Below are positions 1 to 64,000 of a DNA stretch of 64,000 nucleotides, in pieces. The notes below the pieces were generated by a model. That model was not told the origin of the DNA and ran no database searches. It saw only the letters and a list, made by a program, of their open reading frames with translations. The stretch covers positions 12,400,001-12,464,000 of the forward strand of contig NZ_CP107853.1 in assembly GCF_036013525.1 (NCBI RefSeq). Direction: 5' to 3'. Every line of letters starts with the position of its first letter. The first letter of the stretch is position 1. The translations under genes were made by a program, and so were the position numbers. The stretch comes from Nonomuraea sp. NBC_00507 (GTDB lineage: Bacteria; Actinomycetota; Actinomycetes; Streptosporangiales; Streptosporangiaceae).

Positions 1-2762
<2,762 letters not shown>

Positions 2763-2986
2763 TTTATGTAAAGCTCCTCGCAGGTCTACCCCGGCGGCGC
2801 CGCCAGGAGGAGAGGCCGAGACAAACTTCCCCGCCTGCCATCGTAGGCGGTTCAGCAACCAGACACAGCCACCGTGCCGACAAGGGCGCGGTACGCGTCT
2901 GGGAGAATGGGGGCAAGGCAGAGGGTATGCCGGTTGAGCGCCGGCCCGCATCAATAGCGGCAAAACCGGCAAAGGAAGGATTGGTC

Positions 2987-3247
2987 ATGGTTGAGGGGAA
3001 GAAGTCGGAGCATACGGAGAATCTGGGCAGCCACGGCGGGCGTGCGTCATCGTGGCTGGCGGTGACCATCATGCTGGTCGGATTCACCGCCGCCGGCTTC
3101 GGGCTGGTCGCCACCAGTTGGACGCTCATCTGGGTCGGCGCCGGTCTCTTCGTCGTTGGCGGCATCCTCGCTCTCGTCTTCGACATCTTCACCGATGTCG
3201 TGATCGACGCGCCTCGCGTAGGCATGCGCGCCGAAGATCATCGTTGA
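2987..3247 (+). CDS. HGxxPAAW-family small membrane protein
   Basis: An 86-residue protein with a hydrophilic N-terminus, the motif HGGRASSW near residue 14 and two adjacent hydrophobic stretches (about 23-44 and 47-68). This layout matches the actinobacterial HGxxPAAW family of two-helix membrane proteins, which has no assigned function. The motif here is degenerate: RASSW stands where PAAW is usual. The ATG at 2987 is preferred over an upstream in-frame ATG at 2927 because AAAGGAAGG precedes it at good spacing and the extra N-terminus would not resemble the family. A factor-independent terminator follows at once, so it is probably a single-gene unit divergent from secA. Confidence 0.8.
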   Translation: MVEGKKSEHTENLGSHGGRASSWLAVTIMLVGFTAAGFGLVATSWTLIWVGAGLFVVGGILALVFDIFTDVVIDAPRVGMRAEDHR

Positions 3248-3260
3248 ACCGCGCTTCACA

Positions 3261-3297
3261 GGCGGGCGCCCGAACCCCATCGGTTGCCCGCCTTTTT
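3261..3297 (+). terminator. Rho-independent terminator after the HGxxPAAW gene
   Basis: A 7-bp perfect GC stem (GGCGGGC at 3261-3267 with GCCCGCC at 3286-3292) encloses an 18-nt loop and is followed by TTTTT. It starts 13 nt after the stop codon of the upstream gene. The long loop may fold further. Confidence 0.7.
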
Positions 3298-3435
3298 GCG
3301 TTCCCGCCCAGCAGGGCCGGCACGCCGTGGATGCCGGAGCCCGCTCGGTCACCCACCGGCCGCGCTCGCCCTCAGCGTTTTGTCGGTGCCCGGCGCTAGA
3401 TTTCGGCGTATGCATCGTCCTACACGAACGCTGAC

Positions 3436-4629
3436 ATGACCGGCCCGACGGACCTGACGGCCGACGAAGCACGCCGGATCATCCTGCGCTCGCAAGGCCT
3501 GATCGGCGCCGCGCCGCGCCAAGGCGGGGTGCACGCCATGCTGCGCAGGCTGGGCGCCGTGCAGCTCGACACGATCTCGGTCCTGGCCCGCTCCCACGAG
3601 CTGGTCGCGTACGCGCGCCTGGGCGCGGTGGGCAGAGCCAAGGTCGAGCGCGCCTACTGGCACAACCCCGCCCAGAGCTTCGAATACTGGTGCCACGCGG
3701 CCTGCATCCTGCCCATCGAGCACTGGCCGCTCTACGCGTTCCGCCGCCGCGCCTACCGCGACCGGAAATACCGCTGGCACGAGGTCCCCGACAACGTGGA
3801 CAAGCTCCTGGAGCAGGTGCGCGAGTCGGGCCCGCTGATGACCTCCGACGTGGGCGGCGCCAAGAACGGCGGCCCCTGGTGGGACTGGTCGGACTCCAAG
3901 ATCGGCCTGGAGTGGCTGCTGGACATCGGCGAGCTGGTCTGCAGCCGCCGCGTCGGCTGGCGCCGCGTCTACGACCTGGCCGAGCGCGTGGTCCCCGCCG
4001 ACCTCCTCGCCGAGGACCTGACGGACGAGGAATGCGTCGTCCGCCTGGCCGCCATCGCCGGCCGCTCGCTCGGCGTGGCCAACAGGACCGATCTGATCGA
4101 CTTCCTGCGGCTCAAGGGCCGCTACGCGGCGATACTCGACGACGTGCTGCTCAGCGGCGCGGCCGGACTGACGCCGGTGACCGTCGCGGGCTGGCCGGGC
4201 AAGAAGGGCCAGGCCAACGCGTGGGCGGATGCCGCGGCACTGGAGTCCGAGCCGCGTGGCCGCCACCGCACGACGCTGGTGTCGCCGTTCGACTCGCTCA
4301 TCTGGCACCGCGGCCGCACCGAGCGCGTCTTCGGCTTCACCTACACGCTGGAGCTCTACGTCCCCAAGCACAAGAGGGTCCACGGCTACTTCACGATGCC
4401 GGTGCTGGCCGGCGGCCGGCTGATCGGCCGCGTCGACCCGGCCCGCGAGGGCTCCACCCTAGTGGCCAGGCAGGTCAGCCTGGAGCCTGGCCTGTCCCCG
4501 GCCAAGTGGGCCGGCGCGTTAGCCGATGCCCTGTGGTCGGCCGCCGAATGGGTGGGCTGCGACGCGATCCGCGTCGAACGCGCCGACCCGCCAGAGCTCG
4601 TGCCGATCCTCAACGCGGCCGGCACGTAA
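3436..4629 (+). CDS. YcaQ/AlkZ-like DNA glycosylase (winged-helix, HTH_42)
   Basis: A 397-residue protein of the HTH_42 (DUF1006) family, whose members E. coli YcaQ and Streptomyces AlkZ excise alkylated or crosslinked bases. The family's catalytic motif is visible as AVQLDTISVL, with Gln43-Leu44-Asp45. The Q-x-D form is that of the YcaQ-like housekeeping branch; antibiotic-resistance AlkZ enzymes carry Q-x-Q. Length and the C-terminal winged-helix region fit the family. The ATG at 3436 has no clear Shine-Dalgarno sequence, so the message may be leaderless. It stands alone between a terminator and a convergent response-regulator gene. A role in interstrand-crosslink or alkylation repair is inferred from the family. 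Confidence 0.85.
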   Translation: MTGPTDLTADEARRIILRSQGLIGAAPRQGGVHAMLRRLGAVQLDTISVLARSHELVAYARLGAVGRAKVERAYWHNPAQSFEYWCHAACILPIEHWPLYAFRRRAYRDRKYRWHEVPDNVDKLLEQVRESGPLMTSDVGGAKNGGPWWDWSDSKIGLEWLLDIGELVCSRRVGWRRVYDLAERVVPADLLAEDLTDEECVVRLAAIAGRSLGVANRTDLIDFLRLKGRYAAILDDVLLSGAAGLTPVTVAGWPGKKGQANAWADAAALESEPRGRHRTTLVSPFDSLIWHRGRTERVFGFTYTLELYVPKHKRVHGYFTMPVLAGGRLIGRVDPAREGSTLVARQVSLEPGLSPAKWAGALADALWSAAEWVGCDAIRVERADPPELVPILNAAGT

Positions 4630-4661
4630 CCCGCTGGACGATCCAGCGGGCCACGACCTCG

Positions 4662-5360
4662 CTACGTGATCTCCAGCATGCGCTCCCGCACCGCGTAGAC
4701 CACGGCCTCCATCCTCGAGTGCAGTTGCAGCTTGTCGAGAATGTTGCGCACGTGGTTCTTCACGGTGTTCTCGGAGATGAACAGCTGCTTGGCGATCTCA
4801 CGGTTGTTCATGCCCTTGGCCACCAGTCGCAGGACCTCCATCTCCCGTTCCGTCAGACGGGGCACGGGCAGCTGGGGCGGGCGCTCGGACTCCTTGCGGC
4901 TCATGTTTTGAAACTCGCTGATGAGCTTGGCCGCCATCGCCGGGTTGATTAACGACTGGCCCTCGTGCACGCCGCGCACCGCGGCGGGGACGTCGTTGAT
5001 CTGGACGTCCTTGAGCAGGTAGCCGGTGGCACCTGCCTTGATGGCCTCGAAGAGGTCTTCTTCCTCGTCGCTCACCGTCAGCATGATGATGCGGGTGCTC
5101 GGGACGGAGGCCTTGATGCCCTTCGCCGCCTCGATGCCGTCCTGCCGTGGCATGCGCACGTCCATGAGCGCGACGTCAGGCATGAGGCGATCGGCGAGTT
5201 CGACCGCCTCCTGCCCGTCGCTCGCCTCACCGACCACCTCGATGTCGGGTTCAGCGGCCAGCGCCAGCGCCAGGCTTCGCCTGATCAGCTCGTGATCGTC
5301 GACGATCAGCACGCGGATCGGCTCGCTCGCTGACGTGCGAGCCTCGCCTGTTTCGGTCAC
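4662..5360 (-). CDS. NarL/LuxR-family response regulator
   Basis: A 232-residue two-domain regulator. The receiver domain (about 15-135) has acidic Asp21/Asp22, phospho-acceptor Asp67 in ALMDVRMP, and the conserved Lys117 in LLKD. The LuxR-type helix-turn-helix (about 168-228) contains LTEREMEVLRLVAKG and ISENTVKNHVRNIL. The GTG at 5360 is chosen because GGGAGG lies 4 nt upstream; a longer frame upstream gives an Arg/Ser-rich extension without homology. No sensor kinase gene is adjacent, so it is an orphan here. The neighbouring hpf gene in the same orientation, 163 nt upstream, is a recurrent arrangement in actinomycetes, but any regulatory link is inference. Confidence 0.93.
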   Translation of the reverse strand: MTETGEARTSASEPIRVLIVDDHELIRRSLALALAAEPDIEVVGEASDGQEAVELADRLMPDVALMDVRMPRQDGIEAAKGIKASVPSTRIIMLTVSDEEEDLFEAIKAGATGYLLKDVQINDVPAAVRGVHEGQSLINPAMAAKLISEFQNMSRKESERPPQLPVPRLTEREMEVLRLVAKGMNNREIAKQLFISENTVKNHVRNILDKLQLHSRMEAVVYAVRERMLEIT

Positions 5361-5523
5361 GAGGCCTCCCTGATCCGCCTCGCGCCCGCACTTCGCTCGC
5401 TCATCCGAACCTGACTGAGCTCGCTCACGTCTCCTCCTCGTCGGGGGGCCAGAGCCGTTGAACCGCCATGATGGCATGTAACCAGCGGTTCTCGGGTGGT
5501 CGAGAAGATCTTTTAGCGCGCGA

Positions 5524-6192
5524 TCAGGGCTCTACGAGCCGCAACACGCCGTAGTTGTACCCGCGTCGGTTGTAGACGACGCTCGGCTGGCCGCTCTCCT
5601 TGTCGCGGAACAGGTAGAAGTCGTGCCCGACCAGCTCCATCTCGAGCAGAGCCTGGTCGATGGTCATGGGCTCCGCTTTGTGGAACTTCTCCCGGACGAC
5701 GAGTGGCCCCTCGCCGTCCATCTCGATCGGGACGATGTCGTCGTAGAGCTGGTCGCTGCGCTCCTGCAGTTCGTCCTCGCTCGGCTCCGCCTGCTCGGGG
5801 ACGAGGGCCTCCTTCCGCGGTGCCAGGCCTGCGGCCTCGGGGAGCGTCGCGGTGATCTCCGCCACAGAGGGCGGGCAGTGGCTGCCGTGATGGACCTTGC
5901 GCCGGTCGGCCAGCCGCCTGAGGCGGCCTTCCAGCTTGTCGAGGGCGACGTCGAGGGCTGTGAATCGGTCGTCGGCCGAGGCCTCGGCGCGGATGGCCGG
6001 TCCTCGGGAGTGAATGGTGAGCTCCACGCGCTCGCGCTGACTGGCAAGACGCGGGTTGCGTTCTTTCGACACCTCCACATCAACTCGGATGAGTTTGTTG
6101 TCCAGACGTTCGATCCTGGCCAGCTTGGTCGTCACGTGGTCACGGAACCGGTCACTCACTCCGGTGTGCCGGCCCTTGACGATGATGTCCAT
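5524..6192 (-). CDS. hpf: Long-form ribosome hibernation promoting factor
   Basis: A 222-residue HPF of the long type, which dimerises 70S ribosomes into inactive 100S particles in stationary phase. The N-terminal S30AE domain (about 1-100, MDIIVKGRHTGVSDRFRDHV) is followed by a variable linker (about 105-160) and the C-terminal dimerisation domain (about 165-222, ending YNYGVLRLVEP). The ATG is preceded by AAAGGGGGG, a strong ribosome binding site. It lies downstream of a long intergenic region, so it probably has its own promoter. Binding to the 30S subunit is known for the family and is not visible here beyond homology. Confidence 0.96.
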   Translation of the reverse strand: MDIIVKGRHTGVSDRFRDHVTTKLARIERLDNKLIRVDVEVSKERNPRLASQRERVELTIHSRGPAIRAEASADDRFTALDVALDKLEGRLRRLADRRKVHHGSHCPPSVAEITATLPEAAGLAPRKEALVPEQAEPSEDELQERSDQLYDDIVPIEMDGEGPLVVREKFHKAEPMTIDQALLEMELVGHDFYLFRDKESGQPSVVYNRRGYNYGVLRLVEP

Positions 6193-6821
6193 GCAACAGC
6201 CCCCCTTTCGGTCTAACGACTGAGCAAGAGCGCCCGACGACGTGCTTGCCGGGCGGGGTCTTCTGTCTGCCTTTCTGTCACCGTTACCCTCTTCCGACTC
6301 ACGGTCTCCGGGAACTCGGGTGGCACCCGTCCGGCCGACCTGGTCTTCGACCCCACATCCGCCTGCTGAGGATTTCGCAGCTCTGTTGCCACTACTGCCC
6401 TTCTCTTCTGGCGAGGGGTATCTGACCCCTCGGGAAGGCAGGACTTATCCCTAAGCCGCACCGTGATCGGTCGACAAAGAGTCGCCTTACGTGGACCGTT
6501 TTGCCTGCGGCTGGCATCGGCTAGCAGAGCCGGGAGCCCCGACCCTGCGCAACCACGGACCCGAACGGGTGCCATGTCAGAACGCTATCCGCATCCAGGG
6601 CGAATGTCAGCCGGAGGATCGGCCAAAGGATCACTTTCCGTGATTTTCGGATGGTCCGCGAGGCCTGTTTGATACCCCATTTAACCGATCGGCAACCCTT
6701 ACCAGGACGAGCTTCCCTTCCGCCTAGCTGCCCCACCACGTACCCGGAGGAAGTGATATGTGACCTTCCGGTGAGACTGTTGATTTGGATCTTTCTTTAC
6801 TCACCGTGACCGTAATGCTTT
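6193..6821. other. 629-bp intergenic region between comF-like gene and hpf
   Basis: No convincing gene: short frames on both strands lack ribosome binding sites and family resemblance. Base composition is clearly less GC-rich than the flanks, especially 6590-6830. A hairpin with a perfect 7-bp stem and 5-nt loop lies at 6414-6432 (GAGGGGT ATCTG ACCCCTC). The stretch must hold the hpf promoter and probably the comF terminator. A conserved regulatory RNA cannot be excluded. Confidence 0.5.
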
Positions 6822-7562
6822 TCAAGATCTTCGGCGTGTCGCCGCGACAGTCACGGCCATGGGCACGCTCACCCCGGCCGCCCGCAGCGCTCTGGCGGCC
6901 TCGACGACGGTGGCGCCGGTCGTGACGATGTCGTCCACGAGCAGCACAGAGGCCGCTGGAGGCCCTTTCGCGGCGAGCGCGACTCTGAGGGACCCGGCGA
7001 GGTTGGCGGCCCTCTGCGGCGAGCTCAGGCCTGCCTGGTCCACCACCCGCCGTGCCTGGCTCAGCGCCGCCCACGGCACCGCGGGGACGCCGAACATCCG
7101 CAGCCTGCGCACCGCCAGCTCTGCCAACCGGCCCACCGGGTCATGCCCTCTGGCGCCGATGCTCGCCCGCCCGCTGGGCACCGGCACGACGGCGAACCCC
7201 CGCGCCGCCCACGGCGCGCCGGTGCGACCGATCGCCGTGAGGGCGGTGAAGGCCAGCGCCTCCGCCAGCACGCCGGCCAGCGCCACCGCGCCCCGCTCCT
7301 TGTACGCCACGATCGCCTTGCGCACCGCCCCCTCGTAGGGGCTCGCCGACCAGCAGTCCGGCGTGCCGGGCAGCCGCGGCCTGGGCAGGCGCCGGGCCGG
7401 CCGGGCGGTCAGCTCGGCCAGGCAGCGGCCGCAACAACGCGCCCCCTTCGCACCGCAGCCGGCGCAGGTCTGCGGCAGGACGAGATCGAGCACGACGCTC
7501 AGCACGCGGCCCAGCATGCCGCCCGCCACCGACAATTCCCGCCCACCATCCCCCACGACCAC
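6822..7562 (-). CDS. ComF-family phosphoribosyltransferase-like protein
   Basis: A 246-residue ComF-type protein. An N-terminal cysteine cluster (Cys33, Cys36, Cys44, Cys47; QTCAGCG...CCGRC) looks like the family zinc ribbon. The C-terminal type I phosphoribosyltransferase fold carries the PRPP loop VLLVDDIVTTGATV at about 206-219. ComF proteins function in DNA uptake in naturally competent bacteria; in actinomycetes the role is unknown. The start is uncertain: 7562 gives the longest frame, while an internal ATG at 7517 (MLGRVLSVV) would still keep both domains. It is the last gene of the mtrA-mtrB-lpqB run, 31 nt after lpqB. Confidence 0.85.
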   Translation of the reverse strand: MVVGDGGRELSVAGGMLGRVLSVVLDLVLPQTCAGCGAKGARCCGRCLAELTARPARRLPRPRLPGTPDCWSASPYEGAVRKAIVAYKERGAVALAGVLAEALAFTALTAIGRTGAPWAARGFAVVPVPSGRASIGARGHDPVGRLAELAVRRLRMFGVPAVPWAALSQARRVVDQAGLSSPQRAANLAGSLRVALAAKGPPAASVLLVDDIVTTGATVVEAARALRAAGVSVPMAVTVAATRRRS

Positions 7563-7593
7563 CGGGCAGAGACGCCGGCCCCCGGCTCTGGCC

Positions 7594-9327
7594 TCAGCCC
7601 AGGGGGAACAGCGGGGTCTCGACGTCAGAGTCGATCTTGGAGGTCCAGCTCTGGTCCTCGTTGAGCTCCAGGAGCTTGGCCCCCTGCCCCTTCTTCTCCG
7701 GCTCGGACTCCGCCAGGACGCGCTCGTTCAGCGCCGCCAGGGCCTGGAGCGGATCCTTCAGCGGAATCTCGACGACCGCCCCGTCACCGACGTCGATCTC
7801 GTTCAGTTTCTGCCCCGCCTTGGTCTGGACCAGCACGAGCAGATGCTCGTCATCTCGCCACGCGGCATCCCGGATCTCGTCCCCCGCCTCGGTCGTGGTC
7901 AGGGACCGAAGGTTGCTCAGCTCGAGCCCTCCCATGACCGTCAGCGCGCCGAGCCAGACGGTGTTCTTGCCGGTCGTCACCACGACCCGCACTCCGTCCC
8001 TGGCGACGCGCAGGTTGGTGACGTCCAGCTTCTCCACTCCGGGCGCGGACACCGTTTCCGGCCCACGCTTGGCTGCCGGGTCGTACCGCAGCACGGCCCT
8101 GTTCCTGCGGTCGAAGGTCCACAACGACCCGTCCCGGTGCCACGACGGCGGGGTCAGGTCGGTGCCCTGGATGACCTCCTGCCACTGCCCTCCCTGCGCG
8201 AGGGGGGCCGCCGAGATGCCGGTGGAGGTCCTGGCCGCGACGTAGGCGCCCTTCTTGGATATGGCGAAGTCGGAGTAGCCCTGGCGCTTCTCGCCGGCCG
8301 GTCCCGCCACGGCGCCGCCCGGCCCGTCCTTCGCCAGGTAGTGGACGGCGCCGTCGCTGACGTAGTAGGCGCTGTTGCCGCTGTTGTCCAGCCAGCGCTG
8401 GTCGTCGGTGTTGGGGTGGTGGCTCGTGTACGGCTCCCCGTCCAACAGCACCGAAATGCTGCGGCCCTTGGCGACGTCGTTGTTGTTGAGGCTGTACCTG
8501 ATCTGCGCCATGAGGGCGTCCTCGCCACTCAGGTCCAAAAGGTCCAGCGGGCCAGAAAGGTTGATCACCACGCTCTCGTCCTCGGCCGATCTGACCGACT
8601 CGACCTTGGTGCCGGGCGGAAAGGCCGTGGTCGCCGCGCCCACCAGGGCCCCGCTCGGCTGCTTCAGCAGGCGCTCGAGTATGACCTTCGCGTACGTCTC
8701 CGCCGGCTTCAGCCGCAGGCGCACGTTGTCCACGACGAGCCTGTCCTGCGTGCTGCCGTTGAGGTAGTAAAGCTTGGTCGGCCGGTACGCGCGTTCCACG
8801 TCCGACCTGGTGAGGATGAGCCCATCGGGCAGGCCGCTGACCCGGTAGCCGCCTTCCTTGACCTTGACCAGGTCGAAGGGCCTTCCCCAGTTCCCGGACT
8901 GCGGCACGTAGGTGCCGTCCTCTTCGATGCGGGCCACCTGCTTGGCCTTGAGCGTGACCCGCTGCGCGGACGCGGCACCGTCCTCCTCGGGCAGGTCGAC
9001 CTGCAGATGGTCGTCGAGCACCGTCACCGCCCCCGAAGGGGTCCAGCCCTTGAGTGCGTCGGCGGTCAAGTATTGGGGCAGGACCGTCGGGTCGTCGGCG
9101 TAGGCGGCCATGGCGGCCTGCAGGCCCCTGATCGTCGGCTCGATACCCCAGCCGGGCTGCGGCAAGGTGGCGATCATGCGCTGGAACGGCTTGGTCAGCG
9201 GGTCGGCGCCGGCGGCGTCGTTCATGGTGTACGGGCCGCTCACCGGGATCACGGTGCAGCCCGAGCCGGCGCAGACCACGGCGGCCGCGAGCACGACGAC
9301 CGCCCAGAGCCGCCTAATCCTCGTCAT
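7594..9327 (-). CDS. lpqB: LpqB lipoprotein of the MtrAB system
   Basis: A 577-residue lipoprotein. The N-terminal signal ends in a lipobox (AGSGC, Cys24), after which comes a GerMN-type domain (about 200-300) and a C-terminal LpqB beta-propeller (about 310-560). In mycobacteria and streptomycetes LpqB interacts with the extracytoplasmic part of MtrB and tunes MtrA phosphorylation, linking wall state to cell-cycle control. Its start overlaps the 3' end of mtrB by 14 nt, which indicates translational coupling within the mtrA-mtrB-lpqB operon. Confidence 0.95.
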   Translation of the reverse strand: MTRIRRLWAVVVLAAAVVCAGSGCTVIPVSGPYTMNDAAGADPLTKPFQRMIATLPQPGWGIEPTIRGLQAAMAAYADDPTVLPQYLTADALKGWTPSGAVTVLDDHLQVDLPEEDGAASAQRVTLKAKQVARIEEDGTYVPQSGNWGRPFDLVKVKEGGYRVSGLPDGLILTRSDVERAYRPTKLYYLNGSTQDRLVVDNVRLRLKPAETYAKVILERLLKQPSGALVGAATTAFPPGTKVESVRSAEDESVVINLSGPLDLLDLSGEDALMAQIRYSLNNNDVAKGRSISVLLDGEPYTSHHPNTDDQRWLDNSGNSAYYVSDGAVHYLAKDGPGGAVAGPAGEKRQGYSDFAISKKGAYVAARTSTGISAAPLAQGGQWQEVIQGTDLTPPSWHRDGSLWTFDRRNRAVLRYDPAAKRGPETVSAPGVEKLDVTNLRVARDGVRVVVTTGKNTVWLGALTVMGGLELSNLRSLTTTEAGDEIRDAAWRDDEHLLVLVQTKAGQKLNEIDVGDGAVVEIPLKDPLQALAALNERVLAESEPEKKGQGAKLLELNEDQSWTSKIDSDVETPLFPLG

Positions 9328-11053
9328 GGACGTCCCCCGAAGCAGGCAGCAGCACGGGCGTCATCGCCCCGCGCCACGTACGCCGCATCTCGATCTCCGG
9401 CGGAACCAGCGACAGCGGCGAGCCCTTCAGCTCGGCCCCGGCCGCCCTGGGCAGCGTCAGCCTGAACTGCGAGCCCTCGCCCGGCTGCCCCCAGGCCTGC
9501 AGCCAGCCGCCGTGCAGCGTGGCGTCCTCGCGGGAGATCGCCAGCCCGAGGCCGGTGCCGCCGATGGTCCGCGCCCGCGACGGGTCGGCCCGCCAGAACC
9601 GGTCGAAGACCATGGTGTCCTCGCCCGCCTTCAATCCGATCCCGTGGTCGCGTACGGCGACGGCCACGGCGTCCCGGTCGGCGCCCACGGTCACCACGAT
9701 CTCCCTGCCCTCGCCGTGCTCGATGGCGTTGAACAGCAGGTTGCGCAAGATCCGCTCGACCCTGCGGTTGTCGATCTCCGCCATGCAGGGCTCGGCGGGC
9801 AGTCGCAGGTCGAAGCGGGTGCCGTGCCGCTCGGCCAGCGCCTCGGAGTCCTCGATCGCGCGCAGCACCACCCGGCGCACGTCCACGGAGTCGAGGTCCA
9901 GCGTGGCGGCGCCGGCGTCGTAGCGGCTGATCTCCAGCAGGTCGGCCAGCATCGACTCGAACCGCTCCAGCTGCGCCTGCATGAGCTCGGCCGAGCGGGC
10001 GGCCATCGGGTCGAAGTCCTCGCGGGCGTCATACAGCAGGTCGGCGGCCATGCGCACGGTCGTCAGCGGGGTGCGCAGCTCGTGCGAGACGTCCGAGACG
10101 AACTGCCGCTGGACCTGCGACAGCTCCTCAAGCTGGTGGATCTTGAGCGCCAGGTTCGCGGCCATCTCGTTGAACGAGTTCGCCAGCCGGGCGAGGTCGT
10201 CCTCACCGCGCACTTTGAGCCGCTCGTCGAGTTTGCCGGAGGCCAGCCGCTCGGCGGCCTGCCTGGCGAGCCGTACCGGGGTGACGACCTGGCGGGCGAC
10301 CAGGTAGGCGATGGCGGCCAGCAGCAGCACGAGCCCGAGGCCCACCACGACGAGGGCCAGCCGGACGCTGGACAGCAGCTCCTCTTCCTCATCGAGCGGG
10401 AAGAAGTGGTAGACCTCGTAGTTGTCGCCGGTGTAGGAGTGCACGACGCCGCCGACCACGAACGTCAACCGGGGCTGGCTCTGGCCGCTGAACATGATCC
10501 GGTCGATGGAGTGGACGGTCTTGCCGTACTCCAGCTTCTCCACGTTGCGCCGCACGCCGGCGCTGACGTTGTGCGGCACGTTGGCGGGCACGACGGTGCC
10601 CGAGGCGCGGGACTGGCCCGGGCTGGCCTCGTTGAGTATCAGCACGTCGTAGCGCTTCTTGGAGCCGTCGTCGCCGGAGCCGGTGACGGTGTCCATGACG
10701 TCGTCGAGCGGGTTGGCCGACGTCTTGCCGCCGTCGGCGACCTCGGCCGCCTGGTCGTCCACCTCGGGGGCCAGCGCGTCGGCGATCTGCAGGCGGTCGG
10801 CCATCGCCTCGCTGGCAGAGGACCGGGTCCTGCTGTCAACGACCGACTTGTTGATCTGGGTGGACAGGAACACCCCCAGCACGACCATCACGACCATGGA
10901 GATCACCAGCGTGCTGGTGACCACCTGGAGCTGGAGCGAGCGCCGCCAGACGCGGCGGGCCCGGCCGGCCGCACGGCGCACCCGCCGACGGACTCCGCCG
11001 AGAATCTGGCGGAGTGTCCGTCGGCGGGACCTCTTCTGCTTCGTCGGGGGCAT
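9314..11053 (-). CDS. mtrB: Sensor histidine kinase MtrB
   Basis: A 579-residue membrane kinase. After a basic N-terminus come transmembrane helix 1 (about 42-64), an extracytoplasmic sensor region (about 65-228), helix 2 (about 229-254), a HAMP domain, the HisKA domain with phospho-acceptor His324 in SDVSHELRTPLTT, and an HATPase domain with N-box (NLLFNAIEHG) and G-boxes (DRFWRADPSRARTIGGTGLGL). MtrB phosphorylates MtrA and responds to envelope or division status in actinobacteria. The gene starts 18 nt after mtrA and overlaps lpqB at its end. Confidence 0.97.
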   Translation of the reverse strand: MPPTKQKRSRRRTLRQILGGVRRRVRRAAGRARRVWRRSLQLQVVTSTLVISMVVMVVLGVFLSTQINKSVVDSRTRSSASEAMADRLQIADALAPEVDDQAAEVADGGKTSANPLDDVMDTVTGSGDDGSKKRYDVLILNEASPGQSRASGTVVPANVPHNVSAGVRRNVEKLEYGKTVHSIDRIMFSGQSQPRLTFVVGGVVHSYTGDNYEVYHFFPLDEEEELLSSVRLALVVVGLGLVLLLAAIAYLVARQVVTPVRLARQAAERLASGKLDERLKVRGEDDLARLANSFNEMAANLALKIHQLEELSQVQRQFVSDVSHELRTPLTTVRMAADLLYDAREDFDPMAARSAELMQAQLERFESMLADLLEISRYDAGAATLDLDSVDVRRVVLRAIEDSEALAERHGTRFDLRLPAEPCMAEIDNRRVERILRNLLFNAIEHGEGREIVVTVGADRDAVAVAVRDHGIGLKAGEDTMVFDRFWRADPSRARTIGGTGLGLAISREDATLHGGWLQAWGQPGEGSQFRLTLPRAAGAELKGSPLSLVPPEIEMRRTWRGAMTPVLLPASGDVHDED

Positions 11054-11071
11054 GTCAGGGGGAGGCGAAGG

Positions 11072-11749
11072 TCAGGCGGGGCCGGCTTTATAGCCCACGC
11101 CGCGGACCGTGACAACGATCTCGGGGTGCTCGGGGTCCTTCTCGATCTTGGCCCTGAGTCGCTGGACGTGCACGTTGACCAGCCGCGTGTCGGCCGCGTG
11201 CCGGTAGCCCCAGACCTGCTCGAGCAGGACCTCGCGGGTGAACACCTGGCGCGGCTTGCGGGCCAGCGCGACGAGCAGGTCGAACTCGAGCGGCGTGAGG
11301 TTGATGGTCTCCTCGCCCCGCTTGACCGAGTGACCGGCCACGTCGATGGTGATGTCGCCGATCTGCAGGATCTCCGGGGTCGGCTCGTCGGTGCGGCGAA
11401 GCCTCGCCCGCACCCGCGCGACCAGCTCCTTCGGCTTGAACGGCTTGACGATGTAGTCGTCGGCGCCGGACTCCAGGCCCAGCACGACGTCTATCGTGTC
11501 GCTCTTCGCCGTGAGCATGACGATCGGAACCCCCGACTCAGCCCTGATCCTGCGCGCGACGTCGATGCCGTCCGCGCCGGGCAGCATCAGGTCGAGCAGC
11601 ACCAGGTCCGGGCGTGTATCCCGGAACGCGTCGAGGGCCTTGTCGCCGTCTGAGACAAAGGATGGTTCGAAGCCCTCTCCCCGCAGCACGATCCCGAGCA
11701 TCTCGGCGAGAGCGGCGTCGTCGTCGACGACCAGCACGCGACCTTTCAT
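11072..11749 (-). CDS. mtrA: OmpR-family response regulator MtrA
   Basis: A 225-residue regulator with receiver domain (1-120; Asp10-Asp11 acidic pocket, phospho-acceptor Asp53 in LLDLMLPG, Lys102 in VKPF) and a C-terminal winged-helix DNA-binding domain (about 130-225, LTPLEFDLLVALARKPRQVF). MtrA is an essential or near-essential regulator of cell-wall, division and development genes in actinobacteria. First gene of the operon; the 268-bp region upstream to the divergent membrane-protein gene must contain its promoter. A GGTAAC-AGA-GCAAC element at about 11888 vaguely resembles MtrA-type GTAAC boxes, but this is only suggestive. Confidence 0.97.
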   Translation of the reverse strand: MKGRVLVVDDDAALAEMLGIVLRGEGFEPSFVSDGDKALDAFRDTRPDLVLLDLMLPGADGIDVARRIRAESGVPIVMLTAKSDTIDVVLGLESGADDYIVKPFKPKELVARVRARLRRTDEPTPEILQIGDITIDVAGHSVKRGEETINLTPLEFDLLVALARKPRQVFTREVLLEQVWGYRHAADTRLVNVHVQRLRAKIEKDPEHPEIVVTVRGVGYKAGPA

Positions 11750-12017
11750 GGCCCCTCATTCGTTCTACGCATTGTGGGACATACCCGCACGATCGCTGAA
11801 GGTTACCCTTGGTCGGCCTATGAGTGTGACCTGAGACCCACAAAAGGCGAATTTTAGGCCCGCCCCGCGACCGCAATCTCAGTCTGCGGTAACAGAGCAA
11901 CTTTCGGCCATCCCCGGACGTGAACCTTGACCCGATTCGCCCGAGAATGCGGGCAAGATGGGACAGGGAATCGCTTCCGTGACACCAATGCCCCGTTCAG
12001 CGTGCCAGGATTGGGAT

Positions 12018-13274
12018 ATGTCAGACGGTCACGGTCCCACGCCCGAGACGCCATCAGGCTGGTCGGCCGAACAGCCCCCGCCCTACAGCGCCCCGCCGGC
12101 CTCCCCGTGGACCGCCCCGGGCGCACAGCAGCAGGCTCCTTACGGGCAGCCGTACGGAGAGCAGCCCTCTTACGGACCTGGGCCCCAAACACCATATCCG
12201 CCCCAGCCACAACCCGGTTACGGCTACATGCCGCCTCCGCCCGCGCCGGCGCTGCGGCCGGGCATCATCCCGCTGCGCCCCCTCGGCCTCGGCGACATCC
12301 TCGACGGCACGATCAAGTTCATCCGGTCCAACCCGAGGTCAGTGCTGGGCCTGTCGGCCATCGCCGCCCTGCTCGTCTCCGTGCCCCTGGCCATCGGCCA
12401 GGCGTTCGTGCTCAACACCATGGGCGGCGCGCTGGCCGACCCCACGACACCGGCCGACGAGCTCACCGGCGTCTACGGCGTCGCCGCCCAGTACGGCGGC
12501 ACGCTGATCTCCTACGCCATCCAGTTCGTCGTGGTCACCCTGTTGACCGGCGTGCTGACCCGCATTCTCGGCCGGGCCGTCTTCGGCGGCAACCTCACGG
12601 CGGGCCAGGCATGGCAGCTCGTCAAGGGCCGGATCCCGGCGTTGTTCGGCGTCGTGGGGCTGCTGGCCGCCATCATGCTGGTGCCCATGGCGCTCTTCGT
12701 GCTGCTCTTCGTGCTGCTCATGACGGCGATCTCGGCGGGCTCCTCCAGCAACGGGACCATCGGCCTGATGATCGGGCTGATCTTCCTGTTCGTCATCGGT
12801 TACTTCGCTTTGTATCTCTTCATCAGGACCCGCTTCGCGTTCGCCTCGCCGATCGTGGTCCTGGAGGGCAAGGGCCCGATCGAGGCCATGCGCCGCTCGT
12901 GGCGCCTGGTCACCGGCGACTTCTGGCGGGTGCTCGGCATCCTGCTGCTCACCTCCCTGCTCGTCGGCCTGGTGGCGTTCGTCGTGTCGGTGCCCTTCAC
13001 GCTCGCGGGCACGCTGTTCGGCATGCTCGGCACCGGCTCGGTGGCCAACGCCGTCGTGTCCGCGGTGCTGATCGCGCTCGGCGCCACGCTCAGCGCGATG
13101 TTCACCTATCCCTTCGAGGCAGGGGTGGCCGGCCTGCTCTACGCCGACCGGCGCATGCGCAGCGAAGCGTTCGACCTGGTGCTGCAGACGGCGGCCATCG
13201 AGCAGCAGCGCCAGGGTTGGGTGCACGCCTCGGCCGACGAGCTCTGGCACCCGTCCAACTCCGCCAGGTCGTGA
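12018..13274 (+). CDS. Polytopic membrane protein with proline-rich N-terminus
   Basis: A 418-residue protein. Residues 1-75 are Pro/Gln/Tyr/Gly-rich and probably cytoplasmic; the remainder has about six hydrophobic segments and the conserved LRPLGLGDILDGTIKFIR motif start, resembling the membrane domain seen in glycerophosphodiester phosphodiesterase-like and related actinobacterial proteins. No enzyme motif is visible. The ATG at 12018 (MSDGHGPTPET) is favoured over an upstream ATG because AGGATTGGGA precedes it. The stop overlaps the GTG of the DUF4129 gene by 4 nt (GTGA), placing it first in a translationally coupled operon with the DUF4129, DUF4350, MoxR and DUF58 genes. Confidence 0.8.
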   Translation: MSDGHGPTPETPSGWSAEQPPPYSAPPASPWTAPGAQQQAPYGQPYGEQPSYGPGPQTPYPPQPQPGYGYMPPPPAPALRPGIIPLRPLGLGDILDGTIKFIRSNPRSVLGLSAIAALLVSVPLAIGQAFVLNTMGGALADPTTPADELTGVYGVAAQYGGTLISYAIQFVVVTLLTGVLTRILGRAVFGGNLTAGQAWQLVKGRIPALFGVVGLLAAIMLVPMALFVLLFVLLMTAISAGSSSNGTIGLMIGLIFLFVIGYFALYLFIRTRFAFASPIVVLEGKGPIEAMRRSWRLVTGDFWRVLGILLLTSLLVGLVAFVVSVPFTLAGTLFGMLGTGSVANAVVSAVLIALGATLSAMFTYPFEAGVAGLLYADRRMRSEAFDLVLQTAAIEQQRQGWVHASADELWHPSNSARS

Positions 13275-14527
13275 GCCCGATCGACAGGGAGGAGGCCGCG
13301 CGCCGGGCCGCGGCGGAGCTCCTCAAGCCTGACTACGAGAAAGAATCCTTGGTCGACCTGCTCTACCGGCATTTCACGCAGTTCCTGGGCGACCTGGTCG
13401 ACGCGGCCACGGGCGGCGGGCCGGCGGGCGGGATCATCGCGGCCATGCTGATCGGCCTCATCCTCGTGGGCCTGATCGTGCTGATCTCCTGGCGGCTGCG
13501 CAAGACCGCGCGCAAGAACGCGCTCGCCGGCGGCGGACTGTTCGGGGAGCGGGCGATGACCGCGGCCGAGCACCGGCAGGCCGCCGAACGGCTCGCCCTC
13601 GAGGGGCGCTGGGGCGAGGCCATCCAGGAACGCCTGCGGGCCATCGCCCGTGACCTGGAAGAACGGGCGCTGGTCGACGGCATGCCGGGACGCACGGCCG
13701 ACGAGCTGGCCGCGGAGGCGGCGGTGGCCCTGCCGGGGTTCGCCACGCAGCTGGCGGCGGCGGCGCGCTCGTTCGACGACGTCACGTACGGCGGCGTGCC
13801 CGGGACGCGCGAGGCCTACGAGTCCATGGCCCTCCTCGACGACCACCTCCGCCAGGCCCGCCCCGCCCCGCTGACCACCGCCGCCGAGGCCCGCGTTCCG
13901 GTCGGCATCGGTGCTCCTTCCGGCACCGGGGTTCCGCCGGGCGTCGTCCCTGGCCCCGCGCCGCACGGCCCGCACCGCCCTGCCGGCGGCCCTGCCGGCG
14001 GCCCTGCCGGCGGCTCGGCCGGCGGCTCGGCCGGCGGCTCGGCCGGCGGCCCGCTGAGCAGCCTGAGCCGGGGACCCGGCTCAGGACCGCTGGGCATGCC
14101 GTCGGCGGGCTCGCCCGCTGGTCCGCCCACGAGCCCCAGCGCGGCACCGCCAGCAAGCCCCGGCGCGACGCCGCCGACGAGCCCCGGCGCGGCGCCGCCG
14201 ACGAGCCCCGGCGCGGCGCCGCCGACGAGCCCCGGCGCGGCGCCGCCGACGATGCCCGTGGCGGGGCCGCGCGGGGCGCAGGTGGGTGAGCCTGCGGTGA
14301 GCCCGGCCGCAGGGTCGGCTGCAGGTCCGGATGGCGATCCGTCCGCGGAGCCATCGGTCGAGCGGCGAGGGGACGCACCCCACTCGACCGGCGAGGGGCC
14401 CTCCGACGAAGCCGACGGCAGGCCGGCGGGAGGCGCGGCGGACCAATCCGGCGCAGCGGAGGCGCGGGGTGAGGCTGACGAGACCGGGGAGCGGCGCGCG
14501 CCCGAGTCCGGCGGAGGGCAGACGTGA
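13271..14527 (+). CDS. DUF4129-domain membrane protein with long repetitive tail
   Basis: A 418-residue protein starting at a GTG (VSPIDREEAARRAAAELL) that overlaps the preceding stop. One transmembrane helix lies at about 54-74, followed by the DUF4129 region (about 95-190: EHRQAAERLALEGRWGEAI...RTADELA). DUF4129 proteins sit beside transglutaminase-like or MoxR/DUF58 genes and have no firm function. From about residue 200 the chain becomes low complexity, with GGPA/GGSA repeats and an eight-residue TSPGAAPP repeat, and then an acidic tail; this tail is far longer than usual. The stop overlaps the next start (GTGA). Confidence 0.8.
   Translation: MSPIDREEAARRAAAELLKPDYEKESLVDLLYRHFTQFLGDLVDAATGGGPAGGIIAAMLIGLILVGLIVLISWRLRKTARKNALAGGGLFGERAMTAAEHRQAAERLALEGRWGEAIQERLRAIARDLEERALVDGMPGRTADELAAEAAVALPGFATQLAAAARSFDDVTYGGVPGTREAYESMALLDDHLRQARPAPLTTAAEARVPVGIGAPSGTGVPPGVVPGPAPHGPHRPAGGPAGGPAGGSAGGSAGGSAGGPLSSLSRGPGSGPLGMPSAGSPAGPPTSPSAAPPASPGATPPTSPGAAPPTSPGAAPPTSPGAAPPTMPVAGPRGAQVGEPAVSPAAGSAAGPDGDPSAEPSVERRGDAPHSTGEGPSDEADGRPAGGAADQSGAAEARGEADETGERRAPESGGGQT
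14173..14244 (+). repeat. Three perfect 24-bp tandem repeats in the DUF4129 tail
   Basis: Three identical 24-nt units (14173-14196, 14197-14220, 14221-14244) encode the eight-residue PTSPGAAP-type repeat. Diverged copies lie just before (from about 14125) and a partial copy just after. The period is a multiple of three, so copy-number change would keep the frame. Confidence 0.9.
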
Positions 14528-15727
14528 GCGTGATCATGCGTCAGACGGTGGCGCCCGGCGGGCCGCAGGCCGGCACCGCGCCCGGCGGGTCAGAACCCAC
14601 CTCCCCCACCGCCCGCTCCATCTGGACCGCCGGCCGCATGATCGTGCTGCTCGGCGCCGTTCTCATCCTGGCGGCGGTGGTAGGAGTCCTGATCACCCCA
14701 TCCCAGGGCCCGTCCCGCCCCTTCGACCCCACGGACACCTCCGTGGCCGGCTCCAAGGCGCTCGCCGAGCTCCTGCGCTCGCGCGGCGTCAAGGTGGACA
14801 GGGTCGACTCCGTGCAGGCGGCGGCCGACCTGACCGCACGGGGCGGCAACCGCCTGCTCCTGATCACGGACACGACGTACTTCGACGAACACGCCCTGTC
14901 CAGGATCCCGGGCGACCGCCTGATCGCCGGCGACGTCTTCGGCCTCCAGGCCCTCGCCCCCGGCGTACGCACCCGCCCGGAAGCGGCCCGCCCCCGCTCC
15001 CGCGAGCCGCAGTGCCAGTTGCCCGCGGCCAGGCTGGCGGGCAGCGCGTACATGGGCGGCGTGGTGTTCGACGCCCCGGCGGGCGGCACCGGCTGCTACC
15101 CAGCGTCCGGCGGCGGACACACGCTGGTCAGCTACCCGAACGCGGGTGGCGTCACGACGGTCGTCGGCGACGGCTCGTTCATGACGAACCGTCGGCTGGC
15201 CGAGGACGGCAACGCGGCGCTCGCCCTCAACCTGATCGGCACCGGCCGCCCCGTCACCTGGCTGATCCGCCCCGAGCGCCCACCGGCGACGGAGCTGCCC
15301 GGCGAGCGCGGCCAGTCGATGTACGACCTGATGCCCGACAACATCCGCTGGACCATCTACATGGCGATCATCGCCGTGGGCGTCACCGCGCTCTGGCGGG
15401 GCAGGCGTCTGGGCCCGGTGGTGGCCGAGCGGCTGCCGGTCATCGTACGGGCGGCCGAGACGGTCGAGGGCCGTGGCCGCCTCTACCGGGCCAGACGCGC
15501 CAGGCAACGCGCCGCCGAATCGCTGCGCGCGGGCACGATCGACCGCCTGACCCCCAGGCTGGGCCTCACGTCCGGCGCGGGCCCGCAGGAGGTCGTCGCG
15601 GCGCTCGCCGCCCGTACCCGGCAGGACTCCCACCAGGTCGGCGCGGCACTGTACGGACCACCCCCGGCCGACGACGCCGCCCTCGTGGCCCTGGCCGGAT
15701 ACTTGGACTTCATCGAAAGGCAGGTCA

Positions 15728-15738
<11 letters not shown>
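14524..15738 (+). CDS. DUF4350-domain membrane protein
   Basis: A 404-residue protein with transmembrane helices near 37-58 and 277-297 and between them an extracytoplasmic DUF4350 domain (SKALAELLRSRGVKV...LLITDTTYFDEHALSRIPG). The family is a fixed companion of DUF4129, MoxR and DUF58 genes; no reaction is known. The GTG start overlaps the previous stop by 4 nt and the 3' end overlaps the MoxR start by 11 nt, so the block is translationally coupled. Confidence 0.85.
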
Positions 15739-16708
<970 letters not shown>

Positions 16709-16715
16709 TGTCGGC

Positions 16716-16781
16716 TCTGACGGAAACCGGCATGGCGGTGAACCCATGTCTGACGGAAACCGGCATGGCGGTGAGCCGATG
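16716..16781 (+). repeat. 33-bp tandem duplication carrying a translation start
   Basis: Two adjacent 33-nt copies (16716-16748 and 16749-16781) differ at two positions. Each holds an SD-like GGCGGTGA followed after four or five bases by ATG (16746 and 16779), in the same frame. The words GGCTCTGACGG at 16713 and 16781 bracket the insertion, offset by 68 nt, which is not a multiple of three. Confidence 0.85.
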
Positions 16782-18161
16782 GCTCTGACGGGACGTGCCG
16801 GACTGGTCGCGGCGCTCGGGATCGTGGTGGTGTTGCTCGCGCCCCAGCCCGGCCCCGCGCTCGCGGGCGTGTGCCTGCTGCTGGCCGCCGCGATCGTCGT
16901 GGACCTGGTGTTCGCGGGGGCTGTGCGGCCGTTGCGGTTCCACCGCTCCGGCGACACGCTCGTACGCCTGGGCCAGCGGGCCACGGTCGAGCTGATCGTG
17001 GAGAACCCGGGCGGCAGGCGGGTACGCGGCGTGCTGAGGGACGCCTGGCCGCCTTCCGCGAACGCCACCCCGCGGGTCGCCACGCTGGACGTCCCCAAAG
17101 GCGAGCGCCGCAAGATCGTCGTGACGCTGGACCCGACCAGGCGCGGCGACCGGTCGTCGGTGGCGGTCACGGTGCGTTCCCTGGGCCCGCTCGGCCTCGC
17201 CGCCCGCCAGGGCAGTCATCGGTCGCCGTGGACGGTGCGGGTGCTGCCGCCGTTCCTGTCGCGCAAGCATCTGCCCTCGCGGCTGGCCAGGCTCCGGGAG
17301 CTGGAGGGCCAGCACCCGGCGCTGGTACGCGGGCAGGGCACCGAGTTCGACTCGCTGCGCGAGTACGTGGTCGGCGATGACGTGCGCTCCATCGACTGGC
17401 GGGCCACCGCGCGCCGCCACGACGTGGTCGTGCGCACCTGGCGCCCGGAACGCGACCGCCGCGTGCTGATCGTGCTCGACACCGGCCGCACCTCGGCGGG
17501 CCGGGTGGGCGACGCACCGATCCCCATGGCCGGCGCGGCGGCGGGCGGCGGCGGGCTGCTGGTCAGGCCGGATCCGCGGCCCGCAGGCGCTCGGCCGGGC
17601 TGGCCGCGGCTCGACTGGTCGATGGACGCGGCACTGCTGCTGGCCGCGCTCGCCGCCAGGGCCGGCGACCAGGTGGACTTCCTGGCCTACGACCGGGCCG
17701 TACGCGCCTGGGTGGCCGGGGCGTCCCGGACGGAGCTACTGTCGTCGCTGGTCAACGTGATGGCGCCGATCGAGGCCGAGCTGATCGAGGCCGACTCGCA
17801 GGGCATGGTGGCGGCCATTCTGTCGCGGGCCAAGCGGCGCTGCCTGGTGGTGCTGCTGACGGACCTGAACTCGGCGGCCCTGGACGAGGGGCTGATGCCG
17901 GTGCTGCCGCAGTTGTCGTCGCGCCATCTGGTGCTGGTGGCCGGGGTGTCCGATCCGCGGGTGGCGGCGATGGCGGCCCGCCGGGGATCGGCCGAGGACG
18001 TGTACGACGCGGCGGCGGCCGAGCACAGCCAGCTCGAACGCCGGCGCATCACAGCCCGGCTGCGGCGGCACGGGGTGGAGGTCGTGGACGCGCCGCCGGA
18101 GGACATCGCGCCAGCCCTCGCGGACGCGTACCTGGCGCTGAAGGCCGCCGGACGGCTGTAG
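16746..18161 (+). CDS. DUF58-domain protein (MoxR partner)
   Basis: A DUF58 protein of up to 471 residues. Two N-terminal hydrophobic helices are followed by an immunoglobulin-like region and the DUF58/VWA-like core with the family signature EFDSLREYVVGDDVRSIDWRA (the EYVxGDDxRxIDW box) and a VLIVLDTGR strand. Such proteins act with MoxR ATPases; the molecular task is unknown. The start is ambiguous: ATG 16746 (MSDGNRHGGEP) and ATG 16779 (MALTGRAGL) both carry SD-like sequence because the region is duplicated. The likely ancestral start, ATG 16708 overlapping the moxR stop, is now out of frame. Confidence 0.88.
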   Translation: MSDGNRHGGEPMALTGRAGLVAALGIVVVLLAPQPGPALAGVCLLLAAAIVVDLVFAGAVRPLRFHRSGDTLVRLGQRATVELIVENPGGRRVRGVLRDAWPPSANATPRVATLDVPKGERRKIVVTLDPTRRGDRSSVAVTVRSLGPLGLAARQGSHRSPWTVRVLPPFLSRKHLPSRLARLRELEGQHPALVRGQGTEFDSLREYVVGDDVRSIDWRATARRHDVVVRTWRPERDRRVLIVLDTGRTSAGRVGDAPIPMAGAAAGGGGLLVRPDPRPAGARPGWPRLDWSMDAALLLAALAARAGDQVDFLAYDRAVRAWVAGASRTELLSSLVNVMAPIEAELIEADSQGMVAAILSRAKRRCLVVLLTDLNSAALDEGLMPVLPQLSSRHLVLVAGVSDPRVAAMAARRGSAEDVYDAAAAEHSQLERRRITARLRRHGVEVVDAPPEDIAPALADAYLALKAAGRL

Positions 18162-18165
18162 GCCG

Positions 18166-19158
18166 TCAGGCGGTGGGGGCGACGTCGGGGGCGCGTTCGA
18201 GGTCGCCGGTCTCGTTCTCCCGCAGGGCCCGGCGGCCGAAGACGATCACGTACGTCAGGAAAATCGCCTCCGCGAGCACCCCGATGCCGACCCGCGCCCA
18301 CGTGGGCAGCCCCGACGGGGTCACGAACGCCTCGATCAGCCCCGACACGAACAGCACCACGACCAGCCCGAGCGCCACGCTCATCACCGCCCGGCCCTGC
18401 TCGGCCAGCGCGTCCACCCGCCGCCGCGGCCCGGGGTCGATCGCCGTCCAGCCCAGGCGCATGCCCACGGCCGCAGCCAGGAACACGGCGGTCAGCTCCA
18501 GCAGGCCGTGCGGCATGATCAGCCCGAAGAAGATGTCCAGCTTGTCCCTGGAGGCCATGAGACCGCCGGCGACGCCGACATTCTCGGCGTTCGCGTAAAG
18601 CGCGTACGGGATCGGCAATCCCAGGAGGACCGAGTAGATGATCATCAATGCGGAGACCCACGCGTTGTTGATCCACACCGCGCTGGCGAAGGACGCGGCC
18701 GGGTTCTCCGAGTAGTAGTCGGCGAAGTCGTGCTCGACCAGCTGGGTGATCTCGTCCTCGGTGTAGATCGACGCCTGGACGTCGGGATTGCCCGCCACCC
18801 ACGCGCCCATCACCCAGGAGACCGCCACGAACGCCAGCGCGCTCGCCAGCCACCACCACCGCGCCCGGTAGGCCACCACGGGGAACGACACCGTGAAGAA
18901 CCTCACCAGCTCCCGCCACGCGGGCGTGTGCGCGCCGGTCACCGCCGACCTGGCCCTGGCCACCAGCGCGGACAGCCGGCCGGTCAGCATCGGGTCGCCG
19001 GCGGAGGAGCGGACGATGGACAGGTGCGTCGCCACCCGCTGGTAGAGGTCGACCAACTCGTCCACCTCGGCGCCGGTCAGCGACGAGCGGTGCTTGACCA
19101 GGTGGTCGAGCCTGTCCCAGGCCTGGCGGTGTGCTGCGATGAACGCGTCGATGTCCAC
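18166..19158 (-). CDS. SpoIIM-like (stage II sporulation protein M family) membrane protein
   Basis: A 330-residue integral membrane protein. The N-terminal 90 residues are soluble and helical (MDIDAFIAAHRQAWDRLDHLV), then come at least five transmembrane segments with the family motifs NNAWVSALMIIYSVLLGLP and MPHGLLELTAVFLAAAVGM. In Bacillus SpoIIM acts in forespore engulfment; actinobacterial homologues lie beside RDD, DUF4129 and MoxR genes with no defined role. It converges on the DUF58 gene (4 nt apart) and is divergent from the RDD gene across a 51-bp gap that must contain both promoters. Confidence 0.88.
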   Translation of the reverse strand: MDIDAFIAAHRQAWDRLDHLVKHRSSLTGAEVDELVDLYQRVATHLSIVRSSAGDPMLTGRLSALVARARSAVTGAHTPAWRELVRFFTVSFPVVAYRARWWWLASALAFVAVSWVMGAWVAGNPDVQASIYTEDEITQLVEHDFADYYSENPAASFASAVWINNAWVSALMIIYSVLLGLPIPYALYANAENVGVAGGLMASRDKLDIFFGLIMPHGLLELTAVFLAAAVGMRLGWTAIDPGPRRRVDALAEQGRAVMSVALGLVVVLFVSGLIEAFVTPSGLPTWARVGIGVLAEAIFLTYVIVFGRRALRENETGDLERAPDVAPTA

Positions 19159-19209
19159 CTGAACATTCTGGCCGCTCGATCACCCGTACATAGCCGTTAG
19201 GCTCCACAT

Positions 19210-20235
19210 ATGTCAGAGGTTGTGACCGGCGACGCCGTCGTCGTCGAGGTGCGCATCGCGCAGATGCCCTCCCGCGCGGTGGCGATCATCATCGACATGG
19301 CCGTGCAGCTGACCGTGCTGGTGGGCGTGTACGCGCTCTTAGGCGCATTCGCCTTCATCTCGGACACGGCCATGCTCACAGCCGTCATGATCGCGCTGGT
19401 GGTGCTGGTGATGGTGGGTTATCCCGTGCTGTTCGAGTCGCTCAGCAGGGGACGCAGCCTCGGCAAGCTGGCGCTCGGACTGCGCGTGGTCAGCGACGAC
19501 GGCAGCCCTGAGCGGTTCAGGCAGGCGTTGTTCCGCGGGCTGGCCGGGATGGTGGAGTTCTGGCTGCTGTACGGCGCGCCTGCGCTGATCTCCTCGCTGG
19601 TGTCGCAGCGGGGCAAGCGGCTCGGCGACATCTTCGCGGGCACGATCGTGATCTCCGAGCGGGCGCCGCGCGACAGGGGCCAGATGATCGTGATGCCACC
19701 GCCGCTGGCGAGCTGGGCGGCCAGGCTGGAGTTGTCCCAGCTGCCCGACGAGGTGGTCCAGGCCGCCCGGCAGTACCTGTCGCGGTGGCACGACCTCTCG
19801 CCGCAGGTGCAGCATGAGATGGGGGTGCGGATCGCGACCCAGGTGGCGGCGTCCGTCTCGCCGGCGGCGCCGCCGGGGGTGCCGCCGCACGCGTACCTGA
19901 GCGCCGTCCTGGCCGAGCGCCGCCGGCGGGAGGAAACGCGCCTCGCACAGCGCGCCGGCGCCGCCTCCGCCAACGGCGTGCCGCAGCCAGGCCCGTACCA
20001 GACGCCCCAGCCGGGCCCGTACCAGGGAGCTCGACCGGCCGCATACCCGCAGCCTGACCCTTACGGACAGCCCGGCGGTCCCTACGGACAACCTGGCCCT
20101 TCTGGACAGCCTGGCGGTCCCTACGGACAACCTGGCCCTTCCGGACAGCCTGGGCCTTATGCGCAGCCCAGGCCGCCGGCGCCCGCCCCGGAGCCGCCGA
20201 AGGCGACTCCGGGTGGGTTCGCGCCACCTCAGTAA
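19210..20235 (+). CDS. RDD-family membrane protein with Pro/Gly/Gln repeat tail
   Basis: A 341-residue protein. The RDD domain (about 8-150) has the family residues (PSRAVAIIIDM; SLGKLALGLRVV; RLGDIFAGTIVIS) and three to four transmembrane helices. Residues 150-230 are hydrophilic and the C-terminus (about 255-341) is a proline/glycine/glutamine-rich repeat (GQPGGPYGQPGPS type). RDD proteins are of largely unknown function; some are exchangers. It is divergent from the SpoIIM-like gene and ends 4 nt from the convergent LVIVD gene. Confidence 0.85.
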   Translation: MSEVVTGDAVVVEVRIAQMPSRAVAIIIDMAVQLTVLVGVYALLGAFAFISDTAMLTAVMIALVVLVMVGYPVLFESLSRGRSLGKLALGLRVVSDDGSPERFRQALFRGLAGMVEFWLLYGAPALISSLVSQRGKRLGDIFAGTIVISERAPRDRGQMIVMPPPLASWAARLELSQLPDEVVQAARQYLSRWHDLSPQVQHEMGVRIATQVAASVSPAAPPGVPPHAYLSAVLAERRRREETRLAQRAGAASANGVPQPGPYQTPQPGPYQGARPAAYPQPDPYGQPGGPYGQPGPSGQPGGPYGQPGPSGQPGPYAQPRPPAPAPEPPKATPGGFAPPQ

Positions 20236-20239
20236 AGGA

Positions 20240-21619
20240 TCAGTGCCATCCGCCCCGGTACGACTCCTGCGTCTGCACGTTCAACCGGCCGGTGCGAACG
20301 TACTTGGCGCTGTCCGTGAGCGGATCGTTGATCTTGAGGATGTCGAGGCCCTCATGGAAGTCGGCCCCGTAGATGTAGCCGTTGTAGTAGTAGGCCGACC
20401 AGATGCCGCCTCCGCCGCCGGCCGCGCGGGGACCGCGCTCGAAGTAGCCGATCTCCTTCGGGTTGGCGGCGTCGGTGAAGTCCCAGATCGACAACCCGCC
20501 CATGTACCAGGCCTGGACCATGATGTCGCGGCCCTTGACCGGGATGAGCGAGCCGTTGTGGGCCACGCAGTTCTCGGAGTCGGCCTGGTGACGCGAGATC
20601 TTGAAGTAGCTCTTGAAGACGAGCTGCCCGTTCACGATCTCGTAGATCGCGTCCGCGCCCTTGTTCGGGCCCGTCGCCTCATTGCAGGTGGCCGCTCCGC
20701 CGCCACCGAGCTCGTCGGTGAAGACGACCTTCTTGGCGTCGTTGCTGAAGGTGGCCGAGTGCCAGAAGGCGAAGTTCGGGTCCGTGGTCCTGGCGGTGAC
20801 CTTCGGGTTGAGCCGGTCGGAGATGTCGAACAGCACGCCGTCGCCCATGCACGCGCCCGCCGCGATGTTCTTCTCGGCGTAGGCGGTGATGTCGTGGCAG
20901 CCGGTGGTCGGCACGAGCAGGCCGGGCTGATCGTGGTTGCCGCCGTCGGGGAAGACGAGCGGGGTTGCCGCGACCGCCGCCGCGGTCGGGTTGTCCAGCG
21001 GCACCTTGATGATCGAGATCTTGTCATGCGGCGGCATGCAGTCCGGGAAGTTCTCGGCCGGCAGGTATGACGACACGTAGACGTAGACGTTCTTGTGCTT
21101 GTCGCGCCCCTTGCCCGGCACCAACGTCAGGGTGTGGGAGCCGCAGTTGGTCTCGACCGACTTAATGTACTTCGGGTTGGCCTTGTCGGAGATGTCGAAG
21201 ATCCGTACGCCCTCCCACGACTCCTTGATCGACGCAGATTGCGACGAGCTGCTGCACGAGTCGTTGTTGCGGGAGGAGTCGACGGCGCCGAACAGCAGGT
21301 TGCCGTAGACGCTGACATCCATCTGGGAGCCCGGGCAGACGACGGAGCTGACGACCGTCGCCTTCTTGGGGTCCCTGATGTCGTAGATCGAGAAGCCGCC
21401 ATAGTTGCCGACGTAGGCGTAGCCGTCCTGGAAGGCGATGTCGGTGTTGATGGTGCTTGCGATCGGGGCGGGTTTGGGGATGTTGAGCACGTGGGTCACG
21501 TTGGGGCTCATGACCACCGTGTCGGGGGGTGGGATGTCGGCGGCCAGCGCGGGCATTCCGGTCAGCGCTAACGCGAAAGCCGCCGCTGCCGCTACGAGGG
21601 TACGGCGCGGAGTGGACAC
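20240..21619 (-). CDS. Secreted LVIVD-repeat beta-propeller protein (copy 1)
   Basis: A 459-residue exported protein with a Sec signal (STPRRTLVAAAAAFALALTG...ALA|AD) and LVIVD-type repeats (YAYVGNYGGFSIYDIRDP, VRIFDISDKANP, GVLFDISDRLNP, GLSIWDFTDAANP, YGADFHEGLDILKIND) expected to fold as a beta-propeller on the cell surface or in the medium. Ligand and role are unknown. The GTG at 21619 follows AAGGAGG at good distance; an upstream ATG at 21658 lacks one. It lies 88 nt downstream of a paralogue in the same direction, so the pair is a tandem duplication and possibly one transcript. Confidence 0.85.
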   Translation of the reverse strand: MSTPRRTLVAAAAAFALALTGMPALAADIPPPDTVVMSPNVTHVLNIPKPAPIASTINTDIAFQDGYAYVGNYGGFSIYDIRDPKKATVVSSVVCPGSQMDVSVYGNLLFGAVDSSRNNDSCSSSSQSASIKESWEGVRIFDISDKANPKYIKSVETNCGSHTLTLVPGKGRDKHKNVYVYVSSYLPAENFPDCMPPHDKISIIKVPLDNPTAAAVAATPLVFPDGGNHDQPGLLVPTTGCHDITAYAEKNIAAGACMGDGVLFDISDRLNPKVTARTTDPNFAFWHSATFSNDAKKVVFTDELGGGGAATCNEATGPNKGADAIYEIVNGQLVFKSYFKISRHQADSENCVAHNGSLIPVKGRDIMVQAWYMGGLSIWDFTDAANPKEIGYFERGPRAAGGGGGIWSAYYYNGYIYGADFHEGLDILKINDPLTDSAKYVRTGRLNVQTQESYRGGWH

Positions 21620-21707
21620 TCGGGAGCCTCCTTGATCACTTATGTCCCGATGGAGCAACGCTGACGAGGACCCCGGGTCAGGGGGCCTCGTCAGCCGATG
21701 AGAACGG

Positions 21708-23093
21708 TCAGTGGTGGCCGGGGTACGAAGCCTGCGTCTGCGCGTTCAGGGAACGCATCTTGACCCAGTTCGCCTGGTTCGTCCGCGGGTCATTGATCTT
21801 CAGCACATCCAGGCCCAGGTTGAAGTCGGAGCCGTAGATGTAGCCGTTGTAGTAGTACGCCGACCAGAAGCCGCCGCTGAGGGCCGGCGCGGTGTTGTCC
21901 GGTCCCCGCTCGAAGTAGGCGATCTCCTGCGGGTGCGCCGAGTCGGTGAAGTCGACCACCGAGATGCCGCCCTGGTACCACGCCTGCACCATGATGTCGC
22001 GGCCCTTGACCGGGATCAGCGAGCCGTTGTGGGCCACGCAGTTCTCCGTGTCGGCCTGGTGCCGTGCGATCTTGAAGTAGCTCCTGAACTGGAGCTGCCC
22101 GTTCACGATGTCGTAGTACGCGTTGGCGCCCTTGTTCGGCCCGATGGCCTCGTTGCAGGTGGCCCGGGTGCCGCCGCCGAGCTCGTCGGTGAAGATCACC
22201 TTCGTGCCCGTGTTGTTGAAGGTCGCCGAGTGCCAGAACGCGAAGTTCACCTCGTCGCGCACGGTCGCGGTGACCTGGGGCTGCTCGGGGTTGCGGATGT
22301 CGAGCAGGATGCCGTCACCCATGCAGGCGCCCGCCGCGATGCCCTTCTCCGGGTAGGCCGTGATGTCGTGGCAGCCGGTCGTGGCCGACTTCCCGTTGGG
22401 GTAGGGCAGCGGGACACCGCCGTAGCCGCCCTGCGGGAACAGGTTCGGCGTGGCGATCACGGTCGCGGCCGTCGGGTTGTTCAGCGGCACCTTGATGATC
22501 GAGATCAGGTCGTGCGGCGTCTTGCAGTCCGGGTACGTGTCGTTCGGGTTGTAGGACGAGACGTAGATGTAGACGTTCTGACGCGAGCGGTCGGGCACCA
22601 GTGTGTGGGTGTGCGAACCGCAGTTGGTCTCGACCGCCTTGATGTACTTCGGATTGGCCTTGTCCGAGACGTCGAAGATCCGTATGCCCTCCCACGACTC
22701 CTTGATCGTCGCAGACTGCGACGTGCTGCTGCACGAGTCGTTGTTCCGGGAGGAGTCGACGGAGCCGAACAGCAGGTTGCCGTAGACGGACACGTCCATC
22801 TGGCCGCCCGGGCAGACCACGGAGCTGACGAGCGAGGTCCGCTTCGGGTGCTTGACGTCGTAGATGGAGAAGCCGTAGTAGTTGCCGACATAGGCGTAGT
22901 CGCCCTGGAAGGCCATGTCCGTGTGGATATCGGCCAGCGCTTCGGGCTTAGGCACGTTGGTGACGTGCTCCATGTTGGGGCTCATGACGATCTGACCTGG
23001 AGCAGGGATGTCTGCGGCCTGGACGGGCAGGGTACTGCCCGCCAGCGCCACGACCGCCGCAACGAGGATGAGGGCCCTGCGCGGGGTTAACAC
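21708..23093 (-). CDS. Secreted LVIVD-repeat beta-propeller protein (copy 2)
   Basis: A 461-residue paralogue of the downstream gene, collinear along its length, with a signal peptide (LTPRRALILVAAVVALAGSTLPVQA) and repeats such as YAYVGNYYGFSIYDVKHP, IRIFDVSDKANP and YGSDFNLGLDVLKIND. Both copies keep the same cysteines (for example in CPG.QMDVSV, CSS.SQSA, ETNCGSH and ENCVAHNGS), suggesting disulfides outside the cell. GTG start with GGAGG 7 nt upstream. Promoter probably in the 23094-23260 divergent interval, whose composition is distinctly AT-richer than the surroundings. Confidence 0.85.
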   Translation of the reverse strand: MLTPRRALILVAAVVALAGSTLPVQAADIPAPGQIVMSPNMEHVTNVPKPEALADIHTDMAFQGDYAYVGNYYGFSIYDVKHPKRTSLVSSVVCPGGQMDVSVYGNLLFGSVDSSRNNDSCSSTSQSATIKESWEGIRIFDVSDKANPKYIKAVETNCGSHTHTLVPDRSRQNVYIYVSSYNPNDTYPDCKTPHDLISIIKVPLNNPTAATVIATPNLFPQGGYGGVPLPYPNGKSATTGCHDITAYPEKGIAAGACMGDGILLDIRNPEQPQVTATVRDEVNFAFWHSATFNNTGTKVIFTDELGGGTRATCNEAIGPNKGANAYYDIVNGQLQFRSYFKIARHQADTENCVAHNGSLIPVKGRDIMVQAWYQGGISVVDFTDSAHPQEIAYFERGPDNTAPALSGGFWSAYYYNGYIYGSDFNLGLDVLKINDPRTNQANWVKMRSLNAQTQASYPGHH

Positions 23094-23260
23094 TGGTCAA
23101 CCTCCAATAAAGGGGGCGTAAATCTACGTAATCCTCGCGTCTCCGGCCCTGAAGGACCAGTGTCCAACCTGTCAATTTTTGTTCCTGTTCACCCCCTTTC
23201 AATTGGGACGTTTTTCACCTAGAGTGCGCATTCTCCACCACATCAGTCAGGGAGGGCTGG

Positions 23261-23911
23261 GTGCGCGCCGCGCTCGGGTTCATTGCAAGCACGGTCCTTG
23301 CAGGCACGGTCATCGCTCTCTCCGGCTGCACCTCCAGTACGCCGCCGCAAGCCCCGCGGGCCGACTCGACCGCGCCCGTGATCGCCCCCGGCCGCCCCGG
23401 TGAGCTGGCCAAGACGCTCTCGCCTGGCGAGGCCGCCACCGCCGTGCCCTCACCCACCGCGAACGCCGCCGACGTCACCTACGTGCAGGACATGATCGTC
23501 CATCACCAGCAGGCGCTAGACATGGCGTTGCTCGCGCCCAACCGGTCGGACTCGGCCAAGCTCAAGAGCCTGGCCGACCGGATCAAGGCGGCTCAGGGGC
23601 CGGAGATCCAGTTCATGACGGGCTGGCTACGCGAGCTGGACCAGAAGGTGCCCGACCATCACGCCGCGCACGACGGCATGCCGGGAATGGCCGCGCCCGA
23701 GCAACTCGAGGCACTGAAGGCCGCCACGGGCAAGAACTTCGACCGGATGTTCCTTGAGCTCATGATCAACCACCACCTCGGCGCGATCAAGATGTCCGAA
23801 CAGGTGCTGACCAGCGGCTCCCACATCAGGATCGAGGAACTGGCCAGTGACGTCAGCGTCACCCAGGCAGCCGAGATCCGCCGCATGCAGGAAATGCAGT
23901 CGGCCCTTTAG
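23261..23911 (+). CDS. DUF305-family lipoprotein
   Basis: A 216-residue lipoprotein starting at GTG (preceded by CAGGGAGGG). The signal ends in a lipobox (IALSGC, Cys23), and an Ala/Pro-rich linker leads to the DUF305 domain (about 70-216). The two family signatures are MIVHHQQALDMA and MINHHLGAIKMS, giving paired histidines in a ferritin-like four-helix fold; family members are often linked to copper or other metal stress. A possible promoter with TTTCAA and TAGAGT separated by 17 nt lies at about 23197-23225. Divergent from the LVIVD genes. Confidence 0.88.
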   Translation: MRAALGFIASTVLAGTVIALSGCTSSTPPQAPRADSTAPVIAPGRPGELAKTLSPGEAATAVPSPTANAADVTYVQDMIVHHQQALDMALLAPNRSDSAKLKSLADRIKAAQGPEIQFMTGWLRELDQKVPDHHAAHDGMPGMAAPEQLEALKAATGKNFDRMFLELMINHHLGAIKMSEQVLTSGSHIRIEELASDVSVTQAAEIRRMQEMQSAL

Positions 23912-23969
23912 CCCTCGCCCTGCCACGCATGCAGGCGGGCCCTCAGCCCTCGCACTGCCACGAGTGCAG
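23910..23969 (-). repeat. Imperfect tandem repeat after the SAH hydrolase-like gene
   Basis: Two 25-nt words (23910-23934 and 23945-23969, period 35, three mismatches) share GCCACGnnTGCAG. A third, shorter match (GCCACGAATGCAG) lies at 23986-23998 inside the 3' end of the adenosylhomocysteinase gene, suggesting a small local duplication of that gene end. Confidence 0.6.
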
Positions 23970-23971
23970 TC

Positions 23972-25207
23972 TCAGGAGCCCGCCCGCCACGAATGCAGGT
24001 AGTCCTCCTGCTCGGGGGTGAGCGTGTCGATGCCGATGCCGGTAGCGGCCAGCTTGAGCCTGGCGACCTCATGGTCGATCTCGCCCGGCACGTCGTAGAC
24101 GCCAGGCGCCAACTCCGCCCGCGCGCCCACCAGCCACTCCACGGCGAGGGCCTGCGCGGAGAACGACATGTCCATGACGGCCGCCGGATGCCCCTCCGCG
24201 GCGGTGAGGTTGACCAGCCGCCCCTCGGCCAGCAGCAGCAGCCGCCGGCCGTCGGGCATCACGTACTCGTCGGTGTTGGGGCGCACCCCCCGGTGCACCT
24301 CCTGGGCCAGCTCGTCCAGCGCGCGCACGTCGATCTCCACATCGAAGTGCCCCGCGTTGGCCAGGATCGACCCATCCTTCATGACCGACAGGTGCTCGCC
24401 TCTGATCACGTCCCGGTTGCCGGTCACGGTCACGAACAGATCGCCGAGCATCGCGGCCTGCGCCATCGGCCGCACCTCGTAGCCCTGCAGGGTGGCGTCG
24501 AGCGCCTTGACCGCGTCGATCTCGGTCACGATCACCCGCGCCCCGAACCCCTTGGCCCGCTCGGCCACCCCACGCCCGCAGTAGCCGAACCCCGCCACGA
24601 CCACGGTCCGCCCAGCGAGCATGGTGTTGGTCGCCCGCATGATCCCGTCAAGCGTCGACTGCCCGGTGCCATACCGGTTGTCGAACATGCGCTTGGTCCG
24701 CGTGTCGTTGACCGCCACCACAGGAAACCGCAGCGCCCCCTCGGCCGCCATCTGCCGCAACCGAATGATCCCGGTTGTGGTCTCCTCACACCCGCCGCTC
24801 ACCCGCTCGAGCAGATCAGTCCGCTCGGTGTGCAGGATGTTGACAAGATCACACCCATCATCGAGTACGAGGTCGGGCTCAAGATCAAGCGCCTGGTGAA
24901 TATGCCGGTAGTAGGTGGCCCGGTCCACTCCAGCCCGCGCGTGCACGCCGATGCCATAGGTCCGCAGAGCCTCGGCAACATCGTCCTGCGTGGAGAGCGG
25001 ATTGGAAGCGGCCAGCTCGATCTGCGCACCGCCCGCCTTCAAGGCCCCCATGAGCACCGCCGTCTCAGCGGTGACGTGCAGGCACGCCGCGATCCGCAGC
25101 CCGTCAAGCGGCCGTGAGAGCGCGAATCGCTCACCGATCGCGGTCAACACCGGCATCGAACGAGCAGCCCACGAGATCTGCCGCTCACCGCTTTCACTGA
25201 CGTCCAT
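23972..25207 (-). CDS. Adenosylhomocysteinase, short (archaeal/Thermotoga-like) type
   Basis: A 411-residue S-adenosylhomocysteine hydrolase-family protein. It would split SAH to adenosine and homocysteine using tightly bound NAD. Visible features are the substrate residues in HVTAETAVLMGAL and EETTTGIIRL, the catalytic VNDTRTKRMFDNRYGTGQS block, the Rossmann glycine motif GFGYCGRG and NAGHFDVEID. It lacks the long insertion and the C-terminal HYRY tail of the classical bacterial enzyme encoded just upstream, so it belongs to the shorter branch. Whether it uses SAH or a related nucleoside is not decidable. ATG at 25207; the repeat array precedes it. Confidence 0.85.
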   Translation of the reverse strand: MDVSESGERQISWAARSMPVLTAIGERFALSRPLDGLRIAACLHVTAETAVLMGALKAGGAQIELAASNPLSTQDDVAEALRTYGIGVHARAGVDRATYYRHIHQALDLEPDLVLDDGCDLVNILHTERTDLLERVSGGCEETTTGIIRLRQMAAEGALRFPVVAVNDTRTKRMFDNRYGTGQSTLDGIMRATNTMLAGRTVVVAGFGYCGRGVAERAKGFGARVIVTEIDAVKALDATLQGYEVRPMAQAAMLGDLFVTVTGNRDVIRGEHLSVMKDGSILANAGHFDVEIDVRALDELAQEVHRGVRPNTDEYVMPDGRRLLLLAEGRLVNLTAAEGHPAAVMDMSFSAQALAVEWLVGARAELAPGVYDVPGEIDHEVARLKLAATGIGIDTLTPEQEDYLHSWRAGS

Positions 25208-25344
25208 GGGTGCCTGCTAACCGAAGAAGACGGCCAAGAATACGCTCGTCACGGCGAGCACCCCGTGAGCCTTCACGACCGGCCATGACAGACGGGAACC
25301 GGGTGCGGCGCGTGCGGTGACCTTGGGCGACCGTAAAAGAAGGT
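25208..25344. other. Leader of the short SAH hydrolase gene
   Basis: Between the repeat array and the ATG of the short adenosylhomocysteinase. On the minus strand a frame runs through the repeats into a hydrophobic end (HGVLAVTSVFLAVFFG) and stops at 25217, but no ribosome binding site or family match supports it. It may just be the transcribed leader. Confidence 0.35.
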
Positions 25345-25524
25345 GGTTGTGGAGCTCCAAAGGAGCTCCGGGAGGAGAGAACCCCTCCCGGTTGTGGAGC
25401 TCCAAAGGAGCTCCAGGAGAAGAAAACCCCTCCCGGTTGTGGAGCTCCAAAGGAGCTCCAGGAGGAGAGAACCCCTCCCGGTTGTGGAGCTCCAAAGGAG
25501 TTCCGGGAGGAGAGAACCCCTCCC
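25345..25524 (-). repeat. Four tandem 45-bp hairpin repeats between two SAH hydrolase genes
   Basis: Copies at 25345-25389, 25390-25434, 25435-25479 and 25480-25524. Each unit contains GGAGCTCC-AAA-GGAGCTCC, an 8-bp stem with 3-nt loop whose arms are themselves palindromic (SacI core), and then GGGAGG-AGAGAA-CCCCTCCC, which can form a second stem. Copies differ at only a few bases and some changes break pairing (copy 4 has GGAGTTCC; copy 2 has AGGAGAAGAAAA in the second stem). They lie 3' of sahH and 5' of the short paralogue, all on the same transcript direction. Confidence 0.95.
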
Positions 25525-25533
25525 GAAACTCCT

Positions 25534-25558
25534 GAATCTTCTCCGAGAGAGAGAAGAT

Positions 25559-25560
<2 letters not shown>
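25534..25560 (-). terminator. Hairpin at the end of sahH
   Basis: Perfect 10-bp stem (GAATCTTCTC at 25534-25543, GAGAAGATTC at 25551-25560) with a 7-nt loop. Its first arm on the transcript overlaps the sahH stop codon (25559-25561). No U-run follows, as is common for actinobacterial terminators; with the adjacent repeat array it could attenuate read-through into the downstream gene. Confidence 0.6.
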
Positions 25561-27419
<1,859 letters not shown>

Positions 27420-27422
27420 ACG

Positions 27423-28361
27423 TCATGAGGTCGTCTCGGCGGCCGTGGCGCGCTCGCGGTCCAGGTCCGGCTCCAGGTAGATGACCCGGGCGATCGGCAC
27501 CGCCTCGCGGATGCGGCGCTCGGCCTCGTCGATGCCGCGCGCCACCTCCGAGGCCGTCTCGTCGTGCGACACGGCGATCTTGGCGCCCACGAGGAGCTCC
27601 TCCGGCCCGAGGTGCAGCGTCCGCATGTGGATGATCCTTTCCACCTCCGGCGCGCTCTCCAGCGCCTGGCGGATCTGATCCTCCATCTCCAGCGAGGCGC
27701 CCTCACCGACCAGCAGCGACTTGGTCTCGATGGCCAGCACGACCGCGATGACCGCGAGCAGCACGCCGATCATCAGGGTGCCGACGCCGTCCCAGACGCC
27801 GTTACCCGTGACGACCGCCATCGTCACGCCGAACAGCGCGAAGATCAGGCCGAACAGCGCGCCCAGGTCCTCCAGCAGGATGACGGGCAGCTCCGGCGCC
27901 TTGGAGCGGCGGATGAACGCCCACCACGACTGCTTGCCGCGCACGGCGTTGGACTCCTGGATCGCCGTACGGAACGAGAACGTCTCCGCGATGATCGCGA
28001 AGATCAGCACTCCGAACGCCCAGATCGGCGAATCCACCTTGTGCGGATCCTGGATCTTGTGCACGCCCTCGTAGAGCGAGAACGCGGCGCCGATCGTGAA
28101 CAGCACGACGGCCACCACGAAGGCGTAGAAGTAGCGCTCGCGCCCGTAGCCGAACGGGTGCTCCCTGGTGCTGGCCCGCTGCGCCCGCTTGCCACCAACC
28201 AGCAGCAGCACCTGGTTGCCCGAGTCGGCCACGGAGTGAATGCCCTCGGCCAGCATCGACGAGGAACCGGTGAAGGCCGCGGCCACAAACTTCCCCACGG
28301 CGATGGCCAAGTTGGCGGCCAATGCCGCCACGATCGCTTTAGTTCCGCCGCTCGCGCTCAC
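27423..28361 (-). CDS. Cation diffusion facilitator (CDF) transporter
   Basis: A 312-residue CDF protein, a proton-coupled exporter of divalent metals such as zinc, cobalt or manganese. Six transmembrane helices occupy about 8-225, with the metal-site motif EGIHSVADSGNQ in helix 2 and HPFGYGRERYFYAF next to it, EDLGALFGL in helix 5, and a cytoplasmic C-terminal domain (about 230-305). The sequence resembles the ZnT9/SLC30A9-like branch common in actinobacteria. GTG start (VSASGGTKAIVAALAAN). Metal specificity is not deducible. Confidence 0.92.
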   Translation of the reverse strand: MSASGGTKAIVAALAANLAIAVGKFVAAAFTGSSSMLAEGIHSVADSGNQVLLLVGGKRAQRASTREHPFGYGRERYFYAFVVAVVLFTIGAAFSLYEGVHKIQDPHKVDSPIWAFGVLIFAIIAETFSFRTAIQESNAVRGKQSWWAFIRRSKAPELPVILLEDLGALFGLIFALFGVTMAVVTGNGVWDGVGTLMIGVLLAVIAVVLAIETKSLLVGEGASLEMEDQIRQALESAPEVERIIHMRTLHLGPEELLVGAKIAVSHDETASEVARGIDEAERRIREAVPIARVIYLEPDLDRERATAAETTS

Positions 28362-28410
28362 GGGTCTTCTCCACTCATAAAGATCACGTATTAAGGCCTG
28401 GAAAAGGATC

Positions 28411-29517
28411 CTATTGCGAAATTCTGGCCTTCAGCTCAGTGATCGCTGACACAGGGGTCGGATCCACTCCATATCCCAGCGCCAGGTACGTGCTGGCGTA
28501 GTCGCCCAGGGCGATCAGCGAGGCGATCCGCTCCAGCGGATGCACCCCCTCGGCCGTGAGCTCGGTGACCCTGACGTCGCGGTCGCGCGCCAGCCGCAGC
28601 ACCGCCTCGCGCCGCCGCGCCACCTGGGGGTGCTCTTCGACGTCACGCATGACCACGAGCCGGAGCGTGAGTCCGGCGGTGTCGGCGAAGATGTCGTGCT
28701 CGGCCATCGGCCCGTCGAGGGCGGCCACCTGGTTGTGGCCGGCCTCGGGCAGTTCTCCGTAAACAGCGGGATATTTCGCGTTCGTGTTGAGCTGGCAGGC
28801 CAGCCGGTACGCGGCCACGGCCGCCACCGGCGACGACCCCCAGATCATCGGGACGCTCTCGGCCAGGTCCATGGCGAGCGACTTGCCGGGGTTGATGAAC
28901 GACTCGCTGGACGGCCGGCACCGGTGCGCCATGTCCTCCAGGGCCTTGGCCACCCGCTCGAACAGGTCCGCCTCCGCCGGCACGAGCCGCAGCTCGGCGG
29001 CGGCCACGATCAGGGGAATGGTCAGGAGCCAGACGTTCGCCCTGGACTGCCCGTCGACCGGGACCGCCACGTAGACGGCCGATCCCTGCACGGCGATGGC
29101 CTCCAACGGGGAACCCGAGGGTCCGACGCCGAGCAGCGTAGAGCCGCGGCGCACGGCCTGGGTGGCGACGGACAGCGTCTCCTCGGTGTCGCCCGAGCCG
29201 GAGACGGCGATGACCAGGTCGGTGGCGCCGACCCAGCCGGGGAGCTGATAGGAACGCAAGGTCACGATGGGCAGCGGCACGCCGTTGCCGGCCACCGCCG
29301 CCAGGATGTCGCCCGCGATGCCGGAGCCGCCCATGCCCGCGACCACGATGGCGCGCGGCCGCCCGTGGGCGGCCAACCGGTCGAGGCGGGCCTCGACGGC
29401 CGCACGGTGGCCGGTGCGTATGTGAGCCGCGGATGAGGCGACCGCGGGCAACATCCCGCCAGGGTCGCCTTCACTGAGGTGAGCCTGGTCGTCGAGCCGG
29501 CCGGGCTCCCAGGTCAC
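28411..29517 (-). CDS. SIS-domain phosphoglucose/phosphomannose isomerase
   Basis: A 368-residue protein of the bifunctional phosphoglucose/phosphomannose isomerase (TobH-like) family. It has two SIS domains; the first shows the sugar-phosphate loop [13 protein letters not shown] and [14 protein letters not shown]. It likely interconverts fructose 6-phosphate with mannose or glucose 6-phosphate for GDP-mannose and wall-glycan supply, and would feed the mannose-1-phosphate nucleotidyltransferase-like enzyme at 51.4-52.5 kb. The GTG start overlaps the stop of the Trm112-like gene (GTGA), so the two are translationally coupled. Confidence 0.85.
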
Positions 29518-29681
29518 GGTTTCCTGGCCTCGTCGACGAGCAGGACGGGGATGTCATCCCGGACCGGATAGATCAGGCCGCAGCCCGTGCAGGCCAGCTC
29601 CTCGGCCTCGCTGTCGGCACGCAGGGGCGCCTTGCACGCCGGACAGGCCAGGATCTCCAGCAGCCAGTCGTCGATCTTCAC
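29514..29681 (-). CDS. Trm112-family zinc-ribbon protein
   Basis: A 55-residue protein ([17 protein letters not shown]...) with two CxxC pairs (Cys13/Cys16 and Cys31/Cys34) and the [11 protein letters not shown] motif of the Trm112/UPF0434 family. Trm112 proteins bind zinc and often stabilise methyltransferases; bacterial copies are small and lie beside sugar-phosphate genes, as here. The start is GTG at 29681, with a purine-rich GTGAAAGA just before it. It is too short for ordinary gene-length cut-offs but the family match is clear. Confidence 0.85.
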
Positions 29682-29739
29682 TCTTTCACCAATCTCGCTT
29701 TCACTCGTTAGCTCGACCGTAACATCACGGTGTCACCGG

Positions 29740-30397
29740 TCAGGCGGATCGAGTCCGACGAATGATGGTCTGTATGTGGTGGAACACCGCTTGACTCGCA
29801 CCACAGTGCGTGAAGTTGCGCTCGGCCTGCGTCACGGCGCTGGAATAGTCGATCGGCGTCCCGTCGAACGCCGTCCAACGGCCCCCGCCTCCTCCACGAT
29901 GATCTGCGGCGCGACATTGTCCCAGATCTTGGAGGTCTGGTTCAAGAACGCACCGTAGCGCCCTCTCGCCACCATCACGATGCCCGCGCGACCTCGGGGT
30001 GCGCCGGATCCGCGTCAATGCCGTAACAGAGCATTCGACCGGCGACGCCACCGTTGCCGGCGACGTGGATGGGCGCCCCGTTGCAGGTCGCTCCCTCGCC
30101 CTTCTGAGCGCTGTAGATCTCGCCAAAGGCGGGCAACGCGATGCCACCGGCGATGGGCGTCGCGTCCTCCAGCACCATGATCCCGTAGTGCGGCAGTCCG
30201 GCCGCGAAATTGCTCGTGCCGTCGATCGGGTCGATGACCCACGTATAGCGCAGCAGCAGCTTCCCTATCGCGGTGTCCGCTTCGGTGAGGACCTGATGCG
30301 GGTCGCTCTCCTTGTATCGCGTGCTCACTTTGCCGAATTTGTCGCGAGCGACGGCTGACGCCACGTCGAGCACCTGCTCGATGAATTGTCTGTACAT
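29740..30397 (-). pseudogene. Inositol monophosphatase-family pseudogene
   Basis: The first 141 codons (MYRQFIEQVLDVASAVARDK) look like an IMPase: TEADTAIGKLL, then WVIDPIDGTSNFAAGLPHYG (the two metal-binding aspartates) and GGIALPAFGEIY. About 25 residues expected between KLL and RYTWV, which carry the glutamate of motif 1, are missing. After HPEVARAS the frame stops at TGA; the match resumes in another frame (VMVARGRYG...FLNQTSKIWDNVAPQIIVEEAG) after loss of another block, and shifts again to IDYSSAVTQAERNFTHCGASQ, ending at 29740. At least two deletions and two frame changes make the product non-functional. Confidence 0.85.
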
Positions 30398-30740
30398 TTA
30401 TTCCACGCCCCAGCGTACCGTGACGGACTTTGGGAGATTTCGGGGCTCGTCGATCTCCCGGTTCAAATGAAGGGCGTGATATGGCAGAGGCTGGTAGTCG
30501 GAGAAGCTCAGAAGGTCGGCTTCGTCGAGGTCATCGGGTCCGAATCCGATGATTTCCCCTCCGCGGGCGGCGACCTCGCTGACATTCGCCAAGGTCGCCG
30601 TGAAGAGATCACGGTTGGCATGTGGCGAAGGTATGAGGGCAACGGTCACGGCCCCGGGCGCTATGAGCGAAATCGTGCCATGCTTAAAGAATCCAGTGGG
30701 CCCACGGTGCGATCAATGTAACCTGCCTTCGCTGGTTCAT
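30398..30740 (-). pseudogene. SIS-domain (GlmS/AgaS-like) pseudogene with large internal deletion
   Basis: The start survives as ATG 30740 overlapping the stop of the HAD gene (ATGA), reading MNQRRQVTLIAPW, but this frame ends within 20 codons. From about 30715 a different frame matches the C-terminal end of GlmS-type SIS proteins: FKHGTISLIAPGAVTVALIP, then ANVSEVAARGGEIIGFG and the terminal EPRNLPKSVTV. The middle of the gene, some 200 or more codons including the sugar-phosphate site, is gone. The stop (30398-30400) abuts the ATG of the inositol monophosphatase remnant. Confidence 0.8.
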
Positions 30741-31528
30741 CGAGCCTCGATGCCGAGGAAGCTCTCGACGAATTCCGCCGTCTGCTCCCAGCCCTCTACC
30801 GCGACGCACTCCACGCCCATCGCCTTGACGGGATAGTCATTGCCGCCCTCGTCGAGACGATCACCGACAAACAGCACGTCATCAATTCCGAGGCCAGTAG
30901 CCTCGAGCAAACGGCCGATGCCATACGCCTTGTCGACACCCTTTCGCGTGATGTCGACCGACGTCGAGCCACCACTGCGAACCTCGAGACCAGGCAGGCG
31001 TTCCGCGACATGCGCGCACAATCTGCGCCGCTTGGAGCCGTCGGGATCCCAGGCATATTTCGAGCTGGGCGGGGCCTGCTGGCCCAGGGCAGAGAAGGTG
31101 ATCTGACTGCCTCGGTCCTCGATGATCTCCCCCCAGGGATCATCAGCCCACAGATCGAGCTCCTTGGCGCTCTGTGTGAGCACCTGGATGATCTCAGCCT
31201 TCTCGGCGTCACTGAAGTCTTCGGCATAGACGAGGCGCCACTCGTCCTTCTCCCAACGGTAGTAGCGCGTCCCGCACGTCGGCATGAGATGCAGCCTGGC
31301 GCGATGCCGGTCGCCGACCGGCAGATGCCTCAGCACCTGGTTCTGAAACTGGCTGAACTGGCCGCCGGAGATAACGCAGACATCCACCACATCGAGCAGA
31401 CGGGCCAGGAGCTCCGCCATTCGATCATCAATCTGGGACTTGGACACCGCCAAGGTGTCATCCAGATCGAAAGCGAGTAGGGAGAATTGGCGGTTAATCG
31501 GAACTCCTACGAAATCGACCGCGGGCAC
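30737..31528 (-). CDS. HAD-IIB family hydrolase (phosphomannomutase-like fold)
   Basis: A 263-residue HAD enzyme with motif I FDLDDTLAVSKSQID (nucleophile and general-acid aspartates), motif II VISGG, a C2-type cap region (about 85-190) and motifs III/IV KGVDKAYGIGRLL and FVGDRLDEGGNDYPVKAMG. The pattern resembles eukaryotic-type phosphomannomutase and sugar-phosphate phosphatases. It is intact, first in a cassette whose next two genes (SIS protein, inositol monophosphatase) are broken. Start uncertain: GTG 31528 (VPAVDFVGVP) is used; TAGGAG lies only 5 nt before an ATT at 31504. Substrate unknown. Confidence 0.8.
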   Translation of the reverse strand: MPAVDFVGVPINRQFSLLAFDLDDTLAVSKSQIDDRMAELLARLLDVVDVCVISGGQFSQFQNQVLRHLPVGDRHRARLHLMPTCGTRYYRWEKDEWRLVYAEDFSDAEKAEIIQVLTQSAKELDLWADDPWGEIIEDRGSQITFSALGQQAPPSSKYAWDPDGSKRRRLCAHVAERLPGLEVRSGGSTSVDITRKGVDKAYGIGRLLEATGLGIDDVLFVGDRLDEGGNDYPVKAMGVECVAVEGWEQTAEFVESFLGIEAR

Positions 31529-31565
31529 GTGCCTCGACTCTACCGGCGCAGGCAGGCGACGCGCT

Positions 31566-31931
31566 TCATCGATCCCGGTTCGGATTGGCCGAGCGCAGGA
31601 TCCGAAGATGGCCGCGTCGTCCGACCTCGACGGCGTCGCCGACGGGCTCAGCACCAGCCCGTGCCGGCCTGGCGGCCTCCCTGACCGCGTTGGCCAGCGC
31701 CTCGAGATCGTCGGAGCTGGGCGAGGCGCCGTCCGTCGGCAGCCGCACCACCTCCCAACCGCGGGGAGCGGTCAGCCGCTCGGCGTGTTCGGCGCACAGG
31801 TCGTAACAGTGTGGCTCCGCGTACGTCGCCAGGGGGCCGAGAACCGCGGTCGAGTCGGCGTATACGTACGTGAGCGTGAAGACGGCAGGCTGGCTGCAAG
31901 CGGTGCGGGAACAGCGGCGGACGGGGCTCAC
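31566..31931 (-). CDS. DUF3499-family protein
   Basis: A 121-residue protein starting SPVRRCSRTACSQPAVFTLTY and containing ADSTAVLGPLATYAEPHCYD and CAEHAERLTAPRGWEVVRL, which is the full signature of actinobacterial DUF3499. The conserved cysteines and histidines (CSRTAC, HCYDLC, H) suggest a zinc-binding treble-clef-like fold. Function unknown. The GTG at 31931 is taken because family members begin MSPVRRCSR; an in-frame extension to 32108 has no homology. It is divergent from the metallopeptidase-like gene. Confidence 0.85.
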   Translation of the reverse strand: MSPVRRCSRTACSQPAVFTLTYVYADSTAVLGPLATYAEPHCYDLCAEHAERLTAPRGWEVVRLPTDGASPSSDDLEALANAVREAARPARAGAEPVGDAVEVGRRGHLRILRSANPNRDR

Positions 31932-32238
31932 GGAGGGACCGTATCTGGTAAGCGTGCGAGGCGCCACTACCTGAGCGCTCTTAACGAGCGTGTCGCCACA
32001 ATTCGGACACCTGTCGCAGCCTTTCCACCTACATGCCCCGATGACACCACCGCCCACCACCTGGCCGTATCCCGAGACCACCGCAATTGTCCCCCACAAA
32101 AGGATCACTTAACGGTCACCCTCACACCAGCACCACCACGCGGCCCCACTGCCCGGCGCAACGATCAGATGACGATCACCCACCGAAACGGCGCCGCCAC
32201 CCTGAGAACGGGAGCGGCCTCCCCTTAGACTTGCCCCT

Positions 32239-32679
32239 GTGACTCCGAAGCGCGGTCCCAGACGGCGCGATCGCCACGGTCGCGGCCTCCGCGGCCCGCT
32301 CGCCCCCTCCCACGTTCCCATGGCCAAGTCCCGCAGCGAACGCTTCGACGACCTCGTCCTCGACGCCGTCGACCGCCTCCGCCCCCGCTGGGAGCGGCAA
32401 CTGTCGGCCGTGGAGTTCGCCGTGGAGGAAGTGCCGCCGCTGAGCGAGCTGGACGACGGACCGCGCCTGACCTCGGACCCGATCCCGTTCGGCCGCGCCG
32501 ACGCGGCCACCGGCCAGAGCCCGGCATCGGTGGTGGTCTACAGGCGACCTTTGGAGGCCCGGGCAAGGGACCGCGACATGCTGGGCGCCATGGTCCACGA
32601 CACGGTGGTGGAACAAGTGGCCGTCCTGCTCGGCCTCTCCCCCGAAACCGTCGACCCCGGATATGACGACCGCCGCTGA
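32239..32679 (+). CDS. Metallopeptidase-family protein lacking HExxH
   Basis: A 146-residue protein of the small zincin-like metallopeptidase family (Pfam Zincin_1 type). After a basic N-terminus come SERFDDLVLDAVDRLRPRW and VEFAVEEVPP, then VVVYRRPLEARARDRDMLG and the motif region VHDTVVEQVAVLLGLSPETV. In the canonical family this last block reads with HExxH; here VEQVA replaces it, so the metal-binding histidines are lost. It is therefore probably not a peptidase. GTG start. It lies opposite DUF3499, a common actinobacterial arrangement. Confidence 0.75.
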   Translation: MTPKRGPRRRDRHGRGLRGPLAPSHVPMAKSRSERFDDLVLDAVDRLRPRWERQLSAVEFAVEEVPPLSELDDGPRLTSDPIPFGRADAATGQSPASVVVYRRPLEARARDRDMLGAMVHDTVVEQVAVLLGLSPETVDPGYDDRR

Positions 32680-32731
32680 ACGGGCATCGAAGGGCATCCG
32701 CAGACTCGATGACACCACTTCAGTCCCTCGA

Positions 32732-32842
32732 TCAACGGCTTGTACTGCTCACATGCCCAATTCTTGGCCCAGCGCAGCAATATGGACGTGAGACGTTCAG
32801 CATGTCCGGCTGCACACGCTTGGCCTGGACGTCTGCCACCAC
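32732..32842 (-). CDS. Possible small ORF with strong ribosome binding site
   Basis: A 36-codon frame (VVADVQAKRVQPDMLNVSRP...) starting at GTG 32842 or 32839, preceded by GAGGAGG at 4 or 7 nt. Upstream lies a tandem pair of GTTTGTTGC-type 9-mers. No family is recognised; it may be the 5' remnant of a lost gene or a leader peptide. The rest of the 32680-32965 interval shows nothing else. Confidence 0.25.
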   Translation of the reverse strand: MVADVQAKRVQPDMLNVSRPYCCAGPRIGHVSSTSR

Positions 32843-32965
32843 GTCACCTCCTCTTCGCAGTATCCGCAACAAACGCAACAAACGCAGGTCGCTTCACAGA
32901 CACAGCGATGAGTTCTGCCGGCTCAACAAGTCCAACCCTGCGAGCCGAACGACAGGAGGCCCGAC

Positions 32966-33349
32966 ATGGGCGAGCGAGTCAGCACCGCGATCACCGGCAT
33001 CAGGACTGTAGCCATCCCCGTCACCGACCAGGACCGCGCCGTCGAGTTCTACGTGAGCACCCTGGGTCTGGACAAGCTCCTGGACGCCCCGATCGAGCAG
33101 CTTCGCGGGCGGTGGATCGAGGTGGCGCCTTCAGGATCGACGACCTCGATAGCGCTCGTTCCCGCGTCCCCAGAGGCCCCGACCGGCGTCGAGACCGGCA
33201 TCCGCCTCACGACCGCGGACGCCGCATCCCTGCACCATGAGCTTGTGAAGCGCGGGGTCGACGTGGACGAGTTGCTGCTCTGGGAAGGCGTCCCGCCGAT
33301 GTTCACCTTCCGCGACCCGGACGGCAACGGTCTCGTGATCGTCGAATAG
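32966..33349 (+). CDS. VOC-family (glyoxalase-like) protein
   Basis: A 127-residue single-unit vicinal oxygen chelate protein: RTVAIPVTDQDRAVEFYVSTLGL for the first beta-alpha-beta-beta-beta module and GVPPMFTFRDPDGNGLVIVE for the second. Such proteins include dioxygenases, glyoxalase-like enzymes and metallothiol or antibiotic-binding resistance proteins. The usual metal ligands are only partly present (Glu127 at the end; no His in the first strand), so the activity is open. ATG with CAGGAGG upstream. A DUF1905 remnant follows. Confidence 0.85.
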   Translation: MGERVSTAITGIRTVAIPVTDQDRAVEFYVSTLGLDKLLDAPIEQLRGRWIEVAPSGSTTSIALVPASPEAPTGVETGIRLTTADAASLHHELVKRGVDVDELLLWEGVPPMFTFRDPDGNGLVIVE

Positions 33350-33371
33350 CGAAAGGGGCTTCGCCAGGGCG

Positions 33372-33450
33372 AGCAATCTCGACAAGGAGTTCACCGCGAC
33401 ACTGCTGAAGAGCCCGAGCCAGGGGGCTGGACGTACGTCGTGATGCCGGT
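33372..33450 (+). pseudogene. Remnant of a DUF1905-domain gene
   Basis: Translation gives SNLDKEFTATLLKSPSQG, then after one missing base in the G-run at 33422-33426 the match continues as GWTYVVMP in the next frame. This is the start of the DUF1905 family (typically FTATL...GGWTYVVMPGSAEFFGT). The rest of the domain is absent. It lies 22 nt after the VOC gene. Confidence 0.5.
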
Positions 33451-33509
33451 GGCCCGGATAGCCATGAAAACAACTTGCAGCGCGGGCACGGCAGAGAAAA
33501 GATTTCTGC

Positions 33510-34448
33510 ATGATCCGGGTCGATGGGTTAACCAAGGTCTTCCGCCGGCCACGCACCTTCTCCGGACCCTTCGGAGCTTTTCGCACGCTCGTCACCCGCC
33601 AATACGAGGAGACCACAGCCGTCGACGATGTCAGCTTCGAGATCGAAGAGGGCGAGGTCGTCGGTTACCTGGGGCCCAACGGCGCCGGCAAGTCCACCAC
33701 CATCAAGATCCTCACCGGGATCCTCACGCCGACGAAGGGCACCGTGGAGGTCAACGGCCTGGTGCCGTGGCGTGACCGCTCGGCCAACGCGCGCCACGTC
33801 GGCGTCGTCTTCGGCCAGCGCAGTCAACTGTGGTGGGACCTGCCGCTGATCGAGTCGTTACGCCTGGTGGGCTCGCTCTATGACGTTCCCGCTCCGCGCT
33901 TCGAGACGTCGCTGAAGAAGCTGCGCGACCTGCTGGGGCTGGACGACTTCCTCGACACTCCGGTCCGCCAGCTCAGCCTCGGCCAGCGGATGCGCGGCGA
34001 CCTGGCGGCGGCCGTGCTGTATGAACCTCCGCTCCTCTATCTCGACGAACCGACCGTCGGGCTGGACGTGCTGGCCAAGGAGGCGGTCCGCGACTTCATC
34101 GTCGAGACCAACCGCGTCGGGCGGACCACCGTCATCCTGACCACGCATGATCTGGCCGACGTCGAGGCGCTGTGCAAGCGGATCATCCTCATCGACCACG
34201 GCCGGGTGCTCTTCGACGGCACCATCGACGCGCTGGTGAACCAGCCCAGGCGGCTGGTGGTCCTGCTGGAGTCCGAGCCGGAGCAGGTGCGCGGCGTGTC
34301 CCGGGACGCCGACGGCCGCTACGTCTTCGACATCCACGACGACCTGCCAGGCCTGATCGCCTCGATCGCCGCCGAGCAGACCATCCGCGACATGTCGATC
34401 GAGGAGCCTGACCTGGAGAGCGTGATCAAGGGGATCTACACCCGATGA
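33510..34448 (+). CDS. ABC-2 type exporter, ATP-binding protein
   Basis: A 312-residue ATPase: Walker A GPNGAGKST (55-63), Q-loop GVVFGQRSQLWWD, signature LSLGQRMRGDLA, Walker B LLYLDEPTVGLD and H-loop THDLADVE, followed by an accessory C-terminal domain (about 240-312). It pairs with two ABC-2 membrane proteins directly downstream; its stop overlaps the next start (ATGA). The type resembles DrrA-like and NatA-like exporters. Cargo (drug, lipid or glycan) unknown. Confidence 0.93.
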   Translation: MIRVDGLTKVFRRPRTFSGPFGAFRTLVTRQYEETTAVDDVSFEIEEGEVVGYLGPNGAGKSTTIKILTGILTPTKGTVEVNGLVPWRDRSANARHVGVVFGQRSQLWWDLPLIESLRLVGSLYDVPAPRFETSLKKLRDLLGLDDFLDTPVRQLSLGQRMRGDLAAAVLYEPPLLYLDEPTVGLDVLAKEAVRDFIVETNRVGRTTVILTTHDLADVEALCKRIILIDHGRVLFDGTIDALVNQPRRLVVLLESEPEQVRGVSRDADGRYVFDIHDDLPGLIASIAAEQTIRDMSIEEPDLESVIKGIYTR

Positions 34449-35200
34449 CCCGCATCGGCTTCCGCCTGGCCCTGGCCTACCGCAGCAACATCATCATGAC
34501 CTGTGTGGCACTCGTCGCCCAGGTGTTCCTGTTGCGCATGATCTGGACGTCGGTGTACGGCTCGCGCCCCGCGGCCGCCGGCCTCACGCTGGAGGCGCTG
34601 CTGGCTTACCTGACCTTGGCCAACTTGCAGGCCTTCGCCACCCACACCGTCGTCTCCAGCACCATCCACCACCGCATCCGTACCGGCATGGTCTTCTTCG
34701 ACCTGGCCCGGCCGATCGGCTACCTGCGGCAGATGGCCGCCTTCCAGATCGGGAACACCCTGGGCGGGCTGCTGATGCTCGCGCCGGTCATCCCGGTGGT
34801 CCTGCTGGTCGGCTCGATCACCGTGCCGGTCAACGGTCCCGGCTATGTGATCACGCTCGTGCTCGGGTACGTGATCGCCGTGCAGCTGGCGCTGCTGATC
34901 AGTCTGATCGGCTTCTGGACCATGGAGATCGGCGCCATCTCGCTGCTCTACCGGCTCGTCAGCCAGTTCTTCGCCGGGACGATGGTGCCGCTCGCCTTCT
35001 TCCCCGGCGTCCTCGGCGAGGTGGCCGAGATCCTGCCTTTCAAGTACATGGGGTACGTGCCCGCGGCGGTCTACGTCGGGCACATTTCCGATATCGCAGG
35101 TCCTGTTGTGGTTGAGCTCGCCTGGATCACAGGGCTGGGGGCCGTACTCGTCCTGACCTGGTCCCGCGCCCATCGAAGGGTGGTGATCCAGGGTGGCTGA
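34445..35200 (+). CDS. ABC-2 family permease, subunit 1
   Basis: A 251-residue integral membrane protein with six predicted transmembrane helices (first about 13-35), related to the ABC-2/DUF990 permeases. Segments HHRIRTGMVFFDLARPIGY (the cytosolic coupling region) and LYRLVSQFFAGTMVPLAFFP match the family's typical pattern. It starts within the stop of the ATPase gene and overlaps the second permease by 8 nt, so the three are made together. Confidence 0.88.
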   Translation: MTRIGFRLALAYRSNIIMTCVALVAQVFLLRMIWTSVYGSRPAAAGLTLEALLAYLTLANLQAFATHTVVSSTIHHRIRTGMVFFDLARPIGYLRQMAAFQIGNTLGGLLMLAPVIPVVLLVGSITVPVNGPGYVITLVLGYVIAVQLALLISLIGFWTMEIGAISLLYRLVSQFFAGTMVPLAFFPGVLGEVAEILPFKYMGYVPAAVYVGHISDIAGPVVVELAWITGLGAVLVLTWSRAHRRVVIQGG

Positions 35201-35990
35201 GGTCCTCCGCGCCCTACGCCTGTACGTGCTCCTCCAGCGCGCCTCGGCCCGCGGCGCCATGCAATATCGCCTCAACACCGTGATCGGCATCATCAGCGGC
35301 GCCATCTGGCAGGGCACCGGGTTCGCCTTCATCTGGGTGGTGATGCACACCTTCCCGTCGCTGGCGGGCTGGGGACTTGCGGAGATCGCCTTCCTGTACG
35401 GCCTGCGCCTGACCGCCCACGCCCTGGCGATGATCCCCCTGATCAGCGTGAACGACATCCACTCGGTGGTACGCAACGGTGAGTTCGACCGCTTCCTCCT
35501 CCGACCGCTCAATCCCCTCGTCCAGCTCATGGGCAACCGAATGGGCATCAGCCAGATCGGCGACCTGCTCGTGGGCGTCACGCTCCTCGCCGTCGCCGCC
35601 CAGAACGCACATGTCCAGTGGAACGCCTGGCTGATCGCCTTCTGCTTCGTGGCGATCGTCGGCGGCGCCCTCATCGAGGCCGCTTTCTTCGTCGCCCTCT
35701 GCTCGCTGTCGCTGCGCATGATCGACACATTCGCCCTGCGTGTCTTCGTCGACGACATCTTCAGCAAGTTCGGCTCGTACCCGATGAAGATCTTCGGTAG
35801 CACGGTCGAGTGGCTGCTCACCTTCGTGTTGCCGGTCGCCTTCGTGGCGTACGTACCCTCGGGCGTCGTGCTGGGCAAGCTCGACAATCCCTGGGCCCTG
35901 GCGGCCCCTCTGCTGGGTGTGCTCCTGGTCGCGCTGGCCTACCTCATCTGGCGGCGTCAGCTCGACCACTATCAGAGCGTCGGCCACTGA
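35193..35990 (+). CDS. ABC-2 family permease, subunit 2
   Basis: A 265-residue membrane protein with six transmembrane helices, homologous in organisation to the preceding subunit (NDIHSVVRNGEFDRFLLRPLNPL is the DUF990-type coupling segment). The two permeases presumably form a heterodimer that the ATPase energises. GTG start (VAEVLRALRLYVLLQRASARG) 8 nt inside the upstream gene. It converges with the DUF5719 gene. Confidence 0.88.
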   Translation: MAEVLRALRLYVLLQRASARGAMQYRLNTVIGIISGAIWQGTGFAFIWVVMHTFPSLAGWGLAEIAFLYGLRLTAHALAMIPLISVNDIHSVVRNGEFDRFLLRPLNPLVQLMGNRMGISQIGDLLVGVTLLAVAAQNAHVQWNAWLIAFCFVAIVGGALIEAAFFVALCSLSLRMIDTFALRVFVDDIFSKFGSYPMKIFGSTVEWLLTFVLPVAFVAYVPSGVVLGKLDNPWALAAPLLGVLLVALAYLIWRRQLDHYQSVGH

Positions 35991-36034
35991 CCTCGGCGAA
36001 GAGCGCTGGAGGCAGGGTCATCGGCGCCGAAGAG

Positions 36035-37345
36035 CTACGGCTGGACCACGTGAGGCGTGTCGGTGAGAGGAGGGAGCAAGGTCCACCTGCGGGCCTGCGC
36101 CAGGGGCTGGGCCGTGATCAGCAGGCCGGTCTTGAGGCGCTCCTCCACCACTCTCCCGCCGTACACCTCCCCAGACACGGGTGTGACGACGACCGCGAAG
36201 TCGCCCTTGGCCTTCAGCGGGACGTTTCGCGTCCGCGCCGCCGGGACCTCCACGTCGAACGGTGGCTCCGCCTCTCCCTTCCCCGGCACGATTTGTACCC
36301 GTACCTTGCCGGGCCGTCCACCCAGTGCTGTGAGGATCAGGCGGGAGCCGGTGCCGTTGCGGGCCACCGCGCTGCCCAGGTCCAGCGAGGGTGTGCCGGC
36401 GGTGAAGGCGATGTCCGAGCGGCCGCCGGTGCCGGTCATCACCAGGCCGGCCACGATCGGGGTTTCCGAGGTGAGGACGAGGGCCGCCGAGGAGCCACCC
36501 ACGCCGGTGGTCACGTCCACTGAGACGACGCTTCCCGCCGGTACGTCCACCGTCTCGCGGCCCCTCATGGCGTACTCGGCGTCCTCGCTCACCGCCCTCA
36601 CCCGCACGAGCGCGTCGGTGTCGCCGGGGGCGGCGACGAGGAGCTCGCGGCGGCCGCCGCCGCCCGGAATCCCGGGGACGACGACGCGCGTCGCGGGTGG
36701 CGCGGCGGCCGGGAGCCAGTCGACGCCTCCGGTCTCGAGCGTGGTGCGGGCGCCGACGGCGACGCGGCCGAAGATGGTGGTGACGCTCACGGCCATGATG
36801 TCGGCCGACGGGGCGAGCGTCCTCATGTCGATTTCGCGGTGCTCGCCGGGCGCGACCTCCAGGCCGATCCCCTTGTCGCCGGAGATCAGGCCCTCGGCCG
36901 CGTGGACCTGTACGTCGGCCAGCGCCGGCGCCTTGTCCGCGTTCGTGAGGTGCAGGATCACGCCGGCGTTCGCCGGTCCGGGGCCGAGCAGCCAGGTCAC
37001 GGGGGCGGGCTCGGTGCAGCGTACGCCGGCCAGGCCGCGTGCGGCGCCCCGGGTGACGCGGGTGGTGTAGCCGGCCTCCAGCGCTGCGGGGCCCTTCGTC
37101 ACGTACGGCTTGCCGTCCGCCATCGTCTCGTGGGACAGGCCGCCGGGCAGGTACACGCCGACCTTCTCCCCCTTCGTGCCGGGACATACGGCGGTGACCG
37201 ACTCAACCGCCACCTTCCGGGGTGCAACCTGCCCAGGAGCGGCGGGGGCGGCCGGTCGGGTGACGTACGCCACGCCGTACAGGGCCACCAAGGCCACGAC
37301 CACCAGCGCCGGCAGGCCGAACCTGTTCTCGACGAAGGACTTCAT
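36035..37345 (-). CDS. DUF5719-family envelope protein
   Basis: A 436-residue protein with one N-terminal transmembrane anchor (about 11-30, LPALVVVALVALYGVAYV) and a long extracytoplasmic region with beta-strand-rich segments, matching DUF5719, a family found next to the large GT2 glycosyltransferase in actinobacteria. Cysteines in VTAVCPG and GVRCTEP may form a disulfide. No enzymatic motif. The start overlaps the 3' end of the glycosyltransferase gene by 4 nt, so a joint role in surface polysaccharide export or modification is inferred. Confidence 0.85.
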   Translation of the reverse strand: MKSFVENRFGLPALVVVALVALYGVAYVTRPAAPAAPGQVAPRKVAVESVTAVCPGTKGEKVGVYLPGGLSHETMADGKPYVTKGPAALEAGYTTRVTRGAARGLAGVRCTEPAPVTWLLGPGPANAGVILHLTNADKAPALADVQVHAAEGLISGDKGIGLEVAPGEHREIDMRTLAPSADIMAVSVTTIFGRVAVGARTTLETGGVDWLPAAAPPATRVVVPGIPGGGGRRELLVAAPGDTDALVRVRAVSEDAEYAMRGRETVDVPAGSVVSVDVTTGVGGSSAALVLTSETPIVAGLVMTGTGGRSDIAFTAGTPSLDLGSAVARNGTGSRLILTALGGRPGKVRVQIVPGKGEAEPPFDVEVPAARTRNVPLKAKGDFAVVVTPVSGEVYGGRVVEERLKTGLLITAQPLAQARRWTLLPPLTDTPHVVQP

Positions 37346-40230
37346 GACGCCCCCACCAGGACCGCACCGGGTGCAGGCTCCACGGCCTCCTGCCGGCTCT
37401 CACGCCGCCCCGGCGCGGCCAGCACGGCGAACACCAGCACCATCGCGGCCTGCGTCCACAACCACGGCTTGTGCAGGGCGCTCTCGGGCTGCGCGGGCAC
37501 GCGGGTGACCGGTTCGACGACGCGCCACAGGCCGCCGGCCTCCGACAGGCTCATGCGCTGCAGCGCAGGCTGGGAGTCGAGCGTCCTGCTCAGCTGCGGC
37601 GCGACCGGCGGCGCCACGGCGACCATCGCGATGCCGTGCTGCGCCAGCGTGGCCGCGTCGCCGCCGCGCCCGCCGGCCAGCCCTTGGGCGGCGGTGGAAA
37701 CGCGGGTGCGGGCCTCGGACGCGACGGGCAGCTCCGCTTCGCCGAGCAGCGGGGTACGCCCGTGCAGCACGGTGAACTCCGACCCCTTGATCACCAATGT
37801 GCGTTCCCCCTGGACGGTCTTGGAGGCGGCCAGGGCGGGCAGCACGTCGGGCGCGTCCCCGGCGAGCGGACCGCGGACCCCGGTGGCCACCCAGTAGCCG
37901 GCGGCCAGCAGCGGCGTGCTGAAGGCCACGCCCACCATCACCGTCGCCCCCAGCCGCCGCAGGCCGCCCCCGGCGCGCAGCCCGGCCAGGCGGTGTGCGG
38001 TCAGGCCCACGAGGACGACCAGCCCCATCCCCGCGAACGCCAGCGGTACCCCAGGCCACACCCGTGTGCCCTCGACAGAGAACCGGGTGACCAGGATCGC
38101 GGCGAGCATCCCGTACAGGGCGACGCCCCAGCCGACGGCGACGATCATACGCCGGCGGCGCAAGAGCAGCGCGGACAGAGCCGTCGCCAGCAGCCCCGCC
38201 GTCACCCAGAACGGCGGCAGCCCCGGCCCGCCAGGGGCCAACGCCAGCAACGACTCGGGGGCCGGTGCGGCGTCCACCAGCGCGGGATCGTGCAGCCCGG
38301 CCTCCAGCAGGAGCCTTCCTGGGTCGCTCACCAGAGTCGCGAGCCACGGGAACAGCAGCGCCACCGGGACGAGCAACGCGATGGCCATGGACACCGCGAC
38401 ACCATCCCGCCGCCCCAGGCCAGGTGCGCGGCCATCCCGGCCCACGCCGCCGGCGCCGGCCCGCCGGCCCGCACGGCTCCGCCGCGTCGCACCACGCCGT
38501 CGTCCCGCCGCCAAGGACAGTCCGCCCAGCACCGCCACCATCGGGTACACCAGCGGCACGAACGCCGTCCCCACCCCCAGCAGCAGCCCCAGCGCCCAGG
38601 CGGCGCGGCGGGCGGGACGGCGTTCGGCGGACAGGAGGGTCGTGGCGAGCGAGGCGTAGACCGGCAGCAGCACGAACACCACCGCCGTGCCCAGCCGTCC
38701 CGCCGCGATCGCGCCGGTCGCGACGGGCAGCAGCGCGTACGTCCCCGCCGCCCACGCCCGCGCGGGCACCGAGGGGATGAAGTGCCGCGTGGCCAGGTAC
38801 GCGGTGGCGCCCGCCAGCGGCACCGAGCCGAGCAGCAGCACCGACACGGCCAGCCACGTCTTGCCGAACGCGAGCGTGGACACAGCGGCCACGACCGCGA
38901 CGTACGGCGGCGCCCAGGCGTCCGAGCCGAGCCCGATGTCGTGGAATCCTTCGGTGTAGAACGCCCAGAGGTCGCCGGCGCCGCCGATCACGGGCACCAG
39001 CGCGCCCCCGCCGAGCCGGTCGCCGCCGAGCAGCGACCGCTCGGCGACCAGCGAGATCGCGGTCAGCGCGAGCATGAGGACGACGCCTGGGCGGGCCAGG
39101 AACCGTTTGACCGCGCCGGTGTCCGGCGGCGGGAGCACCTCGTCCTCCTCCGCGGACACGTGGTGGTGGCGGCCGGCCGAGTCGACAGGGGCCTCGCCGG
39201 CGAGGAAGCTCTGCGCCATGTCGATCAGCCGCTGGTAGGCCGCACCCGGAGGAGTCATCAACCGCTTGATGCGGACATATCCCTTCTTGCGGCCGTGGCG
39301 GCGGGCGCGCCGCGCCCTGAGCAGCCGGAACGGGTGCACCAGGATCGACCCCATGGCCACCATCTCGTCCAGCGCGTTCGCGGGCTGTTTGCTGACGAGG
39401 AACAACAGCGTGCGGAAGGCCGAGCCGAGCACGTTCCGTAGCAATGCCCACACCATGGCGCGAAAGGGCAGGTTCGCCATGACCACGAAGATCGCGTTTC
39501 GCCTGTCGAGCCGGCGCGGATGGTCGCCGCTGACCGTGATGCGCCGTCGCCTGCGTGCCGCCGCCTCGGCATGCCAGGCCACGGCCGAGGTCACGACCAG
39601 GACCTTGTGCCCAGCGTTGCGCACCCGCCAGCACAGGTCGAGGTCGTCGCGGAACAGCGGGAAGAACGGGTCCAGCCCGCCGATCTCCTCCCACACCTCG
39701 CGGCGGATCAGCATCCCGGCCGTCGACACCGACAGCACGTCGCGCGTGCCATCGTGCTGGCCCTGGTCGAACTCGCGCGGCTCCAGCCCCGTGTCCCTGC
39801 GCCCGGTACGTCCCACCGTCACGCCGATTTCGAGCAGCCGTCTCTGGTCGAGCCAGTCACGCAGCTTCGGTCCGAGCACGGCCGCCTTGGGATCGTGGCC
39901 GGCCGCGGTGAGCAGGGCTTCCAACGCACGCCTGTCGGGGGCGCAGTCGTCGTGAAGCAGCCAGATCCACTCGTCGGGCCCGCGCGAGGGCAGCCTCTCG
40001 AGCGCCTCGGCGACGGACTCGGCGAAGGCGGTCGAGCGCGGCAGGGAGATGACGTTGCCGCTGCCGAGCGTCTGGGCGAGCAGGTCGGCCGAGCCGTCCC
40101 TGCTGCCGTTGTCGACGCCGGCTACGCGATCGGGTCTGCGGCTCTGGCCGGCCAGCGCACGCAGCGTCTCTCCGAGCCAGCGCGCGCCGTCGTGGGCGAC
40201 GACGATCACAGTGACGTACGGGCGGGACAT
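37342..40230 (-). CDS. Large GT2 glycosyltransferase-membrane fusion protein
   Basis: A 962-residue protein. The N-terminal GT-A domain (1-260) has VTVIVVAHDGARWLGETL, an acidic WLLHDDCAPD site (His93-Asp95) and GLDPFFPLFRDDLDLCWR, typical of family 2. From about 280 to 930 there are a dozen or more transmembrane helices with short loops. It likely makes or elongates a wall-linked glycan at the membrane. ATG at 40230 (MSRPYVTVIVV) with AGGAG 11 nt upstream; a longer frame to 40269 adds a non-homologous stretch. It lies downstream of whiB, separated by a terminator, and is coupled to DUF5719. Confidence 0.9.
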   Translation of the reverse strand: MSRPYVTVIVVAHDGARWLGETLRALAGQSRRPDRVAGVDNGSRDGSADLLAQTLGSGNVISLPRSTAFAESVAEALERLPSRGPDEWIWLLHDDCAPDRRALEALLTAAGHDPKAAVLGPKLRDWLDQRRLLEIGVTVGRTGRRDTGLEPREFDQGQHDGTRDVLSVSTAGMLIRREVWEEIGGLDPFFPLFRDDLDLCWRVRNAGHKVLVVTSAVAWHAEAAARRRRRITVSGDHPRRLDRRNAIFVVMANLPFRAMVWALLRNVLGSAFRTLLFLVSKQPANALDEMVAMGSILVHPFRLLRARRARRHGRKKGYVRIKRLMTPPGAAYQRLIDMAQSFLAGEAPVDSAGRHHHVSAEEDEVLPPPDTGAVKRFLARPGVVLMLALTAISLVAERSLLGGDRLGGGALVPVIGGAGDLWAFYTEGFHDIGLGSDAWAPPYVAVVAAVSTLAFGKTWLAVSVLLLGSVPLAGATAYLATRHFIPSVPARAWAAGTYALLPVATGAIAAGRLGTAVVFVLLPVYASLATTLLSAERRPARRAAWALGLLLGVGTAFVPLVYPMVAVLGGLSLAAGRRRGATRRSRAGRRAGAGGVGRDGRAPGLGRRDGVAVSMAIALLVPVALLFPWLATLVSDPGRLLLEAGLHDPALVDAAPAPESLLALAPGGPGLPPFWVTAGLLATALSALLLRRRRMIVAVGWGVALYGMLAAILVTRFSVEGTRVWPGVPLAFAGMGLVVLVGLTAHRLAGLRAGGGLRRLGATVMVGVAFSTPLLAAGYWVATGVRGPLAGDAPDVLPALAASKTVQGERTLVIKGSEFTVLHGRTPLLGEAELPVASEARTRVSTAAQGLAGGRGGDAATLAQHGIAMVAVAPPVAPQLSRTLDSQPALQRMSLSEAGGLWRVVEPVTRVPAQPESALHKPWLWTQAAMVLVFAVLAAPGRRESRQEAVEPAPGAVLVGAS

Positions 40231-40301
40231 GGGCGGGTCACTCCTGGGGGGATGATCAGGCGCGCCCACCCTACAGGCGAAATCGGGTCAAAGGGGTGCG
40301 A

Positions 40302-40334
40302 AGAGGGTCACGCGGCAGTGCCGCGTGACCCTCT
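40302..40334 (-). terminator. Terminator after whiB
   Basis: Sixteen perfect base pairs around a single central base (40318), beginning 7 nt after the whiB stop codon (40341-40343). The GC-rich stem without U-tail is typical for actinobacteria and would separate whiB from the downstream glycosyltransferase. As the repeat is symmetrical it could also act on opposite-strand transcripts. Confidence 0.85.
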
Positions 40335-40340
40335 CTATGA

Positions 40341-40601
40341 CTAAACGGCCTGGCGTTTGATCCGTCTGCGCTCCCGCTCGGACAGCCCACCCCAGATGCC
40401 GAACCGCTCATCGTGCTCGAGTGCGTACTCAAGGCACTCGGCACGGACCTCGCACGATCGGCACACCTTTTTGGCCTCTCTGGTGGAGCCGCCCTTCTCC
40501 GGGAAGAACGCCTCCGGATCGGTCTGCGCGCACAACGCGCGCTCCTGCCAGCCGAGTTCTTCAGCGTCAAGCTGATCCTGTGCGATGACCGGATCGGTCA
40601 C
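40341..40601 (-). CDS. whiB: WhiB-family iron-sulfur transcription factor
   Basis: An 86-residue WhiB-like protein, matching developmental WhiB (WhmD/WhiB2 group). It has four cluster ligands, Cys24, Cys47, Cys50 and Cys56 (CxnCxxCx5C), the turn FGIWGGLSERERR and a basic C-terminus (RRRIKRQAV). In streptomycetes WhiB works with WhiA to trigger sporulation septation; in mycobacteria its orthologue controls division. GTG at 40601 with GGGAGG 6 nt upstream; an upstream ATG at 40664 would add an unrelated extension. Confidence 0.96.
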   Translation of the reverse strand: MTDPVIAQDQLDAEELGWQERALCAQTDPEAFFPEKGGSTREAKKVCRSCEVRAECLEYALEHDERFGIWGGLSERERRRIKRQAV

Positions 40602-40919
40602 TGCACACCTCCCTGCCGCCCGCCCGCAATGGAGCCCCCCATGGACGCCTTCCTTAGTACCCACCCACCGGAAGGCGTAACAACATGGTTGTAATTACAC
40701 GCGCGTGTCGTAGCTGACGTCAAGCGGCATGCAGGTATCCGGGGAAAGACTAGACCTCGCCCCGGTGTGCATGGCATGTGATGTTCTCGCCCAGCCCACC
40801 CCATCCGCGCAATGGTTTCGGTCAGGCTCGTTCAACCTGCCAGCGGTCCGAACCGTATCAGGGCGGGATAGACGCCCGCCCGCGACGCACCCTCTCTCTA
40901 GCTGTTCATTGCCGGTCCG
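40602..40919. other. whiB upstream region
   Basis: No gene is seen in these 318 bp. They contain the whiB promoter and leader described separately and the 3' trailer of the Q/G/P-rich membrane protein gene. An ACAAC-ATG-GTTGT inverted repeat (40681-40693 area) lies between promoter and gene. Confidence 0.6.
40694..40723 (-). promoter_or_regulatory. Candidate whiB promoter with overlapping operator
   Basis: On the minus strand TTGACG (40723-40718) and TGTAAT (40699-40694) are separated by 18 nt. A perfect 12-bp palindrome, ACACGCGCGTGT (40697-40708), covers the 5' side of the -10 element. The transcript would have a leader of about 85 nt. A bound regulator there would block RNA polymerase. 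BldD-type half-sites (TTACAC, GTGTCG) are present but spaced further apart than its known consensus. Confidence 0.45.
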
Positions 40920-42755
40920 TTACCTGCGTGGCTCGTTGGGGGTATATATGGCGGTCGGGTCAATGGGGTCGTCCCCCGGGCGGCCGCCGAGGGGATCTCC
41001 CCGGTACGCCGACGGGTCGAGCCGCATCGTCGACTCCCCCTGGTCCTGCCCGCCGGCCGGCGCCTGGTGGGTCGGCTGGTAGGGACGGGGCTCGTATGCG
41101 CCCTGCTGGGGTTCGTACGCGCTCTGCTGCTGGGGCGGCTGCTGCGGCTGGCCGAACGGGTCGTACGGCCCTGCCTGGGCGGCGTAGTCCGGCACGCGCA
41201 GGTCGGGCGCGGTGCCGGCGGTGGCCGTGTGCTGGTACGTCTCCGCCTGCTGGTAGGCGTCCATGAGCTGCTGGGAGCGCGGGTCCACGGGCGGGTCGGG
41301 CTCCTGGTAGGCGTTCGGGGTGGCGTACTCGGAGCCCGAATAGCCGGTGAACGGGGTGCCGCCGTGCTGCGGCTGGTCGAACGCGCTCTGCCCCTTGTAC
41401 GGCGGCTGGAACGGGACGTTCGGCGAGGTTTCGCCCGTCGGGTAGGAGGGCTGCTCGGCCGGGGTGTCGAAGACGTCCTGCGGCGCGTACGGGCTCTGCT
41501 CGTTCGCGGGGGGCGCGTAGGGGTCGTTCGCCGGGGGCGGCGCGTACGGGTTCGGGCTCGGCTGGGCGTAGAGATTCGGCTGGCTGTCGGCCGGGACGTA
41601 GGGTGCCGGCTGGTACTCGGCGGCCGGGGTGTTGTACTCCTGGGCCGGCGGGAAGCCCTGGGGCTGCTGCTGGTCGGACGGCGCCGGCGGGAGCGCGGCC
41701 CTGACCGGCTGGTATGCCTCCGGCTGCGGCCGGCCGTAAGCGGGCTCGGCGGTCTGGTGGGGCTGGGCCTCGGCGGGCGGCGCGTAGTGCCCGGGCTGAC
41801 CACCGCCGAAGCTCGGCGGCTGCTGCCCGTATCCAGGCTGCTGCCCCGACGGCGGCTGCTGCCCATAATCGGGCTGCTGGCCGTAGGCGGGCGGCGCCTG
41901 CTCGGGCTGGCCGTAGCCAGGTGCCGCCTGCTCCGGCTGACCATAGGCGGGCTGCTGGCCGAAGGCGGGCTGCGCCTGCTCCGGCTGGCCGGAGACGGGC
42001 TGCTGGCCGTAGGCGGGCTGCTGCCCGGACATCGGCTGCTGGCCGTACCCGGCGGGAGGCTGTTCCTGCTGACCGAAACCAGGCTGCTGCCCGGACGGGG
42101 GTTGGCCCATCTGCGGCTGCTGACCATAGCCGGGCTGCTGACCGTAGTCCGTCTGCCGGCCGTAGTCCGGCTGGTGACCGGAGGGCGGCTGCTGACCGTA
42201 CCCGGCGGGAGGCTGCTGTCCATAGCCGGGCTGGGGCTGGCCGTAGGCGGCGGCCGGATCCTGCGGGCCACCGGCGAACGGCGGCTGCTGGCCGAACTGG
42301 GGGTGGTGGTAGATCTGCGCGGCCGGACGCTCGGGCAGGACCTGCGGGATCAGGTACACGAGCGCGATGGCGGTCAAGGCCAGCTGCGGCACGCCCAAGA
42401 GCACGAACTCCACGACGTCACGGGCCCCGTCACCGGCGAACAGCCCGAGCAGGAGCGCCAGCATGCCGAACACCGACGCCAGGAGCAGCCCGACCGCCGC
42501 CCCGTACATGATCGGCTTGGCTTTGGGCGACGGCTGGCCGACTTTGGTGACCAACAGGACCGCACCCAGCAACAACGCCACGGCGACCGGACTCGTCACG
42601 CTGAAGAAGTTCGAGGCCGCGCGGCCCGTGAAGGTCGAGCTGGACGACGAGCCGATCAGGATGTGACCGATCGCCAGCAGCACGTTCATCAGCCCGGTGA
42701 CGAGCATGACCCAGGCGGCCGGCTCCTTCAGCCGGGCGACGTCAAGTTTGCTCAC
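40920..42755 (-). CDS. Membrane protein with long Q/G/P/Y-rich repeat region
   Basis: A 611-residue protein starting at GTG 42755 ([12 protein letters not shown]). The first 160 residues hold four hydrophobic helices. Then about 430 residues are low complexity, with [20 protein letters not shown] repeats, almost without charged residues, and the tail has [15 protein letters not shown]. The repeat resembles prion-like or phase-separating segments in composition. No function is known. It is divergent from fbiA, with GGGGG just upstream of the GTG. Confidence 0.75.
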
Positions 42756-42934
42756 AAATACCCCCAACGGACCCTTTAGCCCGAAGGGAGTTTGCCACAT
42801 CGTCAAGTCACGCGACGGGAGTCCCAGCAACCCCTTTCATCTCAATTAGGCCTACACCAGCAAGTACAGCTCTGAAAGTGGGGAAAACCACTCCCGCGGC
42901 AGGCCTGTCAGAGGCCGGTGAAAGACTGGGCCGC

Positions 42935-43873
42935 ATGCACATCGTGTCACTCGCCGGCGGCATCGGCGGCGCCCGTTTCCTGCGCGGTCTACGCGCGACC
43001 GAGCCAGAGGCCACGGTCACCGTCATCGGCAACACGGGTGACGACATCACCCTGTTCGGCCTGCGGGTCTGCCCCGACCTCGACACCGTGATGTACACAC
43101 TTGGCAACGGCATCGACGAGGAGCAGGGCTGGGGCCGGGCCAAGGAGTCCCACGTGGTCAAGGAGGAGCTGGCCGCGTACGGCATGGAGCCCCAATGGTT
43201 CGGGCTCGGCGACCGCGACTTCGCCACCCACATCGTCCGCTCCCAGATGCTGGCGGCCGGCTACCCGCTCTCGCAGATCACCGAAGCTTTGTGCGCGCGC
43301 TGGCAGCCGGGCGTGCGGCTGCTGCCGATGAGCGACGAGCGCTGCGAGACGCACGTGGTGATCGAGGACGAGCACGGCAAGCGCGCCGTGCACTTCCAGG
43401 AGTGGTGGGTACGCCTGCGCGCCTCCGTCCCCGCCCACTCGTTCGCGCTGGTGGGGGTGGACACGGCCAAGCCGGCGCCCGGCGTGCTCGAGGCCATCGA
43501 GCAGGCCGACGTGGTCATCCTGCCGCCGTCCAACCCCGTCGTCAGCATCGGCACGATTCTCCAGGTCCCGGGCATCCGCGACGCCCTGACCGCCAAGACC
43601 GTGGTCGGCGTGTCGCCGATCATCGGCAGCGCACCGGTGCGGGGCATGGCCGACGCCTGTCTGACGGCCATCGGGGTCGACACGAGCGCTCAGGCCGTCC
43701 TGGAGCTCTACGGCTCGGATCTGATCGACGGCTGGCTGGTGGCCGAGGAGGACGAGGGCGTCGCGCTCGACGGCGTGCGGGTCATCGCCCGCCCGCTCCT
43801 CATGCACGACGCCGAAGCCGCGTCCGCCATCGCCCGCGCGGCGCTCGACCTGGCCCTGGAGCTCGCCCGATGA
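42935..43873 (+). CDS. fbiA: 2-phospho-L-lactate transferase-type enzyme (CofD/FbiA)
   Basis: A 312-residue CofD-family protein. It joins a phosphoenolpyruvyl or lactyl-phospho donor to the deazaflavin FO to build coenzyme F420; actinobacterial FbiA uses the phosphoenolpyruvyl donor. The conserved start [41 protein letters not shown], and [14 protein letters not shown] [12 protein letters not shown] are present. ATG at 42935 fits the family; the upstream in-frame ATG at 42878 does not. Stop overlaps the fbiB start (ATGA). Confidence 0.95.
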
Positions 43874-45174
43874 CCATCGCACCACGTCCGGATCACGCGG
43901 GCGCCCCACCCCAGCGCATCGAAGTGATCGCCGTAGCGGGCATCGACGAGGTGCGGCCGGGGGACGACATCGCGGCCCTGCTCGCGGACGCGGGTCTCCA
44001 GGACGGCGACATCCTGGTCGTCACCTCCAAGATCGTGAGCAAGGCCGAGGGCCGGATCCGCCGGGCGCCGGACCGGGTCCAGGCCATCGAAGACGAGACC
44101 GAGCGCGTGGTCGCCAGGCGCGGCGACACCGTGATCTCCCAGACCCGCCACGGCTTCGTCATGGCCGCCGCCGGAGTGGACGCCTCCAACACCGAGCCGG
44201 GCACGGTGCTGCTCCTCCCCGAGGACCCCGACGCCTCGGCCAGGCGCATCAGGGCGGGACTGGCCGCCAGGGTCGGCGTGATCGTCTCCGACACGTTCGG
44301 CCGGCCGTGGCGCAACGGGCTCACCGACGTGGCGATCGGGGTGGCGGGCATGCGGCCGCTGGACGACTTCCGCGGCACGTCCGACGGTTACGGCAACCAG
44401 CTCAGCGCCACCGTCACGGCACTGGCCGACGAGATCGCGGGCGCGGCCGAGCTGGTCAAGGGCAAGCTCGATGGCGTGCCCGTGGCGATCGTCCGTGGGC
44501 TGTCCCACCTGGTCACCGACGACGACGGGCCCGGGGTGCGCCCGCTGGTGCGGGCCGCCGACGACGACCTGTTCCGGTTCGGGTCGCGGGACGTCGTGTT
44601 CGCGCGCCGTACGATCAGGGAGTTCTCCGACCGGCCCGTCGACCCCGAGGCGGTGCGCAGGGCGGTGGCGGCGGGCATCGCCGCGCCGGCGCCGCACCAC
44701 ACGACCCCGTGGCGGTTCGTGCTGGTCGAGTCGCCGGAGACGCGGACGAAGCTGCTCGACGCGATGCGCGAGGCGTGGATCGAGGACCTTCGCGGCGACG
44801 GGTTCAGCGAGCAGTCGATCGCCAAGCGGATCAGGCGGGGCGACGTACTGCGTCACGCGCCCTACCTGGTGGTGCCGTGCCTGGTGATGGAGGGCTCGCA
44901 CACCTACCGCGACGCGCGGCGCAACGCCTCCGAACGGGAGATGTTCGTGGTGGCGACCGGCGCCGGGGTGGAAAACTTCCTGATTCAGCTCGCCGTCGAA
45001 GGGCTCGGCTCGGCGTGGGTGTCGTCCACGATGTTCTGCCGCCCGATCGTCCGCGCGGTGCTCGACCTGCCGGAGTCGTGGGATCCGATGGGCTGCGTGG
45101 CCGTGGGCCACGCGGCGGCCCCACCCCGCGATCGGGCGCCCCGCGATGCTGCGGACTTCATCGTGACGCGCTGA
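43870..45174 (+). CDS. fbiB: F420:L-glutamate ligase / dehydro-F420 reductase (FbiB)
   Basis: A 434-residue bifunctional enzyme. The N-terminal CofE-like ligase domain (1-245: [35 protein letters not shown]) adds glutamates to F420; the C-terminal nitroreductase-like FMN domain (about 250-434: [26 protein letters not shown]) reduces the dehydro form. This full-length fusion is the actinobacterial arrangement. It is translationally coupled to fbiA. The third F420 gene, fbiC, lies 2.7 kb downstream on the other strand. Confidence 0.95.
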
Positions 45175-45201
45175 CAAGGGGTCAACAGACCATTTACCGT
45201 T

Positions 45202-45214
45202 AGGAAAGTTTCCT
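45202..45214 (+). promoter_or_regulatory. AGGAAA-G-TTTCCT inverted repeat upstream of the LPMO gene
   Basis: A perfect 6-bp inverted repeat around a central G, 41 nt before the ATG. The position suits an operator in the promoter or leader. Similar AGGAAAGTTTCCT palindromes are, from memory, common upstream of secreted-enzyme genes in actinomycetes; their regulator is not identified here. Confidence 0.5.
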
Positions 45215-45254
45215 TTACATTTGGAGCATCCCCCCATGTAAAGGAGCCGCTTCC

Positions 45255-45989
45255 ATGCGAAGGATGCTCACGTTAGTCGCCGTGGTGGTGATCGCCCTCG
45301 CCACCACGCTCTTCAACACCACCCCGGCGTTCGCGCACGGGTACGTCAACTCGCCACCGAGCCGGCAGGCCAACTGCGCCCAGGGCAAGGTGCCCAACTG
45401 CGGCAACATCATCTACGAGCCGCAGAGCGTGGAGGGGCCGAAGGGCCTGCGGAGCTGCCACGCCAACCTGTCGCAGTTCGCCCAGCTGAGCGACGAGAGC
45501 AAGCCGTGGCCGGTGGCGTCGGTGGGCAGCACGGTGACCTTCACCTGGACGTTCACCGCCAGGCACGCCACCAGCACCTACGAGTACTACATCGGCAACA
45601 CCAGGGTGGCCGTGTTCAGCGGCAACAACCAGCAGCCGCCGGCGACGGTCTCGCACACGGTCAACCTGTCCGGCTACTCCGGCCGCCAGAAGGTCCTGGC
45701 GATCTGGAACATCTCCGACACCGTCAACGCCTTCTACTCCTGCATCGACCTGCAGATCGGTGGCGGCGGCAACCCCACCCCGACGCCCACCCCGACCGTC
45801 ACCCCCACGCCCACCCCGACCCCGACGCCGACGGCCACCGCCCCCTCGGGCACGTGGCGGGCCGGGGTCGCGTACGCGGTCGGCACCACGGTGACGTACA
45901 ACGGCGTGAGCTACCGCTGCATCCAGGCGCACACGTCACTCGCCGGCTGGGAACCGCCGAACGTCCCGGCCCTCTGGCAACGACTCTGA
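45255..45989 (+). CDS. AA10 lytic polysaccharide monooxygenase with chitin-binding module
   Basis: A 244-residue secreted copper oxidase that cleaves chitin or cellulose. The signal peptide ends at PAFA, so mature protein starts with His28 (HGYVNSPPSRQANC), which forms the histidine brace with His104 (TARHATST); Phe160 is the axial residue. An AA10 domain (28-168) is followed by a Thr/Pro linker (173-195, PTPTPTPT) and a CBM5/12-type module (about 199-244, YNGVSYRCIQAHTSLAGWEP), which suggests chitin binding. ATG with AAGGAG. A strong terminator follows. Confidence 0.95.
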   Translation: MRRMLTLVAVVVIALATTLFNTTPAFAHGYVNSPPSRQANCAQGKVPNCGNIIYEPQSVEGPKGLRSCHANLSQFAQLSDESKPWPVASVGSTVTFTWTFTARHATSTYEYYIGNTRVAVFSGNNQQPPATVSHTVNLSGYSGRQKVLAIWNISDTVNAFYSCIDLQIGGGGNPTPTPTPTVTPTPTPTPTPTATAPSGTWRAGVAYAVGTTVTYNGVSYRCIQAHTSLAGWEPPNVPALWQRL

Positions 45990-45995
45990 CCCACT

Positions 45996-46035
45996 GACGC
46001 GCAAGGGGGCGCACTGGGGCGCCCCCTTGCGCGTC
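45996..46035. terminator. Bidirectional terminator between LPMO and VWA genes
   Basis: Seventeen perfect base pairs (45996-46012 with 46019-46035) enclose a 6-nt loop, ACTGGG. It lies just after the LPMO stop and just after the stop of the convergent VWA gene (46051), so it can serve both transcripts. Confidence 0.9.
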
Positions 46036-46050
46036 TGCGCCGCGGAACCC

Positions 46051-47799
46051 TCAGGCGGTCGGTTTGCACGTGGGATGGCACAGGCGGCGGGCCAGGGCGG
46101 CGAGGAAGACGTCGATGATCTCCTCCGGCTCCTGCGCCACATGCAGCGACCCGTTGGTGGCCGCCGCGATCTGCCCCAGACTCCCCCGATCCACATCCGC
46201 CCCGAAGGCGATGATGACGATCTGCACGGGCCGATCCGGCTTCCAGTCGCGCCGCAGCACCTCGAGGAGCTGCGGCAAGCGGGTGCCCTTGCCGTCGTCC
46301 CTACCCGCCGTGATCACCAGGAGCGTGTTGTTCATGTCCTCCCGGTACTCCCCGGCGACCTCCCGGAATCCGCTGAGAATCGAGTCGTACAGCGAGCTGT
46401 CCCGTCCCGGATGGGCGGTGATCGTGGTGGTCATCTCGCCGAGGCGGCTCCTGCGGATCACCTGACCGCTCTCCGGCTCGTTGATCGGCCCGAGCCCGAC
46501 GCGTTCCTGGTATCCCTTGATCCGCCCCAGCCCGTCCGCGAACTCCCACAACCCCATGTGCGTGGAATCAGGGAAGAGCTGCAGCCCGATCTTGGCCGCG
46601 TCCAGCGCCACCCTGACCCGGGTGCTGCCCTTCAGCGGCTCGGCCATGTGCTTGGAGGTGTCGGCCAGCACGAGGATGTTGGTCGGCGGGGCCAGCCTGC
46701 TCCAGGCCCGCAGCGCCTCGTCGATGTCCTGCGGCGACACCGACGACCTGGTCTTCGGGGCGGCCGGCGGGATCTGTGGCCCCGGCGAGATCGGCCCCTG
46801 GCTGCCGTCGCCCGACCTGAACCCCGCCCGCCGCACGATCTCCTGCGCCCGCGCCCCCTTCAGCCATGCGGCGAACGCGGCGGACGCCTCGGCCACCGTG
46901 GGGTCGGTGGCGGTGACGACGTACGGGTAGTCGAGGCTGATCGTGCCCTCCCGCGGGTGCAGTGCGACGACCGGGTCGGCGGAGGGACGCAGGTTGTGGT
47001 TCCACACCGACTGCTCCGGGACGATGACCACCGGGCGCTGCCAGAACGAGCGATCGTCGACCGCATCCAGCATGCTGCGGTAGTCGGGCGCGGAGCCGGC
47101 CTGCGCCCAGCGGACGAACGCGGTGAGCGCCTTGTCGGCCTCCGGCCCGGTGCCGACGACGTCCCTGGCGGCGGCCACGGTCGCGATGCCCGCCCCGGCC
47201 AGCGACGGGTCCGGCACGCGTACGACGTCAGGCTCGTCCGAGGTGGGCGTCAGCCGCCCGCGTACGGTCGAGGGGAAGACCATCCGCCAGTTCATCTCGG
47301 TCTTGCCCACGGAGAATCGTTGCGCCAGCGACGAGCGGGTGGCGAACACCAGCGGCGAGGTCGCCACCACGCTCTCCCCCGCCGGCAGCGCGCTCGCGCC
47401 CTGCTGGCGGGCCAGCCTGATCCAGGCCGAGGAGTCGGCGATCCAGCCGTCGGGCCGCTCGCTCAGCACACCCGCCCGGTCGCCGATCAGCGTGCGCAGA
47501 ACGGTGGCCGGCGGCTGCTCGGTCACCTGGATCAGCACGCACCGCCGGCCCGCCGACGTCTTCGTCTCGTTGAACCGCCCGGCGGCCTCCATGACGGCGG
47601 GGGCCACGTCGACCGCGGCGGCCACGCTGACCAGAACAGGCTCTCGTGTGGAGCACAGCGTGCCGACGCCGCCGAACACCACGACGACGGCTGCGGCGGC
47701 CACGGCCACGGCCGCGAGCCCCGCCAGCATGCCGCGCTGCAGCGCCTTCCTGCGTCGCTGCTCAGGGGGCAACGCGGCGCGGTGTCGACCCAACCGCAC
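46051..47799 (-). CDS. Solute-binding and von Willebrand A domain membrane protein
   Basis: A 582-residue protein. One transmembrane anchor (about 25-45) is followed by an extracytoplasmic-binding-protein-like domain (about 55-330: GWIADSSAWIRLARQQG) and a VWA domain (about 375-575). The latter has a variant metal site, LVLADTSKHM, in place of DxSxS, with TSxxM; ITAGRDDG is the later acidic loop. Such proteins are widespread in actinobacteria; partner unknown. ATG at 47799. Convergent with the LPMO gene. Confidence 0.82.
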   Translation of the reverse strand: MRLGRHRAALPPEQRRRKALQRGMLAGLAAVAVAAAAVVVVFGGVGTLCSTREPVLVSVAAAVDVAPAVMEAAGRFNETKTSAGRRCVLIQVTEQPPATVLRTLIGDRAGVLSERPDGWIADSSAWIRLARQQGASALPAGESVVATSPLVFATRSSLAQRFSVGKTEMNWRMVFPSTVRGRLTPTSDEPDVVRVPDPSLAGAGIATVAAARDVVGTGPEADKALTAFVRWAQAGSAPDYRSMLDAVDDRSFWQRPVVIVPEQSVWNHNLRPSADPVVALHPREGTISLDYPYVVTATDPTVAEASAAFAAWLKGARAQEIVRRAGFRSGDGSQGPISPGPQIPPAAPKTRSSVSPQDIDEALRAWSRLAPPTNILVLADTSKHMAEPLKGSTRVRVALDAAKIGLQLFPDSTHMGLWEFADGLGRIKGYQERVGLGPINEPESGQVIRRSRLGEMTTTITAHPGRDSSLYDSILSGFREVAGEYREDMNNTLLVITAGRDDGKGTRLPQLLEVLRRDWKPDRPVQIVIIAFGADVDRGSLGQIAAATNGSLHVAQEPEEIIDVFLAALARRLCHPTCKPTA

Positions 47800-47874
47800 G
47801 GTGAACCTCTCTCCAGGGGAGTGACGATTCTCCCAGCGACTCCCATAGCCTCCGCAAGCCGTTATTAGAACATG

Positions 47875-50445
47875 TTACAACTGAGCGATCGGCAACACTC
47901 TCCTGACGCTCTGGCAGACCCCGTCGCTCGCGGCGGACGCCTGCAGGCGTTCAGGGGCCGGGACGCCGTAGTCGGTGGTGCGCTGCCTGACCGGCCTGCC
48001 GCTGACCTCGACCATCGCGCGGAGCTCACTGATGGTCTTGTACGAGCCGTTCTCCGAGCCGGCCATCCTGCTGATCGTCTCCTCCATCAGCGTGCCGCCG
48101 AGGTCGTTCACGCCGCCTTGGAGCACCTGGCGGCACAGGTCGTCGCGGAGCTTCACCCAGGAGCACTGGATGTTGTCGATCGCGCCGTGCAGCAGGATCC
48201 TGGCCAGCGCGTGCACCGCCCGGTTCTCCTGGTGCGTGGGGCCGGGCCGGGCGACGCCGGCCAGGTAGATGGGGGCGCTGGTGTGCACGAACGGCAGCAG
48301 CACGAACTCCGAGAACCCGCCGGTCTGCTCCTGCAGGCGCCTGATCAGCTTGATGTGCCTGACCCAGTGCAGGTGGGTGTCGACGTGGCCGTACATCATG
48401 GTGGACGTCGTCGGGATGCCGACCTTGTGCGCGGTCGTGATGACGTCGATCCACTCGTTCGTCGGGAGCTTGCCCTTGGTCAGCACCCAGCGCACGTCGT
48501 CGTCGAGGATCTCCGCCGCCGTCCCGGGCAGCGAGTCGACACCCGCCTCCTTCGCCGCCTCCAGCCAGTCCCGGACGGACATGTTCGTCCGGCTCGCCCC
48601 GTTGATCACCTCCATCGGCGAGAACGCGTGCACGTGCATGTCCGGCGTCCGCGCCTTCACGGCCCTGGCGATGTCGAAGTACGCGCTGCCGGGCAGGTCG
48701 GGGTGGATGCCGCCCTGCATGCACACCTCGGTCGCTCCGGCCTCCCAGGCTTCCTGCGCCCGGTCGGCCACCTGGTCGAGGCTCAGCGTGTACGCGTCGG
48801 CGTCGGTGCGGCGCTGTGCGAAGGCGCAGAAGCGGCAGCCGGTGTAGCAGACGTTGGTGAAGTTGATGTTCCTGTTGACGACGTAGGTGACGTCGTCGCC
48901 CACGGCCTGCTTCCTGAGGGCGTCGGCGAGGGCCGTCAGCTCGTCGAGCGCCTCGCCGTCCGCGCCGAGCAGCGCCACGGCCTCGTCGTCGGTCAGGCCC
49001 GCCGGATCAGCCTCGGCCCTCCTGAGCGCCTGCCACACCTCCCCCGCCACGCCACCCGCCGACACAGGGCCCGCCGGGCCGAGGCGGTCCCGCAGGGCGT
49101 CCCAGTCGCCGTAGACGTGGTCGAAGTCGTCCCGCCGGTCCTGGGCGCGCCCGGACGTGTCCACCTCGACGTGCAGATCCACGCGCCCCGACGCGGCGAA
49201 GCCGCCGTCGGGCTCCTGCCAGGGGCGGCCCTCCAGCACGGCGTCCTCCCGCGCCAGCCCGGTGGCCGGGTCCGCCAGGGCGGCGACGTGGGCGGTCAGG
49301 CGCGGGTCCAGCCACGGCTCCCCGGCCAGCACGTACTCCGGATAGATCGTCAGCCGCTCCCGCAGCCGGAACCCCGCCTCCCCCGTACGGGCGGCCAGCT
49401 CGTCGATCTGCGGCCAGGGCCGTTCGGGGTTCACGTGGTCGGGGGTCAGCGGCGACACCCCGCCCCAGTCGTCGATCCCGGCCCGGATCATGAGCTCGTA
49501 CTCGGAGTCCACCAGGTTCGGCGGCGCCTGGAGCCGGACGCGGGGGCCGAGGACCAGGCGGGCCACGGCGATGGTGGCGGCGAGCTCCTGCAGGTCGGCG
49601 TCGGGCAGCCCGCGCATGGCGGTGTCCGGCTTGGCGCGGAAGTTCTGGACGATGACCTCCTGGATCCCGCCGTACTCGCGGGCCACCCGCCGGATCGCGA
49701 AGATCGACTCGGCCCGGTCCTGGACGGTCTCCCCGATCCCGATCAGGATCCCGGTCGTGAACGGCACGTTGGTCCGCCCGGCGTCCTCCAGGACGCGCAT
49801 CCGTACCGCCGGGTCCTTGTCGGGCGAGCCGTGGTGCGGCTGCCCCTTCTCCTCGAACAGCCGCCGCGACGTCGTCTCCAGCATCATCCCCATAGACGGC
49901 GCGACGGGCTTGAGACGCTGCAAGTCACGCCAGCTCAGCACGCCGGGGTTGAGGTGCGGCAGCAGCCCGGTCTCCTCCAGCACCCTGATCGCCATCGCCC
50001 GCACGTACGACAGCGTGTCGTCGTAGCCGTGCGCGTCCAGCCACTCGCGGGCCTGATGCCAGCGGTCCTCGGGCCGGTCCCCCAGCGTGAACAACGCCTC
50101 CTTGCACCCCATCGCCGCCCCCTGCCGGGCGATCTCCAGCACCTCGTCCGGGCTCAGGAACGGCGACTCGAGCTTGTGCGGCGCGGTCGCGAACGTGCAG
50201 TATCCGCACCGATCCCGGCACAACCTGGTCAGCGGGATGAACACTTTCCTGCTGTAGGTGATGATCCCGGCCCGGCCGGCCGCCTCCAAGCCGGCATCAC
50301 GCACGCGGGAGGCGTGTTCCAGGAGTGAGTCGAGGTGGGGCCCACGAGCGTGCAGCAGTACGGTCGCCTCGGCGACATCGAGGCTCTTGCCGTCGCGGGC
50401 GCGGGCGAGAGCACGGCGGAACGCGGAATCACTGACCAGATCCAT
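47875..50445 (-). CDS. fbiC: FO synthase FbiC (CofG-CofH fusion)
   Basis: An 856-residue double radical SAM enzyme that makes the F420 chromophore FO from tyrosine and a pyrimidine of the riboflavin pathway. The N-terminal CofG half carries the cluster motif CRDRCGYC (Cys76, Cys80, Cys83); the C-terminal CofH half carries CYTGCRFC (Cys533, Cys537, Cys540). Both CX3CX2C sets are intact. ATG at 50445 ([15 protein letters not shown]); a longer frame upstream to 50580 is non-homologous. With fbiA and fbiB in the same window the genome encodes the full core pathway. Confidence 0.97.
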
Positions 50446-50494
50446 AAAGGCACAGTACGACGGGCTGGGTTCGCGACCCGCACCTAGGGGCCGG

Positions 50495-51388
50495 TCAGAA
50501 GGACCTGTAGTCCCGGACGGACATCCGCGGCCCGCGCGCGGGCGGGCGCAGTCCCGAGAGCGTGATGAGCAGCGTCGCACGGTGCCGATGCCCCTCGTAC
50601 GGCTCCAGCAGCCGCAACATCCCGGGATCGTCGGTCTTCTCCCCCGTCAGGGCGTATCCCACGATCTTGGCCAGATGGAAGTCGCCCACGCTCACGGCGT
50701 CGGGGTCGCCCAGGGCGCGCTGGCGCACCTCGGCGGACGTCCACACCCCGATCCCCGGCAGGGCCCGCAACAGCCGGTCGAGCTCCTGCGTGGTCGTGGC
50801 GGCCTCCAGCTTGTCGGCGTGCCAGGCGGCGTTGGCGATGGTCCTGGCACGGACGGCCTCGGCACCCGATCGGTGCCAGTGCCAGATCGGGATCTGCCGC
50901 CATACGGCCGCCTCGGGGATCACCCGCATGCCCTGGGGCGCCGGGCCGGGAGCGGGCTCTCCGTAGCGGCCGAGCAGCCACCGCCACGCCCGCCACGCCT
51001 CCCGCCCGACGACCTTCTGCTCCAGCACGGCGGGCACGAGGGCCTCCATGACGCGGCCGGACCGCCCGATCCGCAGCCCCGGATGTCTCCGGGCAACGTC
51101 CACCAGAAGCTCGTGTTTGATGACAAATCCGGAAACATCGTCGTCGGCCCCCACCAACGCCGGCAGCGTCTCCAGCGCCCACTCCGCCCCCGGGCCCCAC
51201 GCCTGCCCGTGCACGCATCCGCCCTTGAGGCTCACTCTGAGCGTGCACGGCCCGTCGGACGTCCTGGAGGTGCGCCACACGGCCCCGTCGGGGGTCTGCC
51301 GCCAGGTGGGATCGCCGTTGCCGTGCCTGTGCGGCGACAACGCCAGCCCCACGTCCAGCGGCCCCTCGGGCGCCCACCTGCGCTCCAT
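50495..51388 (-). CDS. AlkA-like DNA-3-methyladenine glycosylase
   Basis: A 297-residue HhH-GPD superfamily glycosylase that removes alkylated bases. The helix-hairpin-helix [12 protein letters not shown] is followed by [15 protein letters not shown], with the catalytic Asp in the GDFH segment; the N-terminal region forms the extra beta domain. The Lys typical of bifunctional enzymes is missing, consistent with a monofunctional type. ATG at 51388 or GTG at 51391 both give a good start. Reads toward fbiC. Confidence 0.85.
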
Positions 51389-51441
51389 CACCGATCCAGT
51401 CTGCCCCACCCGCTCAGACGTTCGGACCAGGTATGCGATCC

Positions 51442-52536
51442 TCAGACGTCGCTGGAATAACGCATCGCGCGCTCGGGCAGCTCGATTCCCGGCCAGATGC
51501 GCACGCCGTGCTGCAGCTCGTTGCCGGCCCCGACAATGGCCCCGTCGCCGATCACCGCGTCCCGCATCACCGTGCCCACGCACACCCGCGCGCCCTTGCC
51601 GACCACGGAGTCCGTCACGGACGCGCCTGCTTCGACGACGCAGTCGTCGATCAGCACCGAGCCGACCACCGACGCCCCGGCCTCGACGACCGCCCGCGCG
51701 CCGACCACCGTGCCGCCCCGGACCTTGGCCTCCGGCGAGATCCGGGCCCCGGCGAGCGCCAGGTATTCGCCCGTCGGCCCCGGCAGCGCGGGCGAGTGCA
51801 GCCGCCCCAGCACCAGGTCGCGCGAGCCCTGCACGAACGCGGCGGGAGTGCCGACGTCGAGCCAGTAGGTGCGGTCGGCATAGCCGAGCACGAGCTGCCC
51901 CGACTCGATCAACCCTGGGAACGTCTCCCGCTCCACCGACACGATCTGATCTTTGGGGATCGAGTCGATCACCGACCGGGTGAAGACGTAGCAACCGGCA
52001 TTGATCCGGTTGGTCACCGGATTGGGAGTCTTCTCCAGGAACGCCGTGACCCGCCCGGTCTCGTCGGTCGGCACGCACCCGAATCGCGTGGGATCGTCCA
52101 CTTCAGTCAAATGGAGCGTGACAGCGGCCCGCTGTGCGAGGTGCATACGCACTTGGTGCTCGATGTCGTGTCCGGACAGGATGTCCCCGTTCAAAATGAG
52201 CACGGGGTCGTCCGGGCCGGAGGTGAGCGCCTCGGCGGCGTTGCGGATCGCCCCGCCGGTGCCGAGCGGGGTCTCCTCCGTGATGTATTCAAGCGAGAGC
52301 CCGAATGCCGCCCCGTCACCGAAGACCGGCTGGAACATGGACGCCTTGTAAGAAGTCGCGAACACGATCCGGCGTACGCCGAACGATCGTGCCCGGGCCA
52401 GCTGGTGGGCCAGGAAAGGCACTCCGGCAGTGGGCAGCAGTGGCTTCGGCGTGCCCAGTGTCAGCGGACGCAGGCGCGTGCCCTGCCCCCCGACCAGGAG
52501 GATCGCCTCGAGGTCTGGCAAAGAGCTCTCCATCAC
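51442..52536 (-). CDS. Sugar-1-phosphate nucleotidyltransferase (mannose-1-phosphate guanylyltransferase-like)
   Basis: A 364-residue enzyme. The N-terminal Rossmann-like domain has VGGQGTRLRPLT (14-25), and ILNGDILSG with the metal aspartate; FLEKTPNP and NAGCYVFTRSV follow. The C-terminal part (from about 250) is a left-handed beta-helix of hexapeptide repeats (VVGARAVVEAGASVVGS). Orthologues make GDP-mannose from mannose 1-phosphate in actinobacteria, but dTDP- or UDP-glucose cannot be excluded. Gene follows the GT4 gene in the same direction. Confidence 0.88.
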   Translation of the reverse strand: MMESSLPDLEAILLVGGQGTRLRPLTLGTPKPLLPTAGVPFLAHQLARARSFGVRRIVFATSYKASMFQPVFGDGAAFGLSLEYITEETPLGTGGAIRNAAEALTSGPDDPVLILNGDILSGHDIEHQVRMHLAQRAAVTLHLTEVDDPTRFGCVPTDETGRVTAFLEKTPNPVTNRINAGCYVFTRSVIDSIPKDQIVSVERETFPGLIESGQLVLGYADRTYWLDVGTPAAFVQGSRDLVLGRLHSPALPGPTGEYLALAGARISPEAKVRGGTVVGARAVVEAGASVVGSVLIDDCVVEAGASVTDSVVGKGARVCVGTVMRDAVIGDGAIVGAGNELQHGVRIWPGIELPERAMRYSSDV

Positions 52537-52553
52537 TCCGTGAGATTATCGGA

Positions 52554-53669
52554 CTATTCGATGGCGCGTTGATAAGAGCTGAGATGCGCCTCGGCCGAGG
52601 CGTCCCACGTGAATTCACGTGCTCTGGCCAGCCCGGCCTCCTGCAGCTGCTTTCTCCGTTCTGCGGAGGCGAGCAACTCCCCGAGTGCCGCGGCGATGCT
52701 GTCCGCGTCCGGCTCAGTGTAGGCCACCGCGTCCCCGCCCACCTCGGGCAGCGAGGTGCGGTGTGTCGTCAGCACGGGCGCGCCGCAGGCCATGGCCTCG
52801 AGCACGGGGAGCCCGAACCCCTCGCCGCGCGAGGGGAAGGCCACCACGAGCGCCCCGCCGAGGAACCCGGACAGGTCGGGCGCCCGCAGGTAGCCGGGCC
52901 GCACCACCCTGACCGTGGCCTCGACCTCCCGGCAGGCGGCGTCGACGTCGTCCTCGTGCACGCCGCCGCCGAGCACCAGCGCGGGCGGCTTCTCCAGCCG
53001 CTTGACCGCGGTCGCGAACCCGCGGATGAGGTTCGGAACGTTCTTACGCGGATCCAGATTGCCGAGGAACGCCACATACGGCTGGCCGTGCAGCCCGCAC
53101 CGCATCGCGGCCCGGCGGATCTCGTCCTCGCTCGGCGGGTGGAACTGCGCCAGGTCGACGCCGTGGTAGGCGACGTCGATGCGGGTCGGGTCGGCGGCCA
53201 GCACGCGTACGAGTTCGTCGCGCGTCGCCTTGGACGGCACGATCACCCGCTGCGCGTGGCGTACGGCGGTGCGGGTGGCCGAGCGGAAGAACGACGCCCG
53301 CGGGCTGTGCTGGTCGGGCTCGGTGAACCAGGTGGCGTCGTGCACCGTCACGACGGTCGGCAGACCCGAGCTGAGCGGGATGGAGTAGTAGGGGGCGTGG
53401 ATGACGTCGGCCCCGGCCTGGCGCGCGAGCAACGGCAGTCCGGTCTGCTCCCAGGCGAGCCTGGCGGCCCTGTTGGTGATCGCGACGGGTCCGGAAAGCA
53501 CATCGGCGGAGGGCGCCAGCCGCCGATATCGATCCGCTTCGGCCCGCTGGCATACGACGGCGAGGTCGGCGCCGGCCCGGTGGAGGGCCGCCACGAGCCC
53601 ATCCACATATCTGATCAACGCGCCGCGGTCCGCGGGGACGGCCGCCGCATCGACGAGCACACGAGGCAT
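52554..53669 (-). CDS. GT4-family glycosyltransferase
   Basis: A 371-residue GT-B enzyme with MPRVLVDAAAVPADRGALIRY start, VTVHDATWF, a nucleotide-binding C-terminal half with FLGNLDPRKNV and the EX7E motif EGFGLPVLEAMACGAPV. It likely transfers mannose or similar from a GDP-sugar made by the next gene onto a lipid or wall glycan. Start ATG 53669 preferred over 53696 on homology; a GGGGAG lies about 12 nt before it. Confidence 0.9.
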   Translation of the reverse strand: MPRVLVDAAAVPADRGALIRYVDGLVAALHRAGADLAVVCQRAEADRYRRLAPSADVLSGPVAITNRAARLAWEQTGLPLLARQAGADVIHAPYYSIPLSSGLPTVVTVHDATWFTEPDQHSPRASFFRSATRTAVRHAQRVIVPSKATRDELVRVLAADPTRIDVAYHGVDLAQFHPPSEDEIRRAAMRCGLHGQPYVAFLGNLDPRKNVPNLIRGFATAVKRLEKPPALVLGGGVHEDDVDAACREVEATVRVVRPGYLRAPDLSGFLGGALVVAFPSRGEGFGLPVLEAMACGAPVLTTHRTSLPEVGGDAVAYTEPDADSIAAALGELLASAERRKQLQEAGLARAREFTWDASAEAHLSSYQRAIE

Positions 53670-53762
53670 ACGTAGATCTTCTCCCCTCAAGATCAACGTG
53701 GGACTGGACGTCCCCCTCTAAAGTTCAGCTTATGACCAGCCTCCCCTAAAAGGTGCGTCAAA

Positions 53763-54707
53763 TCACACCGAGTCCCGACGCGCCGCAATTCCCGCCAGGC
53801 CGGCGCAGATCAGGTCCCCTAGGACGATGACGATCCGGGAGGAAAGGGCGACCGCAATGGCGGAGCCGCGGTCGAGGTAAGGGGCCATCACCGCGACCAT
53901 GGCGACCTCCCGCACGCCCGCGCCCGCCGGGATCACGAAGGTCATGATGCCCAGGCACCACGACAACGCGAACGCGCCGACGGCGAACAGCAGGCCGCCC
54001 TGCGGGGCGATCAAGTAAAGGTGCACACCGTAGGCCGTCCAGCCGGCCAGCGCCCAGCCGAGCGCGGTCAGCATGCCGCGCCGGGTGAGCGGGCGCTCGA
54101 GCGGCTCCCGCTTGAGCCGCCGCAGCCCGAACGCGATCAAGGCGTTGATGACCTTGGGCTCGAGCAGGACCAGCAGCAGCGGGATGAGCAGCAGCAGCCA
54201 GCCGTATCGGTCCCAGCCGAGCGTGCCGAGCGTGACCAGCAGTCCGGTGGCGAGCTGGATGGGCATCATCAGGAAGAACGCCGCCGCGCTGCGTGAGCGC
54301 GGCACGCCGAGGTCGCGGCCCATCTCCATCTGGGCGAGCACGGGCCAGACGGCGCCGGGGATGTATTTGCCGAGCTGGCCCACGAAGAACACCTTGGCCG
54401 CGGGCCTGAGCGGCAGCGGCGAGCCGAGGTCGGCCAGCAGGGTGCGCCAGGTCAGCATGGCCCCGAGCAGCGCGACGACCACGGCGGCCAGCGACCCGGC
54501 CAGCGCGGCCCAGGACAGCCGGGCAAATCCGGCGATCACGGCGTCCCACTGCGACGCCACGGCCCACCCGCCGAACCCGAGCGCGGCGAGCAGGAACCCG
54601 AACCGAACGAGCTTCTTCGCCAGCGACCGGCCGGGGCGGGACGGCTTCACTGCGCCCTCGTCGGCGGAACCGCCAACGAGAGCCGCCTCACGGGGATGCT
54701 CGCTCAC
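53763..54707 (-). CDS. UPF0104/LPG-synthetase-type polytopic membrane protein
   Basis: A 314-residue protein with about eight transmembrane helices and family motifs VGQLGKYIPGAVWPVLAQ and FVIPAGAGVREVAMVA of the lysylphosphatidylglycerol synthetase transmembrane (UPF0104) family. The soluble synthetase domain is absent, so it is probably a flippase-like protein acting with neighbouring glycan genes. GTG at 54707 overlaps the stop of the methyltransferase gene (GTGA). Confidence 0.88.
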   Translation of the reverse strand: MSEHPREAALVGGSADEGAVKPSRPGRSLAKKLVRFGFLLAALGFGGWAVASQWDAVIAGFARLSWAALAGSLAAVVVALLGAMLTWRTLLADLGSPLPLRPAAKVFFVGQLGKYIPGAVWPVLAQMEMGRDLGVPRSRSAAAFFLMMPIQLATGLLVTLGTLGWDRYGWLLLLIPLLLVLLEPKVINALIAFGLRRLKREPLERPLTRRGMLTALGWALAGWTAYGVHLYLIAPQGGLLFAVGAFALSWCLGIMTFVIPAGAGVREVAMVAVMAPYLDRGSAIAVALSSRIVIVLGDLICAGLAGIAARRDSV

Positions 54708-55531
54708 AGCGGGCGCACCCGCTCGGGCGCCTGCGGCAGCGCCGCGCCCACGGGACGCCTCGGGGTCTTGGTGGCCACCCACAGGTATGTCGGCACGACC
54801 GGCAGCAGCAGCCTGAGCACCGCGCGCGGCGTCCTGGCCAGCGCGGCCTTCACCACTTTCCCCGGCAGGCCGGGGAACAGCTCGCCGCCGGCGAACCGGG
54901 TCGGCGTGGCGAGCACGGGGAAGGTGTAGTCCCACACGTGGAAGGCCCTGAGCATCTTCCGCAGCCCGCGCCGCGTCCTGAACCGCTCGTAGTAGTGATC
55001 GGCCCGCCCGAACGCCCGCACGTACCGATCGGCGAGCGCCGGAGGCAGGTAGGACAGGAAGGGCAGCTTGTAGTGCGGCTCCATCACCCCGAGCCGATTG
55101 CCCAGCCCCAGGTAGAGCACCCCGTCGTCGGAGAGCACCCGGTGCATCTCGGCCACCACCGCGTCCGGGTCGACGACGTGCTCGTAAATGTGGTTGAACA
55201 CCAGCACGTCGATCGACCCGTCGGGGAACGGCAGCGCCGTGCCGTCACCGCACACGAACGCCACCCGCTCGCCGAACCGGTCGGCCGCCTTGCGCAGCCC
55301 CGGCACGTCGATGTCGATGCCCAGCGTGTGCCCGGCCCCGGCCTGCGCCAGCTCGTCGGCGATGAAGCCGGCCGAGCATCCCACATCGCCCACGGTCAGC
55401 CCGCCGAGCGGCCCGCGGAAGTGCTCCAGCACAGCGATGATCTTCGCTGCCTTCCGCCGCCGTTTCTCCTCGTCGAGCATGGCGGACTGGAACTGCGAGT
55501 ATTCGAGCTGCGCGAGCCGTTGCTTCCCCAC
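54704..55531 (-). CDS. Class I SAM-dependent methyltransferase
   Basis: A 275-residue methyltransferase. Motif I TVGDVGCSAGFIADEL, the acidic end of strand 2 (LGIDIDVPGL), motif II GDGTALPFPDGSIDVLVF and HIYEHVVDP are present (Methyltransf_11/25 type). Target unknown; sitting between glycan genes suggests a lipid or sugar acceptor. The GTG start (VGKQRLAQLEY) at 55531 has no ideal ribosome site. Divergent from the SPFH gene by 82 bp. Confidence 0.85.
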   Translation of the reverse strand: MGKQRLAQLEYSQFQSAMLDEEKRRRKAAKIIAVLEHFRGPLGGLTVGDVGCSAGFIADELAQAGAGHTLGIDIDVPGLRKAADRFGERVAFVCGDGTALPFPDGSIDVLVFNHIYEHVVDPDAVVAEMHRVLSDDGVLYLGLGNRLGVMEPHYKLPFLSYLPPALADRYVRAFGRADHYYERFRTRRGLRKMLRAFHVWDYTFPVLATPTRFAGGELFPGLPGKVVKAALARTPRAVLRLLLPVVPTYLWVATKTPRRPVGAALPQAPERVRPL

Positions 55532-55613
55532 GGAGCCCCACAGTACCCATCTCGCCGCCAACCCGCTTTGGTACGGTGGCCGACCTGGCAGGAGAAGGAC
55601 GTACGGGGGCGAA

Positions 55614-56732
55614 GTGGCGCTGTTCGACAAGATCCGCGGCGAATTCATCGACATCGTCGAATGGCTGGACGACAGCAGGGACACCCTGGTCTGGCGTTTC
55701 CCCCGCTACGAGAACGAGATCAAGATGGGCGCCCGGCTCGTGGTCCGCGAGTCGCAGGTCGCGGTCTTCGTCAACGAGGGCGAGATCGCGGACGCGTTCG
55801 CGCCGGGCACGTACACACTGGAGACCCGGAACCTGCCGATCCTGTCCACGCTGAAGGGCTGGAAGTACGGCTTCCAGTCGCCGTTCAAGGCCGAGGTGTA
55901 CTTCGTCAGCACCCGCCAGTTCGCCGACTTCAAGTGGGGCACGCAGAACCCGGTCATGGTGCGGGACGCCGAGTTCGGGCCGGTGCGGCTGCGGGCGTTC
56001 GGCGCGTACTCGGCCCGGGTCACGGACGCGCGTGCGCTGCTGCGGGAGCTGGCGGGAACCGATCAGCAGTTCCGCACCGAGGAGGTGGAGGGCTACCTGC
56101 GCCAGATGGTCGTGGGCCGGCTCGCCCACGCGCTCGGCACGGCCGGCGTGCCGGTGCTCGACCTCGCCGCCAACCAGCACGAGATGGGGCGGCGGCTGGC
56201 AGAGGTCCTGACGGCCGACCTGGCCGGGGTGGGGATCGCGATCCCGACCTTCACGATCGAGAACATCTCGCTGCCGGAAGAGGTGGAGCGGGCGCTCGAC
56301 AAGCGCTCGCAGATGGGCATCGTCGGTGACCTCGGGGACTACGCGCGCTTCCAGGCCGCGAACGCGCTGGAGAACGCCGGCGGCGCCGCCGAGGGCATGG
56401 GCCTGGGCATGGGCATCGCCGCCGGCCAGCACATGGCCGCCTCCCTCGCCCCGCAACCCCAGCCGGGCCAGCCACCCACCGCCCCGTACTCCCAGCCCGG
56501 CCAACCACCCACCGCCCAGCATCCCCAGGGACCCCCGCCACTCCCCCAGTGGTACCTCGGCATCGGCGGGGAGCGGCGCGGGCCGTACGACGAGGCCGCC
56601 CTGCCCGCCGCCGGGCTGACCCCGGACGTGCTGGTCTGGAGGTCCGGGATGCCGCAATGGGCGCCCGCCCGTGACGTTCCCGAGCTGGCCGCCCTGCTGC
56701 GTGACACGCCGCCACCGTTGCCACCTGCCTGA
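55614..56732 (+). CDS. SPFH-domain protein with C-terminal GYF_2 domain
   Basis: A 372-residue protein. It starts at GTG (VALFDKIRGEFIDIVEWLDD) with an SPFH/Band 7-like domain of the YdjI 'virion core' type (about 25-250; ENISLPEEVERALDKRSQMG), then Gly-rich AAEGMGLGMGIAAGQH, a Pro/Gln linker and a GYF_2 domain (about 312-360: WYLGIGGERRGPYDEAAL and VWRSGMPQWAP). In Bacillus, the YdjI-like protein binds phage-shock-protein-type membranes. It is followed at 20 nt by a zinc-ribbon partner. Confidence 0.88.
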   Translation: MALFDKIRGEFIDIVEWLDDSRDTLVWRFPRYENEIKMGARLVVRESQVAVFVNEGEIADAFAPGTYTLETRNLPILSTLKGWKYGFQSPFKAEVYFVSTRQFADFKWGTQNPVMVRDAEFGPVRLRAFGAYSARVTDARALLRELAGTDQQFRTEEVEGYLRQMVVGRLAHALGTAGVPVLDLAANQHEMGRRLAEVLTADLAGVGIAIPTFTIENISLPEEVERALDKRSQMGIVGDLGDYARFQAANALENAGGAAEGMGLGMGIAAGQHMAASLAPQPQPGQPPTAPYSQPGQPPTAQHPQGPPPLPQWYLGIGGERRGPYDEAALPAAGLTPDVLVWRSGMPQWAPARDVPELAALLRDTPPPLPPA

Positions 56733-56752
56733 ACACGCCCGAGAGGACCCCC

Positions 56753-57808
56753 GTGACCACCACCACTCCGGCGCACCCGTGCGCGGGCTGCGGCGCGAGC
56801 GTGGCCTTCGCCCCCGGCACGACGACCCTCCAGTGCCCGTACTGCGGCCTGCGGCAGGGCATCGCCCCACCCACCCGCGACGTACGCGAGCACTCCTACG
56901 ACGCCTTCCTGGCCAAGCCCCGCGTCCACACCCTCGCATCCCGCCAGTTCACCTGCCCGGGCTGCGCCGCCCGCACGGAGAGCGACGCGATCTCCAAGGC
57001 GTGCCAGTTCTGCGGCACCGCCCTGGTGGCCGACACGGCGAACGACACCCAGATCGCCCCCGAGGCCGTGCTCCCGTTCGGGCTGGACCGGGGTGGCGCC
57101 AGGAACGCCCTGCGCGGCTGGGTGAAGACCCGCTGGTTCGCCCCGAACCGCCTCAAGAAGGTCAGCGAGGCGGAGACCATGAAGAGCACGTACCTGCCGC
57201 ACTGGACGTTCGACGCGCACACGGTCTCGGACTACGTCGGCCAGCGCGGCGAGCACTACTGGGTCACCAAGCGCCATAACGGCACGACCCGCCGCGAGAG
57301 GCGCACCCGCTGGTACCCGGCCGGCGGCAGGGTGGCGCGTGCCTTCGACGACGTCGTGGTCGCCGCCACGACGCAGGCGCCCAGGGAGCGGCTGGACAAC
57401 CTCCAGCCCTGGCCGCTGCAGCAGGCGGTTCCGTTCGACCCGGGCTACGTGGCCGGGCACCACACCCTGCGCTACGACACCGAGCCGCAGACCGGCCTGG
57501 AGCAGGCCAAGACCGTCATGGCCGGGGTCATCCACGACGACTGCCGCCGCGACATCGGCGGCGACGTGCAGCGTGTCACCTCGGTCGACACGAGCTACTC
57601 GCACGTCGCGTTCAAGCTGGTGCTGCTGCCGGTGTGGATCGGGAATTACGTGTACGGCGGCAAGACGTACCAAGTGCTGATCAACGGCATGAACGGCGAG
57701 GTCCAGGGCGACCGGCCGTACAGCGCGCTCAAGATCGCCCTGGCGGTGCTCGCCGCAGTGGCGCTCGTCGGGCTTGTCGTCTGGCTTTACCTGGCGAACC
57801 GCGCGTAG
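56753..57808 (+). CDS. Zinc-ribbon membrane protein (partner of SPFH protein)
   Basis: A 351-residue protein with two zinc ribbons, CAGCGASVAF...CPYCG (about 10-32) and CPGCAARTE...CQFCG (about 68-87), then a soluble beta-rich region and one C-terminal transmembrane helix (about 324-347). The arrangement corresponds to actinobacterial YdjJ-like proteins that accompany SPFH proteins. GTG start. Anchored in the membrane with ribbon domains inside the cell. Function unknown. Confidence 0.82.
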   Translation: MTTTTPAHPCAGCGASVAFAPGTTTLQCPYCGLRQGIAPPTRDVREHSYDAFLAKPRVHTLASRQFTCPGCAARTESDAISKACQFCGTALVADTANDTQIAPEAVLPFGLDRGGARNALRGWVKTRWFAPNRLKKVSEAETMKSTYLPHWTFDAHTVSDYVGQRGEHYWVTKRHNGTTRRERRTRWYPAGGRVARAFDDVVVAATTQAPRERLDNLQPWPLQQAVPFDPGYVAGHHTLRYDTEPQTGLEQAKTVMAGVIHDDCRRDIGGDVQRVTSVDTSYSHVAFKLVLLPVWIGNYVYGGKTYQVLINGMNGEVQGDRPYSALKIALAVLAAVALVGLVVWLYLANRA

Positions 57809-57839
57809 CGTCTGCGATTCTCTGTGTTTGCCTGAGGAT

Positions 57840-59861
57840 TTACGGCAATCCGGGCGGGCGTGGCGCGTGGCGGGCCGCCTCCGTAGGCTCCCAGGGGGAG
57901 GACAGGGGTGGCGGTGACACGGTGGAAGCCGGTCCGGTGGTGAGGATCGCGTACAAGCCCTGTACGTCCCGCCGGTGGGCGAGATGCCTGGGGTGCCTGG
58001 CCCGCCGGACGCTGTCCCGTCCCGGGCGTGCCGGGGGCGGGGGCGGGCACCGTGCGCCGGTCAGGCACACGGCTGAACGTCTTGTGACATGTCGTGGCAG
58101 GGCGGTTGGTCTGCCGCCGTTGGGGGGTGGGGCGGTTCTTGTTGCGGTCCCGGGCTTGAGGGCGAGGGTGCACGTCGGTGCGGGTGCGCCGGGCCCGTCG
58201 CGCCGCACGGGTGGGTTTTTCCTGCGGCGCGAACGGGCCACGTTGCCCTCCCGGGTCACTGCGATGCTGCGCACGCCGGTCGTCGAGTCGGTGCGGGTGT
58301 GCTGTTGGGCGAGCAGGCCGCGGGCGGCGATCCGCTCGGCCGCGGCGTGGTCGCGGTCGCACGACAGCCCGCACGCCGGGCAGTAGGCCCACTTCCAGCC
58401 GCGCTCGCCCAGCCGGTCAGGCGCCGGAACATGCCGCAGCATGCTGCCACCTTCACCGCAGCGCGGGCAGTAGCGGGAGGTGCCCCGGGCGGGCACCGTC
58501 ACCACCGCGATGCCGTCCTTGGCGGCCAGATGCCGGATCGCCTCGAGCACCGCGCCGCGTACCTGCCCTGACAGCGCGGCGTTACTACGACGCACCCCCC
58601 GCGCCTCCAGTGTGGCCAAATCCTCCAAGTAGATCACGCCAGCGCCGAGCGCGGCCGCCTGGTCGACCGCCCACCGAGCCGCCGACCAGGCCAGCGCCTT
58701 GTTCAGGTGCCGGATCCGGGCACACACCCGCTCATGCTCGACCTGAAGCACCCGATGCGCGCGCTCCAGCGCCACACGACGAGCATTGTCAGCATCGGCC
58801 GGGTCCAGCCCGGCCACCAGCGCCGCGCAGTGGTCGCGTTTAACGGCCAGGTGCTCGCGCTGGCCGCGCAGTCTGTGTAGCTTGGCCGAGATCGCGGTGG
58901 CGTCGTAGCGCAGCGTGCGCCCGTCGGAAATCACCCTGCCGTCGCGGAGTCGGGCAATGGCCCCGGTGAGGAGGGTGTCCACACCCCAGTCCAGGCCGAG
59001 CGCCATGGTGTGGCCGATGGCCGGGGCGGCCGGGATCTGCGTCTGGAACGGCAGATCGATGCGCACCTTGCCAGCGGCGATGCGCACCGTGGGGGTGCAT
59101 AGTGTGGCCTGGTCCGAGACAGTGGGCGGCAGCGTGAACGCGATGGCATGCCACGCCCAATCCTTGCGGGAGGCGGGCGAGGCGGTCAGCGGCAACTGCA
59201 CTCGCAATACGGCACCGGAAACACCGGTGCCCATGTCGCCGGTGCGGGTCAGGATGACCAACTGCTTGTCGGCCGCCGCCAGCACCGCCTGGGCGGCGGC
59301 CTGAGGTGGTTCTTCCACGTCGGTGATGTCGACCGGCAACACACCGTCGCGCTGCAGCACGGCGCAGATCTGGCGTGTACGGTTACGGATCTCCGCCGCG
59401 CTGACCCCCACCGGCAGCGCCGCGCGCAACGCCTTCCATTCCACTTCGGTACGTCGCCGCGGGTTCTCCGGCCAGGTGGCCAGCATCGCCGCCACGACGT
59501 CCCGCCGGTGCAGCGCCGCCCGCAGCATTCGGGCCGCCTGCTCCTCGGAACACCGCCGCACCCGATCCGAGCTATATACCCCGCCGTCGGTCACTCCGGC
59601 GGCACACCCCCAGCCCAGCCTCCGGATCGCCATCCACCCTTTGGTCGGCAACGCCCGCCCATCCGGCCCGACACCGGCGGCGAGCAGATCCAGATCCCGC
59701 GCATTCCACCGCTCAGCAACGATCCCGACGGTCATGGCCTGCATCAGCGCAATCAGCCAGGCCACCCGCTCAGCCAGCACCCGCTCGGCCGCCACCTGCC
59801 CGGTCACCTCGACAACGGCCCGATGCGCGGTACAGGTCGCGGTCGCCACAATCGCCGCCAT
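57840..59861 (-). CDS. tnpB: Stand-alone TnpB-like RuvC nuclease
   Basis: A 673-residue protein from ATG 59861 (GTG 59867 also possible; GGAAGGGTGG precedes both). The RuvC-like nuclease triad is complete: Asp291 in LGLDWGVD, Glu413 in VIYLEDL, and Asp504 in CDRDHAAAERIA. A four-cysteine zinc ribbon (Cys465, Cys468, Cys494, Cys497; YCPRCG and YCPACG) lies between the last two, as in TnpB and Cas12. It is longer than typical TnpB (about 400), with about 270 residues before RuvC-I and a Pro/Arg-rich tail of about 130 residues that may not be protein-constrained. No TnpA recombinase and no CRISPR array adjoins it. RNA-guided DNA cleavage is inferred from the family. Confidence 0.85.
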   Translation of the reverse strand: MAAIVATATCTAHRAVVEVTGQVAAERVLAERVAWLIALMQAMTVGIVAERWNARDLDLLAAGVGPDGRALPTKGWMAIRRLGWGCAAGVTDGGVYSSDRVRRCSEEQAARMLRAALHRRDVVAAMLATWPENPRRRTEVEWKALRAALPVGVSAAEIRNRTRQICAVLQRDGVLPVDITDVEEPPQAAAQAVLAAADKQLVILTRTGDMGTGVSGAVLRVQLPLTASPASRKDWAWHAIAFTLPPTVSDQATLCTPTVRIAAGKVRIDLPFQTQIPAAPAIGHTMALGLDWGVDTLLTGAIARLRDGRVISDGRTLRYDATAISAKLHRLRGQREHLAVKRDHCAALVAGLDPADADNARRVALERAHRVLQVEHERVCARIRHLNKALAWSAARWAVDQAAALGAGVIYLEDLATLEARGVRRSNAALSGQVRGAVLEAIRHLAAKDGIAVVTVPARGTSRYCPRCGEGGSMLRHVPAPDRLGERGWKWAYCPACGLSCDRDHAAAERIAARGLLAQQHTRTDSTTGVRSIAVTREGNVARSRRRKNPPVRRDGPGAPAPTCTLALKPGTATRTAPPPNGGRPTALPRHVTRRSAVCLTGARCPPPPPARPGRDSVRRARHPRHLAHRRDVQGLYAILTTGPASTVSPPPLSSPWEPTEAARHAPRPPGLP
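58192..58239 (-). other. Strong hairpin within the 3' part of the tnpB-like gene
   Basis: Left arm GGCCCGTCGCGCCGC (58192-58206) pairs with GCGGCGCGAACGGGCC (58224-58239), 15 bp with one bulged base and a 17-nt loop. It lies some 60 codons after RuvC-III, where the low-complexity tail begins. In TnpB loci the guide (omega) RNA scaffold overlaps this place. A second small hairpin (57837-57852, GGATT/AATCC) contains the stop codon. Confidence 0.5.
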
Positions 59862-60045
59862 GCGCACCCACCCTTCCCCGGGACCCGAACCCTTCACAAC
59901 ATCGTGCACACGTGACGTTACAAACAGCCACCGACAGTTCCCGCCCACCCCACCACTTGAAAAACGTCGGCACCTAAGCGACTCAAGGGTGGCCGTAACA
60001 CACGCCCAGGTTCACTCGGCTGATCAGGACAACGCTCTAATCCCG

Positions 60046-61686
60046 CTAGGTGCACACGTTCGTCTGCTGCGAGGCCGTGATGGTGCTCTGCTTCACGCTG
60101 TCGGGCAGCTCGGTCACCTTGACGGACTCGAAGTCCTCACCGACGACAAGCTGGATCACCGGGCCGCTCTTGGGCGCGGTCCCCGCGGCCGCGGTCGCCG
60201 GGACGTACGCCTGCGCGTTGGTCGCCGGCACCTTGCCCGCCGCCGGAGCCGGCTTGGGCAGGACCGCGCCGGCGAGCGTGTCGGCGTAGTCGGGCGCCGT
60301 CTCGATCGTCTTGGCGTAGTGGATCTCGCTCTTGGCCATGCTCTGGCCGTCCGCGGCCTCGTAGTTGCCCACGCCCACGACGTTGAAGCCCTGCTCGGCG
60401 AGCTGGTCGGCGACTTCCTTGGCCTTGCCCACGGTCTTGGTGCCGTTGAGCACCTGGACCTTCACCTGCTGCGGCTTGACGGTTTCCTTGGGCTTGGCGC
60501 TGGCGCTGGCGGACGGCGCCGGGACGGCGACCTCGGTGTCGGTCTTGACCGAGGTGAACAGCTTGGTGGCGTCGGGCTCCTTCCACACCACGCGGGCCTC
60601 CGGGTTCTCGGGGTCGGGGACCCACGGGACCGTCGTGAACTGCACGCCCTTGGCCGTCAGCTGCTTGGCGCTCATCGCGATCTCGATGAGCCGCTCGGTG
60701 TCGTTGGCCAGGTCGGGGTCCATGGTGACGGACCCGGCCGCGGCGGCGATGAAGTCCCGCAGCTTGCCCACGTCGGTCATCAGATCGCTGCTGGTGGCCT
60801 TGGCGACGACCTTGCTCAGGAAGATCTGCTGGCGCTTGATGCGCTGGATGTCGCTGCCGTCTCCGTATTTGCGCAGGCGCACGTAACCGAGCGCCTTCTC
60901 GCCGTTGAGCAGGCTCTTGCCCGGCGGCAGGACCAGCTTGGACGCCTTGTCGTTGACGCCGGACTTGAGGCAGATCTCGATGCCGCCGAGCGCGTCGACG
61001 ATGTTCTTGAAGCCGCTGAAGTCCACCTCGACGAAGTGGTTGATGCGGATGCCGGTGAGGGTCTCGATGGTGGACATCGTGCAGGCGATGCCGCCGGTGT
61101 TGTACGCCGCGTTGATCATGTCGCGGTGCGGCGCCATCTCCTGCTTGGTGGTCTCGTTCTTGCACCGGGGGATCTGCACCATCGAGTCGCGCGGGAAGCT
61201 GATCAGCCGTGCCTTGTCGCGGTTGGGCGAGATGTGCATCAGGATGATCGTGTCGGTGCGCTTGCCGCCCGCGTCAGCGGTCCTGGCCAGCTGCTGGCCG
61301 TATTTCGCGTTGCCCTCGCCCGCCCGGGTGTCGGAGCCGACGAGCAGCACGTTGAGCGCGCCCGTGTCCGGGGGACGCGGGTTGATGATGTCTTCCTTGA
61401 CGCTCTTCTGGGTGATGTTGCCGAAGGCGTCCCGGTAAACGGTGTAGGCGGTCAGCGAGCCCGCGACCATGACCGACGTGACGCCGATGCTGATCCAGGC
61501 CAGCACTCGCATCTTGCCCTGGCCGCCCCCGCCGCCGCGGTGGCTACGCGACGGCCGGTCGTCGGGTGGCGGCGGTGGCGGGGCGGCCGCCGCGGCCCTG
61601 CGCGCCATCCTGCTGCCGGGCTGGGTGGGGGCGCCCCTGCGGTCCTGTGCCGGGTCGGCTACCGGCACGCTTCTGTACTCACTCAT
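60046..61686 (-). CDS. LytR-CpsA-Psr (LCP) family cell-wall ligase
   Basis: A 546-residue protein. The cytoplasmic N-terminus is Pro/Ala-rich (1-57), one transmembrane helix spans about 61-80, and an LCP domain (about 110-330) includes VLLVGSDTRAGEG, DTIILMHISPNRDKARLISFPRDS and GYVRLRKYGDGSDIQRIKRQQ. A C-terminal LytR_C domain (about 405-520) has VQVLNGTKTVGKAKEVAD. LCP enzymes attach arabinogalactan, teichoic acid or capsule to peptidoglycan. The closest upstream genes make the precursors, which fits. ATG start. Confidence 0.94.
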   Translation of the reverse strand: MSEYRSVPVADPAQDRRGAPTQPGSRMARRAAAAAPPPPPPDDRPSRSHRGGGGGQGKMRVLAWISIGVTSVMVAGSLTAYTVYRDAFGNITQKSVKEDIINPRPPDTGALNVLLVGSDTRAGEGNAKYGQQLARTADAGGKRTDTIILMHISPNRDKARLISFPRDSMVQIPRCKNETTKQEMAPHRDMINAAYNTGGIACTMSTIETLTGIRINHFVEVDFSGFKNIVDALGGIEICLKSGVNDKASKLVLPPGKSLLNGEKALGYVRLRKYGDGSDIQRIKRQQIFLSKVVAKATSSDLMTDVGKLRDFIAAAAGSVTMDPDLANDTERLIEIAMSAKQLTAKGVQFTTVPWVPDPENPEARVVWKEPDATKLFTSVKTDTEVAVPAPSASASAKPKETVKPQQVKVQVLNGTKTVGKAKEVADQLAEQGFNVVGVGNYEAADGQSMAKSEIHYAKTIETAPDYADTLAGAVLPKPAPAAGKVPATNAQAYVPATAAAGTAPKSGPVIQLVVGEDFESVKVTELPDSVKQSTITASQQTNVCT

Positions 61687-61854
61687 ACGCCCCCTAGCCT
61701 CGTTCCTCGCGCTCGCGCGCCGGCTTGGTCGTTCCGCGCCACGAGACTAGGTCAGGTTCGGCGTGTCCGGTGTGACGACCGCCGGAAACGGCCGTGACCC
61801 GGGCGTGATGTTTCCGCGGGCAAGCATACTCAGAGCCGGACATGAGGTGGAATA

Positions 61855-63327
61855 TCATTCGCTGAACTCTTTCTGGCTTCCTGACTGATTTCGCAGGTCA
61901 GGCCTGATGCACAGGGCCGCGGCAAGACAGGCCAGAGGTACGGCCGGCAACACATAGCGATAGTCGAACTCCGCCGCGGCGGCCGGTGTGATCAGCAACA
62001 CAATGGCCACCGACCACGGCACCGGCCAGGACGGAGCTCCCGCGAGGCGCCCTGCCTTTCGCCTGCGCCGGAGCTCGGCGATGGCCGCTATGGGAGGCAC
62101 CAGGAGGACCCCCAGGAGCAGCGGGCCGGGCAGCCGCACCATGCTCTGGTAGGCCCTCAGCCATCCGGCATAGGGCTCGACGATCTCCGTGCCGATCGCA
62201 CCTTGCTCATAGAGCTTGGCATACTCGGCGCCGACCTGCGCGGGATAGCGCCCAGGTGGTCCCGGTGGCGTCACGGGAAACTGGTAATAAGCGTAGATCT
62301 CCTGGTCCGGATAGACCGGGCGGTCCCACCGGAACGTGCGGCCGAGCTCGGTCAGCACGGAGGCGGCGTAGTCGAGCGGCTGCTTGACGATCGCCAGGGT
62401 CGCGAACCTGGCCGCCAGGTCGTCGGTCTCCTTCGTGAACGTGATGCCCGGCAGCCGCACCAGAGGCGCGTCCTTGGCCCAGATGTACTCCTGGGACGGC
62501 GGACGCTGCTCGGGCGGGCGCGGGTCGCACAGGACCTTCAGGTCCGGAGGCGGGTCCATCCTTGCGCAGTCGGCGAACGACATCGTCCTGGCGTACAGGA
62601 AGGCGCCGTTCGCGCCGATGAGGCCGACCCGCTGGTAGGTGGCGTAGAACCAGGCGCCGTAGGCGACGAGCGGCACCAGGGCGGCCGCCAGCAGCACCCC
62701 GGCGTGCCCCACCCGTCTGCGCAGCAGCACCCCGGTGTGCCCCACCCGTCTGCGCAGCAGGAACCAGGCGGCGAACACCGCGATGAGCGGCTGGCCGACG
62801 GTCCTGGTCAGCGTGGCGGCGGCCAGCAGCAGCCCGATGGCGGCGACCGTGCTCGTCCGGCGCGTCGTGCACAGCGCCACGGCGGACACGACCAGGAACA
62901 TGAACAAGGTGTCGGACACCAGCAGGTGCTCCAGCTCGACCTGGTAGGCGTCGAGCAGCACGGGCACCGTGGCCAGCGTCGCCGCCCACCGGGGAGCCTT
63001 TCTGGCAACCCGGTAGATGAGCACGCCGGTGGCCAGACCGAGCAGATGCTGGACCGCCGCCACCGCGGCGAAGGAATGGAACGGCTCCAGCAGCTTGATG
63101 AACATCGAGTAGCCGGCCGGGCGCACCAGGTCGGGGCGCGGCTTGAAGACGGTGACGATGTAGGTGTAGGTGTCGGGGAACCACAGGGCCGGGCGGTAGC
63201 CCAGCATGGCCAGGGCGCGCAGCAGCGTGCCGAGGGTGAGCACCACGAGGAACCACCGGTGCCGCCGGGCCACACCGGCCCACCGGCCGCTCAGCGCGGG
63301 CTCGGCCGCGCGAACCGCCGACGTCAC
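61855..63327 (-). CDS. Polytopic membrane protein, GT-C glycosyltransferase-like
   Basis: A 490-residue protein with about ten transmembrane helices. An early loop (ALWFPDTYTYIVTVFKPRPDLVRPAGYSMFIKLL) has an acidic Asp next to Pro and aromatic residues, as in GT-C and mannosyltransferase-like proteins (GT39 and related); the donor would be a polyprenyl-phospho-sugar. The GTG at 63327 (VTSAVRAAEPALSG) has AGGAGG 8 nt upstream and is preferred over the longer GTG at 63378. An internal 33-bp duplication inserts LLRRRVGHTGV twice. Confidence 0.75.
   Translation of the reverse strand: MTSAVRAAEPALSGRWAGVARRHRWFLVVLTLGTLLRALAMLGYRPALWFPDTYTYIVTVFKPRPDLVRPAGYSMFIKLLEPFHSFAAVAAVQHLLGLATGVLIYRVARKAPRWAATLATVPVLLDAYQVELEHLLVSDTLFMFLVVSAVALCTTRRTSTVAAIGLLLAAATLTRTVGQPLIAVFAAWFLLRRRVGHTGVLLRRRVGHAGVLLAAALVPLVAYGAWFYATYQRVGLIGANGAFLYARTMSFADCARMDPPPDLKVLCDPRPPEQRPPSQEYIWAKDAPLVRLPGITFTKETDDLAARFATLAIVKQPLDYAASVLTELGRTFRWDRPVYPDQEIYAYYQFPVTPPGPPGRYPAQVGAEYAKLYEQGAIGTEIVEPYAGWLRAYQSMVRLPGPLLLGVLLVPPIAAIAELRRRRKAGRLAGAPSWPVPWSVAIVLLITPAAAAEFDYRYVLPAVPLACLAAALCIRPDLRNQSGSQKEFSE
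62689..62754 (-). repeat. 33-bp tandem duplication in the GT-C-like gene
   Basis: Two 33-bp copies (62689-62721, 62722-62754) differ by one base and encode LLRRRVGHTGV and LLRRRVGHAGV, in frame, adding 11 residues in a cytoplasmic loop. A third partial copy follows. Confidence 0.9.
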
Positions 63328-63446
63328 CCGCCCATCCTCCTGCTTGTCCGGCACGTCGCGTACGCTACCGGCCGTCACACGACACCCGCGCCATGAGCGG
63401 CCGCCGTGTGATGGCGCACACGTGCACTGGGTACGCTCGCTCTCCG

Positions 63447-64000
63447 ATGGAACTCGATCGATCCGGCCGGGTGCTCGCCGCGCTCTCGGTGGCGCCCGCG
63501 CTCGCCGTGGCGGGCTGGCTGCTGGCCGGGCTGCCGCTGCTACTGCTCGGCCGGTTCGCGCCGCTGCCCACGCTGCTGCTCGGCGTGCCCGCCGCCGCCC
63601 TGCTGTGCTGGGCGGGGACGCGACAGGCCGGCAAGGTGGTCGAGGCCACGGTCTGGCAGGTCGCCGGCGTGGTGGCGGTCGCGGCGGCGTCGGCCGTGTT
63701 CAACGGGTTCATGCACAGCGAGCAGTTGATCGTCAGGCGCGACCCGGCCACCTATGCGCAGTACGCCGCCTGGATCGCCGGCCACGGCGCGCTGCCCATA
63801 TCCGTCCAGCCGGAGGCGTTCGGCGGGGCCGATCCTTGGCTGCTCTTCGAAGGCGTCGGGTTCTACGACGTGGACGGAGGGGTGGCGCCGCAGTTCATGC
63901 CGGGAGCGCCGATGATGTTCGCGCTCGGCCACTGGCTCGGCGTGCCGTTCGCGGTGCCGGCCGTGCTGGGCGGGCTGGCCGTGCTCACGGTGGCCGGAGT
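63447..64000 (+). CDS. Polytopic membrane protein, 5' part
   Basis: The first 184 codons are in the window: MELDRSGRVLAALSVAPALA, several hydrophobic helices, then an outward loop QLIVRRDPATYAQYAAWIAGHGALP and GVGFYDVDGGVAPQFMPGAP. The latter resembles the DPxxY and acidic loop motifs of GT-C type membrane glycosyltransferases. Divergent from the previous gene, 119 bp apart. The rest lies outside the window, so the family is uncertain. Confidence 0.7.
   Translation, partial: MELDRSGRVLAALSVAPALAVAGWLLAGLPLLLLGRFAPLPTLLLGVPAAALLCWAGTRQAGKVVEATVWQVAGVVAVAAASAVFNGFMHSEQLIVRRDPATYAQYAAWIAGHGALPISVQPEAFGGADPWLLFEGVGFYDVDGGVAPQFMPGAPMMFALGHWLGVPFAVPAVLGGLAVLTVAG

Follow-up and report, generated by a model that had tools for sequence, protein, structure and literature searches.

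A long TnpB-like nuclease gene of Nonomuraea sp. NBC_00507 lies in a probable transposase-less derivative of an IS607-type transposon with a predicted flank-derived guide RNA

The open reading frame studied here lies on the reverse strand at 57840..59861 of a 64,000-nucleotide stretch of the Nonomuraea sp. NBC_00507 genome (the window). Read from the ATG at 59861, it encodes a TnpB-like protein of 673 amino acids, of which residues 1 to ~547 are in the frame shared by the family. The codons of the three RuvC residues, Asp291 (58989..58991), Glu413 (58623..58625) and Asp504 (58350..58352), all on the reverse strand, and the four zinc-ribbon cysteines (C465/C468/C494/C497) were found where the original prediction, made from the sequence alone, had placed them. 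The gene is the only one in a whole tnpB-only element of 2234 bp on the reverse strand, with its left end (LE) at 60042 and its right end (RE) at 57809. The RE position was set from 20 aligned copies together with empty sites, and the first base of the LE by alignment to the canonical LE, which was inexact in this divergent copy; the element is best read as about 57809-60042.

On one side of the element is a zinc-ribbon gene on the forward strand (56753..57808), whose TAG stop codon (57806-57808) overlaps the insertion point and was retained. On the other side, an LCP gene on the reverse strand (60046..61686) ends at the LE and begins a segment of 8.3 kb whose orientation is reversed in a strain of the same species. 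The neighbours had been described as an SPFH/zinc-ribbon pair and an LCP gene; the SPFH/Band 7 and LytR-CpsA-Psr assignments (334.5 and 166.3 bits, respectively) passed their Pfam cut-offs, whereas the zinc-ribbon assignment, at 22.9 against a cut-off of 27, fell below. A search for CRISPR-like spaced repeats over 50000-64000 yielded four weak direct-repeat families, none array-like, and a CRISPR link was rejected. With no transposase match beside the copy either, the description of the locus as having neither a TnpA nor a CRISPR array nearby was upheld. Two 33-base tandem duplications (62689-62754 and 56447-56512; 97% and 85% alike) were observed in predicted open reading frames of the window.

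In profile searches the protein passed the Pfam Cas12f1-like_TNB profile (48.2 bits, cut-off 26.3) and had a Cas12f profile as its best PADLOC match; its score against the NCBIfam guided_TnpB profile was 63.9 bits, under the cut-off of 100. When a predicted model of residues 3-539 was compared with solved structures, the best-ranked folds were those of Cas12f and TnpB, with a structural-alignment identity to the Cas12f folds of 13-14%. These rankings included the N-terminal half, whose possible lack of a TnpB fold had been raised as an objection and which aligned with the TnpB/Cas12f fold in the model. As modelled, the core (residues 1-540) is predicted to fold like Cas12f/TnpB along its whole length.

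Homology searches with the window protein and with an Actinoallomurus relative, each covering ~7990 scored candidates, identified 726 and 1277 proteins, respectively, at E<=1e-3, and the best 120 of 726 and the best 120 of 1277 were inspected. The named homologues among the matches listed were actinobacterial (Nonomuraea, Actinoallomurus, Streptomyces, Micromonospora, Catellatospora and others), and the 240 fetched homologues had a median length of 664 aa. D291, E413, D504 and the four cysteines were invariant in 44/44 aligned proteins and were kept in all 240 fetched homologues as well as in the window protein. Viral carriage was considered and rejected, none of the 68 pattern matches among viral contigs being confirmed as a relative. 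A search of the open-access literature by title found no paper on this long actinobacterial TnpB family, which is weak evidence and the family may be described elsewhere, nor was any paper on TnpB in Nonomuraea found in that literature.

The length of the window protein is partly illusory. In ten other aligned copies a basic tail (EGNVARARR...RTRTDLHPRP...) continued the frame of the core, while the window copy, alone of the 11, was one base short in an A-run on the reverse strand (58216..58220). The tail frame was lost downstream of this deletion, and window residues after ~547 are thus not in the family frame; the missing base could reflect either a genuine change or a misread homopolymer. 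Frame-changing indels in the ten others were seen only from ~nt 1937 of the reference, with the exception of one copy, L011, which lacked 8 bases at its start. Across all 11 copies third codon positions showed a clear excess of variation to ~nt 1760 of the reference. Between 1760 and 1820 almost none of this excess was left; it was moderate again at 1820-1880, and beyond 1880 it was at most weak. As third positions vary clearly more up to ~nt 1760, tnpB to that point is real coding sequence. The open reading frames of two copies ran beyond the RE, by 565 bases in one of the genome's own copies and by 41 in L011, indicating that the tnpB stop is not conserved.

Residues 558-673 of the window protein had pLDDT values <50 in the predicted model, and the end of the open reading frame overlaps the predicted guide-RNA scaffold. 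The C-terminal tail was rejected as a conserved domain on account of its low pLDDT and its being out of frame in the window copy; written as strict regular expressions, two tail motifs matched 90/240 and 67/240 homologues. The protein had been described as about 270 residues longer than common TnpB (the ISDra2 TnpB is given as 408 residues in PMC10821889). That it is long holds for the ordered core of ~540 residues, but the figure was overstated by counting an out-of-frame, low-pLDDT tail that lies over the predicted RNA.

The 12.9-Mb window genome was found to contain seven full-length copies, the window one included, and the others, with 59-73% protein identity to it, were at unrelated sites. 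An alignment of 20 distinct copies (7 from the window genome, 10 from strain G068, 2 from N. basaltis and 1 from a MAG) showed a sharp right end, ...AGACG, followed by CT in 19/20 and by GT in the MAG copy (L012). At the left end, which reads GTATGGACTGC or a variant of it, the element was preceded by AGG in the 12 copies in which this end was placed (L010 and L018 among these); in 8 further copies it was not found or lay beyond the fetched piece. A match in the window copy, a chance one inside the end of the LCP gene, was left out of this tally, and the LE of that copy is preceded by GCGG, in contrast to NAGG elsewhere.

Comparisons with empty sites in relatives confirmed these ends. For the copy at C1:8327205, all five junction-spanning relatives were joined exactly, as CAGG^CT, and for that at C1:10878472 all seven relatives were continuous across the junction, all with CT and one with CAGG. 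As the empty sites carry CT, these two bases belong to the target. No target duplication was seen at these comparisons and insertion was clean. The junctions read NAGG^GT at the LE and GACG^CT at the RE, that is, GG at one end and CG at the other. The identical crossover dinucleotide (GG) expected of IS607 was therefore not present at both ends, and the exact IS607 dinucleotide crossover model was rejected.

Some individual copies had further features. The C1:10878472 copy (L056) had a 15-bp deletion that starts ~17 bases beyond its RE junction, the 15 bp being present in 7/7 aligned relatives; no such deletion was seen at the one other copy compared likewise. It could be a cleavage scar or chance; it lies close to the positions, 16 and 22 nt, at which an IS607 TnpB has been reported to cut, with TAMs (AGGAG/GAGGG; PMC11061315) that resemble AGG(CT) here. 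The C1:1284581 copy (L054) appears, from its left flank, to be inserted in the 3'-terminal part of a tRNA gene (TTCGAATCTCCTAGG^CTCCACCA); ARAGORN identified no tRNA in this interrupted locus, and a tRNA scan of the window also identified none. The copy at C1:7839978 (L059) was truncated, with the left region and the first 40 tnpB codons followed by sequence without similarity.

The parentage of the element was indicated by the sibling copy at C1:8327205. This copy encodes a protein of 216 aa that combines an HTH at its N terminus with a resolvase domain, overlaps the start of tnpB from upstream and passed the NF033518 IS607 transposase profile (124.8 bits, NCBIfam cut-off 110). It was the only one of the 11 resolvase-domain matches in the genome to adjoin a copy, and no match to it was found alongside the window copy or the five other own copies. 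The left end of the sibling is common to transposase-less copies (59 bp, 78% to one). A scan of 28 tnpB loci, which include the window's own and two fetched twice and in which some pieces stop at contig ends, identified a transposase match at three, one intact and two decayed (Actinoallomurus), and none at the other 25. A search from the transposase side matched 6/54 Nonomuraea genomes at E<=1e-15, the window genome included. Of five further TnpA loci in the genus, four had a TnpB relative beside the transposase gene, one of these with an unbroken transposase frame.

The original prediction had called the nuclease stand-alone, with no recombinase, which is correct for the window copy but not for the family, since a sibling carries an IS607 transposase. 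Its suggestion of an IS605/IS607-derived element that lost its transposase was supported and could be narrowed to IS607, and linkage to a TnpA proved to be a feature of some loci and not a constant one. The layout is that of IS1341 (tnpB only), and its sequence traces it, through the sibling copy, to a putative IS607-type parent. We also considered whether the element derives from IS200/IS605 and is moved by a Y1 transposase, as the genome has 15 Y1 matches and tnpB-only elements are described as often occurring in genomes with IS605 (PMC9956272). However, no Y1 match was linked to the copies, the nearest being 126 kb from a full-length one, whereas the sibling's serine transposase overlaps tnpB and most of the further Nonomuraea TnpA loci adjoin a TnpB relative. 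We rejected this origin as extremely unlikely.

Comparison of the locus in related genomes, as the prediction had proposed, showed that G068, the same species by tool label, has the empty site. In this strain the segment between the ends of the zinc-ribbon and LCP genes, 8,316 bp long, runs the other way round, and the element is at neither site. In seven relatives the next gene after the zinc-ribbon gene starts as in G068, indicating that the gene order of the window is the derived one. At the other breakpoint, beyond the window at window coordinate 68360-68453 (C1:12468360-12468453), there is a 94-bp mini-element consisting of a left end after CAGG and a bare right end before CT. This arrangement would be most simply explained if two copies in opposite orientations had recombined. 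The window copy would then be a hybrid, which would explain its odd left end; host recombination and the transposase cannot be told apart as the agent of the 8.3-kb inversion.

At the RE, the sequences predict a structured RNA followed by a guide derived from the flank. The putative guide-RNA (omega/reRNA) scaffold is at 57807..58013 on the reverse strand, as defined by covariation in the 20 copies, and the covariance model spans 58036-57807. RNAalifold analysis of these copies gave 50 pairs, 14 of which had changes on both sides. Compared with shuffled alignments, the observed values were higher for paired cells (97.0% versus 90.2%), pairs with double changes (14 versus 9.2), double-change cells (61 versus 18.8) and the covariation score (0.233 versus 0.113), none of which was reached in 500 shuffles, although this control may be inflated by related rows and the structure was derived from, and so favoured by, the same alignment. 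The number of further pair types (31 versus 29.5) was equalled or bettered in 121/500 shuffles. When partner columns were slid by 1-3, the double-change cells fell to 2-10.

The stem that closes the predicted scaffold is formed by AGCGTC (5' strand, 58008..58013) and GACGCT (3' strand, 57807..57812), both on the reverse strand, with standard pairs in 20/20 copies. The last two bases of the 3' strand, CT (57808-57807), are target-derived, and hence the host site would supply the final part of the scaffold; in ISXfa1 one fixed right-flanking base is described as built into the RNA scaffold (PMC10711439). Four of the six closing pairs were invariant, and the double change in this stem came from one sequence: in L012, where GT follows the right end, the partner strand is changed to ACCGTC, a compensatory change. 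In addition, 5/5 Actinoallomurus copies, which are closely alike and have 47-48% identity to the window protein, had the right end GAGACGCT and a single AGCGTC 245-262 bases upstream. The covariance model built from Nonomuraea matched Actinoallomurus at chance level (E 0.07-0.13 for 3/5, at the 5' AGCGTC), and a chance-like hit in L018 had an E of 0.063. Single-sequence folding of the window RNA was no better than shuffles (z -0.73; 43/200 as good) and was rejected as evidence. Three Rfam matches were all below the gathering score and none covered the scaffold. An RNA of the RAGATH-18 type, which has been reported for one group of IS607 TnpBs, was absent from the Rfam matches to E 10 over 57700-60300, in a library that may not contain that family.

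If the scaffold is completed by the target, as in ISXfa1, the guide of the window copy would be the 20 bases from 57806 down. This predicted 20-nt guide (57787..57806, reverse strand) lies in the 3' end of the zinc-ribbon gene, and a CAGG^CT site followed by the guide sequence was found in two relatives. The pre-insertion target, CAGGCTACGCGCGGTTCGCC, was intact in G068 (L095, L102) and in the Nonomuraea relative G017 (L021), that is, in 3/106 loci compared and not in the other 103, and was split by the element at the window's own locus.

Together, the ends, the empty sites, the sibling transposase, the nuclease residues, the predicted fold, the covarying RNA and the guide match point to an IS607-type transposon derivative that is non-autonomous, retains tnpB alone (IS1341-like) and has a guide RNA, a reading as a whole to which we assign a probability of roughly 0.87. 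A different possibility is that an RNA-guided effector has been domesticated and fixed here for a host function, either as a regulator resembling TldR or as an immune effector without CRISPR, and the original prediction had offered an adapted effector lineage as one of its two options. Such a role would be consistent with the lack of a transposase or array match at the window copy and with the purifying selection on transposase-less copies indicated by dN/dS, an estimate that left out four L011 pairs with the wrong start frame (three gave no value and one 0.40). Against it, a strain of the same species lacks the element and has the empty site, and the copies are at unrelated sites with unrelated guides, drawn from flanking DNA, and with their transposon ends kept. 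TldR proteins, moreover, have lost their nuclease residues, whereas the RuvC residues are intact throughout the fetched homologues. We therefore consider domestication very unlikely.

The activity of the window copy itself is less sure than the IS607-derived reading as a whole, as the basic tail is lost and the left end is divergent. It could be a dead relic, a decayed IS607-type copy of the same origin with no function left: a 1-base deletion removes the basic tail, the transposase is gone and the diverged LE (GCGG, not NAGG) is at an inversion breakpoint. However, the 547-residue core is free of stops, its catalytic residues and the predicted scaffold with its closing stem are intact, and the A-run deletion could be a sequencing error. 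We consider it somewhat unlikely that the copy is dead.

For the tnpB-only element with a guide RNA, we propose the following mechanism. The IS607 serine transposase of the sibling would move copies in trans and insert them at AGG^CT, leaving the target unduplicated. If the tnpB transcript is expressed and processed as its sequence suggests, its 3' end would serve as the scaffold, its closing stem including the target CT, and the flank after it as the guide. TnpB with this RNA would then cleave empty sites that match the guide, beside AGG(CT), the presumed TAM. Element-free alleles would be lost or repaired from an element-bearing copy and the element would thereby be retained or spread. In plasmids, an IS605-type element has been shown to have its retention or spread favoured by TnpB (PMC11870625). 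We speculate further that elements of this branch may be maintained and spread chiefly by homing, as units without a transposase. Each would carry a guide for its own empty site, so that an allele lacking the element, in a relative or in incoming DNA, is cut next to AGG(CT) and repair then copies the element into it. The transposase would have co-evolved with the insertion motif and the scaffold, with two target bases completing the closing stem. This extension is tentative and we regard it as rather unlikely.

The kind of system is already known, as the protein is an IS607/IS1341-type TnpB. The autonomous sibling is organized like members of the IS607 family (e.g., ISXfa1, ISFba1), with an HTH and resolvase-type TnpA upstream of and overlapping tnpB, and the family also has the TnpB fold and a guide beyond the RE. 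The window copy shares with the IS1341 group a tnpB alone between transposon ends (PMC9956272), but differs in that its parent is traceable to IS607 through the sibling; copies with transposase remnants are classed in that paper as IS605/IS607 decay. With Cas12f (type V-F) it shares its best-ranked folds and best PADLOC profile, but here there is no array, identity is low and the RNA would be the transposon end.

What differs from known members is the long core, the sub-cut-off NCBIfam score, the AGG^CT motif, the GG/CG ends in place of one shared dinucleotide and the two target bases (CT) in the closing stem, compared with one fixed flanking base in ISXfa1 (PMC10711439). IS607 TnpBs are given an average of 390 aa in PMC11061315, compared with a core of ~540 aa plus a basic tail here, and the flanks of IS607 and ISC1904 are described in PMC4058570 as having little pattern.

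These findings indicate that a large group of long proteins from actinobacteria, which databases label "zinc ribbon domain-containing" or "transposase", are likely RNA-guided nucleases of IS607-type elements. With a predicted guide RNA, an insertion motif and natural targets, their activity is directly testable. The target-derived CT in the scaffold, together with one compensatory change, suggests that target choice by the transposase is tied to the structure of the guide RNA. Finally, a core of ~540 residues, longer than common TnpB, may help to show how Cas12 effectors grew.
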